A DNA stretch of 64,000 bases from Flavobacteriales bacterium ALC-1 (lineage in GTDB: Bacteria > Bacteroidota > Bacteroidia > Flavobacteriales > Flavobacteriaceae): assembly GCA_000171875.1 (NCBI GenBank), contig ABHI01000007.1, positions 1 through 64,000 on the forward strand, written 5' to 3'. How positions within the stretch are numbered: the first letter of the stretch is position 1; each line of letters starts with the position of its first letter. Shown piece after piece: positions 1 to 64,000 of this stretch. Position numbers and translations under genes: made by a program. The notes beneath the pieces were generated by a model. That model worked only from the letters and a program-made list of their open reading frames with translations. It ran no database searches and had not been told where the DNA came from.

Positions 1-2718
1 GGTAAGCTTCCATAATAGCATTATAGGTTTCATTTGCCATTGTTCTAATGCTTCTGTAGTTATACTACAAGATACAGATACATTAAAGCTAGAGGCTGCC
101 ATATCAAACGCTGATGCGGAAACCGCTAACTCTTGTCTAATACCATCCATAAAGGTGTAGTCGTATTCAAACTGTCTGTGCCCAAGAACAGTCATGTCAT
201 CATGATTGTCGTAACCTACAGAAATATTAATTCTTCCGTTATTACCATTACCTGAATCTGAGAATATTCTTCCGTTTACAGTTGCACTTTTTGCTTCATA
301 ACCTTCAGTAATATCAATATTATCATTTAATGAACTTGCCTCATCATTGGCTTGAGCATTATAGTCTAACTTAAATGATTTACTTAAAGTAATCATCTCT
401 TGTGGTGCAGAAGACACCTCGGCATTATATTCTGAAGCAATTTGTTGGTAATTAGTTTCATTTATATCTAATGCGGAACTCATTGCCAATTCTCCCTCTA
501 ACAAACTTGGGTGTGTTGGCTTATCGGGAAAAATTAAATCCTTATCAATCTCATCGTTTTCAATTTTTTTCCAAATCGCTTCTTTAAAAAACTTAGAGGG
601 CTCTGGTATTGCAAATTCATACATTAAACGTTTGCCGTAATTAATAAGCTTGTTTTTGTAGATTTTATCCACCCAACGATAAACACCTGTAACATGAGTT
701 TCTCCCTTTCTGTTATCAAAACCATGTGAATTATTTTCTTCAAACTCTCTAAGGATTCGAGATGTACGTTTAGAACTTATTTTCTGCACCACACGTTCCA
801 TAGCACGTTCTGTAACCTCCTGTGCATAAGTTTGCGCTTGTGTATTAGAGTTAGAAGATGCGCTTGCAGATGCGGAATTAAAAGAAGCTCCAGCTGTAAA
901 GCCCCAATTTTTACCTCCACCTCTCACTGAGGCATTTGCTCCATAAGATTGAGATTCGTCTTCGTTTAAAACAGAGGCCACCTCACTTTGCATTTCGTTG
1001 CGCTCAGTGGTGGTTGAGTCTGTTAAGTTTTCAATTTCGCTTTCTCTACTCTCTTCTATGGTTGTTTCTGCACTTGTTAAACTACGCGTAGAACGTTCTT
1101 TATACTCACGTGCCATTACATTTTCAATATGAGAAACTTCTCCAGGAACGTAACAACATACTTCTTGCTCCACACGTCTAAAATCTGCGACACCTAAATT
1201 GGTAATACCATAAACAGACTCTAAACTATTTAGTTCTGTTTCGGCGTTTTCACCAACAATAGTTGCACAACCCGTTACACTTTCTGTTAGTTTGCTGATA
1301 TTAAAATTGTCTATATTAAAATCAATTGTCTTTCCATTAGATAATGTGTATTGTCCTGTTAGAGTATAAATGCCATGTATTAAATCTAAGCCAGATTCAA
1401 ACAAAATTAAACCCAAGTGTGTTGAAACACCTCCGCCATGTACTCGTCTTATTTCATTACTACTGTAAGAAACACTACTGTCTGAATTAAGCTCTAAACT
1501 ATATGTAGCACTCAAAATCTGCGTGTTTTGAGGGGTTGCTAAATACATATAAATATTAGACTTATTCTTTGGCGCTCTATCCTTTCTTACTAAAAAGCAA
1601 TATGGAGTAGAGGGCAGTCGCGAACTTCGGTTGGTGCGTATATATGTACCTCCAACATTTACTTTTCCTGATGACTTTTTTGCTTTAGAAAATACAGCCT
1701 TGTTTTCTTTTTTAATTTTTGACTTTAGAGCGTTTTTAGCTTCCGTAAATGTATCATACATTTCTAAACCTTCATTATCAAAAACATTGTATGCGTTATC
1801 AGATAGTTTAGTTGCTAAATACGTTTTGGTAATTGTTTCTTCAGGCGTGTAAGAAAACTTAGGGAAAACTAAATCAGGGTACGTTTTTACATCTACTATT
1901 TCACCTGTATCAGAATCCGTTTGTTGAACAATTACGGGAGTTGCATTTTCTATTAACGTTTCTACATCTTTATTATATTGATTTAAAGCAGTGTCATAAG
2001 CTTTTTGGTTTGCCTTATTGAAGATCACCTCTTCTTTATCCAGCTCTTTAATCAATAATTTATAGTCAGATATCCTGTCTTTAGCCAAGGCAATATCTGC
2101 CTCATTATTTATGGCTTTTCTTTGTAAGTCAGATAGTTTAGGGCCTAGCTTAGTTATTTCTGTGGTAATTTTAGAAAAAAGAGCTTTAGGCATTACCACA
2201 CTTGCGTTGGCTCGTCTTGTAAACTCTTTATCTTGCTCTTCTGTAAAGATTGTGTTTTCACTTAAATCATTAAAGGCATCTAGAAATTGATTAGCCACTA
2301 AAAGTCTTATTAAAGCCTCTCTTACATGAACAGATGCTTTGCTAATGGTTTGATAAATTAGGTTTTCCCAAACCACAATTTCTGATGTTGTTAACAAAGA
2401 AGCACCTTCAGAATTTGCCTTAATCTCATCATAACTAAGCGCGTTCTTGTTTCGCATTAACCAAGAAGAAAATAGATATAATGCAGGGTTCAATTGTTTT
2501 ACATCGGCAATAGTTTTTAAAGAACCCGTAAAAGCATCTGCTTCTTGCTGTAATAATACCTTTTTATCAGATTCTTGTTGGTTTTCAACTACTGATAGAA
2601 ACCTATTTGGCTCTTCTGGATGATATACAAAACCAGGGTGGTCTTCTTTCTCATCTATTAGTTGTGGACTACGTAAAGTCACAAACCTAAATAGGTTGTT
2701 TTTAATATTTTGACTCAT
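1..2718 (-). CDS. Large uncharacterised protein, 5' part only (runs off left edge)
   Basis: On the minus strand an open frame begins with ATG at 2718 (MSQNIKNNLFRFVTLR...) and stays open for about 906 codons to base 1 with no stop. I do not recognise the family with certainty. No signal peptide or membrane segment is visible at the start, so a cytoplasmic protein or one exported by a non-Sec route is likely. Visible landmarks are a helical, coiled-coil-like stretch at about residues 190-240, a Gly/Ser/Ala-rich low-complexity stretch at about 585-625, and a charged segment leading to a well-ordered block near residue 675 (GVYRWVDKIY, then NYGKRLMYEF and IPEP). Near the window edge the frame probably slips: after EQWQ, inserting one base in the T run at 33-35 restores a natural continuation (ETYNAIMEAY). 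It is divergent from the S24 regulator, from which it is separated by 346 bp containing two inverted repeats. Confidence 0.8.
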   Translation of the reverse strand, partial: MSQNIKNNLFRFVTLRSPQLIDEKEDHPGFVYHPEEPNRFLSVVENQQESDKKVLLQQEADAFTGSLKTIADVKQLNPALYLFSSWLMRNKNALSYDEIKANSEGASLLTTSEIVVWENLIYQTISKASVHVREALIRLLVANQFLDAFNDLSENTIFTEEQDKEFTRRANASVVMPKALFSKITTEITKLGPKLSDLQRKAINNEADIALAKDRISDYKLLIKELDKEEVIFNKANQKAYDTALNQYNKDVETLIENATPVIVQQTDSDTGEIVDVKTYPDLVFPKFSYTPEETITKTYLATKLSDNAYNVFDNEGLEMYDTFTEAKNALKSKIKKENKAVFSKAKKSSGKVNVGGTYIRTNRSSRLPSTPYCFLVRKDRAPKNKSNIYMYLATPQNTQILSATYSLELNSDSSVSYSSNEIRRVHGGGVSTHLGLILFESGLDLIHGIYTLTGQYTLSNGKTIDFNIDNFNISKLTESVTGCATIVGENAETELNSLESVYGITNLGVADFRRVEQEVCCYVPGEVSHIENVMAREYKERSTRSLTSAETTIEESRESEIENLTDSTTTERNEMQSEVASVLNEDESQSYGANASVRGGGKNWGFTAGASFNSASASASSNSNTQAQTYAQEVTERAMERVVQKISSKRTSRILREFEENNSHGFDNRKGETHVTGVYRWVDKIYKNKLINYGKRLMYEFAIPEPSKFFKEAIWKKIENDEIDKDLIFPDKPTHPSLLEGELAMSSALDINETNYQQIASEYNAEVSSAPQEMITLSKSFKLDYNAQANDEASSLNDNIDITEGYEAKSATVNGRIFSDSGNGNNGRINISVGYDNHDDMTVLGHRQFEYDYTFMDGIRQELAVSASAFDMAASSFNVSVSCSITTEALEQWQMKPIMLLWKLT

Positions 2719-2763
2719 TTTAATTTTTTTAAAGTTTATACTAATTATTAAGCTCCTTTTAGG

Positions 2764-2794
2764 AACTGTTATGTTTTTCGCTTTTCTAACAGTT
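2764..2794. repeat. Inverted repeat, 8-bp arms
   Basis: The arms aactgtta (2764-2771) and taacagtt (2787-2794) are perfect complements separated by 15 bases. The repeat lies about 46 bases upstream of the start codon of the large minus-strand gene, so it would fall in its promoter or leader. It could be an operator or a leader hairpin; nothing in the sequence decides between them. Confidence 0.45.
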
Positions 2795-2837
2795 TACCCT
2801 AATACAAAGTCTTAATACTTAAGACATAAACTTTCCT

Positions 2838-2863
2838 CATATTCCGTATAATGTTGGAATATG
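2838..2863. promoter_or_regulatory. Inverted repeat, candidate operator
   Basis: The perfect 8-bp arms catattcc (2838-2845) and ggaatatg (2856-2863) have a 10-base spacer, giving an 18-base centre-to-centre distance of the kind bound by dimeric helix-turn-helix repressors. The repeat sits between two divergent genes, one of which encodes an S24/LexA-type regulator, so it is a candidate autoregulatory operator. That link is inference. Confidence 0.4.
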
Positions 2864-3064
2864 TAACCTTCAAATCGTCTTCTAAATGTAAAAATGATTG
2901 TAAATTCTAAAAATTTTGCTTCAAAAACACAACAAATGTTTAATTTTAAAGTGTTTTTTGTATATTAGCAATTATTTAGAGCACAAATATAAAACATTTT
3001 ACAGAATAAAACTAACATAATTTTAATTTTTTTGTAAAAAGTTTGAAATTAAAATTTATTGCTT

Positions 3065-3875
3065 ATGGAGGGTATCGACGAAAAAATATCAGCAATTATT
3101 AATCATTTTCATCTTAATAATTTTTCATTTTCTAAACGCATTGGAGTTACAGGAACTACTGTAGATAGTATTGTTAACGGAAGGCCACAAGCTGATGGTT
3201 CTCGTAAAAAAACAAAACCTGGCTACGATGTCTTAAACGCTATTATCGATACTTTTAATGTCAATCCAGACTTTCTGTTTAGTAAAAGCACAATAATGCT
3301 AAAATCTGATGTTGTAAAGGGTCAAACATATTCTGGAATGCCTCAAGTTATTGCTGTTAACCAAACTGGAGATGAAAATGTGGTTTATGTACCAGTAAAA
3401 GCTAGGGCAGGTTATTTAGATGGTTATGGTGACCCTGAATATATTGAAACCCTTCCGTCTTTTAATATGCCACATCTTACAAACGGTACTTATCGTTGTT
3501 TTGAGGTTAAAGGGAATTCCATGGTGCGTACATTTTTTGACGGTGATTTGGTCTTTGGTAAATATGTTGAAGATCTTAATGATATTAAAGATGGTCGTAT
3601 ATATGTTATAGTGAGTAAAAATGATGGTATTAGTATTAAAACGTGTCATTAATAGAATTGCTGAGCGCCGAAAGCTTATTTTAAAAAGTGATAATAAGGA
3701 TGGCAACTATCCAACTTACACCATTAACGCTGAAGATATTGTTGAGGTGTGGTACGTAACTATGTATGCCTCTAAGCAAATGCCAGAACCTGTTGATATT
3801 TATGACCGTTTACACGAACTAGAAAGTAAAGTTGTAGATTTAGAAGGTGTGTTACAGCGTAAAAGTTTAAATTAA
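3065..3875 (+). CDS. S24/LexA-like transcriptional regulator, apparent frameshift
   Basis: The N-terminal half (residues about 1-75) looks like a phage-repressor-type helix-turn-helix domain. The C-terminal half is an S24 peptidase-like domain with an Ala-Gly pair (KARAGYL) resembling the self-cleavage site and the catalytic Ser motif KGNSM. The frame breaks at the A run 3638-3641. Ignoring one A joins GISIK to RVINRIAER, and the protein then continues to the stop at 3873-3875 with a C-terminal coiled coil (LHELESKVVDLEGVLQ). The break falls at the codon for the Lys expected to complete the Ser/Lys dyad. The repaired length is about 270 residues. I prefer ATG 3065 over the in-frame TTG at 3059. 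rnpA follows 47 bp downstream. A homopolymer sequencing error is the likeliest cause; otherwise this is a recent pseudogene. Confidence 0.8.
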
Positions 3876-3922
3876 TATACTTTTTATCTCTAAAAAGAAA
3901 ACCTAACTAGATCTTAGTGTTA

Positions 3923-4300
3923 ATGTCCTTTAAATATTCAAAAAAAGATAAGCTTAAAAGTAAAAAACTCATAGAACAGCTTTTTACTGAAGGGAAAGCA
4001 ATTACAGCTTATCCACTACGTTTAATTTATCTTAAAACCGAATTTGAAGACAATAGTACTCTTAAAACAGGAGTTTCAGTAAGTAAGCGTCTCCATAAGA
4101 CTGCAGTGGCTAGAAATCGTATAAAACGTCTTTTAAGAGAAGCTTATAGGCTTAATAAGCCCATATATTTTAACAATAGTTCAACATCTTATGCGTTTAT
4201 GATTTTATACCTTAGCAAAGATGGAACAACTTTTGATAAACTAAACAAGAGTATGAAATTGTTGTTTGATAAATTTATCGACAAAACTTCTGAAACATGA
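3923..4300 (+). CDS. rnpA: Ribonuclease P protein component
   Basis: This is the protein subunit of RNase P, which binds the catalytic RNA and matures the 5' ends of tRNAs. The 125-residue length fits the family, and the diagnostic basic signature RNRIKRLLRE is at residues 64-73 (consensus RNRxKRxxRE). The upstream basic region (KKLIEQLFTEGKAI, VSVSKRLHKTAVA) is also typical. ATG 3923 is chosen over the GTG two codons upstream. The stop overlaps the start of the S41 protease by four bases (ATGA), indicating a translationally coupled operon. rnpA is often near the chromosomal origin in bacteria, although in Bacteroidota this linkage is looser. Confidence 0.96.
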   Translation: MSFKYSKKDKLKSKKLIEQLFTEGKAITAYPLRLIYLKTEFEDNSTLKTGVSVSKRLHKTAVARNRIKRLLREAYRLNKPIYFNNSSTSYAFMILYLSKDGTTFDKLNKSMKLLFDKFIDKTSET

Positions 4301-5931
4301 AAAAACTACTACATAAAAAAATAATGCTTCCTGTGTTGGCTGTTGTTATTTTTCTCAGTACTACTGCTTTCAAAAATGATTTCTTTGAAATTGCGAAGCA
4401 GATTGAAATATTTACCACGCTTTTTAAGGAAATCAACATGAATTATGTGGATGATACCAATCCAGGAGATTTAATGGACACAGCGATTAAAAGCATGTTA
4501 GATGATTTAGATCCTTACACACAATTTTATAACGAACAGGATGTAGAATCTGCTAGAATAAACAATGCTGGAGATTATACTGGTATTGGTGCTAGAGTCT
4601 TAACCTTAAAAGATAAATTACTTATTGTTGAGCCTTATAAAGGTTATGCGGCAGATAAGGCTGGTCTTAAAGCTGGAGACGAAATTATAAAAGTAGATAA
4701 AGTAACTGTTGCTGATTTTAAAGATGATGCCGCAAATTTATTACAAGGAGCAGCTGGTACGGAAGTAAACGTAACCTACAAAAGACAAGGAAAAACCAAT
4801 ACGGTTAAAATTATAAGAGAATCTTTAGAAATTAAAGCTGTCCCTCACTATTCTATGGTAGATGAAAAAACCGGTTATATTGTTCTGAGAAGATTTAATG
4901 ATAAAGCTTCTTCAGAAACTTTTAGTGCTCTAAAAGCTTTAAAAAATCAAGGAGCTACACAATTAATATTAGACCTTAGAGGAAATCCGGGTGGTCTTTT
5001 ACATGAAGCCGTAAATGTGACTAATATTTTTGTTCCTAAAGATCAATTAGTAGTTACCACAAAATCTAAAGTAAAAAAATACAATAAAACCTATTATACT
5101 AAGCGAGAAGCTGTAGATACTGAAATTCCATTAGTGGTACTGGTAGATGGTAGCAGTGCTTCTGCAAGTGAGATTGTGTCTGGTGCATTGCAAGATATGG
5201 ACCGCGCTGTGGTGGTTGGTACACGTAGTTTTGGAAAAGGACTGGTGCAGAGACCAAAACCTTTAACTTATGGTACACAAATGAAAATTACAATTTCTAG
5301 ATATTATACACCTTCTGGTCGTTGTATACAAGCTTTAGATTATTGGAATAGAGATGAAAACGGTAAAGCCACTAGAACTAAAAAAGAAAACTATAATGCA
5401 TTTAAAACCAAGAATGGTCGCGACGTGTTTGATGGTGGTGGTGTGCAACCAGATATTGAGGTAGAATTCGCAAAACAAACACCAATAACTAAAGCGATAT
5501 TAAATGAAAACTTGGTTTTCAACTTTGCAACCAATTATTATTATGATCATAAGGTTGAAGATTTAAAAAGTTTTAGGTTTTCTGATTCAGAATTTAAAAA
5601 GTTTAAAAACTTCATAAAAGCAAGTGGTTTTAATTTTGAAACCAAAACAGAACAAGCATTACAAGATGCTATAACAATTGCAAAAGAAGAGGAATTAGAT
5701 GGTGTAATTAATTCAGAATATAAAGACTTAACTACAGCGTTACAACGCTATAAATCTAGTGCGATTGAAGGTAATAAAACACAATTAAAATCATTAATTA
5801 CAGACGAAATTATTAAACGTTATTTCTATAGTGAAGGCTTATATACCTACTATACAGCTAATAATTTAGAAATAAAAAAAGCATTAAGTATTCTTAACAA
5901 CCCATCGCAATATGCGAGCATTTTGAGGTGA
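4297..5931 (+). CDS. C-terminal processing peptidase, S41 family
   Basis: This is a periplasmic tail-specific serine protease of the CtpA/Prc type. Residues 1-25 form a signal peptide or N-terminal anchor. A PDZ domain covers about 90-170 (YTGIGARV, KAGLKAGDEIIKVD). The S41 catalytic core follows, with the substrate-pocket motif LDLRGNPGG at 226-234, the nucleophile Ser289 in GSSASASE and the general base Lys314 in SFGKG; the 25-residue spacing matches E. coli Prc Ser452/Lys477. The 544-residue length is usual for Bacteroidota members, which carry a C-terminal helical extension. It is translationally coupled to rnpA. Its substrates cannot be read from the sequence. Confidence 0.95.
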   Translation: MKKLLHKKIMLPVLAVVIFLSTTAFKNDFFEIAKQIEIFTTLFKEINMNYVDDTNPGDLMDTAIKSMLDDLDPYTQFYNEQDVESARINNAGDYTGIGARVLTLKDKLLIVEPYKGYAADKAGLKAGDEIIKVDKVTVADFKDDAANLLQGAAGTEVNVTYKRQGKTNTVKIIRESLEIKAVPHYSMVDEKTGYIVLRRFNDKASSETFSALKALKNQGATQLILDLRGNPGGLLHEAVNVTNIFVPKDQLVVTTKSKVKKYNKTYYTKREAVDTEIPLVVLVDGSSASASEIVSGALQDMDRAVVVGTRSFGKGLVQRPKPLTYGTQMKITISRYYTPSGRCIQALDYWNRDENGKATRTKKENYNAFKTKNGRDVFDGGGVQPDIEVEFAKQTPITKAILNENLVFNFATNYYYDHKVEDLKSFRFSDSEFKKFKNFIKASGFNFETKTEQALQDAITIAKEEELDGVINSEYKDLTTALQRYKSSAIEGNKTQLKSLITDEIIKRYFYSEGLYTYYTANNLEIKKALSILNNPSQYASILR

Positions 5932-5995
5932 AAACTTAATTTTTTTTATATTTAACATTATATAAATTTTCGAATTGTAAGAAAATTAAAATAAA

Positions 5996-6827
5996 ATGAA
6001 GGCCCTACTTATATTTTTAACTCTTAGTTTTCAGCTTGCTTTTTCTCAGCAAGAACTGAAACACGAAGTGTATTTTGATACTGATAAATACAATATTCCT
6101 GAAACTGAACACAGTAGGTTATTACTCTTTTTGTCTAAAGTAGAGGAGATGGATATTGAAAAAATTTCCATTTATGGTTTTTGCGACGATAGAGGAAGTG
6201 ATAACTATAACTTAGTACTTTCTCAACAACGCGCAGATGCTATTAAAACTGTATTTTCTAATAACGAATTTGATGAATCTGTAATTACAAATGTTGATGG
6301 GAAAGGAGAGATTTTACTAAACATTGTACACGAGGAAAATCTTAGTAAAATAAGAGGTTTAAACCGTAAAGTTGAAATTATAGTAAAACCTGTTTATCCT
6401 CCTAAACCTAAAGAGGTTAAAGAAGATAATACTGAAACTTTATTAAAAGGAGAGTTAAAGGAAGGAGATAAAATTTTATTAGATAATTTATTATTTAGAA
6501 CAGGATATAGCTACTTAACAAAAGAGTCTAAACCAGTACTCGATAAGATTGCTGTAATATTAGCAGAACGTACAAATGTTTACTTTACCATTGAAGGCCA
6601 CGTGTGTTGCACTCAAGGAGAAAGAGATGCAATTGATCGTAAAACCAAGAAAAGAAATCTATCTGTAGCGCGTGCAAAATATATTTACGACTACCTTGTT
6701 AAAAAGGTGTAAGACCTTATCGAATGAAGTTTGTTGGTATGCGTAGAAAGAGCCTCTTGGTGGTGAGCAGATTTGATAGCGTGTAGAAATATTGGTTACA
6801 AAAATTTATAAAAAGGATTCTGATTAA
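5996..6827 (+). CDS. Double OmpA-domain outer-membrane protein, broken C-terminus
   Basis: A signal peptide (about 1-17, ending FSQ) is followed by two OmpA-like peptidoglycan-binding domains. The first is at about 25-130 (VYFDTDKYNIP, GFCDDRGSDNYNLVLSQQRA). The second begins at about 160 (LLFRTGYSYL, FTIEGHVCC). The uninterrupted frame stops at 6712, inside the second domain. The missing part is still present downstream in shifted frames: RPYRMKFVGM, then PLGGEQI, then RVEILVTKIYKKDSD and a stop at 6825-6827. Restoring it needs one extra A in the run near 6703, one extra C near 6752 and three bases near 6770. The repaired end overlaps the convergent acetyltransferase stop by four bases. Several deletions in about 70 bp suggest a poor-quality stretch; a decayed gene is the alternative. 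Confidence 0.85.
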
Positions 6828-7267
6828 TTTTTAATCATTCTAATATGTGGGATACCATCTTCAAGGTACTCCTCACCTATTTCTATAAATTCTAAATTAT
6901 TATAAAAACGCTTTAAATACGTTTGGGCAGAAATTTTAATTGTGGTCTCGTTGTAATAACGTTTTACAGCTTCAATTGAAGCATTCATAATATCATAACC
7001 GTATTTATATTGTCGTTCTTCTTCCTTAACTACTACTCTACCAATACTAGCGTTTTCAAAATAATAGCCTGGTTTAAATACACGTGTATACGCTACTAAA
7101 TCATCATTCTTATAACCTAAAACATGGAGTGCTTTTTGATCCTTACCATCTACGTCCTGATACACACAATCTTGTTCTACAACAAAAACCTCACTTCTTA
7201 ATTGAAGTAAGTCATAGAGTTCTCTTGTAGTTAACTCTTTAAAGGTTTTGGTTTTTATATCTAACAT
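6824..7267 (-). CDS. GNAT family N-acetyltransferase, ElaA-like
   Basis: This is a 147-residue acyl-CoA N-acetyltransferase of the ElaA subgroup. Typical elements are the N-terminal block LYDLLQLRSEVFVVEQDCVYQDVDG split around residues 20-45, the central strand-and-loop ASIGRVVVKEEERQYKYGYD (acetyl-CoA pyrophosphate-binding region, about 73-92), and the C-terminal FYNNLEFIEIGEEYLEDGIPH. The substrate of ElaA proteins is not established. It is the downstream gene after the CDF transporter (6 bp gap), so the two are probably cotranscribed. It converges with the OmpA-domain gene. Confidence 0.9.
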   Translation of the reverse strand: MLDIKTKTFKELTTRELYDLLQLRSEVFVVEQDCVYQDVDGKDQKALHVLGYKNDDLVAYTRVFKPGYYFENASIGRVVVKEEERQYKYGYDIMNASIEAVKRYYNETTIKISAQTYLKRFYNNLEFIEIGEEYLEDGIPHIRMIKN

Positions 7268-7273
7268 ATCTAT

Positions 7274-8189
7274 TTAATCTTGTACAATGACATCCTTACT
7301 ATCACATTTACCAAACTCTGGTTGAATATTAATATGGTTAATTTCAAATTTATGAAATAGTAATTCTTCTATTTGATGTAAAATTATATCAAATTCTGAA
7401 AGTGTAATGTTAGATTCAAAATCTACATGTGCTTCAAAATGGGTCTCATCTTCGTTTAACTGCCAAACATGGATATGGTGCACATTTTTTATAGATTCAA
7501 AAGCGTTTATTTCTTTAATTATTTCATCAACAGGTATGTCTTCTGGTGTAAACAACATTAGGACTTTAGTGGATGCTTTTAGTAAATCAAATCCCATCCA
7601 AATAAGATATAATGCAATAGCGAATGTAAGTACACTATCTATCCACCAAATTTGATAAAATTGCATTAATAAACCACCAACTAAAACTGCTACACTAGCC
7701 ATCATATCCGTTAATAGATGTAAGTAAGCACTTTTCATATTCATATTATCTTCTGCATTTCGCTTTAATAACAGAACACTAAATCCATTACCTAAAATAG
7801 CTACAATAGAAAGCCATATTACTAAATTAGATTCTATTTCTTGTGGATTTTGGAAACGCTCAACAGCTTCAAAAATTAAAAGTATAGCAACAATAATTAA
7901 AGTGGAAGCATTAATAAAAGCTGCTAAAATTTCAGCACGTTTATATCCAAAGGTACGTTTTATAGAAGCTTTACGTTTAACTAGTTTATTAGCTATATAG
8001 CTTATAATTAGTGAAATAACATCACTAAAATTATGGAGGGCATCACTCAATAAAGCTAAACTACCAGAAATTAAACCACCTACAACTTGTGCAGCTGTAA
8101 TAGCAATATTTAAACTATAGAAATTAAAGATTACGACCATTAAGATCGTTATGAGAATGTGAGTGATTATGCGAGTGAGAATGACCCAT
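7274..8189 (-). CDS. Cation diffusion facilitator (zinc-type), apparent N-terminal frameshift
   Basis: This is a CDF-family metal/proton antiporter of the CzcD/ZitB type that exports Zn2+ or similar ions across the inner membrane. About six transmembrane helices are visible, with the metal-site motifs ALLSDALHNFSDV and HLLTDMMASVAV (HxxxD type) and a cytoplasmic C-terminal domain (HHIHVWQLNED). The open frame starts at 8140, but the expected His-rich N-terminal metal tail (MGHSHSHNHSHSHND) is encoded just upstream from ATG 8189 in another frame. Dropping one base of the AAA run at 8126-8128 fuses both (NGRNL to NFYSLNIAI). I therefore give the gene as 8189-7274. It is probably cotranscribed with the ElaA-like gene. 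Confidence 0.9.
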
Positions 8190-8211
8190 CTAACATGATA
8201 ATGGATCTTAT

Positions 8212-8622
8212 CTACACGGTTTGATGACGACCACCTTCAAACGCAGTATTTAAAAATGTATCCACCATTTTAATAGCTTGAGGAATTGATGTAAAACGCG
8301 CAGGAATACAAATAATGTTCGCATTATTATGTAAACGTGTCAATTCTGTAATTTCACTAGTCCAACACACACCAGCTCTAACATTTTGGTATTTATTTGC
8401 TGTCATAGCTACACCATTAGCGCTACCACAAATTAAGATACCTAAATCTGCGTTACCATCATTAACATCTTTAGCAACAGGATGTACAAAATCTGGATAA
8501 TCTACGCTATCTAAAGTATCGGTACCATAATTAGTTATAGTATATCCTTTAGTTTCTAAATGCTTTACAACTGCTTGTTTATAATCTGGACCTGCGTGAT
8601 CGTTACCTATAGATATTTTCAT
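8212..8622 (-). CDS. rpiB: Ribose 5-phosphate isomerase B
   Basis: This sugar-phosphate isomerase interconverts ribose 5-phosphate and ribulose 5-phosphate in the pentose phosphate pathway. The start MKISIGNDHAG, the active-site segment GILICGSANGVAMTANK and the phosphate-binding VRAGVCW/LTRLHNNAN block are diagnostic of the RpiB/LacAB family, and 136 residues is a normal length. The frame is open further upstream, but those residues (PRFARND) come from an intergenic dispersed repeat, so the start at 8622 (or 8625, one Met earlier) is preferred. It is the most upstream gene of a leftward block and faces away from the non-coding block at 8666-9301. Confidence 0.94.
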   Translation of the reverse strand: MKISIGNDHAGPDYKQAVVKHLETKGYTITNYGTDTLDSVDYPDFVHPVAKDVNDGNADLGILICGSANGVAMTANKYQNVRAGVCWTSEITELTRLHNNANIICIPARFTSIPQAIKMVDTFLNTAFEGGRHQTV

Positions 8623-8637
8623 CATTTCAATTTTAGT

Positions 8638-8665
8638 GTCATTGCGAGCGAAGCGCGGCAATCTC
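8638..8665. repeat. Dispersed intergenic repeat (GTCATTGCGAG type)
   Basis: The word gtcattgcgagcgaagcg followed by cggcaatctc has the look of short repeats scattered between genes in many Bacteroidota genomes. It is much more GC-rich than its surroundings. A possibly related GTCATTCT-type element occurs at 33833-33859. It generates a spurious N-terminal extension of rpiB. Confidence 0.5.
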
Positions 8666-9301
8666 TTTAATTATTTAGTATAGCACAAAGTTAATAATTG
8701 CTTATAAGTAAGCATAACTTATAAGCGCTTACTTATTCATAAATTTTAAGTTTAACAATTTATCTTTTTATGAGCATTTATAATCACTGTTTATAAGTAC
8801 AGGTAAAAATGATGAGTACTTGTTAATAACTGTTCACAAGTCTTAAAAACAAAAATTAGGATTATCTAATTATTTTTCCAAACCAAAATAGGATTTTAAA
8901 AACCTAATTACTTAGTTATTTTTTTCGAGGAAGTTATTAATAGTAGAATGAGACGAAGTGAACACTATTTTACTAAAAACATATCATATAATTCTATTAA
9001 CAACTGTTATTAACAACTGTGTATAGAATTATAAATAGGCTTAAAAATGAATCAGTTATCTATAAAACTAATGTTAATTAATTATGAAGTAAATATGATA
9101 AGTCACTTCTCAAAACAAAACCCTAAAAAGTTATACTAACTATTAACAGACTATAATAACCATTATTTTATTTTTTAGATTTTAAAAGAAAAATGATAAT
9201 ATGTATATATATGTTGATAAGTGTTTTTATTTAACATTAAAAACTTATAAATACATAGGTAATAGTTTATACTTGTAAGACAATCTTTACAATTAGCTAT
9301 T
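8666..9301. other. AT-rich non-coding block, candidate replication origin
   Basis: These 636 bases lie between divergently transcribed rpiB and the T9SS protein gene and contain no convincing open frame. They are rich in words resembling DnaA boxes or origin iterons: ttattcata at 8735, tgttcacaag at 8830, ttattaacaactgtgtatag near 9008, and several ttaataac/ttaacaac and cttataag copies. A 10-bp-arm palindrome is present at 8704-8736. Two parS-like sites occur 22-25 kb to the right and rnpA 4.4 kb to the left. Together this fits an origin, but no perfect TTATCCACA box is seen and no dnaA is in view, so this is only a candidate; a plain regulatory region is the alternative. Confidence 0.35.
8704..8736. 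repeat. Palindrome with nested CTTATAAG
   Basis: The arms ataagtaagc (8704-8713) and gcttacttat (8727-8736) are perfect complements around a 13-base loop. The self-complementary octamer cttataag occurs at 8701-8708 and again at 8718-8725. It could be a protein-binding site in an origin or regulatory region. Confidence 0.45.
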
Positions 9302-10969
9302 ATGAAACAACTATTACTCTTAATTTTTTTAATTCCTTTTATAGGTTTAGGCCAAGTACAAATAGGTCAAAATATTTATGGTGAAAATCAGTTTGATTTT
9401 TTTGGATATGATATTAATATATCATCAAATGGAAATATTATTGCTATTAGTGGACCTCAAAATTCTGGGAATGGATCATCGTCAGGTCATGTCAGGATTT
9501 TTGAGAACATAGGAGGAGTATGGATTCAAATTGGTCAAGATATTGATGGTGAGGGATCAGATGATTATTCAGGAGAAAGTATAAGTATGTCATCAAATGG
9601 AAATATTGTTGCTATTGGTTCAAGATTTAATGGTAATAATAGTATAGGTCATGTAAGAATTTTTAAGAATATAGGAGGAGTATGGACTCAAATTGGTCAA
9701 GATATTGATGGTGAGAATGAAGGAGATAGTTCAGGTACTAGTGTAAGTTTATCATCAGATGGAAATATTATTGCTATAGGTTCACCATTAAATTCAGAGA
9801 ATATTATTAGTTCTGGTCATGTCAGGATTTTTGAGAACATAGGAGGAGTATGGACTCAAATAGGTCAAGATATTGATGGCGAAAATGATGGTGACTATTC
9901 AGGTACTAGTGTAAGTTTATCATCAGATGGTTTAATAGTTGCCATAGGAGGACCAGGAAATGATGAAGTAAGTCCAGACGCTGGTCAAGTTAGAGTTTTT
10001 GAGAACATAGGAGGAGTATGGACTCAAATAGGTCAAGATATTAATGGTTCATCAATATTAGAAATATCTGGTGCTAATATTTCCTTATCTTCAAATGGTA
10101 TGATTCTAGCTATTGGAGCACCAAGATTATCTAATGGATCTTTATATAGAAATGGAGCTGCAAGAGTTTATAAATTAATTAATAATACATGGACTCAATT
10201 AGGTGATACTATTTATGGAGATACTACTAATTTAAATTTTAGCCAGGGATTAGATATATCATCAGATGGTACAGTATTACTAATTGGTGGACCAGATGGT
10301 GGAGAAAGTTCTCCTACTACAGGTCAAGCAAGAGTATATAAATATAATGGTAATACATGGAATCAAGTGGGTTTAACATTATATGGATTACCATCACATC
10401 AATTTGGTAATAGTGTAAGTTTATCTTCTAATGGCACAAATATAGCCGTTGCTTCTTTTACTGGAGGCTCAAACCCACTAGGAGGGTATGTTCAAATTTT
10501 TAGTATAGCCTCAGAATTAGCAATATTAGAAGTAGTAGAAGATATAGCAGGTAATAGTAATGGAATTAATGTGACAGCAGCCCAATTAAATAGTATAAAT
10601 GGAGTCTCTAGTGCTATAGACGGCGTAAATTATAGTACAGCATTAGATAACGGCACTTTTGTAGATGAAAATAACCCAACAGCTCTAGAGATACAAACTA
10701 TTATAGATCAAGTAAATGCTACTTTAGGAGTTACTGATAATTATAGTTTAAGCTTTAAATTATACCCAAACCCAACAAAAGCTCAATTCACAATTCAATT
10801 AGATAAGACTACAGAATTAAAAAATGTAAACATCTACAATAATTTAGGCCAATTAATTTTAACATGTAAAAAAGCAACAGTAAATTCTTCAAAATTAGCT
10901 TCAGGATTATATGTTGTAGAGATAGAAACGAATAAAGGAAAAGGTTCAAAAAAGTTGATAATAGAGTAA
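9302..10969 (+). CDS. Secreted beta-propeller-repeat protein with T9SS sorting domain
   Basis: The 555-residue protein has a signal peptide (about 1-18, ending GLGQ) and about seven repeats of 50-60 residues with the pattern SSNGNIIAIG...GHVRIFENIGGVWTQIG...DIDGE, as in FG-GAP/WD40-like propeller proteins of marine flavobacteria. A short linker follows, and then a C-terminal type A T9SS sorting domain (FKLYPNPTKAQFTIQ, then ASGLYVVEIET and KKLIIE), so it should be exported through the type IX system and anchored or released at the cell surface. The binding target is unknown. The central repeats are nearly identical in DNA. It sits alone between the non-coding block and rnr, with a strong terminator after it. 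Confidence 0.88.
   Translation: MKQLLLLIFLIPFIGLGQVQIGQNIYGENQFDFFGYDINISSNGNIIAISGPQNSGNGSSSGHVRIFENIGGVWIQIGQDIDGEGSDDYSGESISMSSNGNIVAIGSRFNGNNSIGHVRIFKNIGGVWTQIGQDIDGENEGDSSGTSVSLSSDGNIIAIGSPLNSENIISSGHVRIFENIGGVWTQIGQDIDGENDGDYSGTSVSLSSDGLIVAIGGPGNDEVSPDAGQVRVFENIGGVWTQIGQDINGSSILEISGANISLSSNGMILAIGAPRLSNGSLYRNGAARVYKLINNTWTQLGDTIYGDTTNLNFSQGLDISSDGTVLLIGGPDGGESSPTTGQARVYKYNGNTWNQVGLTLYGLPSHQFGNSVSLSSNGTNIAVASFTGGSNPLGGYVQIFSIASELAILEVVEDIAGNSNGINVTAAQLNSINGVSSAIDGVNYSTALDNGTFVDENNPTALEIQTIIDQVNATLGVTDNYSLSFKLYPNPTKAQFTIQLDKTTELKNVNIYNNLGQLILTCKKATVNSSKLASGLYVVEIETNKGKGSKKLIIE
9483..10047 (+). repeat. Near-identical tandem coding repeats
   Basis: Four copies of a block containing gagaacataggaggagtatg followed by ga(t/c)tcaaat(t/a)ggtcaagatatt recur at about 9503, 9665, 9839 and 9995 within the propeller gene, with spacing of about 155-175 bases. 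The high DNA identity implies recent duplication or gene conversion and makes copy number prone to change or to assembly collapse. Confidence 0.8.
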
Positions 10970-10983
10970 ATAATAAAAGGTTT

Positions 10984-11028
10984 ATAAATGTAAAAGCACT
11001 GTAAATTTTACAGTGCTTTTACATTTAT
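10984..11028 (+). terminator. Intrinsic terminator after the propeller gene
   Basis: The arms at 10984-11005 and 11007-11028 are perfect complements (22 bp; core gtaaaagcactgtaaa and its complement). The run of T inside the 3' arm fits an intrinsic, possibly bidirectional terminator. Confidence 0.75.
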
Positions 11029-11064
11029 TTAACCTAAGCTAAACACTATTAAATAATTAAACCG

Positions 11065-11072
11065 TAGCTTTG
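11065..11072 (+). promoter_or_regulatory. Possible rnr promoter (-7 element)
   Basis: tagctttg matches the Bacteroidota -7 consensus TANNTTTG and lies 93 bases before rnr. No TTG is seen at the -33 position, so support is partial. Confidence 0.3.
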
Positions 11073-11164
11073 CACCAAACTTAATATCTTCACTTCCACC
11101 TATTATTGAGTTTAAAATAAAGAATTCCTAACACTTTTAGGAAAAGAATATGATTACAAATTAA

Positions 11165-13363
11165 ATGACAAGAAAGAAAAAAAGGAAATCTAAAAAGAAC
11201 AAGATTTCTAACCTTACAAATACAATCTTAAGTATTTTAAAAAAAGAAAGAAACCAAGCCTTAAACTATAAACAAATTGCCGCTAAACTAGGCGTTAACG
11301 ACGCTAGTAGCCGCAACCAGATTATTAAAAAACTACAACAACTCAAAGCAAAACAAGAAATTGAAGAAGTGGATCGTGGTAAGTTTAAAGCGATTGTAAA
11401 TACAGAATACCACACAGGTATTTTAGACCTATCCTCTAAAGGAAATGGATATATTATTTCAGATGATTTTGAAGAGGATGTATTTATCGCTTCAAATAAT
11501 ATAAACAAAGCGCTTAATGGTGATGAAGTAGAATTCTACGTCTATAGAAGACGCCACAGAGGAAAATCTGAAGGAGAAATCACCAACATCATAAAGCGTG
11601 TTAAAACGGAATATGTTGGTACTATTCAAATTCATGATAAAAAGAACTTTGCTTTTGTAGTTGCAGATAGTGTAAAGATGTATAAAGACATTTTCGTACC
11701 TATTAATAAAATCAAAAAAGCAGAAGATGGTGATAAGGTTTTGGTATCACTAGAAGATTGGCCAGAAAAAGCAGATTCTCCTTACGGAAAAGTAATAGAA
11801 GTACTTGGAAAACCAGGAGAGCATAATACAGAGATTAACTCTATTATGGCTGAATATGGTTTACCTCTAGAATTTCCTCACGACGTTGAAACGTATGCTA
11901 ATAACCTAGATATTTCAATAAAACCAGAAGAAATTGCGAAACGTCGTGATATGCGTAAAGACTTAACCTTTACCATTGATCCTAAAGACGCAAAAGATTT
12001 TGATGATGCCTTATCCTTTACTGTTTTAGAAAATGGCTTGTATGAAGTCGGAATCCATATTGCAGATGTATCGCACTACGTTCAACCAGGAACGGTTTTA
12101 GATGATGAAGCTTATGAGCGTGCCACTTCTATTTATTTAGTAGATCGTGTAGTACCAATGTTACCAGAGCGTTTATCTAACGGAGCGTGTTCACTACGAC
12201 CACATGAAGAAAAATACACCTTTTCCGCGGTGTTTCAAATGAATAATAAATGCGAAATTAAGAATGAATGGTTTGGTAGAACAGTAACTTATTCTGATGC
12301 ACGTTTTGCATATGAAGAGGCACAAGCTGTAATAGAATCTAAAACTAATGAAATTCCACAAGATGTTTCTTTAACAGGAAAAACTTATAAAACAGATCAA
12401 GCTATTGCAGATGCCATTCTGAAAATGGACGAGTTGGCTAAAAAAATGCGTTCGCAACGTATGCGAGAAGGAGCAATTTCTTTTGATAAGGTTGAGGTAA
12501 AATTCAATTTAGATGACCAAGCAAATCCGGTTGGTGTCTTCTTTAAAACCAGTAAAGATGCTAATAAGTTGATTGAAGAATTTATGTTATTAGCCAACAG
12601 AAAAGTATCAGAATTTATTGGAAAGCAAAACCCTAAAAAGACGTTTGTGTATCGTGTACATGATGAACCAGACGAATCTAAATTAGCACAATTACAAACA
12701 GTTGTAAGTCGTTTTGGACATAAACTTAATTTTAGAGACAAAGGTAGTATTGCTTCATCTTTAAATAATTTACTAAAAGATGTTGTGGGTAAAAAAGAAC
12801 AGAATTTAGTAGATACGTTGACGATTCGCACCATGTCTAAAGCCGAATATACAACACACAATATCGGACATTATGGTTTAGCCTTTAACTATTACAGTCA
12901 TTTCACATCACCAATTCGTCGTTATCCAGATGTGATGGCACATCGTTTATTACAACAGTATTTAGATGGTGAAAAATCAGCTAACGAAGATGTTTATGAG
13001 GAGAAATGCCAACACTCTAGTAATATGGAATATCTAGCAACTAAAGCAGAAAGAGATTCTATTAAATATATGCAGATTCGTTTTATGCAAGACCATCAAG
13101 ACGAAGAGTTTTTGGGTGTAATTTCTGGTGTTACCGATTGGGGAATTTATGTAGAAATTATTTCTAATAAATGTGAAGGTATGGTAAGTGTTAGAGACAT
13201 GAAAGACGACCATTACGAATTTGATCAAGATCAGTATGCTATGGTTGGTAGAAAAACAGAAACAACATATCAACTAGGAGATGAGGTTATTGTAAAAGTG
13301 AAAAATACAGATTTAGTAAAAAAACATTTAGATTTCTATATGATTGGTAAGCCAGAAGCGTAA
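11165..13363 (+). CDS. rnr: Ribonuclease R
   Basis: This is a processive 3'-5' exoribonuclease that degrades structured RNA. The domain order is a Lys-rich N-terminus, a winged-helix-like region (about 15-75), two cold-shock-like OB folds (about 80-215), a catalytic RNB domain (about 245-580) and an S1 domain (about 645-725). The catalytic acidic cluster IDPKDAKDFDDA is at 271-282, with metal-binding Asp272, Asp278 and Asp280/281 positions. The RNB C-terminal segment HFTSPIRRYPDVMAHR is also intact. The 732-residue length is normal. It is transcribed away from the non-coding block. No frameshift is seen. Confidence 0.96.
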   Translation: MTRKKKRKSKKNKISNLTNTILSILKKERNQALNYKQIAAKLGVNDASSRNQIIKKLQQLKAKQEIEEVDRGKFKAIVNTEYHTGILDLSSKGNGYIISDDFEEDVFIASNNINKALNGDEVEFYVYRRRHRGKSEGEITNIIKRVKTEYVGTIQIHDKKNFAFVVADSVKMYKDIFVPINKIKKAEDGDKVLVSLEDWPEKADSPYGKVIEVLGKPGEHNTEINSIMAEYGLPLEFPHDVETYANNLDISIKPEEIAKRRDMRKDLTFTIDPKDAKDFDDALSFTVLENGLYEVGIHIADVSHYVQPGTVLDDEAYERATSIYLVDRVVPMLPERLSNGACSLRPHEEKYTFSAVFQMNNKCEIKNEWFGRTVTYSDARFAYEEAQAVIESKTNEIPQDVSLTGKTYKTDQAIADAILKMDELAKKMRSQRMREGAISFDKVEVKFNLDDQANPVGVFFKTSKDANKLIEEFMLLANRKVSEFIGKQNPKKTFVYRVHDEPDESKLAQLQTVVSRFGHKLNFRDKGSIASSLNNLLKDVVGKKEQNLVDTLTIRTMSKAEYTTHNIGHYGLAFNYYSHFTSPIRRYPDVMAHRLLQQYLDGEKSANEDVYEEKCQHSSNMEYLATKAERDSIKYMQIRFMQDHQDEEFLGVISGVTDWGIYVEIISNKCEGMVSVRDMKDDHYEFDQDQYAMVGRKTETTYQLGDEVIVKVKNTDLVKKHLDFYMIGKPEA

Positions 13364-13404
13364 CAATTTATATACTTTTAATACAAATAATTAAATTTAA
13401 ATAA

Positions 13405-13704
13405 ATGGTTTTAACTACAACAAATTCAATAGAAGGTTATAAAATAATAGATTACTTAGGTATAGTAACTGGTGTTGCTATTAATAAAGAAACTTTAGCA
13501 ATGGGGTTTAGTGTGTCTAAATATTATAATAAAATACAATCTAGCATAGAAACTATTAAAGAAGAGGCTTTCCAAAATTTACAAGACAACGCTTCAAAAC
13601 TAAAAGCGAATGCTGTTGTTGGCATTAAAGTAGAGGTAGAGTTTACTACGAGCAATTATCCAATAGTTTCAGTCACGGGAACCGCAGTAAAAGTTGCTAT
13701 TTAA
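13405..13704 (+). CDS. YbjQ-family (UPF0145) protein
   Basis: This 99-residue protein is typical of the YbjQ/UPF0145 family: N-terminal TTTNSIEGYKIIDYLGIVTG, central helical section, and NASKLKANAVVGIKVEVEF towards the C-terminus. The family is described as a putative heavy-metal-binding or pentameric beta-barrel domain, but its function is not established. It lies 41 bp after rnr and may be cotranscribed with it. Confidence 0.85.
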   Translation: MVLTTTNSIEGYKIIDYLGIVTGVAINKETLAMGFSVSKYYNKIQSSIETIKEEAFQNLQDNASKLKANAVVGIKVEVEFTTSNYPIVSVTGTAVKVAI

Positions 13705-13794
13705 CTATGACACGAGCATATTAATAATTTTTTCGATTGACCGAATTTTTAATAGCGAACTGCATGTGACATTAAATAAAAATAAAAAAGACAC

Positions 13795-14031
13795 ATGAAA
13801 ACAAGAACAAAAGCAAGCATATACGTTTTCTTAATTTTTCTCGTTACCTATCTAATCGTTAGGTTTGGTATTCAAATGCTATTTAGTGATATAAATACAT
13901 ATCTACTTTCAGCAATATCAGCAGCTATAACTGTGGTATTATCACCTCAAAGACGAATTGTAAGAAAGCAATCTGGAGACCAAATACAATTAAAATGGTT
14001 ATTCAGTAAAAAAGTAATTATTTTAAAATAG
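13795..14031 (+). CDS. Small membrane protein, unknown
   Basis: The 78-residue protein has two hydrophobic segments (about 7-30 and 35-50) and a basic, hydrophilic C-terminus ending KKVIILK. I recognise no family. It is only 4 bp upstream of the DUF2807 gene, so the two are probably cotranscribed and both act in the envelope. Confidence 0.65.
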   Translation: MKTRTKASIYVFLIFLVTYLIVRFGIQMLFSDINTYLLSAISAAITVVLSPQRRIVRKQSGDQIQLKWLFSKKVIILK

Positions 14032-14035
14032 AAGC

Positions 14036-14707
14036 ATGAAGAAAATCGTTTTTATTCTCTTTTTAATGTTAGCTTTTAATGCAAAAGCACAAGAAACATT
14101 AGAAAAAACAATTGGAGAGTTTTCTACCGTAAAAGTTTATGATTTAATTAATCTAAAGATGATTAAATCTAACGAAAATAAAATAGAGGTTTCGGGAAAG
14201 AACAGAAAGGATATTGAGGTTGTAAATAAAAATGGCAAGCTTAAGATAAGAATGAATCTCGAAGAAAGTTACGACGGCAATGATACCATTGTGACATTAT
14301 ATTATACTTCTGTAGATGTTATTGATGCTAATGAAGGGGCTAAAGTGATTTTAAATGAGCCAATAGAACAATACGAAATTGATTTAAAGACACAAGAAGG
14401 AGCAGAAATTACAGCAGAATTAAAAACAACATATGCTAATTTTAGAGCCGTTACAGGCGGAGTAATTAATGTTACAGGAAACTCTAAAAATCAAGATATT
14501 TCTATCTATACAGGAGGTGTTTTTAATGGTGAAGATTTAATTACAGAACATACTGAGGTAAGTATCAATGCGGCTGGAGAAGCTTATATTAATGCAACAG
14601 AATATGTTGATGTTAGAATTAAAGCTGGAGGTGACGTCTTTATTTATGGTGACCCGAAACAAGTTGATGAAAACCGTGTTCTTGGAGGCAGGATAAAACG
14701 TATGTAA
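14036..14707 (+). CDS. DUF2807 (GIN-domain) exported protein
   Basis: The 223-residue protein has a signal peptide (about 1-18, ending NAKA) followed by a repetitive right-handed beta-helix-like GIN/DUF2807 domain (SVDVIDANEGAKV, ITAELKTTYANFRAVTGG, VSINAAGEAYINATEYVDV, IKAGGDVFIYGDPKQV). The family is common in Bacteroidota and sometimes annotated as a putative autotransporter adhesin, but its role is unproven. It follows a small membrane protein with a 4 bp gap. No lipobox Cys is visible, so it is likely periplasmic or surface-exposed. Confidence 0.88.
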   Translation: MKKIVFILFLMLAFNAKAQETLEKTIGEFSTVKVYDLINLKMIKSNENKIEVSGKNRKDIEVVNKNGKLKIRMNLEESYDGNDTIVTLYYTSVDVIDANEGAKVILNEPIEQYEIDLKTQEGAEITAELKTTYANFRAVTGGVINVTGNSKNQDISIYTGGVFNGEDLITEHTEVSINAAGEAYINATEYVDVRIKAGGDVFIYGDPKQVDENRVLGGRIKRM

Positions 14708-14751
14708 ATTCCTGTTAGATTTCTTACATTTGTGTAAACCACAAGATTTAC

Positions 14752-15427
14752 ATGATTGATGATATTCTAACCGCCATTCCTTTTGGTATTATCTTAGCCT
14801 TTACTATTGGTCCTGTTTTTTTTGTACTATTGGAAACAAGTGCAACAAAAGGGTTTACAAGCGCTTTAATATTTGATTTAGGAGTAATACTAGCAGATAT
14901 TGTGTTTATTCTCTTAATTTTTAAAAGCACAGACACACTTTTAGATAAAATAAAAGATGATCCTAAATTATTAGTTTTTGGAGGCGTTTTACTTATTATT
15001 TATGGTCTTATAAGCTTTATAAAAACCTCTAATCATTTCGCTCTATAGTTAGAGACACCATAGAATTGAAATTCCCAAAAGGATACGTAAACTCTTTATA
15101 AAGGGTTTTTACTCATTTATTAATATTGGTGTGCTTTTAGGCTGGTTAGGTTTCATTGTTATTGGCACATCAATAACAACATCTAAAAATGGAGTGTTTA
15201 TTTTCATTGCAACAATGCTTACAGCATATTTTTTAACAGACCTTTTTAAGATTGCCATGGCTAAACGTCTAAAGAGTAAATTAACACCAAGACTAATTTT
15301 TAAAACAAAAAAGATTGTGGCCTTGGTTATTTTAGGCTTTGGTGTTTTGCTATTGACTCAAGGTTTATTTCCTGAGCTTTATGAAAAGAGTAAAGAGCAG
15401 ATTGAAAAGGTGAATCCATTAGATTAA
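14752..15427 (+). CDS. LysE-family transporter, apparent frameshifts
   Basis: This is an inner-membrane LysE/RhtB-type exporter. The first part (14752-15048) shows the signature AIPFGIILAFTIGPVFFVLL and three helices. The second part in another frame (open from about 15053, ending 15427) continues with RKLFIKGFYSFINIGVLLGW and three more helices. The first frame ends at 15048 while the final frame is blocked by a stop at 15050-15052, so a single indel cannot join them. At least two changes between about 15036 and 15070 are needed, passing through the intermediate frame (RSIVRDTIE). The repaired protein would be about 225 residues, normal for the family. The substrate cannot be predicted. It is followed 8 bp later by an RDD protein. 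Confidence 0.82.
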
Positions 15428-15435
15428 TTGTAATT

Positions 15436-15828
15436 ATGGATAATGATTATGCAAGGTTACAATCTAGAATCAAAGCAGCTGTAATAGATGTTATAATATT
15501 AATGGCGCTGATGTATTGTACATCAGAGTTATTAAACTCTATTGAAAATGTAAATCCTTCAGTAAGGATGTATTTATTTATCCTCTACTTTGTTTTATAC
15601 GAACCTCTTTTAGTTTCTGTTTTTGGTAATACTCTTGGTCATTATTATTCCGATATCAAGGTAAGACAAGAAAAGAACAACGGAAAAAAGATTTCTTTTC
15701 CTTTAGCTTTAATTAGGTTTATTATTAAATCTTTATTAGGCTGGCTATCATTATTAACGATAACAGGAAGTGAAAAAAGCCAAGCGATACATGATTCAAT
15801 CGTAAAATCTGTTGTAATAAATGACTAA
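15436..15828 (+). CDS. RDD-family membrane protein
   Basis: The 130-residue protein starts with the RDD-like pattern ARLQSRIKAAVIDVIIL (Arg and Asp in the first helix) and has three hydrophobic segments (about 14-30, 45-60 and 90-110), with FGNTLGHYYSDIKV between helices as is usual in RDD proteins. The function of most members is unknown; roles in transport or stress have been proposed. It lies 8 bp after the LysE-family gene and is probably in the same operon. Confidence 0.85.
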   Translation: MDNDYARLQSRIKAAVIDVIILMALMYCTSELLNSIENVNPSVRMYLFILYFVLYEPLLVSVFGNTLGHYYSDIKVRQEKNNGKKISFPLALIRFIIKSLLGWLSLLTITGSEKSQAIHDSIVKSVVIND

Positions 15829-15859
15829 AAAAACCCTCAACATGTGTTGAGAGTTTTTT
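15829..15859. terminator. Bidirectional intrinsic terminator
   Basis: The stem ctcaaca (15836-15842) pairs with tgttgag (15845-15851), extended by A-rich and T-rich flanks (aaaaaaacc before, agttttttg after). It can serve both the RDD gene (plus) and the tRNA-Cys (minus). Confidence 0.75.
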
Positions 15860-15860
15860 G

Positions 15861-15931
15861 AGGTGTCGAGCGGATTCGAACCGCTGTAGATGGTGTTGCA
15901 GACCACTGCCTAGCCACTCGGCCACGACACC
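15861..15931 (-). tRNA. tRNA-Cys (GCA)
   Basis: The minus strand folds as a 71-base tRNA. Acceptor arms GGTGTCG (15931-15925) and CGACACC (15868-15862) pair perfectly, with discriminator U at 15861. The D arm GCCGAGTGGCTAGGC, the anticodon loop with GCA (in GTCTGCAAC) and the T arm GGTTCGAATCC are all recognisable. CCA is not encoded. Confidence 0.95.
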
Positions 15932-15981
15932 CTTTTGCGAGGGCAAATATATAAATTATATACCTTTTACGCTATATAGGC

Positions 15982-16344
15982 TTACTTTTTTCGCTTCTGA
16001 GATAATTTTATGGTTACCATCTCAACATCACCACCAATTGGTGGGTTGATTTTGCTAACAGAAACCGCAGCTTTTGTTACCATTTCATCTTCAGAAAAAA
16101 TACGATCTAAAATGCGTTGCGCAACCGTTTCAAGGAGTTTTGAGGGTTTAGCCATTTCTTCTCTTACTACATTATTTAAAAACACATAATCAACGGTATG
16201 GTTGAGGTTATCAGATTTTGCTGACTTATCGAGATTTGCTATAACTTCTACATCTACTCTGTAATCACTACCAATAGCTGTTTCCTCTTTTAAACATCCA
16301 TGATGAGCAAAGACTCTAATGTTTTCAACTTTTATTATTCCCAT
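15982..16344 (-). CDS. folB: Dihydroneopterin aldolase
   Basis: This is a folate biosynthesis enzyme converting dihydroneopterin to 6-hydroxymethyl-dihydropterin and glycolaldehyde. The 120-residue size fits, as do the N-terminal IRVFAHHGCLKEE block (RxxGxHGxxxxE type), the central HTVDYVFLNNVV with the conserved Tyr, and the C-terminal SKINPPIGGDVEMVTI. It shares its strand with the tRNA-Cys 50 bp downstream and lies 120 bp from the divergent dioxygenase-like gene. Confidence 0.94.
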   Translation of the reverse strand: MGIIKVENIRVFAHHGCLKEETAIGSDYRVDVEVIANLDKSAKSDNLNHTVDYVFLNNVVREEMAKPSKLLETVAQRILDRIFSEDEMVTKAAVSVSKINPPIGGDVEMVTIKLSQKRKK

Positions 16345-16463
16345 GTAATAGTTTTATATGGTGCAAAGTTATTTAAAAAAGAACTTACCCTTAATGCTGT
16401 TTAAAAGATAATTTTAGGGTAAATAAATATTTGTCGGTTATATAATTATAAATAACTAAAACC

Positions 16464-17147
16464 ATGGACAGAAAGAAATTTTTAAAAAAAGGATTGGTAG
16501 GAATGGGAACCATTGTTGCGATTCCCACACTATTGGCATCATGTAGTAGTGATGATGACGGTAATAATGATAACAATCCAAACGCTTGTGAAACTTCACC
16601 AGCAGAAACGGCAGGCCCATTTCCTATAATGACACCTGTAGATTTAGTAAGAGAAAACATAATTGGAGATCGTTCAGGTATTCCTTTATTAATTCAGTTT
16701 ACAATTAAAAATACGAATAGTAATTGTACCTCTTTACAAGGCGCTTTGGTGGATATATGGCATTGTGATGCAAAAGGTAATTATTCTGAATATTCGGGAC
16801 AGTTAGATGGTGATTTTACGAACGCAGATTTCTTAAGAGGTAGACAAACAACAGACATAAATGGGAATGCTTCTTTTATAAGTATTTATCCAGGTTGGTA
16901 TCCTGGTCGCACATCACACCTTCATGTTGAGATAAAAAGCAGCACAGGATCCTCGCTTTTAATTACTCAAGTCTCTTTTCCCGAAAACATTTCAAGCACG
17001 GTATACACAACAACACAATACAATGGAAATGCTGATACTAACAACTCTAATGATGGTATTGTAGGAGTGGGAAATTTAGCAGATGAAGTTACAGGAAACA
17101 ATACTGAGGGTTATACCTTAAAGAAGGTAATAAAAGTGTCAGCTTAA
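16464..17147 (+). CDS. Intradiol ring-cleavage dioxygenase-like lipoprotein
   Basis: The 227-residue protein begins with a twin-Lys N-region and a hydrophobic stretch ending in a lipobox-like SCSSDDD (Cys at about 27), so it is probably a lipoprotein. The catalytic intradiol fold is recognisable: ETAGPFP, VDIWHCDAKGNYSEY, RGRQTTDINGNASF and YPGWYPGRTSHLHVEI. These supply the two Tyr and two His ligands (Tyr in GNYSEY, Tyr in WYPGR, and HLH) expected for the non-haem Fe(III) site. Cytoplasmic catechol dioxygenases are not lipoproteins; this belongs to the exported subgroup of unknown substrate. No aromatic degradation genes are nearby. Confidence 0.85.
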   Translation: MDRKKFLKKGLVGMGTIVAIPTLLASCSSDDDGNNDNNPNACETSPAETAGPFPIMTPVDLVRENIIGDRSGIPLLIQFTIKNTNSNCTSLQGALVDIWHCDAKGNYSEYSGQLDGDFTNADFLRGRQTTDINGNASFISIYPGWYPGRTSHLHVEIKSSTGSSLLITQVSFPENISSTVYTTTQYNGNADTNNSNDGIVGVGNLADEVTGNNTEGYTLKKVIKVSA

Positions 17148-17151
17148 CTCT

Positions 17152-17352
17152 TTAGTTAGTAAATAAATCAAATATGTTACTCATAGCACTTGTTTTTGCC
17201 TTAAAGAATTCAGTATAAGAACAATTATCACAAGTTACAGAGGTGAATTTTTTATTCTGTACGTCAAATATTTTAGATAAAGTACCTCCTGTTGCTCTCA
17301 TTTCTCCAATTTGATATGTTGTATTATCACATTTTGGGCATTTATAGCTCAT
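17152..17352 (-). CDS. Small zinc-ribbon protein (DUF2082-like)
   Basis: The 66-residue protein has two CxxC knuckles, CPKC at residues 5-8 and CDNC at about 41-44, with GEMRATGGTLSKIFDVQNKKF between them. This is the pattern of the nucleic-acid-binding zinc-ribbon family DUF2082. Its function is unknown. It converges with the dioxygenase-like gene with a 4 bp gap. Confidence 0.8.
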   Translation of the reverse strand: MSYKCPKCDNTTYQIGEMRATGGTLSKIFDVQNKKFTSVTCDNCSYTEFFKAKTSAMSNIFDLFTN

Positions 17353-17550
17353 TTTAATTTATTTTTTTGGTTCATATGATAAGTGGTAGTTTATACATTA
17401 ATGTTACAGTTTATTAATATTTAATCAAAAATTACAAGGGATTATTTTTATTGTTTTTATAAAGAGTTACTAAATCTTTTAGGGTTTTGTTTAGGACAGC
17501 TGTTTAATCTAAAAGCGAACTATAAGTTATTAACTCTTTATAAAAACAGC

Positions 17551-19510
17551 ATGAAAAACCACCCATTATTTGTAATATTTTTATTGACTATTGTTTGTAA
17601 CATCCAAGCTCAAATATCTTTGTTTGATAATACAATAATTCATGAAATAAAAATTTCATCAACAGATTCTAATCTTTGGCAAAACTTAACAGATGATTAT
17701 AACAATGGAATAGCAAGCGACAATATTCCTTATCGATCTGTTACTATTGAAATAGACGGGTTTATAATGAGTTCTGTTGGAATAAGACAAAAAGGGGTGT
17801 CATCTAATACAACTGTATCAACTACAAAGAAACCATTAAAACTCAATTTTGGAAAATTTGTAGACGGACAAAAATACGATGGAGTAAAAAAAATAAATCT
17901 TGGTAATGGAGTTGGTGACCCGGCTATAATAAAAGATAAGTTAGCGTATAATATGCTTAGATATCATGGTATTCCGTCACCAAGAGTGTCACATGCTAAA
18001 GTTTATATTCAGGGGCAATATTGGGGAACTTATGCCTTGATTGAGCAAATTGATAAGCGTTATTTAAAACGAAATTTTGCTACTGATAATGGCAATTTAT
18101 GGAAAAACAAAGGAAATAATGATTTGTCGTGGCAAGGAACAGATATAAACAATTACCCTTTTGAATTACAAACAAATGAGGAGGAAAATAATTGGTCAAA
18201 GTTTATTGAGTTTGTAAATGTTATTAATAACTCAAGTGATGCGGACTTTAAGAATGATTTAGAGAATGTTTTTCATGTTGATGAGTATTTAAGAATTTTG
18301 GCCATTGATTTATTAATCAATAATTCAGATTCTTATTTAGAACGCGGAAGAAATTGGTATTTATATCACGAACCAAAATCTAATAAGATTCATTGGTTAC
18401 CATGGGACTATAACCTAACATTTAATAGAGGTGAGGATGGAGATAATGATTTTGATATTTTAAATTCTGAAAACGAAAAAATTCTTATAGATCGAGTTCT
18501 AGCTGTACCAGAGTGGAAGGGTAAGTATCTAAATTATATGTGTGAAATATTACAGATAAACATGATTCGCGAAAGATTAGATCCAGAGTTAGATGCGCTG
18601 TTAGATTTGATTGATGATGATTGGGGCTCTACAAATAATTTTTTTACAGTTACCGATATAGATAATGCTATAAATGGAAACACTTGGACAGACAATACTT
18701 TTCAAGAGAAGACATACCAAGGACTAAAGAAATTTATAACAGATAGAGCTGAGGTTGTACAAACTAATATTACAGCTCAAAACCATACATGCAACCCTAT
18801 TATTCAGTCAATTAATGTAAAAGACGTTGTCATAAATGAATTCATGACATCTAATGATGATGGGAGTCAGTGGGTAGATCAAGATAATGAAAATGAAGAC
18901 TGGATTGAATTATATAACAATACAAATTTTGATATTAACCTTACCAACTATTTTTTAAGTAATGATAATAGTTTTTTACATAAATGGGAGTTTCCTGAAA
19001 ACACCATTATTCAAGCAAATAGTTATTTAATTATATGGCCAGATAAAGATGTACACCAAGTGGGACTTCATCCACAATTTAAACTAGATAAAGACGAAGG
19101 AAAGTTGTTTTTAACACATTTAGATGGTTCATTAATAGACGCTGTAGAGTGGGATACAGAAATAGCAAAAAACACAAGCATGTCTAGATTCCCAAACGGA
19201 ACAGGGGATTTTCAAAACATAGCAGTAACGTTTAATGCAGAAAATTCGACTTTATTGTCAATCAAAGATTCGTTTACCAAACTACCATTTAAAATATTTC
19301 CAAATCCAGCAAAAATCAATTAAACATAAAATTTAAGTATTACCAATTTCACTTCGATTAGCATTATTGATATACAGTAGACAAGTATATAGTTCTGAAA
19401 TACAAAATAGAGCATTGAAAATTGATATTTCTAAATTTAAATCAGGGCTATACATTGCCAATGTAACAAACGAAACGACAAATTTTTCCTATAAGCTAAT
19501 TATTAAATAA
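17551..19510 (+). CDS. CotH-kinase-domain and lamin-tail T9SS surface protein, broken C-terminus
   Basis: A signal peptide (about 1-21) is followed by a CotH-type protein-kinase-like domain (about 35-410), with GIRQKGVSSN, the nucleotide-site segment YIQGQYWGTYALIEQIDKR split near 150-170, and the acidic HWLPWDYNLTFNRGED. A lamin-tail domain follows at about 430-560 (VVINEFMTSNDDGS, NEDWIELYNNT, KLFLTHLDGSLIDAVEWDT). The frame ends at 19323 just after FKIFPNPAK, the start of a T9SS sorting domain. The rest lies in shifted frames: NQLNIKF, NFTSISIIDI, then YSRQVYSSEI and SGLYIANVTN to a stop at 19508-19510. About three indels in 70 bp are needed. CotH domains phosphorylate spore-coat proteins in Bacillus; the substrate here is unknown. 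Confidence 0.84.
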
Positions 19511-19532
19511 TAAGACCACATAATATTGTAAC

Positions 19533-19573
19533 AAAGACCTTTTAGATGTAAGATTCTAAAGGGTCTTTTTTGT
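19533..19573 (+). terminator. Intrinsic terminator after the CotH gene
   Basis: aaagaccttttaga and tctaaagggtcttt form a 14-bp stem with one G-U pair around an 8-base loop, followed by a T run (19561-19571). Confidence 0.75.
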
Positions 19574-19604
19574 ATACAAACTTCGCATTATTTCTATAAA
19601 TTTG
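19570..19604 (+). promoter_or_regulatory. Possible glnS promoter
   Basis: ttg at 19570-19572 and taaatttg at 19597-19604 match the Bacteroidota -33/-7 elements. The 24-base spacer is slightly long. It lies 17 bases before the glnS start. Confidence 0.45.
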
Positions 19605-19621
19605 TGCTTTAATAATTCGCA

Positions 19622-21625
19622 ATGTCTGGAGAATCAAAATCACTCAATTTTATTGAGCACATCATAGAAGAAGATTTAGCAAATGGCTTATCAAAAGATA
19701 AGCTGCGTTTTCGTTTCCCACCAGAACCAAATGGTTATTTACATATTGGTCACACCAAAGCCATAGGTATAAGTTTTGGGCTAGGAGAGAAGTACAAGGC
19801 CCCTGTTAATTTAAGGTTTGATGATACCAATCCTGCAAAAGAAGAGCAAGAATACGTTGATGCTATAAAGCGCGACATAGAATGGTTGGGCTATAAATGG
19901 GAAAACGAACTCTATTCATCTGATTACTTTCAGAAGCTATATGATTGGGCGGTTCAAATGATAAAAGATGGAAGGGCTTATGTAGACAGCCAATCTTCTG
20001 AAGCTATGGCAGAGCAAAAAGGAACGCCAACGCAAGTAGGAACGAATAGCCCTTATAGAAATAGAAGTGTTGAAGAAAACTTAGATTTATTTCAACGCAT
20101 GAAAGCTGGCGAGTTTGAAGCGGGTAAGCACATTCTTCGTGCTAAAATAGATATGGAAGACCCTAATATGCTAATGCGCGACCCAATAATGTATCGCATT
20201 CTCTATGCACACCACCATAGAACCGGAGACGATTGGTGTATTTATCCAATGTATGATTGGACACACGGTGAAAGCGATTATATTGAGCAGATTTCACATT
20301 CGCTTTGCTCTTTAGAATTTAAACCACATAGAAAGCTTTATAATTGGTTTAGAGAGCATGTTTACGAGTACAGCAAAGAAATACTTCCATTACCACCAAA
20401 ACAACGCGAATTTGCACGTTTAAACCTTAGTTACACTATTATGAGTAAGCGTAAGTTATTGCGTTTGGTAGAAAAGGGAATTGTGACTGGTTGGGATGAT
20501 CCACGTATGCCTACAATTTCTGGTTTACGCCGTCGAGGTTATACACCAAATTCGATTCGTAAGTTTATTGAAAAGGTTGGCGTTGCTAAGCGTGAGAACG
20601 TAATAGATGTTTCGCTTTTAGAGTTTTGTATTCGTGAGGATTTAAACAAAACCACCAATAGAGTTATGGCGGTTTTAAACCCTGTAAAAGTTATTATAAC
20701 AAACTATCCTGACGACAAAGAAGAATGGCTAGAGGCAGAAAATAATCAAGAAGATGCATCAGCTGGTTATAGAAAAGTACCATTTTCAAAAGAAATTTAT
20801 ATAGAAAAAGAGGATTTTAAAGAAGAGGCTGGGAATAAATTCTTTAGACTGAAATTAGGGGGTGAAGTTCGGCTTAAAAATGCCTATATCATCAAAGCCA
20901 ATAGTGTTATTAAAGGAGATAATGGCGAAGTAAAAGAAATACATTGTAGTTATGATACAGATACCTCTAAAAAAGTGAAAGGCACTTTGCATTGGGTATC
21001 AGTAAAACATGCTATTACGGCAGAAATTAGAGTTTATGACCGTTTATTTAGTGATGAAGCGCCAGACAGTCACCCAGACAAAGACTTTATGGAATTTATT
21101 AATCCTAATTCTTTAAAAGTTAGCACAGCTTATTTAGAACCTAGTTTAGCTGACGCCAAGATAGGTGAGTGTTTTCAGTTCCAACGCTTAGGTTATTTTA
21201 ATATAGATGATGACTCTACACCAAATCAATTGGTATTTAATAAAACAGTTGGCTTAAGAGACAGTTGGGCAAAACAAAAGCCGAAGCCTCAGAACAACCA
21301 AAATCAATCTAAACCACAACAACAAAAGAGGCCAGCTATAAGCGTTATTAAACAGTTAGGAAAAAAATACACCAACCTATCAGAAGAAAAGCAGCTAAAG
21401 GTTAAAAACGAAATACAAGAGTTAGCAAAAGGTGTTGCTTATGATGAATTAGAGCCTTTATTTGGTACAGCAGTTAAAAAAGCAGGTACACGTATCGCTG
21501 TAATGATTACACTAAAAGAGATGCTTAAAAGTGGCTTAGAGCAAAACAATACAATTACTGAATTTATCAATAAGGCATTAGAAGACAAAAATGAACTTTT
21601 AGTTAACGAGGCTAAAACAATTTAA
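19622..21625 (+). CDS. glnS: Glutaminyl-tRNA synthetase with C-terminal extension
   Basis: This class I aminoacyl-tRNA synthetase charges tRNA-Gln. The HIGH motif is at 41-44 (PEPNGYLHIGH) and the KMSKS-like loop MSKRK at 274-278. The GlnRS-specific block (FDDTNPAKEEQEY, then IYPMYDWTHGESDYIE) separates it from GluRS. The anticodon-binding beta-barrels follow to about residue 555. Beyond that come a Gln/Lys/Pro-rich linker and about 96 extra residues (572-667) starting AISVIKQLGKKY, unlike the usual end near residue 555. This resembles in position, not clearly in sequence, the YqeY-type tails of some bacterial GlnRS, which aid tRNA binding. It is intact, with no frameshift. Confidence 0.95.
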   Translation: MSGESKSLNFIEHIIEEDLANGLSKDKLRFRFPPEPNGYLHIGHTKAIGISFGLGEKYKAPVNLRFDDTNPAKEEQEYVDAIKRDIEWLGYKWENELYSSDYFQKLYDWAVQMIKDGRAYVDSQSSEAMAEQKGTPTQVGTNSPYRNRSVEENLDLFQRMKAGEFEAGKHILRAKIDMEDPNMLMRDPIMYRILYAHHHRTGDDWCIYPMYDWTHGESDYIEQISHSLCSLEFKPHRKLYNWFREHVYEYSKEILPLPPKQREFARLNLSYTIMSKRKLLRLVEKGIVTGWDDPRMPTISGLRRRGYTPNSIRKFIEKVGVAKRENVIDVSLLEFCIREDLNKTTNRVMAVLNPVKVIITNYPDDKEEWLEAENNQEDASAGYRKVPFSKEIYIEKEDFKEEAGNKFFRLKLGGEVRLKNAYIIKANSVIKGDNGEVKEIHCSYDTDTSKKVKGTLHWVSVKHAITAEIRVYDRLFSDEAPDSHPDKDFMEFINPNSLKVSTAYLEPSLADAKIGECFQFQRLGYFNIDDDSTPNQLVFNKTVGLRDSWAKQKPKPQNNQNQSKPQQQKRPAISVIKQLGKKYTNLSEEKQLKVKNEIQELAKGVAYDELEPLFGTAVKKAGTRIAVMITLKEMLKSGLEQNNTITEFINKALEDKNELLVNEAKTI

Positions 21626-21669
21626 AACCTCTATTTGTAAATTTTTTAAGACTTTACGACCAAATAGAT

Positions 21670-22176
21670 ATGAAAAATGTATTTGTTCTGTTTATCGTAT
21701 TAGTGTCATCATTCAGTTTTTCTCAAAACATGAATAATGAGAAGTTGCAAGAAATTTATGCCTCAGTAGGTGATTCAATTCAGGGAAAGCTTGGAGCTTG
21801 GCAGTTTCAGGTTAAAGATGTAACACTGATTTCTTTAACAGATACCCAGCATAATAGAATGCGCATTATTTCACCAATAGCAGAGTCTAAAGACATTACT
21901 GATGACTTGTTAAAAGCCGCAATGGTTGCTAATTTCCATACAGCACTTGATGTAAAGTACGCAATTACAAATGGTGTTTTATGGTCAGTTTATACACACC
22001 CTTTAAAAGAACTATCCGAGGATCAGGTTAGAGACGCCCTAAGTCAAGTATATAAAGCAAATGTTAATTTTGGAAGTACATTTACCAGTACAGCTTTAAC
22101 CTTTCCAGCAGGAACAAGTACTGATAAAGAAACCGTAAAGAAACCAAAATCAAGTCTTAAAAAGAAAAAAGCATAA
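21670..22176 (+). CDS. Exported protein of unknown function
   Basis: The 168-residue protein has a signal peptide (about 1-18, ending FSFS) followed by a mixed alpha/beta domain (QGKLGAWQFQVKDVTLISL, NRMRIISPIAESKDI, LLKAAMVANFHTALDVKYAI, LWSVYTHPLKEL) and a Lys-rich tail (KKPKSSLKKKKA). The order of short strands followed by a long helix recalls the YbjN/type III chaperone-like fold, but this is a weak impression. It lies 44 bp after glnS and has its own terminator. Confidence 0.65.
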   Translation: MKNVFVLFIVLVSSFSFSQNMNNEKLQEIYASVGDSIQGKLGAWQFQVKDVTLISLTDTQHNRMRIISPIAESKDITDDLLKAAMVANFHTALDVKYAITNGVLWSVYTHPLKELSEDQVRDALSQVYKANVNFGSTFTSTALTFPAGTSTDKETVKKPKSSLKKKKA

Positions 22177-22195
22177 TCTTTAAATACCAAGGCAC

Positions 22196-22229
22196 AAACC
22201 CATAAGAACACTACTTTATGGGTTTTTTT
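22196..22229 (+). terminator. Intrinsic terminator
   Basis: aaacccata (22196-22204) pairs with tatgggttt (22217-22225), followed by a T run. Confidence 0.75.
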
Positions 22230-22267
22230 GTACTTTTAAATCATACTAACTATAAAATCAAAATAAA

Positions 22268-22756
22268 ATGGAATTTAATTTTTTAGCAATTTTAGTTGCT
22301 GCAGTTGTGCCTATGGTTTTAGGATTTTTATGGTATAATCCTGCACTTTTTGGCAATGCTTGGATGCGAGAATCTGGTATGACCGAAGAAAAAATGAAGA
22401 GTGGTAATATGGGTGTTATTTTTGGAGTCTCATTTTTACTCTCAATTGTATTAGCCTTTTTCACACAATTTTTTTCAATTCATCAGTTTGGTGCTGTACA
22501 AATGATTGGTGGCGACCCAACAGTTGAGGGTATTTTGCCTTCATTTCAGGCTTTTATGGATGATTATGGAACCGCCTTTAGATCTTTTAAGCATGGTGCT
22601 TTGCACGGTTTAATAATGGGTCTTACAATAGTATTCCCTATAATGGCGACTAATGGATTATTTGAGCGTAAATCATGGAAACACATTTTCATCAATGTTG
22701 GATACTGGACAGTTACTCTAGTAATAATGAACGCAATCGTTTGTGGTTGGGTTTAA
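22268..22756 (+). CDS. DUF1761-family membrane protein
   Basis: The 162-residue protein has four hydrophobic helices and the family signature at its start: AVVPMVLGFLWYNPALFGNAW, where WYNPxLFGxxW is characteristic of DUF1761. The conserved ALHGLIMGL helix is at about 115. The function is unknown. It is a single gene flanked by terminators on both sides. Confidence 0.87.
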   Translation: MEFNFLAILVAAVVPMVLGFLWYNPALFGNAWMRESGMTEEKMKSGNMGVIFGVSFLLSIVLAFFTQFFSIHQFGAVQMIGGDPTVEGILPSFQAFMDDYGTAFRSFKHGALHGLIMGLTIVFPIMATNGLFERKSWKHIFINVGYWTVTLVIMNAIVCGWV

Positions 22757-22773
22757 AAAGTAATAACCTTAAA

Positions 22774-22812
22774 AATAAAGCCTGAGTTTAATTTACTCAG
22801 GCTTTATTTTTT
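22774..22812. terminator. Bidirectional intrinsic terminator
   Basis: aataaagcctgagt and actcaggctttatt form a perfect 14-bp stem with a 7-base loop, with T-rich flanks on either strand. It serves the convergent DUF1761 gene and the minus-strand exported protein. Confidence 0.8.
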
Positions 22813-23334
22813 AATCTTCAATTTGCTCCATCTGCATATCGTCATCTGGTATTTCAAGGCTGGTTTCAAAGTTTGGTAAAACCTTATCCATTATAGCTTT
22901 ATTCTTTAATTGTTTTGCCTCTATAAACCACCAATATCCATCAGTTTCATTGTAAATCCCTAAGAGGTAACTTTTAGATTTAATGCGTTGCGCGCCCATT
23001 TTCATTTGATTAAAACCTTCAATAATACAGCGTTGCTGCCCTTGTTCTTCTACATCTCAGATACACTAATAATGTCTGCTTTTTCAAACACAAAACCTTG
23101 AGTTTTCATGCCATCAAATGTGGTTTTTAATAATGTAAGTGCAGCGTCTTCTCCCCCCATCATATCTATTACACTAGGGAGTGTGTGCTTTAAAACGGTT
23201 TTAAAATCCAATTCTAAAGTGGCTTTAGATGTTGTTTTAGCATCTTTTAATGCGTCTTCTTTTGTTTGAGAAAACATACCAACGCTCAGCGTCATAATTA
23301 ATACGAGCACTATTGTTTTAAATTTATTCATCAT
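22811..23334 (-). CDS. Exported protein of unknown function, apparent frameshift
   Basis: The start MMNKFKTIVLVLIMTLSVGMFSQ (ATG 23334 or 23331) is a signal peptide. The frame runs to a stop at 23050, but the conserved reading continues in the next frame. Adding one base after SVSE gives IVEEQGQQRCIIEGFNQMKM, and then a 64-residue segment ending MEQIED at 22811. The repaired length is about 174 residues. I recognise no named family. Two blocks stand out: DFKTVLKHTLPSVIDMMGG and IYNETDGYWWFIEA. The start codon overlaps the stop of the band-7 gene, so the two are translationally coupled and the protein may work with that membrane complex. Confidence 0.75.
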
Positions 23335-24259
23335 TTTTCTTATTGTTTTTAGCATTTTTCATCGCTTCACCAATTTGATTACTAGCTGTAAAACTAGCAA
23401 CCATATCATTTAGCATCTGGCTTCCTGCTTGAGGGGAATTAGGTAATAAAATTAAGTTACTATTAGTTTCTTGCCCAATAGATTGTAAAGTGTCATAATG
23501 TTGTGTAACAACGATAAGCGCAGAAGCTTCTTGAGAGTTAATACCAACTTTATTTAAAACTTCGACAGACTCCTCTAAACCACGAGCAATTTCACGTCGT
23601 TGGTCTGCAATACCTTGCCCTTGTAAACGCTTACTCTCCGCTTCGGCTTTTGCTTTTTCAACAATAAGAATACGAGCAGCATCACCCTCAAATTGAGCCG
23701 CTATTTTTTCACGCTCAGAAGCATTAATTCTATTCATAGCCTCTTTAACTTGCGCATCATGATCAATATCTGTTACTAATGTTTTGATGATGTCATAACC
23801 ATATTCTATCATAGCGTCATTTAATTCAGATTTTACAGCTATCGCAATATCATCTTTACGAACAAATACATCGTCTAATTTCATTTTAGGTACTTCAGCA
23901 CGTACCACATCAAATACATACGATGTAATTTGATCATGTGGATAGTCTAGTTTATAAAACGCATCATATACTTTATCACGAATTACCTTGTATTGTACAG
24001 AAACCTTTAGACGAACAAAAACATCATCTAGAGTTTTGGTTTCTATAATAACATCTAATTGCTGAATTTTAAGGCTTAGTTTCCCAGCAATTCTATCTAC
24101 TAAAGGAATTTTTAGCTGTAATCCCGAATGTCTAATACTTTGAAACTTACCAAAGCGTTCTATAACTGCAGCTGTTTGTTGTTTTACCACAAAGAATGCT
24201 GAAATTATAATGATTAATCCAAAAAATACAATTGGAATCAAATAAAAAGGAAAATCCAT
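23324..24259 (-). CDS. SPFH/band-7 membrane protein, stomatin-like
   Basis: The 311-residue protein has an N-terminal transmembrane segment (about 3-25) followed by a full SPFH (prohibitin homology) domain: VVKQQTAAVIERFGKFQSI, GLQLKIPLVDRI, LDVIIETKTLDDVFVRLKVS, and a coiled-coil tail (about 180-245, EKAKAEAESKRLQGQG). It resembles paraslipin/QmcA proteins that form membrane scaffolds and interact with FtsH-type proteases. No NfeD partner is adjacent; instead it is coupled by overlap to a small exported protein. Confidence 0.92.
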   Translation of the reverse strand: MDFPFYLIPIVFFGLIIIISAFFVVKQQTAAVIERFGKFQSIRHSGLQLKIPLVDRIAGKLSLKIQQLDVIIETKTLDDVFVRLKVSVQYKVIRDKVYDAFYKLDYPHDQITSYVFDVVRAEVPKMKLDDVFVRKDDIAIAVKSELNDAMIEYGYDIIKTLVTDIDHDAQVKEAMNRINASEREKIAAQFEGDAARILIVEKAKAEAESKRLQGQGIADQRREIARGLEESVEVLNKVGINSQEASALIVVTQHYDTLQSIGQETNSNLILLPNSPQAGSQMLNDMVASFTASNQIGEAMKNAKNNKKNDE

Positions 24260-24323
24260 AACACGTTTTTTAAAGGTTAGATAATATGAAAGACTAAAAG
24301 TAAGTAATATTAAATTATTTTCT

Positions 24324-24331
24324 TAGGTTTG
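24324..24331 (+). promoter_or_regulatory. Possible promoter (-7 element) of the PorT-like gene
   Basis: taggtttg matches TANNTTTG and lies 22 bases before the start codon. No TTG at -33 is seen. Confidence 0.35.
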
Positions 24332-24353
24332 TTGTAATCAGCTCCCAAATCGC

Positions 24354-25031
24354 ATGAAAAACACTAAACACTTCCTATTAGTAGTTATTTGTATCGGCTT
24401 TGTTACAATTAGCTATGCGCAAAGTAGAAATTACAAGATAAAAAACGGTATAGGCCTACAAGGCGGTATTACTCAGTTTGATATTCTTACTGATAATTTT
24501 GAAACCAAAAGCAACTCAGGTTTTATTGGGGGAATGGCTGCTTCTGTAGATATTCCTCACAGATGGTATAATGTAAGTTATAATATTCAATTGTCTCAAA
24601 ACCATGTTGATATTTTAGGAGAAACTCCCGCATCAGCAACACAAGAATATATTGAATATAAAATGTTTACAGCCAATGTTTCTTTTTTGTTTCATATTAA
24701 ATTAATAGGAAATAATTTCACACTAGATGCTGGTCCGATGCTACAATATAACAGTGAATTAGAGCTTAAAGACAACACTAAAGAAGGCTATATAATTACA
24801 GGATATGATAACTTACTTACTGAGGACATAAGAGAAATATCTAACTTTAATGTTAATGGAGCTATTGGTTTATCATTGGGTGTAAGAAGGCTGAAGTTAA
24901 GGGCACAATACATTTATGGCTTTACAAATATCCTTGGAAAGTTAAACGACAAAGATTTAGATATTGGTAATAATGATAAATTTAAGGGCAACCAAACGTT
25001 ATTAGCGTTAACTGCTATTATTACATTTTAA
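24354..25031 (+). CDS. Outer-membrane beta-barrel protein, PorT-like
   Basis: The 225-residue protein has a signal peptide (about 1-22, ending SYAQ) and an eight-stranded barrel pattern of alternating hydrophobic residues: GIGLQGGITQFDI, FIGGMAASVDIPHRW, YNIQLSQNHVDI, FLFHIKLIGNNFTLDAGPML, INGLSLGVRRLKLRAQYIYG-like turns and the terminal strand LLALTAIITF ending in Phe. This is the general PorT/OMP_b-brl family of Bacteroidota, with no specific role assignable. It converges with gltX with a 6 bp gap. Confidence 0.8.
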   Translation: MKNTKHFLLVVICIGFVTISYAQSRNYKIKNGIGLQGGITQFDILTDNFETKSNSGFIGGMAASVDIPHRWYNVSYNIQLSQNHVDILGETPASATQEYIEYKMFTANVSFLFHIKLIGNNFTLDAGPMLQYNSELELKDNTKEGYIITGYDNLLTEDIREISNFNVNGAIGLSLGVRRLKLRAQYIYGFTNILGKLNDKDLDIGNNDKFKGNQTLLALTAIITF

Positions 25032-25037
25032 TAAACC

Positions 25038-26554
25038 TTAATTTATACTTTTAACCAAAGCCCTAATACGTTTTACGGTTTCCTCTTTACCAATCAAAAA
25101 CATAATATCAAACACGTCCGGTCCCTGTAATGCGCCAACTAAAGCCAATCGTAATGGCATCATTACTTTACCAAAACCAATGTCGCTATCAGTAATCCAA
25201 CCTTTAATATTAGCTTGAAGGTTCTCGACCTTGAAATCTTCAGTTGTATTAACAAGTTCAATAACTTTATTTAGAATATCAGCAGTATCTTCTTTTAAAG
25301 CTTTTTTCGATGCTTTTTCATCATAAGATGTTGGTGAAGCAAAAAAGAAATGGCTCAAATTCCAGAAATCAACAATAAAAGTAGCACGTTCTTTAACCAA
25401 ACCTACGACCAAAGCAATGTAATTAACATCAATATCTGCTAATTCAGGTTGAATAGTTTTAAACTGTTCGGCTAAATCAAGATCTAATTGCTGCTGCATA
25501 TAATGGTGGTTAAACCACTTTGTTTTATCAGGATCAAATCGTGCGCCAGCTTTATTAACTCTTTTTAAATCAAAATCTTTGACTAATTCTTCTAGACTGA
25601 ATATTTCTTGTTCAGTTCCTGGGTTCCAGCCTAAAATGCTAAGAAGTTAACCACAGCATCAGAAAAATAGCCATCTTCCTTATAGCCTCTAGAAACGGTT
25701 CCGTCTGGTGCAGTATATTCTAATGGAAATACAGGAAACCCTAATTTATCACCATCACGCTTGCTTAATTTTCCTTTCCCTGTTGGTTTTAAGATTAAAG
25801 GTAAATGCGCAAACTCTGGTGTTTCCCAGCCAAAAGCATCATATAGTAATTGATGTAACGCTAAAGAGGGCAACCATTCCTCACCACGAATCACATGTGT
25901 GATTTCCATTAAATGGTCATCTACAATATTTGCCAAATGATAAGTTGGCATTCCATCGCTTTTAAATAATATTTTATCATCTAAAACATTAGTGTCAATT
26001 GAGATGTCACCACGAATGATGTCTTTTAGGAGTAATGTTTCATCTTGAGGAGACTTAAAACGCACCACATAATGCTCACCCCCTTCAATTTTTGCTTGAG
26101 TTTCAGCTTCAGTAAGAACTAAAGAGTTGACCAAACGTCCTTTTTCACGATTATGCCAGTTATAGATGAAGGTTTTGCCCTCAGCTTCGTGCCCTTTTCT
26201 GTGAGCGTCCAATTGTTCTGAAGTATCAAATGCGTAGTAGGCTTTACCAGATGAGATTAACTGATCTGCATATTGCTTATATAAATGCTTGCGTTCACTT
26301 TGTCTGTATGGACCAAACTTTTCGTTTTTCCCTGGACCTTCATCAAATGGAATTCCACACCAACTCAGTGATTCAACAATATAGTCTTCCGCACCTTCTA
26401 CATAACGGTTTTGGTCTGTGTCTTCGATTCTGAGCACAAAGTCACCACCATGCTTTTTAGCAAACAAATAGTTGAACAAAGCAGTTCTAACACCACCAAT
26501 ATGTAAAGGTCCTGTTGGACTTGGCGCAAAGCGCACGCGTACGTTTTTAGACAT
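25038..26554 (-). CDS. gltX: Glutamyl-tRNA synthetase, apparent single-base frameshift
   Basis: This class I synthetase charges tRNA-Glu. [11 protein letters not shown] (HIGH motif at 18-21), [10 protein letters not shown] and [10 protein letters not shown] (KMSKS motif, 262-266) are diagnostic. The first frame ends at 25631 after VVNFLAF. One missing base in the GCATTTTAGG segment at 25629-25638 restores [20 protein letters not shown], and the frame then continues uninterrupted through the anticodon-binding domain to 25038. The repaired length is about 505 residues, normal for GluRS. No other gltX is in the window. Because the enzyme is essential, a sequencing error is much more likely than a pseudogene. 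Confidence 0.94.
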
Positions 26555-26614
26555 AATTGTAAAATAAAGCGCAAAGATACTTTTATAAGATTTGAGAACA
26601 AAGAAAATGAAACC

Positions 26615-27658
26615 TTAAGATGTAATCATTTGCTTTGGAACACGCTTGTTCATTATCCTAAACCATAAAGGAGGAATCATAGCCAAAACCATTGAAGTCG
26701 GATATCCATAAGGCATTTGCGGACTTTCATCATGGCAATCTAAAACCTGGTATTTTTTTGACGATTTATAATGATGGTCACTATGTCTAGTTAATTCATA
26801 AAGCACAATTCTCCCTATCACATGGTTAGAGTTCCAAGAATGTATTTCCTTAACACGCTCATAGCGGCCAGATTTGGTCTTTAAGCGTAATAAACCATAG
26901 TGTTCAATATAGTTAACAGTTTCGAGTAGAATAAAACCTACAACTCCCGTTAAACTAGCAAAGATTAAGGCCGTAGTTCCAAATAGTAATGCAACCACGG
27001 TCAAATAAGCCATTTGAAAAAAGACAAACCAAAACATGTCATTTTTTACAGAGAAAAAAGACAGATTGTTATTACTTAAAAGATTTTTCTGAATCTTCCA
27101 AGCTTTAAAATACTGTCTAATTGTTGAGGTAAACCAAAATGAATATACGCTTTGATTATACCTTGCTGTGGCAGGATCTTCAGGTGTAGCAGCATGAAGA
27201 TGATGCCCAAAATTATGTTCAATATAAAAGTGCATATAAAATGAAGGCAGAAGTAAAGCTTTTCCTAAAAAGCGTTCATTAGTAGTTTGTCTGTGACCAA
27301 GTTCGTGTGCAACATTAATACCGTTGACTCCCAAAACAATTCCAATTGAAAAAATTAGCCCAACAAATTCATGCGTTTGTAATGTTTGGTTAGAAACTAT
27401 GTTTAAACCGTATAATAAGAGCCCGAAAACAATTGGTAAGTTTAAATATAATAACCAATCAAATAGTTTTTGCTTCAATTTAGTATCCGATTCGTCAGGT
27501 TTTAGATTGTTAGTATCCACAGGGAAGATAAGTTCTAAAATAGGAATACAAACAAAGCTAAAAACAGGTGTTAACCAAGCCCAATAACCTTTGAAAAATA
27601 AACCCAGAAAACAGACTAAAGGAATTGAAAATGCAGCTAAATATTTGAGGTCTTTCAT
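26615..27658 (-). CDS. AlkB-type membrane di-iron hydroxylase (alkane 1-monooxygenase family)
   Basis: The 347-residue integral membrane protein has about six hydrophobic helices. All histidine boxes of the alkane-hydroxylase group are present: HELGH at 118-122, EHNFGHHLH at 147-155, NYIEHYG at 249-255 and RHSDHHYKSSKKY at 291-303. The NYxEHYG motif distinguishes AlkB-type hydroxylases from ordinary acyl desaturases. Expected activity is terminal hydroxylation of an alkane or alkyl chain using O2 and rubredoxin electrons, but no rubredoxin or reductase gene is nearby. The true substrate in this organism is unknown. Confidence 0.9.
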   Translation of the reverse strand: MKDLKYLAAFSIPLVCFLGLFFKGYWAWLTPVFSFVCIPILELIFPVDTNNLKPDESDTKLKQKLFDWLLYLNLPIVFGLLLYGLNIVSNQTLQTHEFVGLIFSIGIVLGVNGINVAHELGHRQTTNERFLGKALLLPSFYMHFYIEHNFGHHLHAATPEDPATARYNQSVYSFWFTSTIRQYFKAWKIQKNLLSNNNLSFFSVKNDMFWFVFFQMAYLTVVALLFGTTALIFASLTGVVGFILLETVNYIEHYGLLRLKTKSGRYERVKEIHSWNSNHVIGRIVLYELTRHSDHHYKSSKKYQVLDCHDESPQMPYGYPTSMVLAMIPPLWFRIMNKRVPKQMITS

Positions 27659-27809
27659 CGAAAAAATCTTTTTCGTTCCTATGAAAACAGGAATCTTATG
27701 TAATTTGAGCTCAATTTAACACTCAAAACCCCTAAATTAACAGAATCTTACCACATTTTACGAAATAGCTATTAAAATAAAATTGTAGATTAGTCAGTTA
27801 GAATAGTGT

Positions 27810-30800
27810 ATGAGCAATTTCGAAACCATAAAAAACAAACTTGAGCAGTTCATTAAAAGGTATTACACCAACGAACTGTTAAAAGGTGCTATCTTATTTT
27901 TTGCCATTGGTTTACTGTATCTGATTATAACATTGTTTGTAGAATATATGCTTTGGTTAAACCCAACGGCTAGAACTATTCTATTTTGGGTGTTTATTGC
28001 GGTGGAATTAAGCTTATTTATCAAATTTATTGCCATTCCGTTAGCGCATTTATTCAAATTACGAAAAGGCATTAATTACGAAACAGCTTCTACATTAATT
28101 GGCAATCATTTTCCTGAAGTTAATGATAAGTTGCTTAATGTGCTTCAGTTAAATCAAAATCCAGCACAATCCGATTTACTAATTGCTAGTATAGAGCAGA
28201 AGTCTTTAGAGCTAAAGCCCATTCCATTTAAATCGGCCATAAATTTTAAATCGAATACCAAGTACTTAAAGTATGCGGCAATTCCTATTACAATTCTATT
28301 ATTGTCTTTAGTAACAGGAAAAATAAACTGGTTTAGCGATAGTTATGAGCGTGTGGTAAACTACCAAACGGCTTATGAGCCGCCAGCACCATTTCAATTT
28401 TTTGTAATCAACGAGTCGCTTCAGGCTATTGAAAACAAAGACTTTAAGTTAAAGATTTCTACGGTTGGAGATGTGATTCCTGATAATGCTCAGATTAAAT
28501 ATAACGGCCAATCTTACTTTTTACAGCAACTAGTGCCTGGTGAATTTCAATACACGTTTAGCCTTCCAAAAGAAGCCGTTGAGTTTACATTATCCGCTAA
28601 TGACGTGATTTCAAAACCTTACCTTCTAAGCATAGTCAATACACCAAATTTGGTGAATTTTGAAATGGTTTTAGACTACCCATCACATACCAGAAAACAA
28701 GACGAAACTTTAAAAAGCACAGGTTCGGCTGTAATTCCAGAAGGCACTAAAGTAACATGGAAAGCGAAAACAAAATCGACCACTGAAGTTAATATTTATG
28801 CTGAAGACACATTACGTTTTATAGAGAATGACAATGGTGATTTTGAAACGACCAAACGCTTGTATAAAAATTATAATTATAGCATCACTACAAGCAATAA
28901 GAGTTTAACAGATTATGAAAATTTAGCCTACAATATTAATGTGGTTAGAGATATTTATCCGGAGTTAAGCATTAAAGTTCAAAAGGATTCTGTTGATCAA
29001 CAAAGTTTGTATTTCTATGGACAAGCTAGTGATGATTATGGATTGAGCAAGTTGCAATTGGTTTATTATCCTTCGGAAGACGAATCTAAAAAGCAAATAG
29101 AGCCTATAGCAATTTCTAAATCTAATTTCAGTGAATTTATCAGTGCTTTTCCTAATCAATTGAATTTAGAAGAAGGTGTAAGCTACCAATTGTATTTTGA
29201 GGTGTTTGATAACGATGCGCTTCACAATTACAAGCGTACTAAAAGCTCGGTTTTTAATTACCGAAAGCGCACCAAAGAAGAGGAAGAGCAAAAACAACTC
29301 AATGAGCAAAATGAAACAATAAAAGACATTAGCAAAACTTTTGATAAGCTTCAAGAGCAAGATAAAAAGCTAGAAGAATTTTCTAAAACACAAAAGAAAA
29401 GAGCAACTTAATTTTAATGATAAAAGAAGTTCGAAGATTTTCTGAAACGCCAGAAGAATCAGGAGCAGTTGATGAAAAACTTCAATAAAAAGCTTCAGGA
29501 TAATCTAGAAGAGTTTCAAAAAGACGAAAAGAAAGACGATCAGTTTAAAGAGGATTTAAAAGAACGTTTAAAGGAAAATGAAGAGCAGTTAAAACAGGAT
29601 GAAAAACTACTTGAAGAGCTTGAGCAGTTAAAAGACAAAATCAACAAAGAAGAGTTTACTCAAAAACTTGAAGAATTAGCCAAGCAAAACAAAAACAAGA
29701 AGCGTAGCATGCAACAACTTTTAGAGTTGACGAAGCGTTTTTATGTGATGAAAAAGGCTGAAAAAATCTCAAAGCAATTGGATGATTTGTCTGAAGAGCA
29801 AGAAAAACTATCAGAAAAGGATAGGGAAAACACTAAGGAGGCTCAAGAAAAGCTAAATAAAGAGTTTGAGAAACTTCAAAAAGATATTGATGATTTAAAG
29901 CGTGAAGACAGGCAGCTAAGAAAGCCAACTAAAGTTCCAAGGGACGAATTTTTAGAGAATGAAATAAAGTTCGATCAAAAAGAAGCAAAGGAAGCGCTAG
30001 AGGAGAAAGAAAAAAGCAACGAAGACCAGAAACCACAAGAAGCGCAAGAACGTCAGCAAAAAGCAAAACAAAAGCAAAAGAAAGCTGCTAAGAAGATGAA
30101 GCAAATTAGCGAAATGATGAAGCAGGCTATGTCTGGCGGAGGTGGAAGTGGTGAGCAAACATCTGAAGACATTGATACTTTACGACAAATTCTAGAAAAC
30201 CTATTGCTCTATTCATTTGATCAAGAGGGGCTTATGAATACATTTCAGTCTATTGATATCAATAATAATAAGTACGGAAAGTATATTATTGAGCAAAGCA
30301 ATCTTAGAGAGCACTTTGAGCATATAGATGATAGTTTGTTTGCATTGTCACTAAGGCAACCAAAACTTTCCGAAAAAGTAAATTCACAAATCACAGATGT
30401 GTATTTTAACATTGACAAATCTCTTGGGCAATTGACTGAAAATAGATTATATCAAGGTGTAGCATCTCAGCAATATGCTATTACAGCAAGTAATGAGTTA
30501 GCGAGTTTTTTAAGTGATGTGTTAGATGATATGGAGATGTCTATGAATCCATCTCCAGGTCAAGGTGGTGAAGGTGGTCAGCAGTTACCAGATATTATCA
30601 TGAGTCAGGAAGAGCTTAATAAGCAAATGGAAGAAGGTGTTAAGAAGAGCGAGCAAGGAAAAGAGGGAGGAGAAGGTAAGGAAGGTGAAAAGCCAGGAGA
30701 GGGAGAGAAACCGGGAGAAGATGGAGAAAGCGGAAAAGAAGGTGATGGTAACAAACCAGGTGAACAAGGACAGTCTGGGCAAGAAGGGCAAAGCGGTCAG

Positions 30801-31430
30801 AAAGGAGAGAATGGTAAAAGCGGAGAGCAAGAAGGAAAAAGCGGTGAAGGTGGCCAACAAGGTGAAAGCGGAAGTCAGAATGGTGAAGGCAACCAAAATG
30901 GACAGCAAGGTGAAAATGGTAAAGGGGGTAAGAATGGAAAAGATGGCAAAAATGGCGGAGACGGAACTGATGGAGAAGGTGAAAAGAATGACGGTTATGG
31001 TGAAGGGGGTAGTGAAGAACAAAATGGTGAGCTATTCAAAATATACCAACAACAACAGCAATTGCGCCAAGCTTTAGAAGATAGATTAGTTAAAGAAGGC
31101 AAAATAGAATCAGCAGGACAATTAATTAAGCAGATGGAAGATATTGAGTTAGATTTATTAAACTCTGGTTTCACAAACCAAACGCTTCAAAAAATGATGG
31201 ATTTACAACATCAATTGCTTAAATTAGAGAATGCGACATTTATGCAAGGGCAAGACACTAAGCGTAAATCTGAGACGAATAAAAAAGAATTCAATCAAAC
31301 CAATGCTAGTCAAATACCAACGGCAAAACAATATTTTAATACTACAGAAATATTAAATCGCCAAGCACTACCTTTGCAGAATCATTTTAAGAAAAAGATT
31401 CAAGAGTATTTTAAAAGCACAAATGATTAG
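27810..31430 (+). CDS. DUF4175 large membrane protein, two compensating frameshifts
   Basis: The N-terminal part (about 1-150) has three hydrophobic helices and the family pattern LEQFIKRYYTNELLKGAILF. A large extracytoplasmic region and then a long Lys/Glu-rich coiled coil follow, with a Gly/Gln/Asn/Glu-rich collagen-like stretch near 30550-31015 (for example GENGKGGKNGKDGKNGGDG). The frame stops at 29411 and reopens in the same phase at 29469. One surplus A in the run 29397-29400 and one missing A in the run 29422-29425 explain this, because the intervening bases read KKEQLNFNDKK-KFEDFLKRQKNQEQLMKNF. Repaired length is about 1,206 residues. The function of DUF4175 is unknown. Its end overlaps ybeY by 8 bp. 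Confidence 0.86.
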
Positions 31431-31833
31431 TTTTAATTACGAAACCAATTTTAAATTAGACAATTCTGAACAGATTTCTAAATGGATTTCAAAAACCATT
31501 TCGGAAGAGAATTGTAAAGAAGGGGAGATAAATTATATCTTCTGTTCTGATGAATATCTGCATAGGTTGAATGTCGATTTTTTGAACCACGACACATTAA
31601 CCGATATTATTAGCTTTGATTATTCAGTAGGAAAAGAACTACATGGAGATGTTTATATTTCTGTTGATAGGGTAAAAGAAAATGCCTTTGAATTTAAAAC
31701 AGCTTTTGAAGACGAAATATCTAGAGTTATAATTCACGGGGTATTGCATTACTGTGGTTATAAAGATAAATCCGAAGAGGACGAAATGTTGATGCGCTTA
31801 AAAGAAGATTACTACTTAAACAAGCGTTCGTAA
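31423..31833 (+). CDS. ybeY: Endoribonuclease YbeY (rRNA maturation factor)
   Basis: This 136-residue metal-dependent RNase takes part in 16S rRNA 3'-end maturation and ribosome quality control. The signature HGVLHYCGYKDKSEEDE is at 105-121 and the upstream block FLNHDTLTDIISFDY at about 53-67. The consensus zinc motif is HGxLHxxGYDH; here the third position reads GYKDK, so the last His is replaced. I believe this variant is usual in flavobacteria, but that is memory and not checked. It overlaps the end of the DUF4175 gene and precedes mnmG. Confidence 0.92.
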   Translation: MISFNYETNFKLDNSEQISKWISKTISEENCKEGEINYIFCSDEYLHRLNVDFLNHDTLTDIISFDYSVGKELHGDVYISVDRVKENAFEFKTAFEDEISRVIIHGVLHYCGYKDKSEEDEMLMRLKEDYYLNKRS

Positions 31834-31850
31834 TTATCACTATTTCAGCG

Positions 31851-31858
31851 TATATTTG
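31851..31858 (+). promoter_or_regulatory. Possible mnmG promoter (-7 element)
   Basis: tatatttg matches TANNTTTG, 57 bases before the mnmG start. The parS-like palindrome would then lie in the transcript leader. Confidence 0.45.
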
Positions 31859-31883
31859 CGGGCTGAATTTTAAAAAACACAAT

Positions 31884-31899
31884 TGTTCCACGTGGAACA
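31884..31899. promoter_or_regulatory. parS-like site 1
   Basis: tgttccacgtggaaca is a perfect 16-bp palindrome. It matches the ParB-binding parS consensus TGTTNCACGTGAAACA except at one arm position, and is the symmetric form known from Pseudomonas-type parS (TGTTCCACGTGGAAC). It lies 15 bases upstream of the mnmG start. Confidence 0.75.
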
Positions 31900-31914
31900 T
31901 AAGAGTATAAGACT

Positions 31915-33786
31915 ATGTTTAATGATGTTTATGATGTAATAGTTGTTGGTGCTGGTCATGCTGGTAGTGAGGCAGCGGCAGCTTCTGCAAATATGGGAAG
32001 TAAGACATTGTTAATTACAATGAACCTCCAGAACATTGCCCAGATGTCTTGTAATCCAGCAATGGGAGGTATAGCAAAAGGGCAAATTGTAAGAGAGATT
32101 GATGCGCTTGGTGGTTACAGCGGAATTGTGTCTGATACCTCGGCGATTCAATTCAAGATGCTTAATAAATCTAAAGGACCAGCGATGTGGAGTCCAAGGG
32201 TTCAGTCTGACAGAATGCGCTTTGCAGAAGACTGGAGATTGCTTTTAGAGGGAACACCTAACCTTGATTTTTATCAAGAAATGGTTTCTGGGTTAATTGT
32301 AGAAAACCATAAAGTAGTTGGTGTAAAAACATCACTTGGTATTGAAGTAAAAGCTAAGACTGTTGTATTAACTAATGGAACATTTTTAAATGGGCTTATT
32401 CATATTGGTGACAAAAATTTTGGTGGAGGAAGAGCCGGAGAAAGAGCCGCTACTGGAATTACAGAACAGTTAGTAAATCTAGGTTTTGATTCTGGGAGAA
32501 TGAAAACTGGAACACCACCTAGAGTGGATGGGAGATCATTAGACTATTCTAAAATGATTGAACAACCTGGTGATGAAAACCCAGAAAAATTCTCTTATTT
32601 AGATATTACAAAACCACTTCAAGAACAACGTTCTTGTCATATGACATATACCAGTGAACAGGTCCATGATTTGCTGCGAGAAGGCTTTGATCGCTCGCCA
32701 ATGTTTAATGGAAGAATTAAAAGTGTCGGACCAAGATATTGCCCATCTATAGAAGACAAAATCAACCGCTTTGCTGATAAAGACAGACACCAATTATTTG
32801 TGGAACCTGAAGGATGGAATACTTGTGAAGTTTATGTCAATGGTTTTTCAACATCACTACCCGAAGATGTTCAATTTAAAGCTCTGCGTTCAGTTGTTGG
32901 TTTTGAAAATGTAAAATTCTTTAGACCAGGTTATGCGATTGAATATGATTATTTTCCGCCAACACAACTAAAACATACACTTGAAACTAAGCTTGTTGAT
33001 GGTTTATATTTTGCTGGACAAATCAATGGAACAACCGGATATGAAGAGGCTGCTTCTCAAGGATTAATGGCCGGAATTAATGCGAGTTTAAAAGTTCAAG
33101 AAAGGGAAGTGTTTACCCTTAAGCGAGACGAAGCTTACATAGGTGTTTTAATAGATGACTTAATTACCAAAGGGACGGAAGAGCCTTATCGAATGTTTAC
33201 ATCTAGAGCTGAATACAGAACACTGTTGAGACAAGATAACGCAGATTTTAGATTAACACCTAAAGGGTATGAGATAGGTTTAGCGACTAAAAGACGCTTA
33301 AGCCGAATGGAAGAAAAGCAGTCTAAATCTGATGCTTTTGTACAATTCTTTAAAGACACAAGTGTAAAACCAGAAGAGGCAAATCCGGTTTTAGAAGCTA
33401 AAAACTCATCACCTGTAAAACAACAAGACAAAATGTTTAAGTTGTTTGCTAGGCCAAACATTACAACTCAAGATGTTAGAAAGTTTAATGCTGTAGAAAG
33501 ATATATTCAAGACAATAACTTGGATACAGAGGTGATCGAGCAAACAGAAATTCAGGTAAAATATGCCGGTTATATAGAGAAGGAAAAGAACAATGCTGAT
33601 AAACTAAATAGGTTAGAGAATTTGAAAATTCCAGTTGATTTTGATTATAATAAACTCAAATCAATGAGCATGGAGGCAAGGCAAAAGTTAACCGAAATTC
33701 AACCTGTAACCATATCTCAAGCATCTCGAATTAGTGGTGTGTCACCGAATGATATTTCTGTTTTATTAGTTTATTTAGGGAGATAA
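31915..33786 (+). CDS. mnmG: tRNA uridine-5-carboxymethylaminomethyl synthesis enzyme MnmG
   Basis: This FAD-dependent enzyme, together with MnmE, modifies wobble uridine 34 of several tRNAs. The FAD-binding GxGxxG is in VGAGHAGSEAA (11-21). The GidA signatures are GGIAKGQIVREIDALGGY (about 51-68) and KTGTPPRVDGRSLDYS (about 197-212), and FAGQINGTTGYEEAASQG is near 365. The C-terminal helical MnmE-interacting domain is complete. Length 623 is normal. mnmG is close to the origin in many bacteria, and here it is bracketed by two parS-like sites. No frameshift. Confidence 0.97.
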   Translation: MFNDVYDVIVVGAGHAGSEAAAASANMGSKTLLITMNLQNIAQMSCNPAMGGIAKGQIVREIDALGGYSGIVSDTSAIQFKMLNKSKGPAMWSPRVQSDRMRFAEDWRLLLEGTPNLDFYQEMVSGLIVENHKVVGVKTSLGIEVKAKTVVLTNGTFLNGLIHIGDKNFGGGRAGERAATGITEQLVNLGFDSGRMKTGTPPRVDGRSLDYSKMIEQPGDENPEKFSYLDITKPLQEQRSCHMTYTSEQVHDLLREGFDRSPMFNGRIKSVGPRYCPSIEDKINRFADKDRHQLFVEPEGWNTCEVYVNGFSTSLPEDVQFKALRSVVGFENVKFFRPGYAIEYDYFPPTQLKHTLETKLVDGLYFAGQINGTTGYEEAASQGLMAGINASLKVQEREVFTLKRDEAYIGVLIDDLITKGTEEPYRMFTSRAEYRTLLRQDNADFRLTPKGYEIGLATKRRLSRMEEKQSKSDAFVQFFKDTSVKPEEANPVLEAKNSSPVKQQDKMFKLFARPNITTQDVRKFNAVERYIQDNNLDTEVIEQTEIQVKYAGYIEKEKNNADKLNRLENLKIPVDFDYNKLKSMSMEARQKLTEIQPVTISQASRISGVSPNDISVLLVYLGR

Positions 33787-33792
33787 TTACAA

Positions 33793-33808
33793 TGTTCCAC
33801 GTGAAACA
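33793..33808. promoter_or_regulatory. parS-like site 2
   Basis: tgttccacgtgaaaca matches TGTTNCACGTGAAACA at every specified base. It lies 6 bases after the mnmG stop codon, 1.9 kb from site 1. Confidence 0.8.
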
Positions 33809-33832
33809 ATCAATAAAATTTATTTACTTTTT

Positions 33833-33859
33833 GTCATTCTCAACTTGGTTCAGAGCCCA
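33833..33859. repeat. Dispersed intergenic repeat (GTCATTCT type)
   Basis: gtcattctcaacttggttca followed by gagccca resembles the GTCATTCTGAACTTGTTTCAG-type repeat common between genes in flavobacteria, and is possibly related to the element at 8638-8665. Recognition is from memory. Confidence 0.4.
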
Positions 33860-33864
33860 TTGAT

Positions 33865-34722
33865 ATGAATAATAAACCAACACGCCTCACGCTAAAAGAC
33901 CATTCTGTTTCAGGAGAAGAATTCCAATTATTGTATAATATGGAATTAGATATGTTGGAAACATTTCCACAACCAGAAGTAGAAAAACTAACTGACTATT
34001 ACAAAAGTGAAGACTATATTTCGCACACAGATACTAAGCGGAATCTTTTAGAAAAAGTATATCATTTAATCAGGAATGTATCACTTAAGCGAAAACTAAA
34101 ACTGATCAATTCTTTTAATTCAGAATCAAAACAGCTTTTAGATATTGGGTGTGGAACAGGGGACTTTTTAGAAACAGCTTTAAAAGCAAATTGGCAAATC
34201 TTAGGAATAGAGCCTAACGATAAGGCAAGAGAAATTGCCAATTCTAAAACCAACAATTCAGTTTTTGAAATAAAGCACTTAAATAAATTAGAACCTGACA
34301 GTTTTGATGTGATTACGCTTTGGCATGTGTTAGAACATTTGCCAAATTTAGAAATGCACACAGCGTTGTTTAAGCGTCTTTTAAAACCGAATGGAACTTT
34401 AGTAATTGCTATTCCTAACTTTAAAAGTTATGACGCTAAACATTACAAAAATTTCTGGGCAGCTTATGATGTGCCTAGACACCTTTGGCATTTTTCTAAA
34501 ACGTCAATATCAGAGCTATTTAAAAAAGAGAATCTAAAATTGGTAAATACTTTGCCAATGATTTTTGATGCTTATTATGTGAGTTTACTTTCTGAAAAAT
34601 ACAAGTCAGGATTTATGAATCCATTTAAAGCATTTTGGATTGGCTTACGTTCAAATTTAAAAGCGAGACGTTCAAAAGAATATTCATCTCACATTTACAT
34701 CCTTAAAAGCGAGAATTCTTAA
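33865..34722 (+). CDS. SAM-dependent class I methyltransferase
   Basis: The 285-residue protein has motif I LLDIGCGTGDF (91-101), acidic residue Glu in LGIEPND (motif II), and the post-motif FDVITLWHVLEHLPN and LLKPNGTLVIAIPN, typical of methyltransferase type 11/12 enzymes. The N-terminal section with FPQPEVEKLTDYYKSEDYI recalls the zinc-ribbon-less relatives of 3-demethylubiquinone-type methyltransferases. The substrate is unknown. It is a single gene between mnmG and the OmpH-like gene. Confidence 0.88.
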   Translation: MNNKPTRLTLKDHSVSGEEFQLLYNMELDMLETFPQPEVEKLTDYYKSEDYISHTDTKRNLLEKVYHLIRNVSLKRKLKLINSFNSESKQLLDIGCGTGDFLETALKANWQILGIEPNDKAREIANSKTNNSVFEIKHLNKLEPDSFDVITLWHVLEHLPNLEMHTALFKRLLKPNGTLVIAIPNFKSYDAKHYKNFWAAYDVPRHLWHFSKTSISELFKKENLKLVNTLPMIFDAYYVSLLSEKYKSGFMNPFKAFWIGLRSNLKARRSKEYSSHIYILKSENS

Positions 34723-34902
34723 TATAGAAAACACTGTTTTAGTATTAAACCGTAAAACAATCAAATACAGGCACTAAAAAAGAAAGCTGCTTAAAACGCT
34801 TTATTTGAGCTTGTTTTTTATAGATTTTAAAAATAACAGAACGGCTTTTCTATAGAAATTATCAATACTTAAAAAAATAGATAAATCACAACCTAACTTT
34901 TA

Positions 34903-34910
34903 TACATTTG
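34903..34910 (+). promoter_or_regulatory. Possible promoter (-7 element) of the OmpH-like gene
   Basis: tacatttg matches TANNTTTG 24 bases before the start codon. The -33 TTG is not seen. Confidence 0.4.
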
Positions 34911-34934
34911 CAAAAATTAAATTAGAATACAATC

Positions 34935-35492
34935 ATGAAGAAAGTAATTATAGCATTAGCAGTTTTAGTGGCATTTGCATCTTGCCAAGAACAAGAGAAA
35001 ATAGCATTTGTTGATAATAGTAAAGTCATTGACGATTATCAAATGAAAATTGATATTGAGAAGAAATACGAAAATAAAAATGCTGCATTCGCAAAGCGTA
35101 GAGATAGTGTTGGGCGTGTATATCAAATGGAAGTACAAACTATTCAATTGCAACTGAGTAGTATGTCTGCCAGAAAACAGGAAGAGGAATCACAAAAATT
35201 TCAACAAAAGTGGCAACCTATACAGCAACAAATGCAGTATCAGCAACAACTCATGGAGCAAGATTTTAATAAGGAAATGGACTCTGTTGTAGTTAAAGTA
35301 GGTGATTTTGTTGAAGGTTACGGAAAAAAGAATGGCTACACTTTTATTTTTGGTAAAAATAGAGCTGGTAGCGTAATGTATGGTGTCGAGACCAAAGATA
35401 TTACTGAAGTTGTTACTGAGGCGATCAATGCTGATTATGGCAATAAAGATTCGGAAACTAATAAAGAGGAATCTGCTGAAGCAAAAGAATAG
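34935..35492 (+). CDS. OmpH/Skp-like periplasmic chaperone, lipoprotein type
   Basis: The 185-residue protein has a signal sequence ending in a lipobox-like FASCQEQ (Cys17), suggesting a lipoprotein. The start of the mature part, KIAFVDNSKVIDDY, matches the first strand and helix of OmpH/Skp proteins. A long Gln/Lys/Glu-rich coiled coil (about 40-125) forms the tentacle, and GKKNGYTFIFGKNRAGSVMY closes the body. Skp-like proteins hold unfolded outer-membrane proteins. An acidic tail ends the protein. It has its own terminator. Confidence 0.88.
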   Translation: MKKVIIALAVLVAFASCQEQEKIAFVDNSKVIDDYQMKIDIEKKYENKNAAFAKRRDSVGRVYQMEVQTIQLQLSSMSARKQEEESQKFQQKWQPIQQQMQYQQQLMEQDFNKEMDSVVVKVGDFVEGYGKKNGYTFIFGKNRAGSVMYGVETKDITEVVTEAINADYGNKDSETNKEESAEAKE

Positions 35493-35518
35493 TTCTTAAA
35501 AACCTAATAATATATAAA

Positions 35519-35547
35519 GAAGCCGAGCTTATGCTTGGCTTTTTTTG
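35519..35547 (+). terminator. Intrinsic terminator
   Basis: aagccgagc pairs with gcttggctt (one G-U) around a 3-base loop, followed by a T run. Confidence 0.75.
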
Positions 35548-35628
35548 TTTATGTATGTTTAATGACAATTATTTATAATTAAATTTAGTAAGCGGATAAA
35601 TGTTATTTTTTCGTGTCTTCATAATTTA

Positions 35629-35636
35629 TATGTTTG
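35629..35636 (+). promoter_or_regulatory. Possible promoter (-7 element) of the ECF sigma gene
   Basis: tatgtttg matches TANNTTTG. The transcript would have a leader of roughly 95 bases containing the hairpin at 35664-35683. Confidence 0.35.
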
Positions 35637-35663
35637 GACTTATCGCTGTTTAGTTTTTAAAAT

Positions 35664-35683
35664 AGGTGAAAAGAAATTCACCT
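35664..35683. promoter_or_regulatory. Hairpin upstream of the ECF sigma gene
   Basis: aggtgaa (35664-35670) and ttcacct (35677-35683) are perfect complements with a 6-base loop, followed by a T-rich stretch. It could be an operator, an attenuator or a weak terminator. Confidence 0.4.
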
Positions 35684-35735
35684 TACTTTTTAATTTTTAT
35701 TAGTTTTGAAGTAATTAAAGCGCCCATTTTTTATA

Positions 35736-36248
35736 ATGTCTAATAATAACGAATCGGTTTGTGAACCAACAACATTTGAATTAGTATTTAGCTTGCACTC
35801 AGAGTCGTTAAGAAACTTTGTTTATTACAAGTGTGGCGATATTCAACAAGCTGAAGATATAGTACAAGACACTTTTATCAAACTCTGGATGAATTGCGCT
35901 AAGGTTGTTTTTGACAAAGCAAAATCCTATTTATTTACCGTTGCAAACAATGCTTTTTTAAACGATGTAGCACATAAAAAAGTAGTGTTAAATTATCAAA
36001 AAAATATAACCAATAGAAGCTCTAATGAAACACCAGAATTTTTATTAGAAGAGCAAGAGTTTTCTGAAAAATTAAAAAAAGCAATTGCGGATCTACCCGT
36101 AAAACAACGAGAAGTTTTCTTATTAAGTAGAATAGATAAAAAGAAATATACAGAAATAGCGGAAATAATTGGCATATCAGTAAAAGGTGTGGAAAAGCGA
36201 ATGAGTCAGGCTTTAATTGCATTAAGAAAGCAAATAGGAAATATTTAA
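35736..36248 (+). CDS. ECF-type RNA polymerase sigma factor
   Basis: The 170-residue protein has sigma region 2 (about 12-80: FVYYKCGDIQQAEDIVQDTFIKLW, split at 30-50) and region 4 (about 110-165: LPVKQREVFLLSRIDKKKYTEIA and IGISVKGVEKRMSQAL). The region 4 helix-turn-helix is of the sigma-70 family group found with FecR anti-sigma factors in Bacteroidota. The next genes are a FecR protein and a TonB-dependent receptor, so this is a cell-surface signalling set in which the receptor signals ligand through FecR to release the sigma factor. Confidence 0.93.
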   Translation: MSNNNESVCEPTTFELVFSLHSESLRNFVYYKCGDIQQAEDIVQDTFIKLWMNCAKVVFDKAKSYLFTVANNAFLNDVAHKKVVLNYQKNITNRSSNETPEFLLEEQEFSEKLKKAIADLPVKQREVFLLSRIDKKKYTEIAEIIGISVKGVEKRMSQALIALRKQIGNI

Positions 36249-36300
36249 TTAGGGTAAAATGAAACTAAACTGTTTAAACTCTAAAGCCAAACTTTAAAAC

Positions 36301-37218
36301 ATGGAAAAGCATTATTCAGATGAATCATTTTTAGCACGATGGATTTCGGGGGATTTAACTTCCGAAGAGCTAAAAGAATTTAAGGCATCATCTGATTATG
36401 AGGAGTTTGTGAAAATTAATAATGTCTCTCAAAAACTAAGCACCCCTCAATTTAAAAAAGCAGAAGCGTTTAAAAATCTTGAAAAGCAAATAGATTCAAC
36501 ACACAAAGCAGTTTCAAAAACTAGAAGACTTAAGCCGTATTTATTATATGGAATGGCAGCTTCAGTGATTTTATTATTAGGATATTTTTTATTTTTTAAT
36601 ACTACAGAATCTTTCGATACTGATTTTGGTGAACAACTAGCAATTACATTACCAGATAATTCGCAAGTAATTTTAAACTCAAAGTCCTCAATATCTTATG
36701 ACAAAAACAAATGGGATGAGGGCAGAACCCTACAATTAAGTGGTGAAGCGTATTTTAAAGTAGAAGAAGGCAGTGATTTTATTGTTAAAACAGAAAAAGG
36801 AAATGTGACGGTTTTAGGCACAGAGTTTAATGTTAATACAGGTGTAAATTACTTTGAAATACAATGTTTTAAAGGAAGTGTTAAAGTGGTTACAAGTAAT
36901 AATAATGAAACTATTCTTACGAAAGGTAAGGCTATTAGAGAATTAAATAATAAAATTGAAAATTGGGATCTTACACTCGAAATACCGACTTGGACAACAA
37001 ATGAAAGTACTTTTGAAGTTGCTCCACTTGAGCAAGTGATTAAAGCTCTTGAACACCAATATAATGTTAAGGTTGATGCTAGTAAAGTAGACCTAAATCA
37101 ACGTTACACAGGAAGTTTTACGCACTCGGATATTAATTTAGCACTTCAATCCATTTTTACACCTATGGAAATTTCATATCTTGCCGAAGATAATCGTATT
37201 CAATTGCTAAAAAAATAA
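36301..37218 (+). CDS. FecR-family anti-sigma factor
   Basis: The 305-residue protein has a cytoplasmic N-terminal part (about 1-78) that would bind the sigma factor, one transmembrane helix (about 80-99, YLLYGMAASVILLLGYFLFF) and a periplasmic FecR domain (about 115-205: LPDNSQVILNSKSSISYDK, GEAYFKVEEGSDFIVKTEKG, VLGTEFNVNT). The C-terminal DUF4974-type domain (about 240-305) contains APLEQVIKALEHQYNVKVD and RYTGSF. It sits between the ECF sigma gene and a TonB receptor with an N-terminal signalling domain. Confidence 0.93.
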   Translation: MEKHYSDESFLARWISGDLTSEELKEFKASSDYEEFVKINNVSQKLSTPQFKKAEAFKNLEKQIDSTHKAVSKTRRLKPYLLYGMAASVILLLGYFLFFNTTESFDTDFGEQLAITLPDNSQVILNSKSSISYDKNKWDEGRTLQLSGEAYFKVEEGSDFIVKTEKGNVTVLGTEFNVNTGVNYFEIQCFKGSVKVVTSNNNETILTKGKAIRELNNKIENWDLTLEIPTWTTNESTFEVAPLEQVIKALEHQYNVKVDASKVDLNQRYTGSFTHSDINLALQSIFTPMEISYLAEDNRIQLLKK

Positions 37219-37305
37219 GTGAAACACCACACACAAGTTTTAGATTCAAGGCAAAAAGCATTCTAGGTGTTCCATGTGACTTTTAAAAGCAATAATTACT
37301 AGCAT

Positions 37306-39657
37306 ATGAAATTAATTGTTGTTTTTGCACTCTTGCTATCTCAAGTTGTTTTCCCGCAAGAAACAATGAGTAGGTCATATGAAGAATCTCCTTTAACTGA
37401 GGTGTTAAAAGATGTTGAAAAACACTTTAAAGTTAAGTTTTCTTTTAATTCTGAAATTATTGAAGGACAACAAATTACTACTAGTTTTAAAGAGATAAGT
37501 TTAGAGGATTTACTTTTTAAAATTGAAATAGAATTCTTTATTCAGTTTAATAAAATATCAGAACGTTATTACACCATTGTTAAACAAGAGTTCAATGAAA
37601 GCCCCTCAACACAATCACTTTCTCCGGTAATTGTAAAAAGTTATTTAATTAAAGGAATTGATAAGGCTAAAGACGGTTCTATTTCTATACTTCCAGATAA
37701 ATTAGGGATCCTACCTGGATTAACAGAACCAGATGTTTTTGAGAGTTTACAGCTTATTCCGGGCGTACAAAGTCCTAATGAAACAGCTTCAGGTTTATAT
37801 ATAAGAGGAGGTACACCAGATCAAAACCTGGTGCTTTGGGATGGAATAAAAATATACTATTCGGGTCATTTTTTCGGAACACTATCTGCATTCAACCCTT
37901 ATATTGTTGATGAAGTAAAGCTCTTTAAAAGTGGAACAGAAGCTAGGTATGGAAATCGAATCTCCGGTGTTATTGATATGTCTTCAAAAAATAAAATCGC
38001 AGACAAAACCAAAGGAGGTTTTGGTTTTAATATGACACACGCAGATGTTTTCTTACAAACACCTATCAGTGAAAAAGTAGGATTTTTATTTTCGGCAAGA
38101 AGATCATTCACCGATATTTACCAATCACCAACGTTCAATAAATTATCTGATCGTGTTTTTCAAAACATAAAAATTGCAGAGGAGACTGGGGTTAAAGATA
38201 ACAACTATAGTTCTGAGGTAGAAAGCGATTTTTATTTTACCGATTATACAGCTAAAATTATTGCTGAGCCATCTAAAAATGATAAGCTTATTTTAAGTAC
38301 TCTATTTACAAAAAACAAGCTAAACTATGATTTTGATGTACCAGAAATAGAATATAATCTCATTGATGATTTAGAAATTAAAAACGTAGGTTTGAGTTTT
38401 CTGTGGAATAAAAAATGGGATTCGAGGCTATCCCATCAAATAACAAGTTATTACTCAAATTATAACTTTGATTATATAGGAGATGGTTTTTTTATAGAAA
38501 ACTATACAGATAAATCAACTAAGCGTAATCGTATAGATGATGTGGGTTTTTCAGCCCATTTAAAATATAGTTTTAAAGAGAATAAAAATTTACTTTTTGG
38601 TTATCAGTTTGCTTCTAATAAAATTTCATATCAATTAGGTTATACCAATATTCTAAACCAGACGACGATTACCACAGATGATGGTAATAATAATATACAT
38701 AGTGTGTTTTCTGAATATGAACATCACTCTAATAAATTACAAATTAATGCAGGTATAAGAGTAAATTATTTTTCTATAACTGATGATTATTTTATAGAAC
38801 CAAGAATCTATAGTGAGTATAAAATTAATAAGAACCTTAGACTTAAGGGGTCCATGGAGCGGAAAAACCAATCTATTAGTCAGATTGTAGAGTTTCAAAC
38901 ATCTAGTTTAGGATTTGGGTTAGAAAATCAGGTTTGGGCTTTAGCTAACAAAGACGATATTCCAATACAGAAAAGCAATCAAGCAACAGTTGGTGTATTG
39001 TATAATAAAAGTAATTGGAAAATTGATATAGAAGCTTATCATAAGTGGATAAAAGGAATGACCTCACTTACTAGAGGGTATAATGATCAGAGTCAAAATT
39101 TTTCTAATGGTAAAGGAACTGTATTCGGTGTCGATGTTTTAATAAATAAAACCATAAATAATTACAGAACTTGGGTGGGTTATTCTTATACTAAGAATCA
39201 ATTTAAATTTATAGATTTAGAAAACGAATTTTTCCCAGCGAACCACGATATAACACATATGCTTTCTTGGTCTCATACGTATAAAATTAATAATTTTGAA
39301 TGCTCTCTAGGGTGGATTTATAGAACAGGGGTACCGTACACTAAAGCAATTGGTATAGAAGAAACACCAGAAAGCATATTTATTGAAATGGATAGGGTAA
39401 ATCAAGAAAGGTTATCTAATTATAGTAGATTAAACACCTCTGTAGTTTATAACTTTAACTTTTCTAGAAACAAAAAGTGGAAGGGAAAGCTTGGGTTGTC
39501 ATTAGCTAATATTCTAAATAAAAAAAATGTTTTGAATAGAACATATTTACTTCGACCTAATATAAATTCAGCTAATGAATTAGTATATAAACTTCAGGAG
39601 GTTGATAAGCTTTCACTAGGCATTACACCAAATTTTGTGTTTAGAGTTTTCTTTTAA
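37306..39657 (+). CDS. TonB-dependent receptor with N-terminal STN signalling domain
   Basis: The 783-residue protein has a signal peptide (about 1-18), an STN (secretin/TonB short N-terminal) domain (about 20-90: PLTEVLKDVEKHFKVKFSF), a plug domain (about 115-250: VFESLQLIPGVQSPNETASG, LYIRGGTPDQNLVLWDGI, GTEARYGNRISGVIDM) and an outer-membrane barrel ending in Phe (FVFRVFF). The STN domain fits signal transfer to the adjacent FecR/sigma pair. There is no CarboxypepD-type N-terminal domain and no susD downstream, so the substrate is more likely a siderophore or other small ligand than a glycan; that is inference. Its stop overlaps the convergent holB by four bases. Confidence 0.92.
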   Translation: MKLIVVFALLLSQVVFPQETMSRSYEESPLTEVLKDVEKHFKVKFSFNSEIIEGQQITTSFKEISLEDLLFKIEIEFFIQFNKISERYYTIVKQEFNESPSTQSLSPVIVKSYLIKGIDKAKDGSISILPDKLGILPGLTEPDVFESLQLIPGVQSPNETASGLYIRGGTPDQNLVLWDGIKIYYSGHFFGTLSAFNPYIVDEVKLFKSGTEARYGNRISGVIDMSSKNKIADKTKGGFGFNMTHADVFLQTPISEKVGFLFSARRSFTDIYQSPTFNKLSDRVFQNIKIAEETGVKDNNYSSEVESDFYFTDYTAKIIAEPSKNDKLILSTLFTKNKLNYDFDVPEIEYNLIDDLEIKNVGLSFLWNKKWDSRLSHQITSYYSNYNFDYIGDGFFIENYTDKSTKRNRIDDVGFSAHLKYSFKENKNLLFGYQFASNKISYQLGYTNILNQTTITTDDGNNNIHSVFSEYEHHSNKLQINAGIRVNYFSITDDYFIEPRIYSEYKINKNLRLKGSMERKNQSISQIVEFQTSSLGFGLENQVWALANKDDIPIQKSNQATVGVLYNKSNWKIDIEAYHKWIKGMTSLTRGYNDQSQNFSNGKGTVFGVDVLINKTINNYRTWVGYSYTKNQFKFIDLENEFFPANHDITHMLSWSHTYKINNFECSLGWIYRTGVPYTKAIGIEETPESIFIEMDRVNQERLSNYSRLNTSVVYNFNFSRNKKWKGKLGLSLANILNKKNVLNRTYLLRPNINSANELVYKLQEVDKLSLGITPNFVFRVFF

Positions 39658-40814
39658 ACCTCAGATGATTTTTTATGGAGAAGACGCGTTAACTTAATGG
39701 ATAAATCTGTTAGAATAATCTTAGAATTTCCGTTGCGTTCAATATGATAAATAGCATCTTGTAACTCATTAGAAATTTCAAGAATATTTGAATCATGTAC
39801 AAAAGGCGCAAATTTTTCGAGCTTAAAACTTTCTGACTTTGTTTCTAGATAAACCAAGTCGTTCGCTTTATAGTTTAGCAATAAAGCTTGTCTAAAATAA
39901 TTTAAACAAAACGCCAAAAACTTCTTTTGAGTCTCACGACCAGTTTTTGCAATTTCTTCAGACCAAGAAATTAAATCGTGAATAGCTGCTTTATTTCCTC
40001 TGGCCTTAAAGGCTGAGCGCACCCATAGCACAAACCATTTTTCAAACTGAATATCTTCACTATCCTGATAAATTAAATCACATGCTTTATTAAAATTACC
40101 ATTGGCTTGATGTGCAATTTTTGAAGCAACAGATTTTTCGATATGATATTTTGCAACAAGAGCTTTAGCAATTGTGTCTTCAGCTAAAGGAGGAAAGTGT
40201 AAGGTTTGACAACGCGAACGAATTGTATTTATAATTTGTTCTTCGTCTTCAGCAATGAGAATAAAAATGGTTTTTTCTGGTGGCTCTTCAATAAGCTTTA
40301 GAAGCTTATTGGCTGATGGCGTATTCATTTTTTCAGCCATCCAAATAAGCATTACTTTATATCCACCTTCGTACGATTTAAGCGAAAGTGATTTCACTAT
40401 TTCTAGAGCTTCATCAACACCAATTTGTCCTTGTTTATTATCAACACCCAAAAGTTTATACCAGTCAAATAAATTACCATAAGGCTGTTGCTCTACAAGT
40501 TGTCTCCATTCTTCGAGATAATAATTAGAAACAGGTTTGCTCTTTATTTTGTCACTAGTTGTAACAGGAAAAGCAAAATGTAAATCTGGATGTGAAATAT
40601 TTTTGAATTTTAAATTACAAGAGTCGTTTCCACCAGTGTTTTCTCCATTTGTATTATTACACAAGATGTATTGCGCATAAGCTAATGCCATAGGTAACGT
40701 GCCAGAACCTTCAGGACCTACAAATAATTGCGCATGCGCAATCCTTCCTTTATCAACACTTGCAGTAAGGTGATTCTTTATATGTTTTTGCCCTAAAACT
40801 TCAGAAAATAGCAT
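39654..40814 (-). CDS. holB: DNA polymerase III delta-prime-type clamp loader subunit
   Basis: This 386-residue AAA+ clamp-loader protein belongs to the HolB/DnaX family. The start FSEVLGQKHIKNHLTASVDK and AHAQLFVGPEGSGT correspond to the Walker A region, but the Lys is absent (GPEGSGT), as expected for non-ATPase delta-prime subunits. The SRC arginine-finger motif is present in NTIRSRCQTLHFP, and KLLKLIEEPPEKTIFILI matches sensor regions. The zinc-finger cysteines are reduced (only two Cys near residues 52-67). It converges with the TonB receptor and diverges from pgk. Confidence 0.9.
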   Translation of the reverse strand: MLFSEVLGQKHIKNHLTASVDKGRIAHAQLFVGPEGSGTLPMALAYAQYILCNNTNGENTGGNDSCNLKFKNISHPDLHFAFPVTTSDKIKSKPVSNYYLEEWRQLVEQQPYGNLFDWYKLLGVDNKQGQIGVDEALEIVKSLSLKSYEGGYKVMLIWMAEKMNTPSANKLLKLIEEPPEKTIFILIAEDEEQIINTIRSRCQTLHFPPLAEDTIAKALVAKYHIEKSVASKIAHQANGNFNKACDLIYQDSEDIQFEKWFVLWVRSAFKARGNKAAIHDLISWSEEIAKTGRETQKKFLAFCLNYFRQALLLNYKANDLVYLETKSESFKLEKFAPFVHDSNILEISNELQDAIYHIERNGNSKIILTDLSIKLTRLLHKKSSEV

Positions 40815-40980
40815 ACAGCAAAACTATGTAATATTTTACCTTTTTAAAATTTTATCTATGATAGATGTTTATCATATGTTTTTTTACCATGAAGACATTA
40901 ATATTATTCAAAAATAATCAGTAAAGTATTTATGTATTAGCACTAAGTTTTTTTGTTGTTATAAAACAGGCAACCTCTAT

Positions 40981-41011
40981 TTGTCAAATGCCTATTATGG
41001 ACTTATATTTG
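40981..41011 (+). promoter_or_regulatory. pgk promoter
   Basis: ttg (40981-40983) and tatatttg (41004-41011) with a 20-base spacer fit the Bacteroidota TTG-N17-23-TANNTTTG consensus well. Transcription would start just upstream of 41030, which also supports that codon as the pgk start. Confidence 0.7.
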
Positions 41012-41029
41012 TCTTTCAAAATTTTAAAA

Positions 41030-42217
41030 ATGACAACACTTAACGATTTTAATTTCGATAATAAAAAAGCTTTAATACGTGTAGATTTTAACGTGCCTTT
41101 AAATGATAATTTTGAAGTTACAGATGCTACCAGAATTATATCAGCAAAGCCTACAATTATTAAAGTATTAGAAGATGGTGGAAGCTGCATATTAATGTCA
41201 CACTTAGGAAGACCAAAAGGTGTTCAAGATGAATTTTCGTTAAAGCATATTGTAGATAAAATAGAAGATGTATTAGGCGTTGAGGTAAAGTTTGCTAGCG
41301 ACTGTGTTGGTGAAGAAGCTGAAGAAAAAGCTAATGCTTTACAACCTGGAGAAATTTTATTACTTGAAAATTTACGTTTTCATGACGAAGAAAAACAAGG
41401 AGATAAGGCTTTTGCTGAGCAATTATCTAAACTAGGAGACATTTATGTTAACGATGCTTTTGGTACTGCCCACAGGGCACATGCTTCTACGACGATTGTT
41501 GCTGAGTTTTTCCAAGACCAAAAATGTTTTGGAAGCTTATTAGCTAAAGAAATAGAAAGTATCAAAAAAGTAATGGAAGATGGAGAAAAACCCGTTTTAG
41601 CTATTCTTGGCGGAGCTAAAGTATCTTCAAAAATTACGATTATTGAAAATATTTTAGACAAGGTTGATCATTTAATAATAGGAGGGGGAATGACATTTAC
41701 TTTCATTAAAGCACAAGGGGGAAACATAGGGGATTCTATCTGTGAAGATGATAAAATGGAATTGGCTTTAGATATTATGAAACAAGCTGAGGCAAAAGGG
41801 GTAAAAATTCATTTACCAGTGGATGTTATTGCTGCTGACGCTTTTAGTAATGATGCAAACACACAGATTTGTGATGTAGATAAAATTCCTCATAGCTGGC
41901 AAGGCTTGGATGCTGGACCTCAATCAATAGAAAATTTTGATACTACTGTTAATCAATGTAAAACTATCCTTTGGAACGGTCCTTTAGGTGTTTTTGAATT
42001 AGAAAGTTTTTCAAAAGGAACGATTGAATTAGGAAACTCTATAGCAGATTCTACAAAAAACGGTGCATTTTCTTTAGTTGGTGGTGGTGATTCTGTTGCC
42101 GCAGTAAAGCAGTTTGGTTTTGAAAACAAAGTGAGTTACGTAAGCACTGGTGGTGGCGCAATGCTAGAAAGCTTAGAAGGAAAAACATTACCCGGAATTG
42201 CCGCAATATTAGGTTAG
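41030..42217 (+). CDS. pgk: Phosphoglycerate kinase
   Basis: This glycolytic enzyme transfers phosphate from 1,3-bisphosphoglycerate to ADP. The signature [11 protein letters not shown] is near the start, the substrate-binding MSHLGRPKG at about 54-62, [12 protein letters not shown] at about 112-123, and the nucleotide-binding GGGMTFTF and [11 protein letters not shown] blocks are intact. Length 395 is normal. ATG 41030 is preferred over the in-frame ATG at 40988 because the promoter at 40981-41011 covers the earlier codon. No frameshift is seen. Confidence 0.96.
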
Positions 42218-42456
42218 ATACCATTTCCGCTTCAAAACAGCAATAATAAAACACGCTTTTTCCCTTTTTACTTCAATATAAAAAGAAACCGTAGCTAAGG
42301 CTATGCTATATTTTTCTAGTTCGTATAAAGAAAAAAATCATCATTTTATTTTATCACAATTTCAAAGTAGAAATGGTATTAACAAAAAAATACTATTTTT
42401 AGCGATTCCAGCGTTTCAATTAACGTTGTTATTTATTAAATGAATTTTTGCAAACC

Positions 42457-44013
42457 ATGACCTTAAGAACATTTTTATCGGCCCACCTATGCTTATTTAT
42501 GTTTATTGGGTTTTCCCAAACTAAAAAAGATAGTATTACTAAGCAACCTGTTGTTGTAATTAATAAGGACTCGGTTATTGATGGCAAGCTATTTAATTCT
42601 AAAAAAAGCATTCCACCCGTAGTAGATTCACTAGGTGTTAAAAAACTTAAAGATTTACCTGAAGCGGCAGAACTAGATCAAAAATGGCTAGAAGAGCTTT
42701 ATAGCAATTCGCTTTTCGATACCATATATAAATCAGTGACAGAGCTCAAGTATGAGCCGGTTTACTACCCTGAATTACCAACTGATACTTTAAAAGCAAG
42801 GTTAAAACGTCTTAATGCGAGAACACCTTTTAATGTAGAATACAATCCGTCTTTAGAAAGTGTTATAAAACGTTACTTAAAACACAGACGCACGTCCTTA
42901 GAACGTTTAATGGGATTAAGTCATTTTTATTTTCCAATGTTTGAGCAAGAATTTGACAACCACAATATTCCTCTAGAGATGAAATATCTTGCTATTGTAG
43001 AATCAGCTTTAAAACCAAGGGCGCGTTCTCGCGTAGGAGCAACAGGCTTATGGCAATTTATGTATGGAACCGGAAAAGAGCACGATTTACAAGTAAGTAG
43101 TTATGTTGATGATCGTAGTGACCCTATAAAATCAACTACTGCAGCAGCTCAATACTTAGGAAGGTTGTATCGCATATTTGGTGATTGGGATCTGGCTTTA
43201 GCGGCATATAATTCTGGTCCTGGAAATGTAAACAAAGCGATTAGACGTTCTGGTGGTTACAAGAACTATTGGAATATTAGACAAAATCTTCCTAGAGAAA
43301 CCGCAGGCTATGTACCGGCATTTTTAGCTACGATGTATATTTTTGAATATGCAAAAGAACATGGCTTTAAACCAGAACGACCAGTTTTTCAGAATATACA
43401 AACAGATACTGTACATGTAAAACAAATGATTTCTTTAGATCATGTTTCTGAAGCTACAGGTGTAAAAATTGAAGAATTACAGTTCTTAAACCCAGCATAT
43501 AAATTAGATATCATTCCAAAAATAGAGGGCAAAATATACACATTAAGATTACCTAGAGAAGCTATTGGAATTTTTACAGCGAACGAAGAAAAGATTTATG
43601 CTTTTGCAAATGCTGAATTTAACCAAAGAGAAAAACCATTACCACAGTTATTTAAAAACGATACTAAAATTAGATACCGTGTAAGAAATGGGGATTACCT
43701 AGGGAAAATTGCTAGAAAATATGGAGTAAGAGTAAGCCAAATTAAACGCTGGAATGGGTTAAGAAGTAATAACTTAAAAATAGGGCAACGACTTACAATT
43801 TATCCTAGAAAACTAAGTTCCTCTTCTTCTTCAATGCCAACAAAAAAGGTTGTAAACTCTGAAGGAAAACAAACCTATAAAGTTAAGTCTGGAGATTCAC
43901 TTTGGACCATTGCCCAAAAATTTTCTGGAGTTTCTGTTCAAAATATTAAAGATTGGAACGATATTAGTGGTAACAAACTCAAAATAGGAATGACGTTAGT
44001 TGTTTCTAAATAG
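42457..44013 (+). CDS. Membrane-bound lytic transglycosylase, MltD-like, with two LysM domains
   Basis: The 518-residue protein has a signal peptide (about 1-20, ending GFSQ), an SLT lytic transglycosylase domain (about 165-320) with catalytic Glu182 in LAIVESALKPRARS and the motifs GATGLWQFM and AAYNSGPGNVNKAI, and two LysM peptidoglycan-binding domains (about 405-452 and 470-516, each with a RNGD/SGD start). It cleaves glycan strands to anhydro-muropeptides. ATG 42457 is chosen over the in-frame TTG at 42448. It is followed 24 bp later by the DUF4837 lipoprotein gene. Confidence 0.93.
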   Translation: MTLRTFLSAHLCLFMFIGFSQTKKDSITKQPVVVINKDSVIDGKLFNSKKSIPPVVDSLGVKKLKDLPEAAELDQKWLEELYSNSLFDTIYKSVTELKYEPVYYPELPTDTLKARLKRLNARTPFNVEYNPSLESVIKRYLKHRRTSLERLMGLSHFYFPMFEQEFDNHNIPLEMKYLAIVESALKPRARSRVGATGLWQFMYGTGKEHDLQVSSYVDDRSDPIKSTTAAAQYLGRLYRIFGDWDLALAAYNSGPGNVNKAIRRSGGYKNYWNIRQNLPRETAGYVPAFLATMYIFEYAKEHGFKPERPVFQNIQTDTVHVKQMISLDHVSEATGVKIEELQFLNPAYKLDIIPKIEGKIYTLRLPREAIGIFTANEEKIYAFANAEFNQREKPLPQLFKNDTKIRYRVRNGDYLGKIARKYGVRVSQIKRWNGLRSNNLKIGQRLTIYPRKLSSSSSSMPTKKVVNSEGKQTYKVKSGDSLWTIAQKFSGVSVQNIKDWNDISGNKLKIGMTLVVSK

Positions 44014-44037
44014 TTAAACCAACAAAAATCTAAATTT

Positions 44038-45015
44038 ATGAGAGCATTATATACTGTATTATTTTGTGTGTTGTTATTAGCCTGTGGCGACCAAAAAAGC
44101 GATGGTAAAATATATTTACCAGAATCAAGTGGTAAATTAAACACTATTTCTGTGGTAGTTGATAATATTTTATGGGAAGATAGTGTTGGAGAAAACATCA
44201 GAAACATTTTTGCGACTCCGCTGAATGGCCTACCGACAAATGAACCTATGTTTAACATGAAACAGATTCCACCTCAAGTATTTGATGGTTTTGCGGCTCG
44301 AAATAGAATTGTGCTAAAAATCGAAAAAGAAGACACAGAAGCTTCTACTAAGATTGTAAACGAAGTTTTTGCGAAGCCCCAAACTTTAGTTGTGGTTTCT
44401 GGTAAAACAAACCAAGAGATTATTGCACAACTACAGGAGAACAAAGCCAAGATTGTTGACGCCTTTAATAAGGAAGAAGTAAAAGAAAAGCTAAGGCTTA
44501 TTAACAAATCTTTACTAGCTGACGAAGCTATGGAAAACAAATTAGGAATTACAATTGATATTCCTTGGGCTTATAAAATAAGTAAAGCAGATGATGATTT
44601 CTTCTGGTTAAGAAAGAACTTTAACAATTCTAAAACGATAGATTTAATGCTTTACGAAGTACCTATTGAAACTATTTCTAAAGGAGACAGTACTATTGTA
44701 GACATTGTAAAAATGCGAAACATTATTACTAAAACAAAAGTACCTGGAGAGGATGATATATATATGGCGGTTGAAGATGCTTATGCACCAGCTTTATTTA
44801 ATACCATAATTGACAATAAGCCTGCTTATGAAGTAAGAGGTTTGTGGAAAATGGAAGGTTACACTATGGGAGGCCCATTTATAACATATGTAATTGAAGA
44901 CAAAATAAATAATCGTTATTTAGTTGGAGACGGATATGTTTATGCACCATCTTTAGATAAACGAGACTTGGTTTTTGAACTAGAATCTATGATTAAATCG
45001 ATAACCATTAAATAA
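44038..45015 (+). CDS. DUF4837 lipoprotein
   Basis: The 325-residue protein has a lipoprotein signal (LLLACGDQ, Cys16). The rest matches the Bacteroidota family DUF4837: SVVVDNILWEDSVGENIRN, EPMFNMKQIPPQVF, NRIVLKIEKE, DIPWAYKISKADDDFFWLRK and YEVRGLWKMEGYTMGGPF. The function is unknown. It is probably cotranscribed with the transglycosylase (24 bp gap) and ends at a strong terminator. Confidence 0.87.
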   Translation: MRALYTVLFCVLLLACGDQKSDGKIYLPESSGKLNTISVVVDNILWEDSVGENIRNIFATPLNGLPTNEPMFNMKQIPPQVFDGFAARNRIVLKIEKEDTEASTKIVNEVFAKPQTLVVVSGKTNQEIIAQLQENKAKIVDAFNKEEVKEKLRLINKSLLADEAMENKLGITIDIPWAYKISKADDDFFWLRKNFNNSKTIDLMLYEVPIETISKGDSTIVDIVKMRNIITKTKVPGEDDIYMAVEDAYAPALFNTIIDNKPAYEVRGLWKMEGYTMGGPFITYVIEDKINNRYLVGDGYVYAPSLDKRDLVFELESMIKSITIK

Positions 45016-45016
45016 C

Positions 45017-45048
45017 AAAAAAGCCAACTTTTAAAGTTGGCTTTTTTT
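45017..45048. terminator. Bidirectional intrinsic terminator
   Basis: aaaaaagccaacttt and aaagttggcttttttt form a long perfect stem between the convergent DUF4837 and tatA genes. Confidence 0.85.
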
Positions 45049-45066
45049 ATATCTTTTTTATAAGGT

Positions 45067-45249
45067 TTATTCTTTTTCCTTACCATCTGTCGGCTCCTCT
45101 TTGCTAGCATCTTTAAATTCTTTAATTCCGCTACCTAGTCCTCTCATTAATTCTGGAATCTTTTTACCTCCGAAAAGCAATAAAACAACAACAACAATTA
45201 AAACAATCTGCATTGGGCCAAATGCTAAAAATATACTGTTCGATATCAT
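45067..45249 (-). CDS. tatA: Sec-independent translocase subunit TatA/E
   Basis: This small Tat-pathway component has the usual plan: one transmembrane helix ([18 protein letters not shown]), the hinge [16 protein letters not shown] and a charged amphipathic tail ending GKEKE. The FGP start of the helix is a TatA hallmark. ATG 45249 (61 residues) is preferred; an in-frame ATG at 45270 would add seven residues. tatC is not in the window, which is common in Bacteroidota. Confidence 0.92.
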
Positions 45250-45363
45250 AATATGAAATTTAGATGACAAAGTTAGTAATTATAGTTTAATAATAACGTT
45301 GTTTAATCAACTTTAAGACTTTATCATGGTGCTATTTCACTATTTTAAGTAATTTTGTTTTTA

Positions 45364-46233
45364 ATGGCAAAAAAGAAAATAAAAGAGAAAAAATTCACTA
45401 AAAAACTACTTCATAAGTACCGTTTGGTTATTCTAAATGAGGATACTTTTGAAGAGCGATTTGCTATTAAGCTTACACGTCTTAACGTTTTTATTCTCAC
45501 ATCTCTTTCAGCTATATCTCTAGTTTTCTTTACTATTTTACTCATTGCCTTTACTCCATTGAGAGAATATATACCTGGTTATTCTTCAGCAAAACTAAAG
45601 AAGCAAGCAACCATATTAAATTACAAAACAGATTCTCTTGTTAACGAGTTAGAATTGAACAAGCGTTATTACGCTTCTATAAGAAAGGTATTAACAGGAG
45701 ATGTAGCGGCATTAGAATTTAATAGAGACTCTATTTTAAAAGCCGCAAAAAATGATATCGATATTTTGCGAGTTCCCACAAACAAAGAGGACTCTTTGTT
45801 AAGAGAAAAAGTAGACAAAGAAGATAAATACAATTTATTTGAGTCTTCAGGTGATCAATCTAACTATGTGCTTTTTCCACCAGTAAACGGAACGATTTCA
45901 GAGAGTTATAATTTAGAAGAAAAACATTTTGCAGTGGATGTAGTTGTTGCAGCTAATACCCCTGTTAAGGCTACCGCTGACGGAACAGTTATTTTTGCAG
46001 AATGGACGGTAGAAACAGGTTATGTTGTAATCATAGAACACAATCAAGAGTTGATTTCTGTTTATAAACACAATTCAGAAATCACTAAAGCGCAAGGGGA
46101 TTTAGTAAAGGCGGGTGAGGTCATTGCTATGTCTGGCAATACAGGTGAATTAAGCACAGGACCACATCTGCATTTTGAGCTATGGAGCAAAGGCTATCCG
46201 GTAAACCCAACTAATTTCATCGATTTTCAATAA
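45364..46233 (+). CDS. M23-family metallopeptidase
   Basis: The 289-residue protein has a basic cytoplasmic N-terminus, one transmembrane helix (about 43-65), a coiled-coil segment (about 75-115) and a C-terminal M23/LytM domain. In the domain HFAVDVV carries the first His and Asp of the zinc site, and GPHLHFELW carries the HxH motif. Zinc ligands are therefore complete, so an active peptidoglycan endopeptidase is plausible. ATG 45364 is preferred over the upstream codon at 45355. The stop overlaps the GH3-like gene by one base (TAATG). Confidence 0.9.
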   Translation: MAKKKIKEKKFTKKLLHKYRLVILNEDTFEERFAIKLTRLNVFILTSLSAISLVFFTILLIAFTPLREYIPGYSSAKLKKQATILNYKTDSLVNELELNKRYYASIRKVLTGDVAALEFNRDSILKAAKNDIDILRVPTNKEDSLLREKVDKEDKYNLFESSGDQSNYVLFPPVNGTISESYNLEEKHFAVDVVVAANTPVKATADGTVIFAEWTVETGYVVIIEHNQELISVYKHNSEITKAQGDLVKAGEVIAMSGNTGELSTGPHLHFELWSKGYPVNPTNFIDFQ

Positions 46234-47735
46234 TGCCATCAGTTAAAGCAGCACTATCAAAACCGTTTGCAAAATTTATTGCTAAGCGTATCAATAAATG
46301 GGCATCTAAGCCTGTTGAAACTCAACAAAAAGTATTTAAAGACCTTATAACTAAAGCTAAGCATACTGCTTTTGGAAAAGATCACGACTTCAGCACAATT
46401 ATAACTCACCAAGATTTTAAGTCCAAAGTTCCTATAAGAGATTATGAAGAATTGAAACCCTATGTTGAACGTATTGTTGCTGGTGAAGAAAATATACTTT
46501 GGAAAGGGAAGCCAATTTATTTTGCCAAAACATCAGGAACTACATCTGGAGCAAAATATATTCCGATCACTAAGGAAAGTATGCCAACACATGTTGAAGC
46601 GGCAAGAAACGCGATTTTAATGTACATTCATGAGACTGGAAACTCAAAATTTGTAAACGGTAAAATGATCTTTCTTCAAGGCAGCCCTATACTTGAAGAG
46701 CAAAACGGTATAAAACTTGGACGATTATCAGGAATTGTAGCGCATTATGTTCCTAAATATCTCCAAAAAAATAGAATGCCAAGTTTAGAAACTAATTGTA
46801 TTGAGGATTGGGAAACTAAGGTTGAAACCATTGTTGATGAAACCATAAACGAGGATATGAGTATCATTTCTGGAATTCCGTCTTGGGTGCAGATGTATTT
46901 TGAAAAACTTATTGAAAGGAAAAACAAAAAAGTTGGTGATATTTTTAAAAACTTCAACCTTTTTATTTTTGGAGGTGTAAACTATGAACCTTATCGTGCT
47001 AAATTCGAAAATTTAATAGGTAGAAAAGTAGATAGTATAGAACTATACCCAGCAAGTGAAGGGTTTTTTGCATTTCAAGATAAGCAAAAGGAGAAAGGGA
47101 TGTTGCTTCAACTTAATTCGGGTATTTTTTATGAGTTTGTAAAAGCTGATGATTTTTTTAAAGAAAACCCCGAACGTATTACAATTGCAGAGGTAGAATT
47201 AGGCGTTAATTATGTTATGATTATATCTACAACTGCAGGTCTTTGGGCTTATAATATTGGTGACACCATAGAGTTTACTTCACTTAAACCCTACAGAGTT
47301 ATTGTGAGCGGAAGAATAAAGCACTTTATTTCTGCTTTTGGAGAACACGTTATAGGAAAAGAAGTAGAGCAAGCGTTAAAAGAAGCTATAGAAAACACTA
47401 CAATTTCCGTGAATGAGTTCACGGTTGCACCTCAGATAAACCCAGATGAAGGATTGCCATATCATGAGTGGTTAATTGAGTTTGAAAACGAACCCGAAAA
47501 CGAGCAAGATTTTATTAAAAACTTAGAGCAATCGCTACAGCTGCAAAACAGCTACTATTTTGATTTGATTGAGGGCAAAGTATTACAACCTTTAAAAATC
47601 ACAAAAATTAAAAAAGATGGATTTCAAATGTATATGAAGTCTATTGGAAAGTTAGGCGGGCAAAATAAAATACCTAGATTGTCTAACGACAGAAAAATTG
47701 CAGATGCTTTACTAAAGCAAAATTTAACGAAATAA
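46233..47735 (+). CDS. GH3-family adenylate-forming protein
   Basis: The 500-residue protein resembles plant GH3 auxin-responsive proteins of the acyl-adenylate/amide-synthetase superfamily. The ATP-binding loop KTSGTTSGAKYIPIT is at about 106-120. LYPASEGFFAFQ and GLWAYNIGDTIEFT give the central and hinge motifs (YxAxE-like and D-containing), and VSGRIKHFISAFGEHV the C-terminal lobe. Bacterial members occur widely in Bacteroidota but their substrates are unknown. It is translationally coupled to the M23 peptidase. Confidence 0.9.
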   Translation: MPSVKAALSKPFAKFIAKRINKWASKPVETQQKVFKDLITKAKHTAFGKDHDFSTIITHQDFKSKVPIRDYEELKPYVERIVAGEENILWKGKPIYFAKTSGTTSGAKYIPITKESMPTHVEAARNAILMYIHETGNSKFVNGKMIFLQGSPILEEQNGIKLGRLSGIVAHYVPKYLQKNRMPSLETNCIEDWETKVETIVDETINEDMSIISGIPSWVQMYFEKLIERKNKKVGDIFKNFNLFIFGGVNYEPYRAKFENLIGRKVDSIELYPASEGFFAFQDKQKEKGMLLQLNSGIFYEFVKADDFFKENPERITIAEVELGVNYVMIISTTAGLWAYNIGDTIEFTSLKPYRVIVSGRIKHFISAFGEHVIGKEVEQALKEAIENTTISVNEFTVAPQINPDEGLPYHEWLIEFENEPENEQDFIKNLEQSLQLQNSYYFDLIEGKVLQPLKITKIKKDGFQMYMKSIGKLGGQNKIPRLSNDRKIADALLKQNLTK

Positions 47736-47762
47736 CGTTATATTAGCAGGTTAAAATAAAGT

Positions 47763-49454
47763 ATGAGTACAACTAAGAAAAAACACGAGAGAACTAGAGC
47801 TCAAGAAAGTTCAAGTGCCATAGAGCGCATGTATATTACAATGCGACACTTGTTTAATCGGGGGTTTTATAAGCCCATGGGAGTTTCTGGAGAAACTTTA
47901 AGAGAAGCATTGCTTTTATTACGTCCCGAAATTTATGGATCTATTGGTGAAGAGAAAGCGGAACTTGAAGGGTTGTTGTATGTAGTTGACCGTTTACCAC
48001 AAGGTATAGAAGAATGCACCTTTATTAATCTCACAAGTGACGAAGGGTATGCTAATTCGCATTTTAAACCTATAATTCCACCAAAAAGAAGACGTAATTG
48101 TTATCGAATAGATAACGAACAAATGAATATTGAGATTACAAGAGGTCGTTCTGAAATTTACGATATATTAACACACCTTACATTTTTATTTGTTGAATCA
48201 CACAAAATAAGCAAACGTGTTATTATAGATGAAGATGGTGCAACAGTAAGAGATTGGCAAAAATTAGAAAACGCAGTTAGTTCTGGAAAAAAGCTTACAC
48301 AGAAAGAGCGCGAAATAGCTATCACACATACAGCGAACATATTGGGTAGAACGTTTAATGAGCTAACTGAAGCTTATCCAAAATTTGCTACTGAAGATCA
48401 ACCAGAACGATTGCTTCATATTGTTTATTGGTTAGGGAAACTTGCTATTGAAGAAACAATTAATAATAATAAAAGAACAATAACATTTAGTCCAGTTTTA
48501 AGAGAGCGATTAGGACATCATATTCATGGCGAAATATGGGCAGACAATATAAAATCTGTTCTTCATAAGAATAATCTATTAGAACGACCAATTCATATTA
48601 TTAGTGCTAATATGCATAGTGTTATGAATTCTTTGTTTGCAAAAGGAACCCTCAAAGCTTCAGGGGCAAAAAAGGATATTTTTGACACCTATGAAATCTT
48701 AAGTGATTCAAAAAATAAAGCGCTACGCAATAAAGTGGAAAAATCTGCGTTGCAAAACGGAATGCTATACATTAAGGACACTTCTGGAACCAACATAGAC
48801 GTTCAGATTTTTGACACTGATAAAATAGATTTTTCTAAAACTGAATTCAAATATTTAGAAGATGATAAATCTAAGAAAGCGGTTATTTTTGTTATGGATT
48901 ATGCCTTTGGAGAACAGGCTTATGAAACCTTGGATGAATTTTTGAAACCTATAAAAGTTAATGATAAACAAGTTCATTTAGATGTTAAATCTATTTCCAT
49001 AATGGGAAAAGCAGGTATATTACAAGGCGGGAAAGGCGATGTTATGATTCCGTCAGCACATATTTTTGAAGGTACAGCTGATAATTATCCATTTAAGAAC
49101 GAATTGAGTAAAAATGATTTATTAGATTGTGGAGTCGATGTTTTTGAAGGCACTATGGTTACAGTTTTGGGCACATCACTACAAAATAAAGAGATTTTAA
49201 AATTCTTTAAAAACTCAACATGGAATGTGATAGGTTTAGAAATGGAAGGGGCACACTATCAAAAAGCCATACAAGCTGCTTCTAAAGTTAGGGGAAGTAT
49301 TAATGATGATGTAACAGTGAGATACGCATATTATGCGAGTGATAATCCATTAGAAACAGGCAGTACATTAGCCTCAGGAGGCTTAGGAACATCTGGTGTT
49401 AAACCCACATACGTCATAACCAAAAAAATACTAGAACAAATATTTAATTCATAA
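47763..49454 (+). CDS. DUF6909-like protein, nucleoside-phosphorylase-like C-terminus
   Basis: The 563-residue cytoplasmic protein begins RTRAQESSSAIERMYITMRHLFNRG and carries LLLLRPEIYGS. I associate it with the Bacteroidota family DUF6909 from memory. The C-terminal part has ISIMGKAGILQGGKGDVMIP, HIFEGTADNYPF and VIGLEMEGAHYQKAI. The last resembles the substrate-binding Glu motif (EMEGA) of the nucleoside phosphorylase/AMP nucleosidase superfamily, suggesting a purine-related activity, but that is unproven. It lies 4 bp before the Wzz-like gene. Confidence 0.75.
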   Translation: MSTTKKKHERTRAQESSSAIERMYITMRHLFNRGFYKPMGVSGETLREALLLLRPEIYGSIGEEKAELEGLLYVVDRLPQGIEECTFINLTSDEGYANSHFKPIIPPKRRRNCYRIDNEQMNIEITRGRSEIYDILTHLTFLFVESHKISKRVIIDEDGATVRDWQKLENAVSSGKKLTQKEREIAITHTANILGRTFNELTEAYPKFATEDQPERLLHIVYWLGKLAIEETINNNKRTITFSPVLRERLGHHIHGEIWADNIKSVLHKNNLLERPIHIISANMHSVMNSLFAKGTLKASGAKKDIFDTYEILSDSKNKALRNKVEKSALQNGMLYIKDTSGTNIDVQIFDTDKIDFSKTEFKYLEDDKSKKAVIFVMDYAFGEQAYETLDEFLKPIKVNDKQVHLDVKSISIMGKAGILQGGKGDVMIPSAHIFEGTADNYPFKNELSKNDLLDCGVDVFEGTMVTVLGTSLQNKEILKFFKNSTWNVIGLEMEGAHYQKAIQAASKVRGSINDDVTVRYAYYASDNPLETGSTLASGGLGTSGVKPTYVITKKILEQIFNS

Positions 49455-49458
49455 ATAT

Positions 49459-50511
49459 ATGAGTGATAAATTACCACAACAGCCACAAAATGAAGAGGTT
49501 GATTTAGGACAATTATTTAATGCAATTGGCAAATTGTTTGAAAGATTATTCAATTTTATAGCAAGTATTTTCAAAGGCATTTTTTCTGCAATTATTTATA
49601 CAATAAAACCGCTAGTTGATAATTTTAAGTTGGTTCTTTCTGTTGTAATAATTATGGCATTATTAGGTTATGTTTATGAGGGAATTAAAGACCCAGTTTA
49701 TTATTCTAAGATGATTGTGAAGCCTCACTTTGACTCTAAATATGAGTTATCGAGCAATATTGACTATTTTAATTCATTGATTAGCTCAGGTAACATTGCT
49801 GAATTATCAAATATTTTTGAAATAGATTCTTCAAATGCTAAAGAGTTAGTAGGCTTTAATTTGGAAGCTGGTCCAGAAACTCAAAATGATTTATTTATTG
49901 AATATGATGAATACGTTATGTCAGTTGATACATCTTTAGTAGATGAATTAAGTTATACTGAATTTGTAAAAAATAGAGACCTATTATCTGGTAGATTATT
50001 TGAAATTAAGGCAAGGTCGAAAAAAGACAATATTTTCTTATTACTTGAAGAAGGATTTAGTAAGACATTTGAGAATGATTTTTCTAAGTATCAAAAGAAA
50101 GTACGAGATACTATGGCTTTTATTGAACGAGAGACGTTAACAAAACAATTAAACCGCTTAGATAGCATTCAAAAGACCTATTTAGAAGTGATAAAGAACG
50201 AGTCTGAAAACAGAAAATTAACTATTGGTATCGAAGGTGTTTTACCACTTCAAGAGGAAAAGACTGTAACAAAAGAATACGAGCTATTCTTAAAGGAACA
50301 AGAAATTAGAAGAGCTCTAAATAAATTAAACCAAACTATAGCAGAAGAGAATACTTATGTTGATGTTTTATCTAGTTTCGATAAAACAGGGATTAAAGAG
50401 AATAGTATTAGACAACGTTACTCAATTTTATTTCCGATTTTAACCATAATTCTTTTCGTTTTAGGTTTTTTAGTTGTTAAAGCTTTTAAATTCATTAAAA
50501 TTTATGAGTAA
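49459..50511 (+). CDS. Wzz/PCP-like chain-length or co-polymerase protein
   Basis: The 350-residue protein has a hydrophobic segment (about 60-80), a long extracytoplasmic helical region with coiled coils (about 100-310), and a second membrane helix near the C-terminus (about 320-342). This two-helix plan with a periplasmic bell is that of polysaccharide co-polymerases (Wzz). The usual Pro-rich motif before the second helix is absent, so the assignment rests on topology and on position at the head of a polysaccharide locus. Its last 8 bases overlap rfbB. Confidence 0.7.
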   Translation: MSDKLPQQPQNEEVDLGQLFNAIGKLFERLFNFIASIFKGIFSAIIYTIKPLVDNFKLVLSVVIIMALLGYVYEGIKDPVYYSKMIVKPHFDSKYELSSNIDYFNSLISSGNIAELSNIFEIDSSNAKELVGFNLEAGPETQNDLFIEYDEYVMSVDTSLVDELSYTEFVKNRDLLSGRLFEIKARSKKDNIFLLLEEGFSKTFENDFSKYQKKVRDTMAFIERETLTKQLNRLDSIQKTYLEVIKNESENRKLTIGIEGVLPLQEEKTVTKEYELFLKEQEIRRALNKLNQTIAEENTYVDVLSSFDKTGIKENSIRQRYSILFPILTIILFVLGFLVVKAFKFIKIYE

Positions 50512-51526
50512 AAAACAATCTATATTAATTACAGGTGGTGCTGGTTTTATAGGTTCTAATTTTATACTTCATTTTTTAAAACATAATAAAGAAACAGAAG
50601 TTGTAAATTTAGATAAGCTTACCTACGCAGGTGAGCTTTCTAATTTAAAAGAACAGGAGAATAATAAAAACTACACGTTCATTAAAGGTGACATTTGTGA
50701 CTCCGAACTTGTAAATGAGCTTTTTAATAAATATAAGTTCACTGGAGTTATTCATTTTGCTGCTGAATCCCATGTCGATAATTCTATAAAAAAACCAGAT
50801 GCTTTTATAACCACAAATGTTAATGGAACGTTTAACTTATTAAATACAGCCAAAAATTATTGGATGGAAGCACCATTCTCATTTAAAGAAGGTTGTGAAA
50901 ATAATAGATTTCATCATATTTCAACAGATGAGGTTTATGGTTCTCTTGGTGAAACAGGGCTATTTACAGAAGAGACACCATACGCGCCCAATAGTCCATA
51001 TAGTGCTTCAAAAGCATCTTCAGACTTTATCGTTAGAAGTTATTTTCATACTTATGGGATGAGTGTAGTTACTACTAATTGTAGTAATAATTATGGGCCA
51101 AAGCAGCATAATGAAAAACTAATACCAACCATTATTAGAAAGGCTTTAAATAATGAAGCTATTCCGATCTATGGAGATGGTAAGAATATTAGAGATTGGC
51201 TCTATGTTGAGGATCATTGTAGGGGTATTAATTTAGTTTTTCACAAAGGAAAATTAGGAGAAACCTATAATATTGGAGGAAAAAATGAACGAGATAATTT
51301 GTATATAGCACAAAAAATTTGTGATATATTAGACGAATTAAGACCCAAAGACATATCGTATTCTAAACAAATAACATTTGTTAAGGATAGACCAGGTCAT
51401 GATTTCAGATACGCTATTGATGCGTCTAAAATTGAAAATAATTTAGGTTGGTATGCCAATGAAAATTTTGAAACTGGGATTGTGAAAACTATTGAATGGT
51501 ATTTGAGAAAATATAAAAAACAATGA
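50504..51526 (+). CDS. rfbB: dTDP-glucose 4,6-dehydratase
   Basis: This is the second step of dTDP-L-rhamnose synthesis, converting dTDP-glucose to the 4-keto-6-deoxy sugar. It is an SDR enzyme with the NAD-binding [10 protein letters not shown] at about 9-18, the catalytic [13 protein letters not shown] and [10 protein letters not shown] (YxxxK), and the family C-terminal EDHCRGI and [12 protein letters not shown]. The 340-residue length is normal. ATG 50504 overlaps the upstream gene by 8 bp, and the stop overlaps rfbA by 4 bp, indicating a coupled operon. Confidence 0.95.
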
Positions 51527-52386
51527 AGGGAATTGTATTAGCAGGAGGTTCTGGCACAAGACTACATCCATTAACTTTAGCGGTAAGTAAACAGTTGATG
51601 CCTATTTATGACAAGCCAATGATTTACTACCCTATTTCTACGTTAATGTGGTCGGGAATTAAAGATATTTTAATTATATCTACACCTCAAGATTTACCAT
51701 TATTTAAAAAACTTTTAGGTGATGGTAAAAAATACGGTTGCAACTTCGAATATGCAGTACAAAAAACACCAAATGGTTTAGCAGAAGCCTTTATTATTGG
51801 CGAAGACTTTATTGGTGAAGATAAAGTGGCGTTGATTCTAGGCGATAATATTTTTTATGGCACAGGTTTGGCAGATCTATTACAAAAAAATAACAACCCA
51901 GAAGGGGGTATTATATACGCTTACCATGTTAATGACCCGGAGCGGTATGGTGTTGTAGAATTTGATGAAAATGATGTTGCCGTTTCTATTGAGGAAAAAC
52001 CTAAAAAACCTAAATCTAATTATGCAGTTCCTGGTATTTATTTTTATGATAATTCAGTAGTAGAAATTGCAAAAAACATAAAACCGAGTAAACGAGGTGA
52101 ATTAGAAATAACTGATATTAATAAAACATATTTAGACGAAGGCAAATTAAAGGTAAGTGTATTAGATAAAGGTACAGCATGGTTAGATACAGGTACATTT
52201 AAATCTTTAATGCAAGCCTCACAATTTGTTCATGTAATAGAGGAGCGACAAGGTTTAAAAATTGGAGCCATAGAAGAGGCCGCATACAGAATGGGGTTTA
52301 TTGATGAAAAACAATTTAAAAAAGTCGTTAAACCCTTAACAAAAAGTGGTTATGGTATGCGCTTATTAAGCTTATTGTCGGAATAG
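51523..52386 (+). CDS. rfbA: Glucose-1-phosphate thymidylyltransferase
   Basis: This is the first step of dTDP-L-rhamnose synthesis, making dTDP-glucose from dTTP and glucose 1-phosphate. It has the nucleotidyltransferase signature [18 protein letters not shown] at the start, [24 protein letters not shown] and [15 protein letters not shown], with the C-terminal [10 protein letters not shown]. The 287-residue length is normal. It follows rfbB with a 4-base overlap and precedes rfbC. Confidence 0.95.
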
Positions 52387-52387
52387 A

Positions 52388-52933
52388 ATGGTTATAAAAG
52401 AGACAAAATTAAAAGGGTGTTTTATAATAAAGCCACAAGTTATTAAAGACAAACGTGGCTATTTTATAGAGAACTATAATCAAAAGACTTTTAATGAAGC
52501 TCTAGGAATAGAGATAAACTTCGTTCAAGACAACGAATCGCTTTCGACCAAAGGTGTTCTCAGAGGATTACATTATCAACTAGGAAAATACGCTCAAGCT
52601 AAGCTCGTGAGAGTTATAAAAGGAAAAGTCTTGGATGTTGTAGTGGATTTGAGGCCCAAATCCTCTACTTTTGGTGAGCATTTAACCATTGAACTATCAG
52701 AAAAAAATATGACTCATCTTTTTGTGCCAAGAGGTTTTGCACATGGTTTTTTAGTCCTTGAAAACCAAACTATTTTTAGTTATAAATGCGATAATTTTTA
52801 TAATAAAACATCTGAAGCGGGTATAATTTATAATGATAAAGACTTGAATATTAATTGGGAATTATCAAAAAAGGAACTTATTATTTCTAATAAAGACAAA
52901 ATACTCCCAAAGTTTAAAGATGCTAAGATATGA
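52388..52933 (+). CDS. rfbC: dTDP-4-dehydrorhamnose 3,5-epimerase
   Basis: This cupin-fold epimerase acts third in dTDP-L-rhamnose synthesis. Diagnostic blocks are GVLRGLHYQLGKYAQAKLVR with the catalytic His, DLRPKSSTFGEH, and FVPRGFAHGFLVLE with NCT-like downstream Tyr residues. The 181-residue length is normal. It lies one base after rfbA and overlaps rfbD by 4 bp. Confidence 0.95.
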   Translation: MVIKETKLKGCFIIKPQVIKDKRGYFIENYNQKTFNEALGIEINFVQDNESLSTKGVLRGLHYQLGKYAQAKLVRVIKGKVLDVVVDLRPKSSTFGEHLTIELSEKNMTHLFVPRGFAHGFLVLENQTIFSYKCDNFYNKTSEAGIIYNDKDLNINWELSKKELIISNKDKILPKFKDAKI

Positions 52934-53811
52934 TAACAGTACTAGTTACTGCAAAAGATAGTCAATTGGCAAGGTGTATTGAAAGTATATCTAAAAACCA
53001 CCCCAAAGTTAATTTTATTTTTAAATCGTCTTCTGATCTAGATATAACCAAAAAAACTCATGTTCAATCGGTGTTTAACTCAATAAAAGATTTAGATTAT
53101 TGTATTAATTGTGCTGCTTATACTGCTGTTGATAAAGCTGAGGAAGATACAATAAACGCTTATAGTGTTAATGTCTTGGGTTCAAAAAATTTAGCAGAAG
53201 CTTGTTACGAATATGAAGTAACTTTAGTTCATATTTCTACTGATTTTGTTTTTAATGGTACAGTACCTGTACCACAACCTTATTCTGAAGACAGTAACAC
53301 AGGTCCACTAAGTGTTTATGGTGAAACAAAGCTAAAAGGAGAAAAAGTAATTGCGGAGACAATAAAAAAACATTTCATATTTAGAACTTCATGGATGTTT
53401 TCGGAGTTTGGTAATAATTTCTTAAAAACAATGTTAAAACTTGCCACCGAAAGGAACGAGATAAATGTTGTTAGCGATCAAATAGGTAGCCCAACATATG
53501 CTAGAGATTTAGCTAAAGTTATTTTATGTTTCATTGAAAAAGAATATAAAAACTATGGAATATTTCATTACTGTAATCGTGGATCAACAACGTGGTATAA
53601 TTTTGCAAAAGAGATCTTTAGTTTAAGTCAAAAGGGAGTTAAACTAAATAAAGTAAAAACTAAAGATTATCCCACTTTAGCAGCCAGACCGAAATATAGT
53701 GTTTTAGACACTTCAAAAATTGAACAAACACTTGGGGTTACACCTCTTAAATGGGAAGACAGCTTAGCAATAGCCATCTCACGTCTAAATAAGATGTGCA
53801 ATCCTAAATAG
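52930..53811 (+). CDS. rfbD: dTDP-4-dehydrorhamnose reductase
   Basis: This is the last step of dTDP-L-rhamnose synthesis, an NAD(P)H-dependent reductase. The family blocks are INCAAYTAVDKAEED, VHISTDFVFNGT, PLSVYGETKLKGE (YxxxK) and HFIFRTSWMF. The N-terminal GxxGxxG is altered: it reads VTAKDSQLARCIESI where GANGQLG is usual, with only QL preserved. The 293-residue length is normal. It ends the rfb block. Confidence 0.93.
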   Translation: MITVLVTAKDSQLARCIESISKNHPKVNFIFKSSSDLDITKKTHVQSVFNSIKDLDYCINCAAYTAVDKAEEDTINAYSVNVLGSKNLAEACYEYEVTLVHISTDFVFNGTVPVPQPYSEDSNTGPLSVYGETKLKGEKVIAETIKKHFIFRTSWMFSEFGNNFLKTMLKLATERNEINVVSDQIGSPTYARDLAKVILCFIEKEYKNYGIFHYCNRGSTTWYNFAKEIFSLSQKGVKLNKVKTKDYPTLAARPKYSVLDTSKIEQTLGVTPLKWEDSLAIAISRLNKMCNPK

Positions 53812-53850
53812 GTTTACTATTTCACTAGATTTATATTAATAATAGTATTT

Positions 53851-54066
53851 TTGTATTATTACTTCTTATACTATAATTTGCATATAGGGCAGAGACTTAC
53901 TCAAAGTAATGAATATGGTTATGTTCCAAACGTTAATTCTAAGGTTTTGAAGATTAGAGCTGTGAGTGAAATGAATAATGCAGAACTTGATTTAAATAGA
54001 GGAGATAATAATTTATTTTTATTAACCCATAAGGGTTTTTTAATATTAAACCAATCGAGAACCTAA
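53851..54066 (+). CDS. Doubtful small ORF in polysaccharide locus
   Basis: A 71-codon frame opens with TTG and has no ATG until codon 41. I recognise no family. It includes SNEYGYVPNVNSKVLKIR and is AT-rich. A TANNTTTG word (tatttttg, 53846-53853) overlaps its putative start, and a short hairpin lies within its 3' part (54024-54037). It may be a remnant, or simply a leader region before the flippase gene. The 284 bases between rfbD and the flippase hold nothing else I can see. Confidence 0.25.
   Translation: MYYYFLYYNLHIGQRLTQSNEYGYVPNVNSKVLKIRAVSEMNNAELDLNRGDNNLFLLTHKGFLILNQSRT
54024..54042 (+). terminator. Weak hairpin with T-run
   Basis: aaccc (54024-54028) pairs with gggtt (54033-54037) followed by ttttt. 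The 5-bp stem makes this a weak terminator or attenuator candidate ahead of the flippase gene. Confidence 0.35.
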
Positions 54067-54095
54067 ATAGAACGTGGTTTTTGTAGAATTAGAGC

Positions 54096-55403
54096 ATGAT
54101 TAAGAGGTTAGTAATAATAATTTTATTAACTGGGTTAGGGCATATTGTAACATTACTTTCATTAAAGTATATATCAACATATGTAAACAGTAAGACAATT
54201 GCTTTTATCGGAAATGTTGATTCTCTAACACTGTTATTAATCTCGATCATTGCCTTTGGGTTGCAATTATCCGCTACTAGGAATATGGCAATACTTGAAG
54301 ATTGGAAAAAAGAATACTACTTAACCCAATCAGCGCGTTTGACACTTTCTTTATTTCTATTCATATTTGGTATATCTGGTTTTTTTTATACTGAAAACTA
54401 TTTGTTTTTCTTATCCCCAATATTGGCTTTAAATGCTGATTTCGCACTATATGGCAGGGGAAAACCAATTGCGGGAGCATTTGTGGCTTTGGTAAGAATT
54501 CTAATACCCTCTTTAACATTGGTTTTTGCCTCAATCTATTTTCCAGATTTAATAGTAATTCTTTTTGTAATTAGCACAGCTGTTGCATACTTTATTGCTG
54601 GAGTTATAGTCACTAGGATTTTAAGTGTTAGATATTTTATTAAACCTAAATTATCTAGCCTATTAGAATATTATAAAAACTTAAACATTGGGATTGCAAC
54701 TTTTGCTTATATGTTTCTAGGCATTGGAATCGTAAATGTTGCGTCCTATTTATATAACGATGACTCAATAGCTATTATTTATATAGCTTTGAAATTATAC
54801 ATGATCTTTAAAGGTGTTAGAAGAATAATTGTACAATCTTTTTTTAAAGAACTTCAGGAGTTGTCAATATCTGTTAAGGTAGATTATTTTGGAGTTATTG
54901 CTGGACTGCTGTTTTTTGCTGTAATAGTTTTTTATCCCAAAGTAATAATACCTATGCTTTTTGACAATAAATTTATTGAGTATAATTTAGTTTTTATTGT
55001 CTTAGGTGCTGCGGGGTTTATATCTTCGTTTACAACAAGTTCTGGGACGAGACTACTGCTTAAAAAAGAAGATAAGCAATACAGTATTAATATTATAATA
55101 TCTGCTTCGATTGTTATAATTTCTAGTGCTTTTTTATGGATATTTTTTGGAAACAAACCGATTTTAATTGCTATTTCAGTATTATTGGGTGAGGTAATAG
55201 TATCAATTATGAACTCAATAGCACTAAAAGAAAAAAACTATTTAAAAGACAGATTATCAACGGTATATGTTGTTATACTTTTTGGGGCGTTGTTTTTTGT
55301 TTTTAGCTTTATTTTTGGGCAAACCCTACTGTCATTATTTGGGAGCTTAGCAAGTTTTAGCATTTTAACATTTATTTACACCAAAAAACTAAAATTTCTA
55401 TGA
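54096..55403 (+). CDS. Polysaccharide flippase, Wzx-like
   Basis: This 435-residue protein is built almost entirely of hydrophobic helices (about 12), in the MATE/MOP-type arrangement of polysaccharide exporters. It lies within a locus containing rfb genes, a co-polymerase and polymerase/ligase-like proteins, which supports a role in translocating lipid-linked repeat units across the inner membrane. Sequence motifs for Wzx are weak by nature, so the assignment rests on topology and context. The stop overlaps the next gene by 4 bp. Confidence 0.8.
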   Translation: MIKRLVIIILLTGLGHIVTLLSLKYISTYVNSKTIAFIGNVDSLTLLLISIIAFGLQLSATRNMAILEDWKKEYYLTQSARLTLSLFLFIFGISGFFYTENYLFFLSPILALNADFALYGRGKPIAGAFVALVRILIPSLTLVFASIYFPDLIVILFVISTAVAYFIAGVIVTRILSVRYFIKPKLSSLLEYYKNLNIGIATFAYMFLGIGIVNVASYLYNDDSIAIIYIALKLYMIFKGVRRIIVQSFFKELQELSISVKVDYFGVIAGLLFFAVIVFYPKVIIPMLFDNKFIEYNLVFIVLGAAGFISSFTTSSGTRLLLKKEDKQYSINIIISASIVIISSAFLWIFFGNKPILIAISVLLGEVIVSIMNSIALKEKNYLKDRLSTVYVVILFGALFFVFSFIFGQTLLSLFGSLASFSILTFIYTKKLKFL

Positions 55404-56320
55404 GCTTAAAACGTAGAGTTCTTTTTTCAACTTCATGGAGTTCAGATAACATAGACATTGAAGTTAACGGAGGTTTTTTGATGTCTTTTTACATTAAACT
55501 ATTTTTTAAAAAATGGGCGCTTTTAGAGCTTAAAGGTTCTAAATATAAGGTGACGGTTTATCTTAAAGAAGAATTATCTGAGCAAAAAGTGAAATTTTCA
55601 CTTTTTAATTATAGTAGAGATAATAATGATAAAATTATTACTACATCAATCAACAAAATAGATCTTTTCAGAGCAGCGATTAGAAGTTTTTATAAGTTTT
55701 TTGATAAAAACGCCAGCGTGGTTGGTCTTTCCGAGTTATATATGTCAATTATTAGAAAATCGATAGTTGAACCTATTGAATATATAAATTATACTAATGG
55801 CTGGAGGCTTATACATGCTACTGTGTTTAAACTAGAGAACCAAATCTTTATTGTTTCAGCGGGTAGTAAAGTGGGAAAATCTACACTAGTTTCAAAATTG
55901 AGAAATGAAGTTAATTGTAATGTCTTATCAGACAACTATTGTTTTATTAAAGATAATATGGTCAGGACAATAGAGGAGCCAATCAGAGGTGGTGAAGCCT
56001 CGAAATATAAAATAAGTTTTTATGGCAGGACTATAAATGGATATCCAGATAGTTTTGAAGGAGAAATAGACTATTTTATTCTAATGAAACGAGGAAATAA
56101 AAATCAATTGACAAATCTAGACTTTAAAGACTTAAATTTGTTTGTAAATCAAACGAACAACACAGAAAGAGAAGGTGTGTTTTATCTTAATAAAAGTGAT
56201 TCAATTAGTGTTAAAAATTGTGACATAAACTTTAGGGGTAAATACATTCTCAAAGAATTAGAGGTTGCTGAAGGCATAGATAATATTGAATCTTCAATTA
56301 ATTTGATTAAAAACATTTAA
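55400..56320 (+). CDS. HPr-kinase-like P-loop protein A
   Basis: The 306-residue soluble protein has a Walker A motif GSKVGKST at 155-162, preceded by WRLIHATVF (His139) and followed by CNVLSDNYCFI (about 173-183). This order (HA..., P-loop, SD[D/N]) is the core layout of HPr kinase/phosphorylase and its relatives. There is no sign of HPr or a PTS nearby. The N-terminal half is unrecognised. It overlaps the flippase gene by 4 bp and abuts the second HprK-like gene without a gap, so the two are likely coproduced. Confidence 0.72.
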   Translation: MSLKRRVLFSTSWSSDNIDIEVNGGFLMSFYIKLFFKKWALLELKGSKYKVTVYLKEELSEQKVKFSLFNYSRDNNDKIITTSINKIDLFRAAIRSFYKFFDKNASVVGLSELYMSIIRKSIVEPIEYINYTNGWRLIHATVFKLENQIFIVSAGSKVGKSTLVSKLRNEVNCNVLSDNYCFIKDNMVRTIEEPIRGGEASKYKISFYGRTINGYPDSFEGEIDYFILMKRGNKNQLTNLDFKDLNLFVNQTNNTEREGVFYLNKSDSISVKNCDINFRGKYILKELEVAEGIDNIESSINLIKNI

Positions 56321-57223
56321 ATGAGTAATTATCAATTTTCACTTGCCAATAGAGTGAATGTAAATATTTCAGGACTTTTATCAAAAAGCTGTTTCAACTT
56401 TATAACCCTAATATATAAGAATTTTGATAAGCCCTTAAAAGAGCCAAAGTCTGTTTTAAATGTCGTAATTACTAACAAAACGCCTAAGATAGAAAATACC
56501 ACTTCATTAGGAAAAGACTGTATTGCTAATGACAAAACCATAGTGTTTAACACAGGCCATTTTATTACTAAAACGGATAAAGGATATAATTTAGGAGTGC
56601 CTACAAAAGTAAAGAGAGGAAGAATACCATTTAAAAGAATTACTTCTGGCAGACATATTACGGATGAATTAATAGAGCCTTTTATACAAATTTTATTATT
56701 AGAGTCTAATGCAACATTTGTGCACGCATCAAGTATATTTTATAATGATAAAGTAGATGTACTAATGGGCTGGAGAGGTACAGGTAAGACAAACGCTATT
56801 CTTAAAGAATTAAACACTAAAGAAATATGGTCTGATGATTTATCTATAATTGACGCAGATGGATTTGTTTATCCATACCTTAGACCTATTAGGCTTTATT
56901 CATATAATTTACCACTAATTGATAAGAGCTATAGATCAAAACATAGACTTGATGTTAAAAAGTATATTACACCGCCATGGCGGCCTGTTCATTACTTACC
57001 GCTTAAAAACAAAAATACTTTAAATAAAGCTAAGCTTAATAAATTGTATTATTTAAACCGCCCTAATGGGTTAAATTTACCAAAAGATGCTGAGGAGATT
57101 ATGGATTTTGAGCAACTATTTTTTGATCATTATAAAATAATAATGAAGCATTTAGGAATTTTAAAAAAAAGTAATTCTATTGAAAATATTTTAAGATCCG
57201 CATGTAGCTTAAAGAATTCTTAA
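56321..57223 (+). CDS. HPr-kinase-like P-loop protein B
   Basis: The 300-residue protein has the full HprK-like core: ATFVHASSIFYNDKVDVLMG (His135), Walker A GWRGTGKT at 150-157, and EIWSDDLSIIDADG with the acidic pair at 172-173. The C-terminal part (about 195-300) is basic and unrecognised. It differs from protein A beyond this core, so it is not a simple recent duplicate. Relatives called HprK-related kinases are found in capsule and exopolysaccharide loci; their substrates are unknown. The gene begins immediately after the stop of protein A. Confidence 0.75.
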   Translation: MSNYQFSLANRVNVNISGLLSKSCFNFITLIYKNFDKPLKEPKSVLNVVITNKTPKIENTTSLGKDCIANDKTIVFNTGHFITKTDKGYNLGVPTKVKRGRIPFKRITSGRHITDELIEPFIQILLLESNATFVHASSIFYNDKVDVLMGWRGTGKTNAILKELNTKEIWSDDLSIIDADGFVYPYLRPIRLYSYNLPLIDKSYRSKHRLDVKKYITPPWRPVHYLPLKNKNTLNKAKLNKLYYLNRPNGLNLPKDAEEIMDFEQLFFDHYKIIMKHLGILKKSNSIENILRSACSLKNS

Positions 57224-57269
57224 ATAAACAAATAGTCGATGCCAGAAAGATTTAATTTAGAAAAAGATT

Positions 57270-58535
57270 ATGCGATATAATAAAGTGAAATTATATAAAC
57301 TTTTCTTCTTTATATTTCTTTTTGGTGTATCCATAGGAAATGTTATCCTTCAATTTGCTTCAATAGTTTTTCTTGGTTTAATTGGACTGTTTTTTATAAA
57401 AAGTAATAAGATTTTTTTCCCTATAAAGGATGTTTTTTACGTCTTGATGATTTTAATTTCTTTTATCCAAATTTTGTTTTTTTTCAATGAAGACTATTCC
57501 TTAAACTATGTTATTAACTCTTTAATCACAACATTTTTATGGGCTTTAATGCTCATGTGTTCTATAGTAATTGTTAGGTTAATTAGCACAATGTCTATGA
57601 GCGATATTGACGAAATTTTAATTATTTTTTTTAAAATAAATGTACTCTTTATCATTATTCAATATATAGGCCTGTCCATTAAGCACGTCTCTTTAATTCC
57701 TTTCTTGTCATCAATGGGAGCTGGAGACTTTATCAAAGGAGTTTTTACAAACTCTTCAGTTAATATGATAATACTATCATTTTTTTCAGTTTATTTTTTC
57801 TATACAAAAAAAATGCGTCTAGCAATTGTTGCCTTATTATGTATAAGCTTTACTACATACATGAGTGGTATCGTTTTATATATAGGCACAGTATTGTTAT
57901 TTGCTTTTTTCTATCTCCCCATTAAATTTAAGACAAGGATAGCTTTAGGTACAATTGTGGGTTTTTTAGTATTTAGTATTATTAGCCCCAAAAACATAGA
58001 ATATGTCAAATCCAATCTTACAAAAAAATTATTTGCAAAGAGAGATCAGGCAAGAAAAATAGTTTCTTTTGAGCAAACAATAGATTACTCGCTTGTTGAC
58101 GCCTCAAATTTTATTTTTGGTGCAGGTGCGGGGAAATTTTCATCCCGAACCGCTTTTATGACAGCAGGTGAATATGTAAGCTGGTATCCTGAAAGTTTAA
58201 TATACGCATCAGAAGAGTTTAATAATAATCATTTTGAGTTGTGGAATGAGAAAATATTAAGCAGACCCTATAAGGATGGAACGGCTAATCAGCCTTTTTC
58301 ATTTTACAATAAAATGATTGGAGAATATGGATTGATAGGTTTCATTATTTTTATTTTATTTTATCTATTCTATCCATTAAGAGGCTATAAAAAACTTACA
58401 TATGGCCGTTTGTTGTTGTTTTTGCTGCTAGCCTATTTTATTCTAGATTATTGGTTTGAGTATTTTACAGTAATTGTCTTTTTTGAAATATTTATGTACA
58501 TGGACATTCTAAGATATAAAAATGAAGAGGTATAG
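57270..58535 (+). CDS. O-antigen polymerase-like membrane protein (Wzy-like)
   Basis: This 421-residue polytopic membrane protein has 10-12 helices and a larger loop near residues 260-350 (VSFEQTIDYS... NNHFELWNEK) of the type seen in Wzy polymerases. No catalytic motif is diagnostic. Position in the locus between HprK-like genes and an O-antigen-ligase-like gene supports a polymerase role. Its end overlaps the next gene by 14 bp. Confidence 0.75.
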   Translation: MRYNKVKLYKLFFFIFLFGVSIGNVILQFASIVFLGLIGLFFIKSNKIFFPIKDVFYVLMILISFIQILFFFNEDYSLNYVINSLITTFLWALMLMCSIVIVRLISTMSMSDIDEILIIFFKINVLFIIIQYIGLSIKHVSLIPFLSSMGAGDFIKGVFTNSSVNMIILSFFSVYFFYTKKMRLAIVALLCISFTTYMSGIVLYIGTVLLFAFFYLPIKFKTRIALGTIVGFLVFSIISPKNIEYVKSNLTKKLFAKRDQARKIVSFEQTIDYSLVDASNFIFGAGAGKFSSRTAFMTAGEYVSWYPESLIYASEEFNNNHFELWNEKILSRPYKDGTANQPFSFYNKMIGEYGLIGFIIFILFYLFYPLRGYKKLTYGRLLLFLLLAYFILDYWFEYFTVIVFFEIFMYMDILRYKNEEV

Positions 58536-59730
58536 TATAGATAGTCTAAAGTATTACTCAATTATATTAGTTGCATTTACACTGCCTTTTCCAATGTTGG
58601 TGAACAACATTGCGATTTTTTTGATGCTTTTTATTATTATAATTAATGCCATTAAAACTAAATGTCGGTTCAAAATAAATAGCATAAGAGTGCTATTAAT
58701 ACTTATTTTTTTATCTAGTGTAATCACTATTATTTACTCCTGTGACTTGGGCTCTGGATTTAAAGTAATCGAAAAATATTTGTCGTTTATAATATTTCCC
58801 ATATTGTTACAATTTTCTAATATTGATAACAGAAAAACACAAGCGGTTAAATACACCTTTGTTTTTTCTGTTGTACTCGTTTTTTTCTATGCGCTACTTG
58901 TGGCGTGCTATAATTATTTAGACTCAGGAACTACAACAGTATTTAATTCAGAAAACTTAGTTTTAGAAAACAGATTTACTTATCATAGACTTATGGGGAA
59001 CGCCAACATTAGCGCCACTGTTTTTGCTTTATACTTAGTTTTATCTATTTCTATTTTGTTTGAAGCTTTTTTTATCAAGAGAGTATTAGCACATCGTTCA
59101 AAAGGTATTTTGTTAATGATCTTTTTAGTATTAGTAATTGCCGTAATGAACTCTTTTTCGGCATATTTAGCCTTAGGAATAATATTTTTATCTACTGTGT
59201 TTTATGTGAAAACTAAGGCTAAGTATTATTTGTTTTTTTTGATTCCCATAGCTCTATCATTGTTGTTTTTTAGTGATAAAGCAAAAGGAATCGATAAAGA
59301 TATTTTTAAATATAACTTAACAGATGATGTTCACAATAAAAACTGGAATTCATTAAATATCAGGTTAGCCAAATGGGAGTGCACACTTAGTGTTATTAAT
59401 GAAACATTCCCTCTTGGCACAGGTGTTGGTTGCGCGCAAAGCACACTCAATGAAAAGTATAAAGAATTAGGGTTTCAAGTTGGCTTGGATAAAAAATTTT
59501 CAACACACAACCAATACCTGCATTATCTATTAGAGAGCGGCATTATTACTTTTTCATTATTTTTATTATTGTTGCTGTATGGAATTTTTAATAGCATTAA
59601 GAAGAAAAATTACTTTTTGTACACGATTTTAATACTATTATCTATATCAAGTTTAACGGATAATTTCTTAATAGTTAATAAAGGCATTGTGTTTTTCACT
59701 TTCTTTATTTCTATAGCTGCAAAAGATTGA
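58522..59730 (+). CDS. O-antigen ligase-like (Wzy_C/WaaL family) membrane protein
   Basis: The 402-residue membrane protein with about 10 helices carries the PF04932-type signature in its large loop: NSLNIRLAKWECTLSVINE, PLGTGVGCAQSTL and STHNQYLHYLLESGI, where the THN-x-YL motif is typical. Members ligate or polymerise polysaccharide on lipid carriers. It overlaps the upstream polymerase-like gene, so the two may act together, one as polymerase and one as ligase. Which is which cannot be told from sequence. Confidence 0.82.
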   Translation: MKRYSIDSLKYYSIILVAFTLPFPMLVNNIAIFLMLFIIIINAIKTKCRFKINSIRVLLILIFLSSVITIIYSCDLGSGFKVIEKYLSFIIFPILLQFSNIDNRKTQAVKYTFVFSVVLVFFYALLVACYNYLDSGTTTVFNSENLVLENRFTYHRLMGNANISATVFALYLVLSISILFEAFFIKRVLAHRSKGILLMIFLVLVIAVMNSFSAYLALGIIFLSTVFYVKTKAKYYLFFLIPIALSLLFFSDKAKGIDKDIFKYNLTDDVHNKNWNSLNIRLAKWECTLSVINETFPLGTGVGCAQSTLNEKYKELGFQVGLDKKFSTHNQYLHYLLESGIITFSLFLLLLLYGIFNSIKKKNYFLYTILILLSISSLTDNFLIVNKGIVFFTFFISIAAKD

Positions 59731-59739
59731 TTTATTACT

Positions 59740-60843
59740 ATGAACAAAAAATCAAAAATCTTATTCCTAGTTCAATTACCACCACCTGTTCATGGAGTAT
59801 CTGTTGTCAATAAAAGTCTTTTAGAAAGTGATTTGGTGAGTTCTCAATTTAAAATTGAATCATTACCATTAGTTTTTGTAAAAAATATTAAAGATATAGG
59901 GAGGCCATCTCTGCTTAAAATTTGGTATCTACTTCTTACAATATTTAGCCTTATTAAGATTCTTATAAGTAAAAAAGTTGATTTGGTATATTTTACTATA
60001 TCACCTACAGGTTTCGCTTTTTATAGGGATATTATTTTCGTCTTTATTTTAAAAACTTTTAGAAAAAGATTAGTATATCACTTACACGGAAAAGGCATTA
60101 GAGAAAATGCCGAAAAGTCTAAAGCGAATAATTTCCTGTACAAATGGATGTTTAAAAACACAAGTGTTATAACCCTGTCAAAGGTTCTAAGTCTAGACAT
60201 TGAAACAGTTTACCGCCCAAAGCCGTATATTCTTAATAATGGTATTAAGAGAGTGGATATTGAAGAGCAAATTAACTCAGAATTAACAACATTTGTTTTT
60301 TTATCAAATCTAAACAAATCTAAAGGAATAAAAATTTTCTTAGATGCAATAAATACGACTCATAAAAATGGTTTTAGATTTAAGGCTAAAATAATTGGAA
60401 ATTCAAGCCAAGATTTTTCTATTGAGGATTTAAAAAAATATGTAACTGCCAATGATTTAAATAGCGTTGTTGAGATATTAGGCCCACAATATGGGAATGA
60501 TAAGTTTGCTCAGTTGGCGATGTCAGACGTATTAGTTTTCCCTACTCTAAATGATTGTTTTCCGCTATCAATTATTGAAGCAATGCAAATGAAATTATCT
60601 GTAATTTCAACACCCATTGGTGCTATACCAGAAATAATTGAAAATGGTATTAATGGTCAAATTTTATCAGAAAACAATAAAACAACAGTAAGTAAAGCCA
60701 TGATTAATTATATTAATAACCCATTTCTAGCCAAAGAATATGGACTAAATAATTATAATAAATTTATTCAGAAATATACTCAAGAAAAGTTTGAAGAGAA
60801 TTTTATTAAAATTATAAATAAGATTTTAACAAATCTTCGTTGA
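59740..60843 (+). CDS. Glycosyltransferase, GT-B fold (family 4-like)
   Basis: The 367-residue enzyme shows the start LFLVQLPPPVHGVSVVNKSL, the central FVFLSNLNKSKGI acceptor/donor hinge, and the donor-binding SIIEAMQMKLSVISTPIGAI with PEIIENGINGQIL, giving the E-x7-E-type motif of family 4 retaining transferases. It probably adds one sugar in assembly of the repeat unit; its donor is unknown. It lies 9 bp after the ligase-like gene. Confidence 0.88.
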   Translation: MNKKSKILFLVQLPPPVHGVSVVNKSLLESDLVSSQFKIESLPLVFVKNIKDIGRPSLLKIWYLLLTIFSLIKILISKKVDLVYFTISPTGFAFYRDIIFVFILKTFRKRLVYHLHGKGIRENAEKSKANNFLYKWMFKNTSVITLSKVLSLDIETVYRPKPYILNNGIKRVDIEEQINSELTTFVFLSNLNKSKGIKIFLDAINTTHKNGFRFKAKIIGNSSQDFSIEDLKKYVTANDLNSVVEILGPQYGNDKFAQLAMSDVLVFPTLNDCFPLSIIEAMQMKLSVISTPIGAIPEIIENGINGQILSENNKTTVSKAMINYINNPFLAKEYGLNNYNKFIQKYTQEKFEENFIKIINKILTNLR

Positions 60844-60875
60844 ATTATTTTTAAGTAAAATAGTAGAAAATAAAT

Positions 60876-62765
60876 ATGTGTGGAATAGTGGGATTCATAG
60901 GGTTCGATAACTTAAAAGAACTGGCAATTAATGCTAATAATGAGCAAAAACATAGAGGGCCAGACTCTCAAGATTTTTGGTGTGATGAGCATATTTCACT
61001 TGCTCATCAACGACTCTCAATAATTGACTTAAACGAAAGAGCTAACCAACCACTACATAAAGAGAATTTTGTTATTATTTATAATGGAGAGCTCTATAAT
61101 TATAAAATTTTAAAAGAATATTTAAAAATCACTTACGATTCTAAGTTTTCAACTGAATCCGATACCGAAGTGGTCTTAGAATATTATATTAACGAAAAAG
61201 AAAAGTGCCTAGAAAAATTTGAAGGCATGTTCTCTTTTGCAATTTATAACAAGACCACCAAAGAAACTTTTATAGCAAGAGATTGCTTTGGAATTAAACC
61301 GCTTTTTTACTCGATTATTGGTGAAAATATATGTTTTGCTTCGGAATTAAAATCTTTAACAGACGTAGAAGGGTTTGACAAAAACATAAATAAAAGGGCT
61401 TTGGTTGCATCTTTAAATTACTTATGGATTCCGGGCAATGAATCAATTTTTATGGGAACTCATAAATTACCACCTGCCCACTATATGATAATTTCTGATT
61501 ATAAGAAAATAAGCATTAAGAAGTATTGGAATTTGGCTGATAGTATTAATAACAACCTTAATGAAGATGAGGCTGTAGAAGGATTACAAAATGTTATCGA
61601 GGAAAGCATAGCAAGACATATGATTTCAGACGTACCTGTAAGTACTTTTTTAAGTGGAGGTATTGATTCCTCTCTAATATCTATTATTGCCTCAAAGCAT
61701 ATAGAAAAACTATCTACGTATACGATTACAACTAATCAAAAAGATAAGAAAGTTGAACAGATGCCAGACGATCAGAAATATGCTAGACTATTAGCAAATC
61801 GCCATAAGTTTGATTATAATGAAATTGAGATATCTCCAGATGTTGTAAAAATTTTACCAGAAATTGTAAAAACACTTGATGAACCAATAGGAGATCCAGC
61901 TGCCATCAACACTTACCTTATTTGTAAGAAAGCTCGAGAAAAAGGGGTTAAGGTATTATTATCTGGTATGGGAGCTGACGAAATCTTTTTTGGATATCAA
62001 AGACATAAGGCTTTGTTGTATGCAAAAAGATACAACCAATTACCTCAACTATTAAAATTTATAATAAAAAAAGCAGTTAACCTCTTGCCTGTAAAAATTT
62101 TTGGCAAAGGAATAATATTGACTAGGTGGGCTAAAAGATTTTTAAATTTCGCTTCATTACCTATAGATGAAGCATACATGAGGAGTTACTCTTATTATAA
62201 CAAAGGAGAATTAAAAGAATTGCTAAAAGATGTGGACAATATAGATATTGATTACATATTTAAACACCATAAAGTTACTTTTAATGAAAAATTTAAAGAT
62301 GATATTGTAAATCAAGTATGTAATACAGATATACAAATGTTTATGAATGGCTTAAATTTAACCTATACCGATAGGGCTTCTATGGCTGCTTCAGTAGAGG
62401 TTCGAGTGCCTTTTATAGACAAAAAGGTGGTGGAATATGCTATGTCTATACCAGCAAAATATAAGTTTAATAAAAACCAAACTAAATACATTTTAAAGAA
62501 AGCAGCGGAAAAACATCTTGATAAAGATATTATTTACAGAAAAAAAGCTTCATTTGGCGCTCCTATTAGATCATGGATTTCTAATGAATTAAAACCTATG
62601 GTTGATGATTTGTTATCCAAAGAGCGAATGAATAAAAGAGGAATTTTCAATTATGAGTTTGTTGCAAAGCTTATTGAGCGGGATAGATTAGGTAAAGAGG
62701 ATAATGCTTACCAAATTTATCAATTATTAACTATTGAATTATGGATGCAAGCATATGTTGATTAA
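60876..62765 (+). CDS. asnB: Glutamine-dependent asparagine synthase family
   Basis: The 629-residue protein has an N-terminal glutamine amidotransferase domain with the nucleophile Cys2 (MCGIVGFIG), YNGELYNYK and RDCFGIKPLFYS, followed by the synthetase domain with pyrophosphate-binding SGGIDSSLISI at about 259-269 and SGMGADEIFFGY. It converts aspartate to asparagine with ATP and Gln, or in polysaccharide loci amidates a sugar acid or other group. Presence inside this locus favours the latter role, but that is inference. Confidence 0.92.
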   Translation: MCGIVGFIGFDNLKELAINANNEQKHRGPDSQDFWCDEHISLAHQRLSIIDLNERANQPLHKENFVIIYNGELYNYKILKEYLKITYDSKFSTESDTEVVLEYYINEKEKCLEKFEGMFSFAIYNKTTKETFIARDCFGIKPLFYSIIGENICFASELKSLTDVEGFDKNINKRALVASLNYLWIPGNESIFMGTHKLPPAHYMIISDYKKISIKKYWNLADSINNNLNEDEAVEGLQNVIEESIARHMISDVPVSTFLSGGIDSSLISIIASKHIEKLSTYTITTNQKDKKVEQMPDDQKYARLLANRHKFDYNEIEISPDVVKILPEIVKTLDEPIGDPAAINTYLICKKAREKGVKVLLSGMGADEIFFGYQRHKALLYAKRYNQLPQLLKFIIKKAVNLLPVKIFGKGIILTRWAKRFLNFASLPIDEAYMRSYSYYNKGELKELLKDVDNIDIDYIFKHHKVTFNEKFKDDIVNQVCNTDIQMFMNGLNLTYTDRASMAASVEVRVPFIDKKVVEYAMSIPAKYKFNKNQTKYILKKAAEKHLDKDIIYRKKASFGAPIRSWISNELKPMVDDLLSKERMNKRGIFNYEFVAKLIERDRLGKEDNAYQIYQLLTIELWMQAYVD

Positions 62766-62800
62766 ATTTATTAATTAAAGTGATTTAACAGAATCGGTCA

Positions 62801-64000
62801 ATGAACAAAGTAATAATAAAAACGCAATTTAAATTATATTTTTTTTTAATAGTAATTGCTTTTATTGGGGACATATTTAGGCGCCTCGCAATGTATTCAA
62901 ATTTTAGTTTTACTAGATATACCACCTTATCTAAAATTATCTTTATTTCAGTTTCTTTTTTTTGTTTAGTTTTCTTTTATCGAAAATTTACTTTAAAAGA
63001 TAAATTAAAAGTTAACATAATTAAATTAATGTTATGCCTGTCTTTAATTTATGTTATTGGGCATTTTAATAGTAATAATTCTCTCTCTGTTCTATATGAA
63101 AATTTTGAATTCTTAGCTAAATATTTCTTTCTTCCCTACCTATTAATTTTATTCATAGACTTAAGAAACGATGGAATAGCAATTGAAAGGCTTATAAAGC
63201 TTTTTGAAGTTCTGTTTTTTATTAATCTAGGAGCAATCTTAGTTGGTTATGTTTTTAATGTTGATGTGTTTCAAGCATACGATAGTGGTAAACGTTTTGG
63301 TTATAAAGGGATTTATTCAATGTCTGGACAAACCAGTATTTATTTCATCTTAATGGCTTTATACTATTCACATAATTTAATATTAAAAAAATATGATCGT
63401 ATTGTTTTTCTTAAATTGGTTATAGTAATTTTTGGTTCGTTCTTAATAGGCACTAAGCGTATATATTTATTTGTACCAATTCTGATTATATATTATTTGT
63501 TTTTTTTAGGAGGATATAAAAAGAAAATCACATATCAATTTGGTATCCCAATATTCGCAGGCACATTTTTATTATTTCTATTAATTAAAAGAGACATACA
63601 ACGAACTTTTGATGTATTATATTCAATTTATGACACTAAAGGGTTTTTGTCAAGTTTAACATCTTATAGAAGTGATTTGCTTACAGAGATATATACAACT
63701 ACAATTGTAAATGACTGGACTTTCTTGAATTTCTTATTTGGTGGTTTAGACTTTAGGATTTTAAGAACAGAGATGGGTTTTGTAGACTTATTTTTGTTTT
63801 TTGGTCTAATTGGGTTTTTAATCTATTTATACTTTTATAGAATACTTTTTCAGTTCAAATTTTCTCATAGTTTTTATTGGTTCTTTTTAATATCGTTAAT
63901 TGTTATTGTTTTTTTCGCAGACGCTTTCATTTTAGAAGCAAATATCCCTATTTTGTTCTTATTATTGTGTTTTTATTTCTATAATCATGAGCAGGGTGAG
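62801..64000 (+). CDS. Polytopic membrane protein, polymerase/ligase-like, cut by right edge
   Basis: The frame opens with ATG 62801 and stays open for 400 codons to the last base of the window, so the end is missing. The protein is highly hydrophobic, with about 10 helices, and has a loop with FGGLDFRILRTEMGFVDLF near residue 310, as seen in Wzy-type polymerases or O-antigen ligases. It follows asnB by 35 bp in the same polysaccharide locus, making it the third polymerase/ligase-like membrane gene there. Role not distinguishable from the others. Confidence 0.72.
   Translation, partial: MNKVIIKTQFKLYFFLIVIAFIGDIFRRLAMYSNFSFTRYTTLSKIIFISVSFFCLVFFYRKFTLKDKLKVNIIKLMLCLSLIYVIGHFNSNNSLSVLYENFEFLAKYFFLPYLLILFIDLRNDGIAIERLIKLFEVLFFINLGAILVGYVFNVDVFQAYDSGKRFGYKGIYSMSGQTSIYFILMALYYSHNLILKKYDRIVFLKLVIVIFGSFLIGTKRIYLFVPILIIYYLFFLGGYKKKITYQFGIPIFAGTFLLFLLIKRDIQRTFDVLYSIYDTKGFLSSLTSYRSDLLTEIYTTTIVNDWTFLNFLFGGLDFRILRTEMGFVDLFLFFGLIGFLIYLYFYRILFQFKFSHSFYWFFLISLIVIVFFADAFILEANIPILFLLLCFYFYNHEQGE

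Follow-up and report, generated by a model that had tools for sequence, protein, structure and literature searches.

Two directly abutting genes, here called A and B, lie in what its gene content indicates is a Wzx/Wzy-type polysaccharide locus, within the window (the whole 64,000-nucleotide stretch analysed). From sequence and predicted models, B can be placed firmly in the HprK superfamily and A probably. The HprK core is recognizable in B and, less strongly, in A, whose catalytic positions are degenerate. Related genes are seen in other glycan loci, mostly adjoining a flippase, and this arrangement suggests a phosphate-adding step in the assembly of surface polysaccharides. We tentatively propose, with rather less than even confidence, that B is a cytosolic ATP kinase that would decorate the lipid-linked repeat unit ahead of its export, and that A is its degenerate partner.

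An earlier sequence-only reading of the window had proposed both open reading frames and their direct contact. These are confirmed: the start of B is the base directly after the stop codon of A (gap 0). At its 5′ end A shares 4 bp with the membrane-protein gene upstream, and 46 bp separate B from the next gene downstream. Both reading frames are open, with a codon-position GC pattern nearly that of the upstream gene; the two proteins are 13% identical. The positions of the genes, their motifs and their neighbours are given in Table 1.

Table 1. Genes A and B, their motifs and the neighbouring locus genes; positions are those of the window.
Feature	Position	Strand	Remark
Wzz-like chain-length protein	49459..50511	+	weak match (2e-4), below cut-off
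rmlB, rmlA, rmlC, rmlD (dTDP-rhamnose genes)	50474..53811	+	
Multi-pass membrane protein, flippase-like	54096..55403	+	from size, ~11 TM and position only
Gene A	55400..56320	+	306 aa, HprK-like, degenerate motif (Asp-Asn, Lys in P-loop)
A His139 codon	55814..55816	+	equivalent of BsfK H148
A P-loop, residues 154-161, AGSKVGKS	55859..55882	+	
A Asp178-Asn179	55931..55936	+	BsfK D186-D187 position; last Asp replaced
Gene B	56321..57223	+	300 aa, HprK-like, catalytic motif set complete
B His135 codon	56723..56725	+	
B P-loop, residues 150-157, GWRGTGKT	56768..56791	+	
B Asp172-Asp173	56834..56839	+	
Multi-pass membrane protein, ~8 TM, polymerase-like	57270..58535	+	from position only
Wzy_C / O-antigen ligase family protein	58522..59730	+	Pfam, 1e-16
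GT4-type glycosyltransferase	59740..60843	+	Pfam
Asparagine synthetase B-like amidotransferase (AsnB)	60876..62765	+	MCG N-terminus

Both proteins have the core geometry of HprK, with the P-loop lysine 21 residues after the histidine and the Asp-Asp or Asp-Asn pair 16–18 residues further on. A histidine-to-lysine spacing of 21 is found in 28 of the 33 sequences parsed, and by eye also in the other five; an Asp pair placed 26 residues after the lysine in the G298 row is doubtful. The relative from G362 has HS in place of HA. In the HprK-like kinase BsfK, the residues that matter are, according to the available text of the report, H148, G163, K169, S170, D186 and D187 (PMC10368454). The equivalents of all six are kept in B, with Thr in place of Ser, whereas in A a lysine replaces one P-loop glycine and an asparagine replaces the last aspartate. 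The HA...P-loop...SD(D/N) layout pointed out by the sequence-only reading is shared by both proteins, but some of the positions important in the characterized relative BsfK are changed in A. A regular expression for this layout matched 2 of the 65 ORFs of the window (stop-to-stop, at least 100 aa) and 0 of 13,000 shuffled ORFs; as it was composed with A and B in view, this shows rarity and is not an independent test.

The structure predictions were built on five-row alignments, and their fold matches are taken as direction only. Taken as a whole, the models are of poor quality (mean pLDDT 33 and 37); their best part is the P-loop core, at 50–70. For the A model, Foldseek places HprK/P (1kkl) at ranks 1–3 (probability 0.97, rmsd 1.4 over 51 columns, E 0.38–0.45), and the fourth match has a probability of 0.06; for the low-confidence B model, the top 20 matches are PEPCK and HprK chains only (E 0.08–0.39). 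The structural comparison proposed earlier has HprK as top match for A and PEPCK and HprK for B, but with E values of at least 0.08 and from models of low confidence.

In hhalign comparisons, B as a single sequence reaches a P of 88–92% against three HprK-like sets and of 0.3–11% against three other P-loop sets. The single sequence of A gives 86–90% against two HprK-like sets, 22% against the third and 2–47% against the controls; with the guanylate-kinase-like set the value is 46%, and 91% over 29 columns when copy 1 from Ichthyenterobacterium magnum is added. Profile similarity to the HprK-like sets over other P-loop sets is clear for B, with a smaller margin for A. A glycan-locus relative from G410 matches HprK structures directly (E 0.0033), HprK accounting for the top four of six matches. 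Single-sequence comparison of A and B with canonical HprK was negative (0.5% and 0.9%), and a PDB sequence search with A, B and a B-type profile returned nothing useful. It had been asked whether profile searches would place the pair in a well-characterized kinase family with known substrate; the superfamily does have members that have been characterized, but A and B both score below the curated cut-offs of all Pfam and NCBIfam families.

Neither A nor B is a canonical HprK, since no family cut-off is reached and profile search finds no HPr in the genome. PF07475 and TIGR00679 give no match to either protein at E ≤ 1. Across the whole genome of the window, no match to PF00381 (HPr) was obtained at E ≤ 1, in agreement with the earlier remark that no HPr was in sight; as a control, 9 of 14 genomes do give a match to this profile, 7 of them above its cut-off. 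By eye, B lacks the EIRGxG(IL)(IV)D-type stretch expected to follow the DD by about 30 residues, and A has an IRGG whose spacing differs from that of the canonical stretch. PF07475 finds 0 matches in the genome at E ≤ 0.001 and one at 0.0014, which is taken to be the HprK-like gene on another contig (C7) because of its similar E scale (0.0012).

The placement of the pair inside a polysaccharide locus, also part of the sequence-only reading, is borne out by the Pfam matches of the locus genes. The locus comprises 17 genes, all scanned against Pfam, with only one gap of more than 150 bp. The upstream flank is flippase-like by size, predicted transmembrane count (from a crude hydropathy script) and position only, and the downstream one is polymerase-like by position only; neither gene has a Pfam match, and the flippase-like one finds no profile support. 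In the window itself, flippase adjacency is a matter of topology and position.

Eight glycan loci were found to carry 11 such HprK-like genes in total. In I. magnum three of them stand in tandem, followed by a flippase, and six further loci have single copies. Direct contact with the gene of a Pfam-supported flippase is seen in six of the eight loci; in a seventh the flippase lies one gene away. These neighbourhood counts are not independent, since a single family (f11) accounts for five of the eight loci, and its HprK-like proteins are 48–57% identical. Decorating enzymes occur in this family: a carbamoyltransferase and a polysaccharide deacetylase in locus L140, and a sulfotransferase in L141. 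A gene of ~200 aa beside the f11 HprK-like genes was considered as a nucleotidyltransferase and rejected (hhalign 36%; no Pfam nucleotidyltransferase match in the four examined of five). The suggestion that such a pairing is not well described holds for the exact A/B pair, which was not found in the other loci examined. It has to be qualified by the single-copy loci and by the I. magnum triplet, given which multiplied HprK-like genes in one locus are not unique to A and B, and also by capsule loci in which HprK-like kinases are described, in the available part of the source, as belonging to RiPP clusters (PMC13381572).

Both genes are rare. Among 199 family genomes, 3 gave a match to B, and one of these matches is judged spurious. 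The match to B in G187 (E 5.6e-4) was dropped as a repeat-like ORF of ~645 aa, with only residues 211–280 covered, as was a match to A in G044 (E 0.004), which sits in a secreted-type protein. The wider search of 199 genomes matched 88 at E ≤ 0.01 and 20 at E ≤ 1.4e-6. Many of its weaker matches were discarded as short P-loop stretches in frames of ~190–240 aa or 540–560 aa; among five such short P-loop proteins sampled, four are presumably guanylate kinases and one another P-loop protein. The 18 loci kept (L020-L037) have the motif in 17 cases. A search of 345 genomes matched 24 at E ≤ 1e-6, and 16 places in 12 genomes were taken for context among the matches listed; in a search of 356 genomes, with 10 matched at E ≤ 1e-5, seven further places were taken beside G405 and G298. 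Plasmid matches were weak (Halobaculum, Sphingomonas, Gemmatirosa, Streptomyces and Agrobacterium; neighbourhoods inspected for five), a scan of viral contigs returned no locus, and a pattern scan of genome contigs, with poorly placed patterns, returned one.

Two trees were computed, the first with the Halobaculum protein and without G362, the second the reverse. The branch of A is very long. With the Halobaculum row out and G362 in, B groups with I. magnum copies 2 and 3 at weak support (61/14). The trees do not favour a recent tandem duplication as the origin of A and B (AU test, p 0.049 against an A+B clade). Two further groupings are neither rejected nor shown: A joined to copy 1 of I. magnum (p 0.44), and all five A, B and I. 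magnum rows together (p 0.375).

The sequence-only suggestion that the pair may phosphorylate a sugar, a lipid or a protein during capsule assembly is plausible. In the explanation that we tentatively prefer, A and B would belong to the HprK-like superfamily as stand-alone proteins that a Wzx/Wzy-type locus has recruited. B, at the cytosolic face and with ATP-Mg, would phosphorylate the lipid-linked repeat unit (or its sugar donor) at a hydroxyl just before flipping, and the product would be a phosphorylated polysaccharide. A, lacking the last aspartate, may have weak catalytic activity or none and serve as a partner in shaping the oligomer or recognizing the substrate; as HprK is oligomeric, a mixed A/B assembly would be natural. 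The stronger proposal, in which an active kinase and a pseudokinase phosphorylate the repeat unit before flipping and stand for a new, Wzx-tied class of HprK-fold glycan kinases recurring in other glycan loci of the same bacterial class, is in our estimate distinctly unlikely.

HprK phosphorylates HPr at a serine, and by analogy B, together with A, could be a protein kinase or regulator acting on a serine in a protein of the locus, such as the Wzz-like or a membrane assembly protein, thereby controlling chain length or output. Those HprK-like kinases with a known substrate do phosphorylate peptide serines, namely those of RiPP precursors, in the accessible parts of the reports (PMC10368454, PMC8498205), and the lack of HPr in the genome leaves the substrate open. 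However, the pair lies where the locus has its flippase and polymerase genes and not next to the Wzz-like one, no small protein accompanying the HprK-like genes in all eight loci was seen by eye, and two divergent copies are hardly what a regulator would require; we regard this role as unlikely, while still giving it real weight. If A and B were instead non-catalytic ATP-binding adaptors, or decaying remnants without kinase activity, this would suit the Asn and Lys substitutions of A, the Ala and Arg in the P-loop of I. magnum copy 3 and the rarity of both genes. It fits poorly with the retention of all catalytic positions in B and with open frames that overlap or abut their neighbours and resemble the upstream gene in GC pattern, and appears distinctly unlikely.

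HprK-like kinases together with NTP transferases are reported, in the portion of the source available, from RiPP clusters inside capsular polysaccharide loci (PMC13381572), and several class-level relatives, among the matches listed, stand in RiPP-like clusters by reading of their neighbours. A and B might correspondingly be part of a RiPP pathway, or its relic, as tailoring kinases of the paeninodin/LPP type. This is very unlikely: the single large gap of the locus holds a 71-aa ORF with no Pfam match, RRE, leader-protease and ABC-transporter families have 0 matches among the 17 genes (Pfam can miss RREs), AsnB keeps its MCG start with an Asn_synthase score of 5.8e-92, and the sole NTP_transf_5 found in the genome is on another contig, where it adjoins another HprK-like gene. 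A kinase of a small molecule (sugar or amino acid) that supplies a precursor, for example a donor of the nonulosonate pathway, would agree with the NeuB and CMP-sugar synthetase genes in six of the eight loci (by Pfam in I. magnum, by eye in the other five). Neither is found on the contig of the window, where tblastn with the I. magnum proteins reaches E 0.11 at best, or recognized by eye in the 19-kb G809 stretch, and such a kinase would not need a place beside a flippase, which makes this role highly improbable.

For HprK-like proteins in HPr-free bacteria, function is largely unknown, and the characterized ones found in print are RiPP precursor kinases. A branch that is linked to flippases, in glycan loci lacking RiPP genes, would point to an enzyme for phosphorylating surface polysaccharides, and A and B would be a clean test case for whether one active and one degenerate protein can function together as an HprK-like enzyme. 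As far as the accessible parts of the sources go, the biochemically characterized relatives act on peptides or proteins and not on glycans, which stands against a glycan substrate. Going by titles and the opening of abstracts, none of the literature matches listed describes a polysaccharide locus with an HprK-like kinase, which does not prove absence, subscription literature being mostly uncovered.

The paeninodin-type kinases (BsfK, ThcoK, SyanK and LppK) resemble A and B in the histidine, P-loop and DD motif as published for BsfK, in being stand-alone and, for some, in their location in capsule loci, as far as the available texts describe them. They differ in that no precursor, RRE, protease or cyclase was found in the A/B locus and there is no NTP_transf_5 partner, and also in the last aspartate, which A lacks, in a comparison made from published motif descriptions and not from sequences. 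TIGR04352 and TIGR04355 (HprK-related kinase A and B) show weak core similarity: B matches TIGR04352 at E 0.11 and 11.5 bits, against a cut-off of 200 bits, A has no match to it, and the three I. magnum copies match TIGR04355 at E 4e-5 to 0.008. The partner of TIGR04352 is of the PqqD type, as is also present in one annotated record; no such partner is found among the 17 locus genes. Canonical HprK/P (PF07475, TIGR00679), described in Xanthomonas in the accessible text of PMC6916182, shares with A and B the motif spacing and, by Foldseek with low-confidence models, the P-loop core, in contrast to the missing family match, the lack of RGxG at the expected place and the HPr-free genome. The HprK-like and NTP_transf_5 pair on contig C7 has the HprK-like core and belongs to the same genome as A and B, but it is set apart by its NTP_transf_5 partner, by a large secreted-type protein nearby and by its position in a separate clade (99/100 support).

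The sequence-only reading had placed two directly abutting ORFs, A and B, in the polysaccharide locus. Both are present exactly at those positions, the start of B following immediately on the stop codon of A, and that reading described the sequence accurately and interpreted it sensibly at the outset. A shares 4 bp with the membrane-protein gene upstream of it, and 46 bp separate B from the next gene downstream. The locus runs from a weakly Wzz-like gene through rmlB, rmlA, rmlC, rmlD and a flippase-like gene to A and B, and continues with a polymerase-like membrane protein, a Wzy_C protein, a GT4 glycosyltransferase and an AsnB amidotransferase; a membrane protein, a GH88-like protein, WecG, a bacterial sugar transferase, which we take to be WcaJ-like, and a GT2 enzyme follow. 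No Pfam match was obtained for the 11-TM flippase-like protein, the polymerase-like protein downstream of B or the membrane protein between AsnB and the GH88-like protein. AsnB begins with MCG, the start expected for a working amidotransferase given the role of its Cys. The genes are tightly packed; the gap before the flippase-like gene is possibly a promoter region, and a 71-aa TTG-start ORF within it has no Pfam match. The GH88-like/GH127-like protein is odd for an assembly locus.

Coordinates of the features discussed (C2 and C7 are contigs of the window genome; L numbers are loci fetched with their surroundings)
Feature	Location	Size	Remark
A	window 55400-56320 (+)	306 aa	HprK-like
B	window 56321-57223 (+)	300 aa	HprK-like
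Gap before flippase-like gene	window 53812-54095	284 bp	sole gap >150 bp among 17 locus genes
GH88-like/GH127-like protein	window 63987-64000, on to contig C2 65159 (L010:6987-8159)		flanked by polymerase-like gene and WecG
C7 HprK-like gene	L078:8533-9666 (-)	378 aa	
C7 NTP_transf_5 gene	L078:7432-8496 (-)		
Halobaculum HprK-like protein	plasmid NZ_CP126159.1, L015:11842-13137		

Neither A nor B reaches the cut-off of any Pfam or NCBIfam model, the top sub-threshold match being that of B to HprK-related kinase A (E 0.11), and similarity between A and B is below detection by BLASTP (E 0.32). In single comparisons, B matches the first of three tandem HprK-like copies of Ichthyenterobacterium magnum (E 2e-8) and a glycan-locus protein of genome G809 (E 2e-12, 29% over 213 alignment columns), and A matches I. 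magnum copy 1 (E 3e-5). Profile comparison of B alone gives 88-92% against three HprK-like sets and ≤11% against guanylate-kinase-like, ABC transporter and GTPase sets; A alone gives 86-90% for two HprK-like sets, 22% for the third and 46% for the guanylate-kinase-like set. Against canonical HprK, B with its two I. magnum relatives reaches 93%, and A with copy 1 reaches 64%. Foldseek with low-confidence models returns HprK as the top match for A and PEPCK/HprK for B. The glycan-locus relative in G410 matches HprK crystal sequences (E 0.0033), and that in G405 exceeds the PF07475 cut-off (36.8 vs 33.3 bits). Taken together, these results lead us to regard an HprK-like ancestry as established for B and probable for A.

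A first core tree of 34 rows included a Halobaculum protein and lacked G362. Canonical HprK (100/100) and the NTP_transf_5-linked group (99/100) formed clean clades, and B paired with I. magnum copy 2 (94/86), joined next by copy 3 and the Halobaculum protein (93/90). The glycan group required two changes against a shuffled mean of 9.5, with the Halobaculum protein, whose listed neighbours are not glycan-assembly genes, scored as a member. In a second tree, with G362 in and the Halobaculum protein out, B with copies 2 and 3 received 61/14, and the exact place of B is therefore unsure; A, on a very long branch, was unplaced in the trees. The Halobaculum protein is archaeal, with a phosphotransferase gene nearby, and its P-loop is much like that of B (WRGAGKTN vs WRGTGKTN).

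According to PMC10368454, the motif residues of the characterised peptide kinase BsfK are H148, G163, G166, G168, K169, S170, D186 and D187; G166A and G168A are tolerated, whereas changes at the other positions reduce activity. The paper gives stabilisation of the last Asp as the proposed role of the His, and has magnesium coordinated via Ser and Asp residues. The counterparts are H135, G150, G153, G155, K156, T157, D172 and D173 in B, and H139, A154, K157, G159, K160, S161, D178 and N179 in A. A154 is not alarming, since the same Ala stands at the first P-loop position in all four parsed glycan sequences of family f11. Asn for the last Asp is rarer, occurring in 3 of 33 parsed sequences (A, I. 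magnum copy 1 and one RiPP-linked protein), the Asp pair being doubtful in one row of the parse. I. magnum copy 1 has this Asn, copy 2 a complete motif, and copy 3 Ala and Arg within the P-loop. Both multi-gene loci, those of the window and I. magnum, thus hold one full-motif copy with one or two incomplete copies, a mix suggesting that complete and degenerate copies may work as partners.

In total, 11 HprK-like genes lie in 8 glycan loci from three families; because the loci were gathered in searches for relatives, these counts give no measure of frequency. I. magnum belongs to the window genome's family, the Flavobacteriaceae, and its locus contains rml genes, NeuB and a CMP-sugar synthetase with a phosphatase-like portion fused to it, followed by the three HprK-like genes and then a flippase. 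The five f11 genomes (G405, G410, G444, G335 and G362), from the same order as the window genome, have a locus in common. In each, genes that by eye look NeuB-like and CMP-synthetase-like are accompanied by a ~200-aa gene and a single HprK-like gene, which is overlapped by the reading frame of a flippase with Pfam support. These similar loci, L140-L143 and L013, come from small genomes, most of them incomplete; tested enzymes are a carbamoyltransferase, a polysaccharide deacetylase and a GT11 in L140, and a sulfotransferase in L141. In G809, of the same class, the B-like gene adjoins Gfo/Idh, hexapeptide transferase and DegT aminotransferase genes, and a single glycosyltransferase separates it from the flippase.

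Among 199 family genomes, A is found in the window genome only, and B has matches in three, one judged spurious. In a draw of 296 genomes from the phylum, 215 have a canonical HprK above the Pfam cut-off; three same-family genomes, the window's own included, have any match to it at E≤0.01, all weak (E 2.9e-5 to 0.0035). Besides A and B, the window genome carries an HprK-like gene on C7, paired with the only NTP_transf_5 gene found in the genome. This pair adjoins a 1190-aa ORF with a secreted-protein-like start. Similar HprK-like genes of ~370-390 aa occur in many genomes of the family, most of those with fetched surroundings having an NTP_transf_5-type neighbour.

A putative glycan or lipid-linked substrate is preferred for A and B because of their position, the decorating enzymes in the f11 loci, and the Pfam scan of all 17 window-locus genes, which found no RiPP genes of the kind in PMC13381572. 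A protein substrate is possible; lasso-peptide precursors are phosphorylated by HprK homologs and, in one case, a nucleotidyltransferase adds hexoses onto the phosphate, as PMC8498205 describes. Four RiPP-like loci, L115, L116, L118 and L121, combine an HprK-like match with several tail-collar-like proteins in a row, possibly an undescribed cluster type; they also carry an asparagine-synthetase-like gene and an ABC-type transporter (both Pfam-tested in L116, the one locus where Pfam Collar was tested and found).

PMC13381572, a 2026 paper, describes capsule loci containing RiPP clusters with RRE, HprK-like kinase and NTP transferase, and states that the roles of these clusters are still unknown; none of those RiPP genes was found among the genes of the window locus. 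For HprK-like kinases outside the PTS, what is new here is a glycan setting tied to a flippase-like gene, in which a complete copy stands next to a degenerate one.
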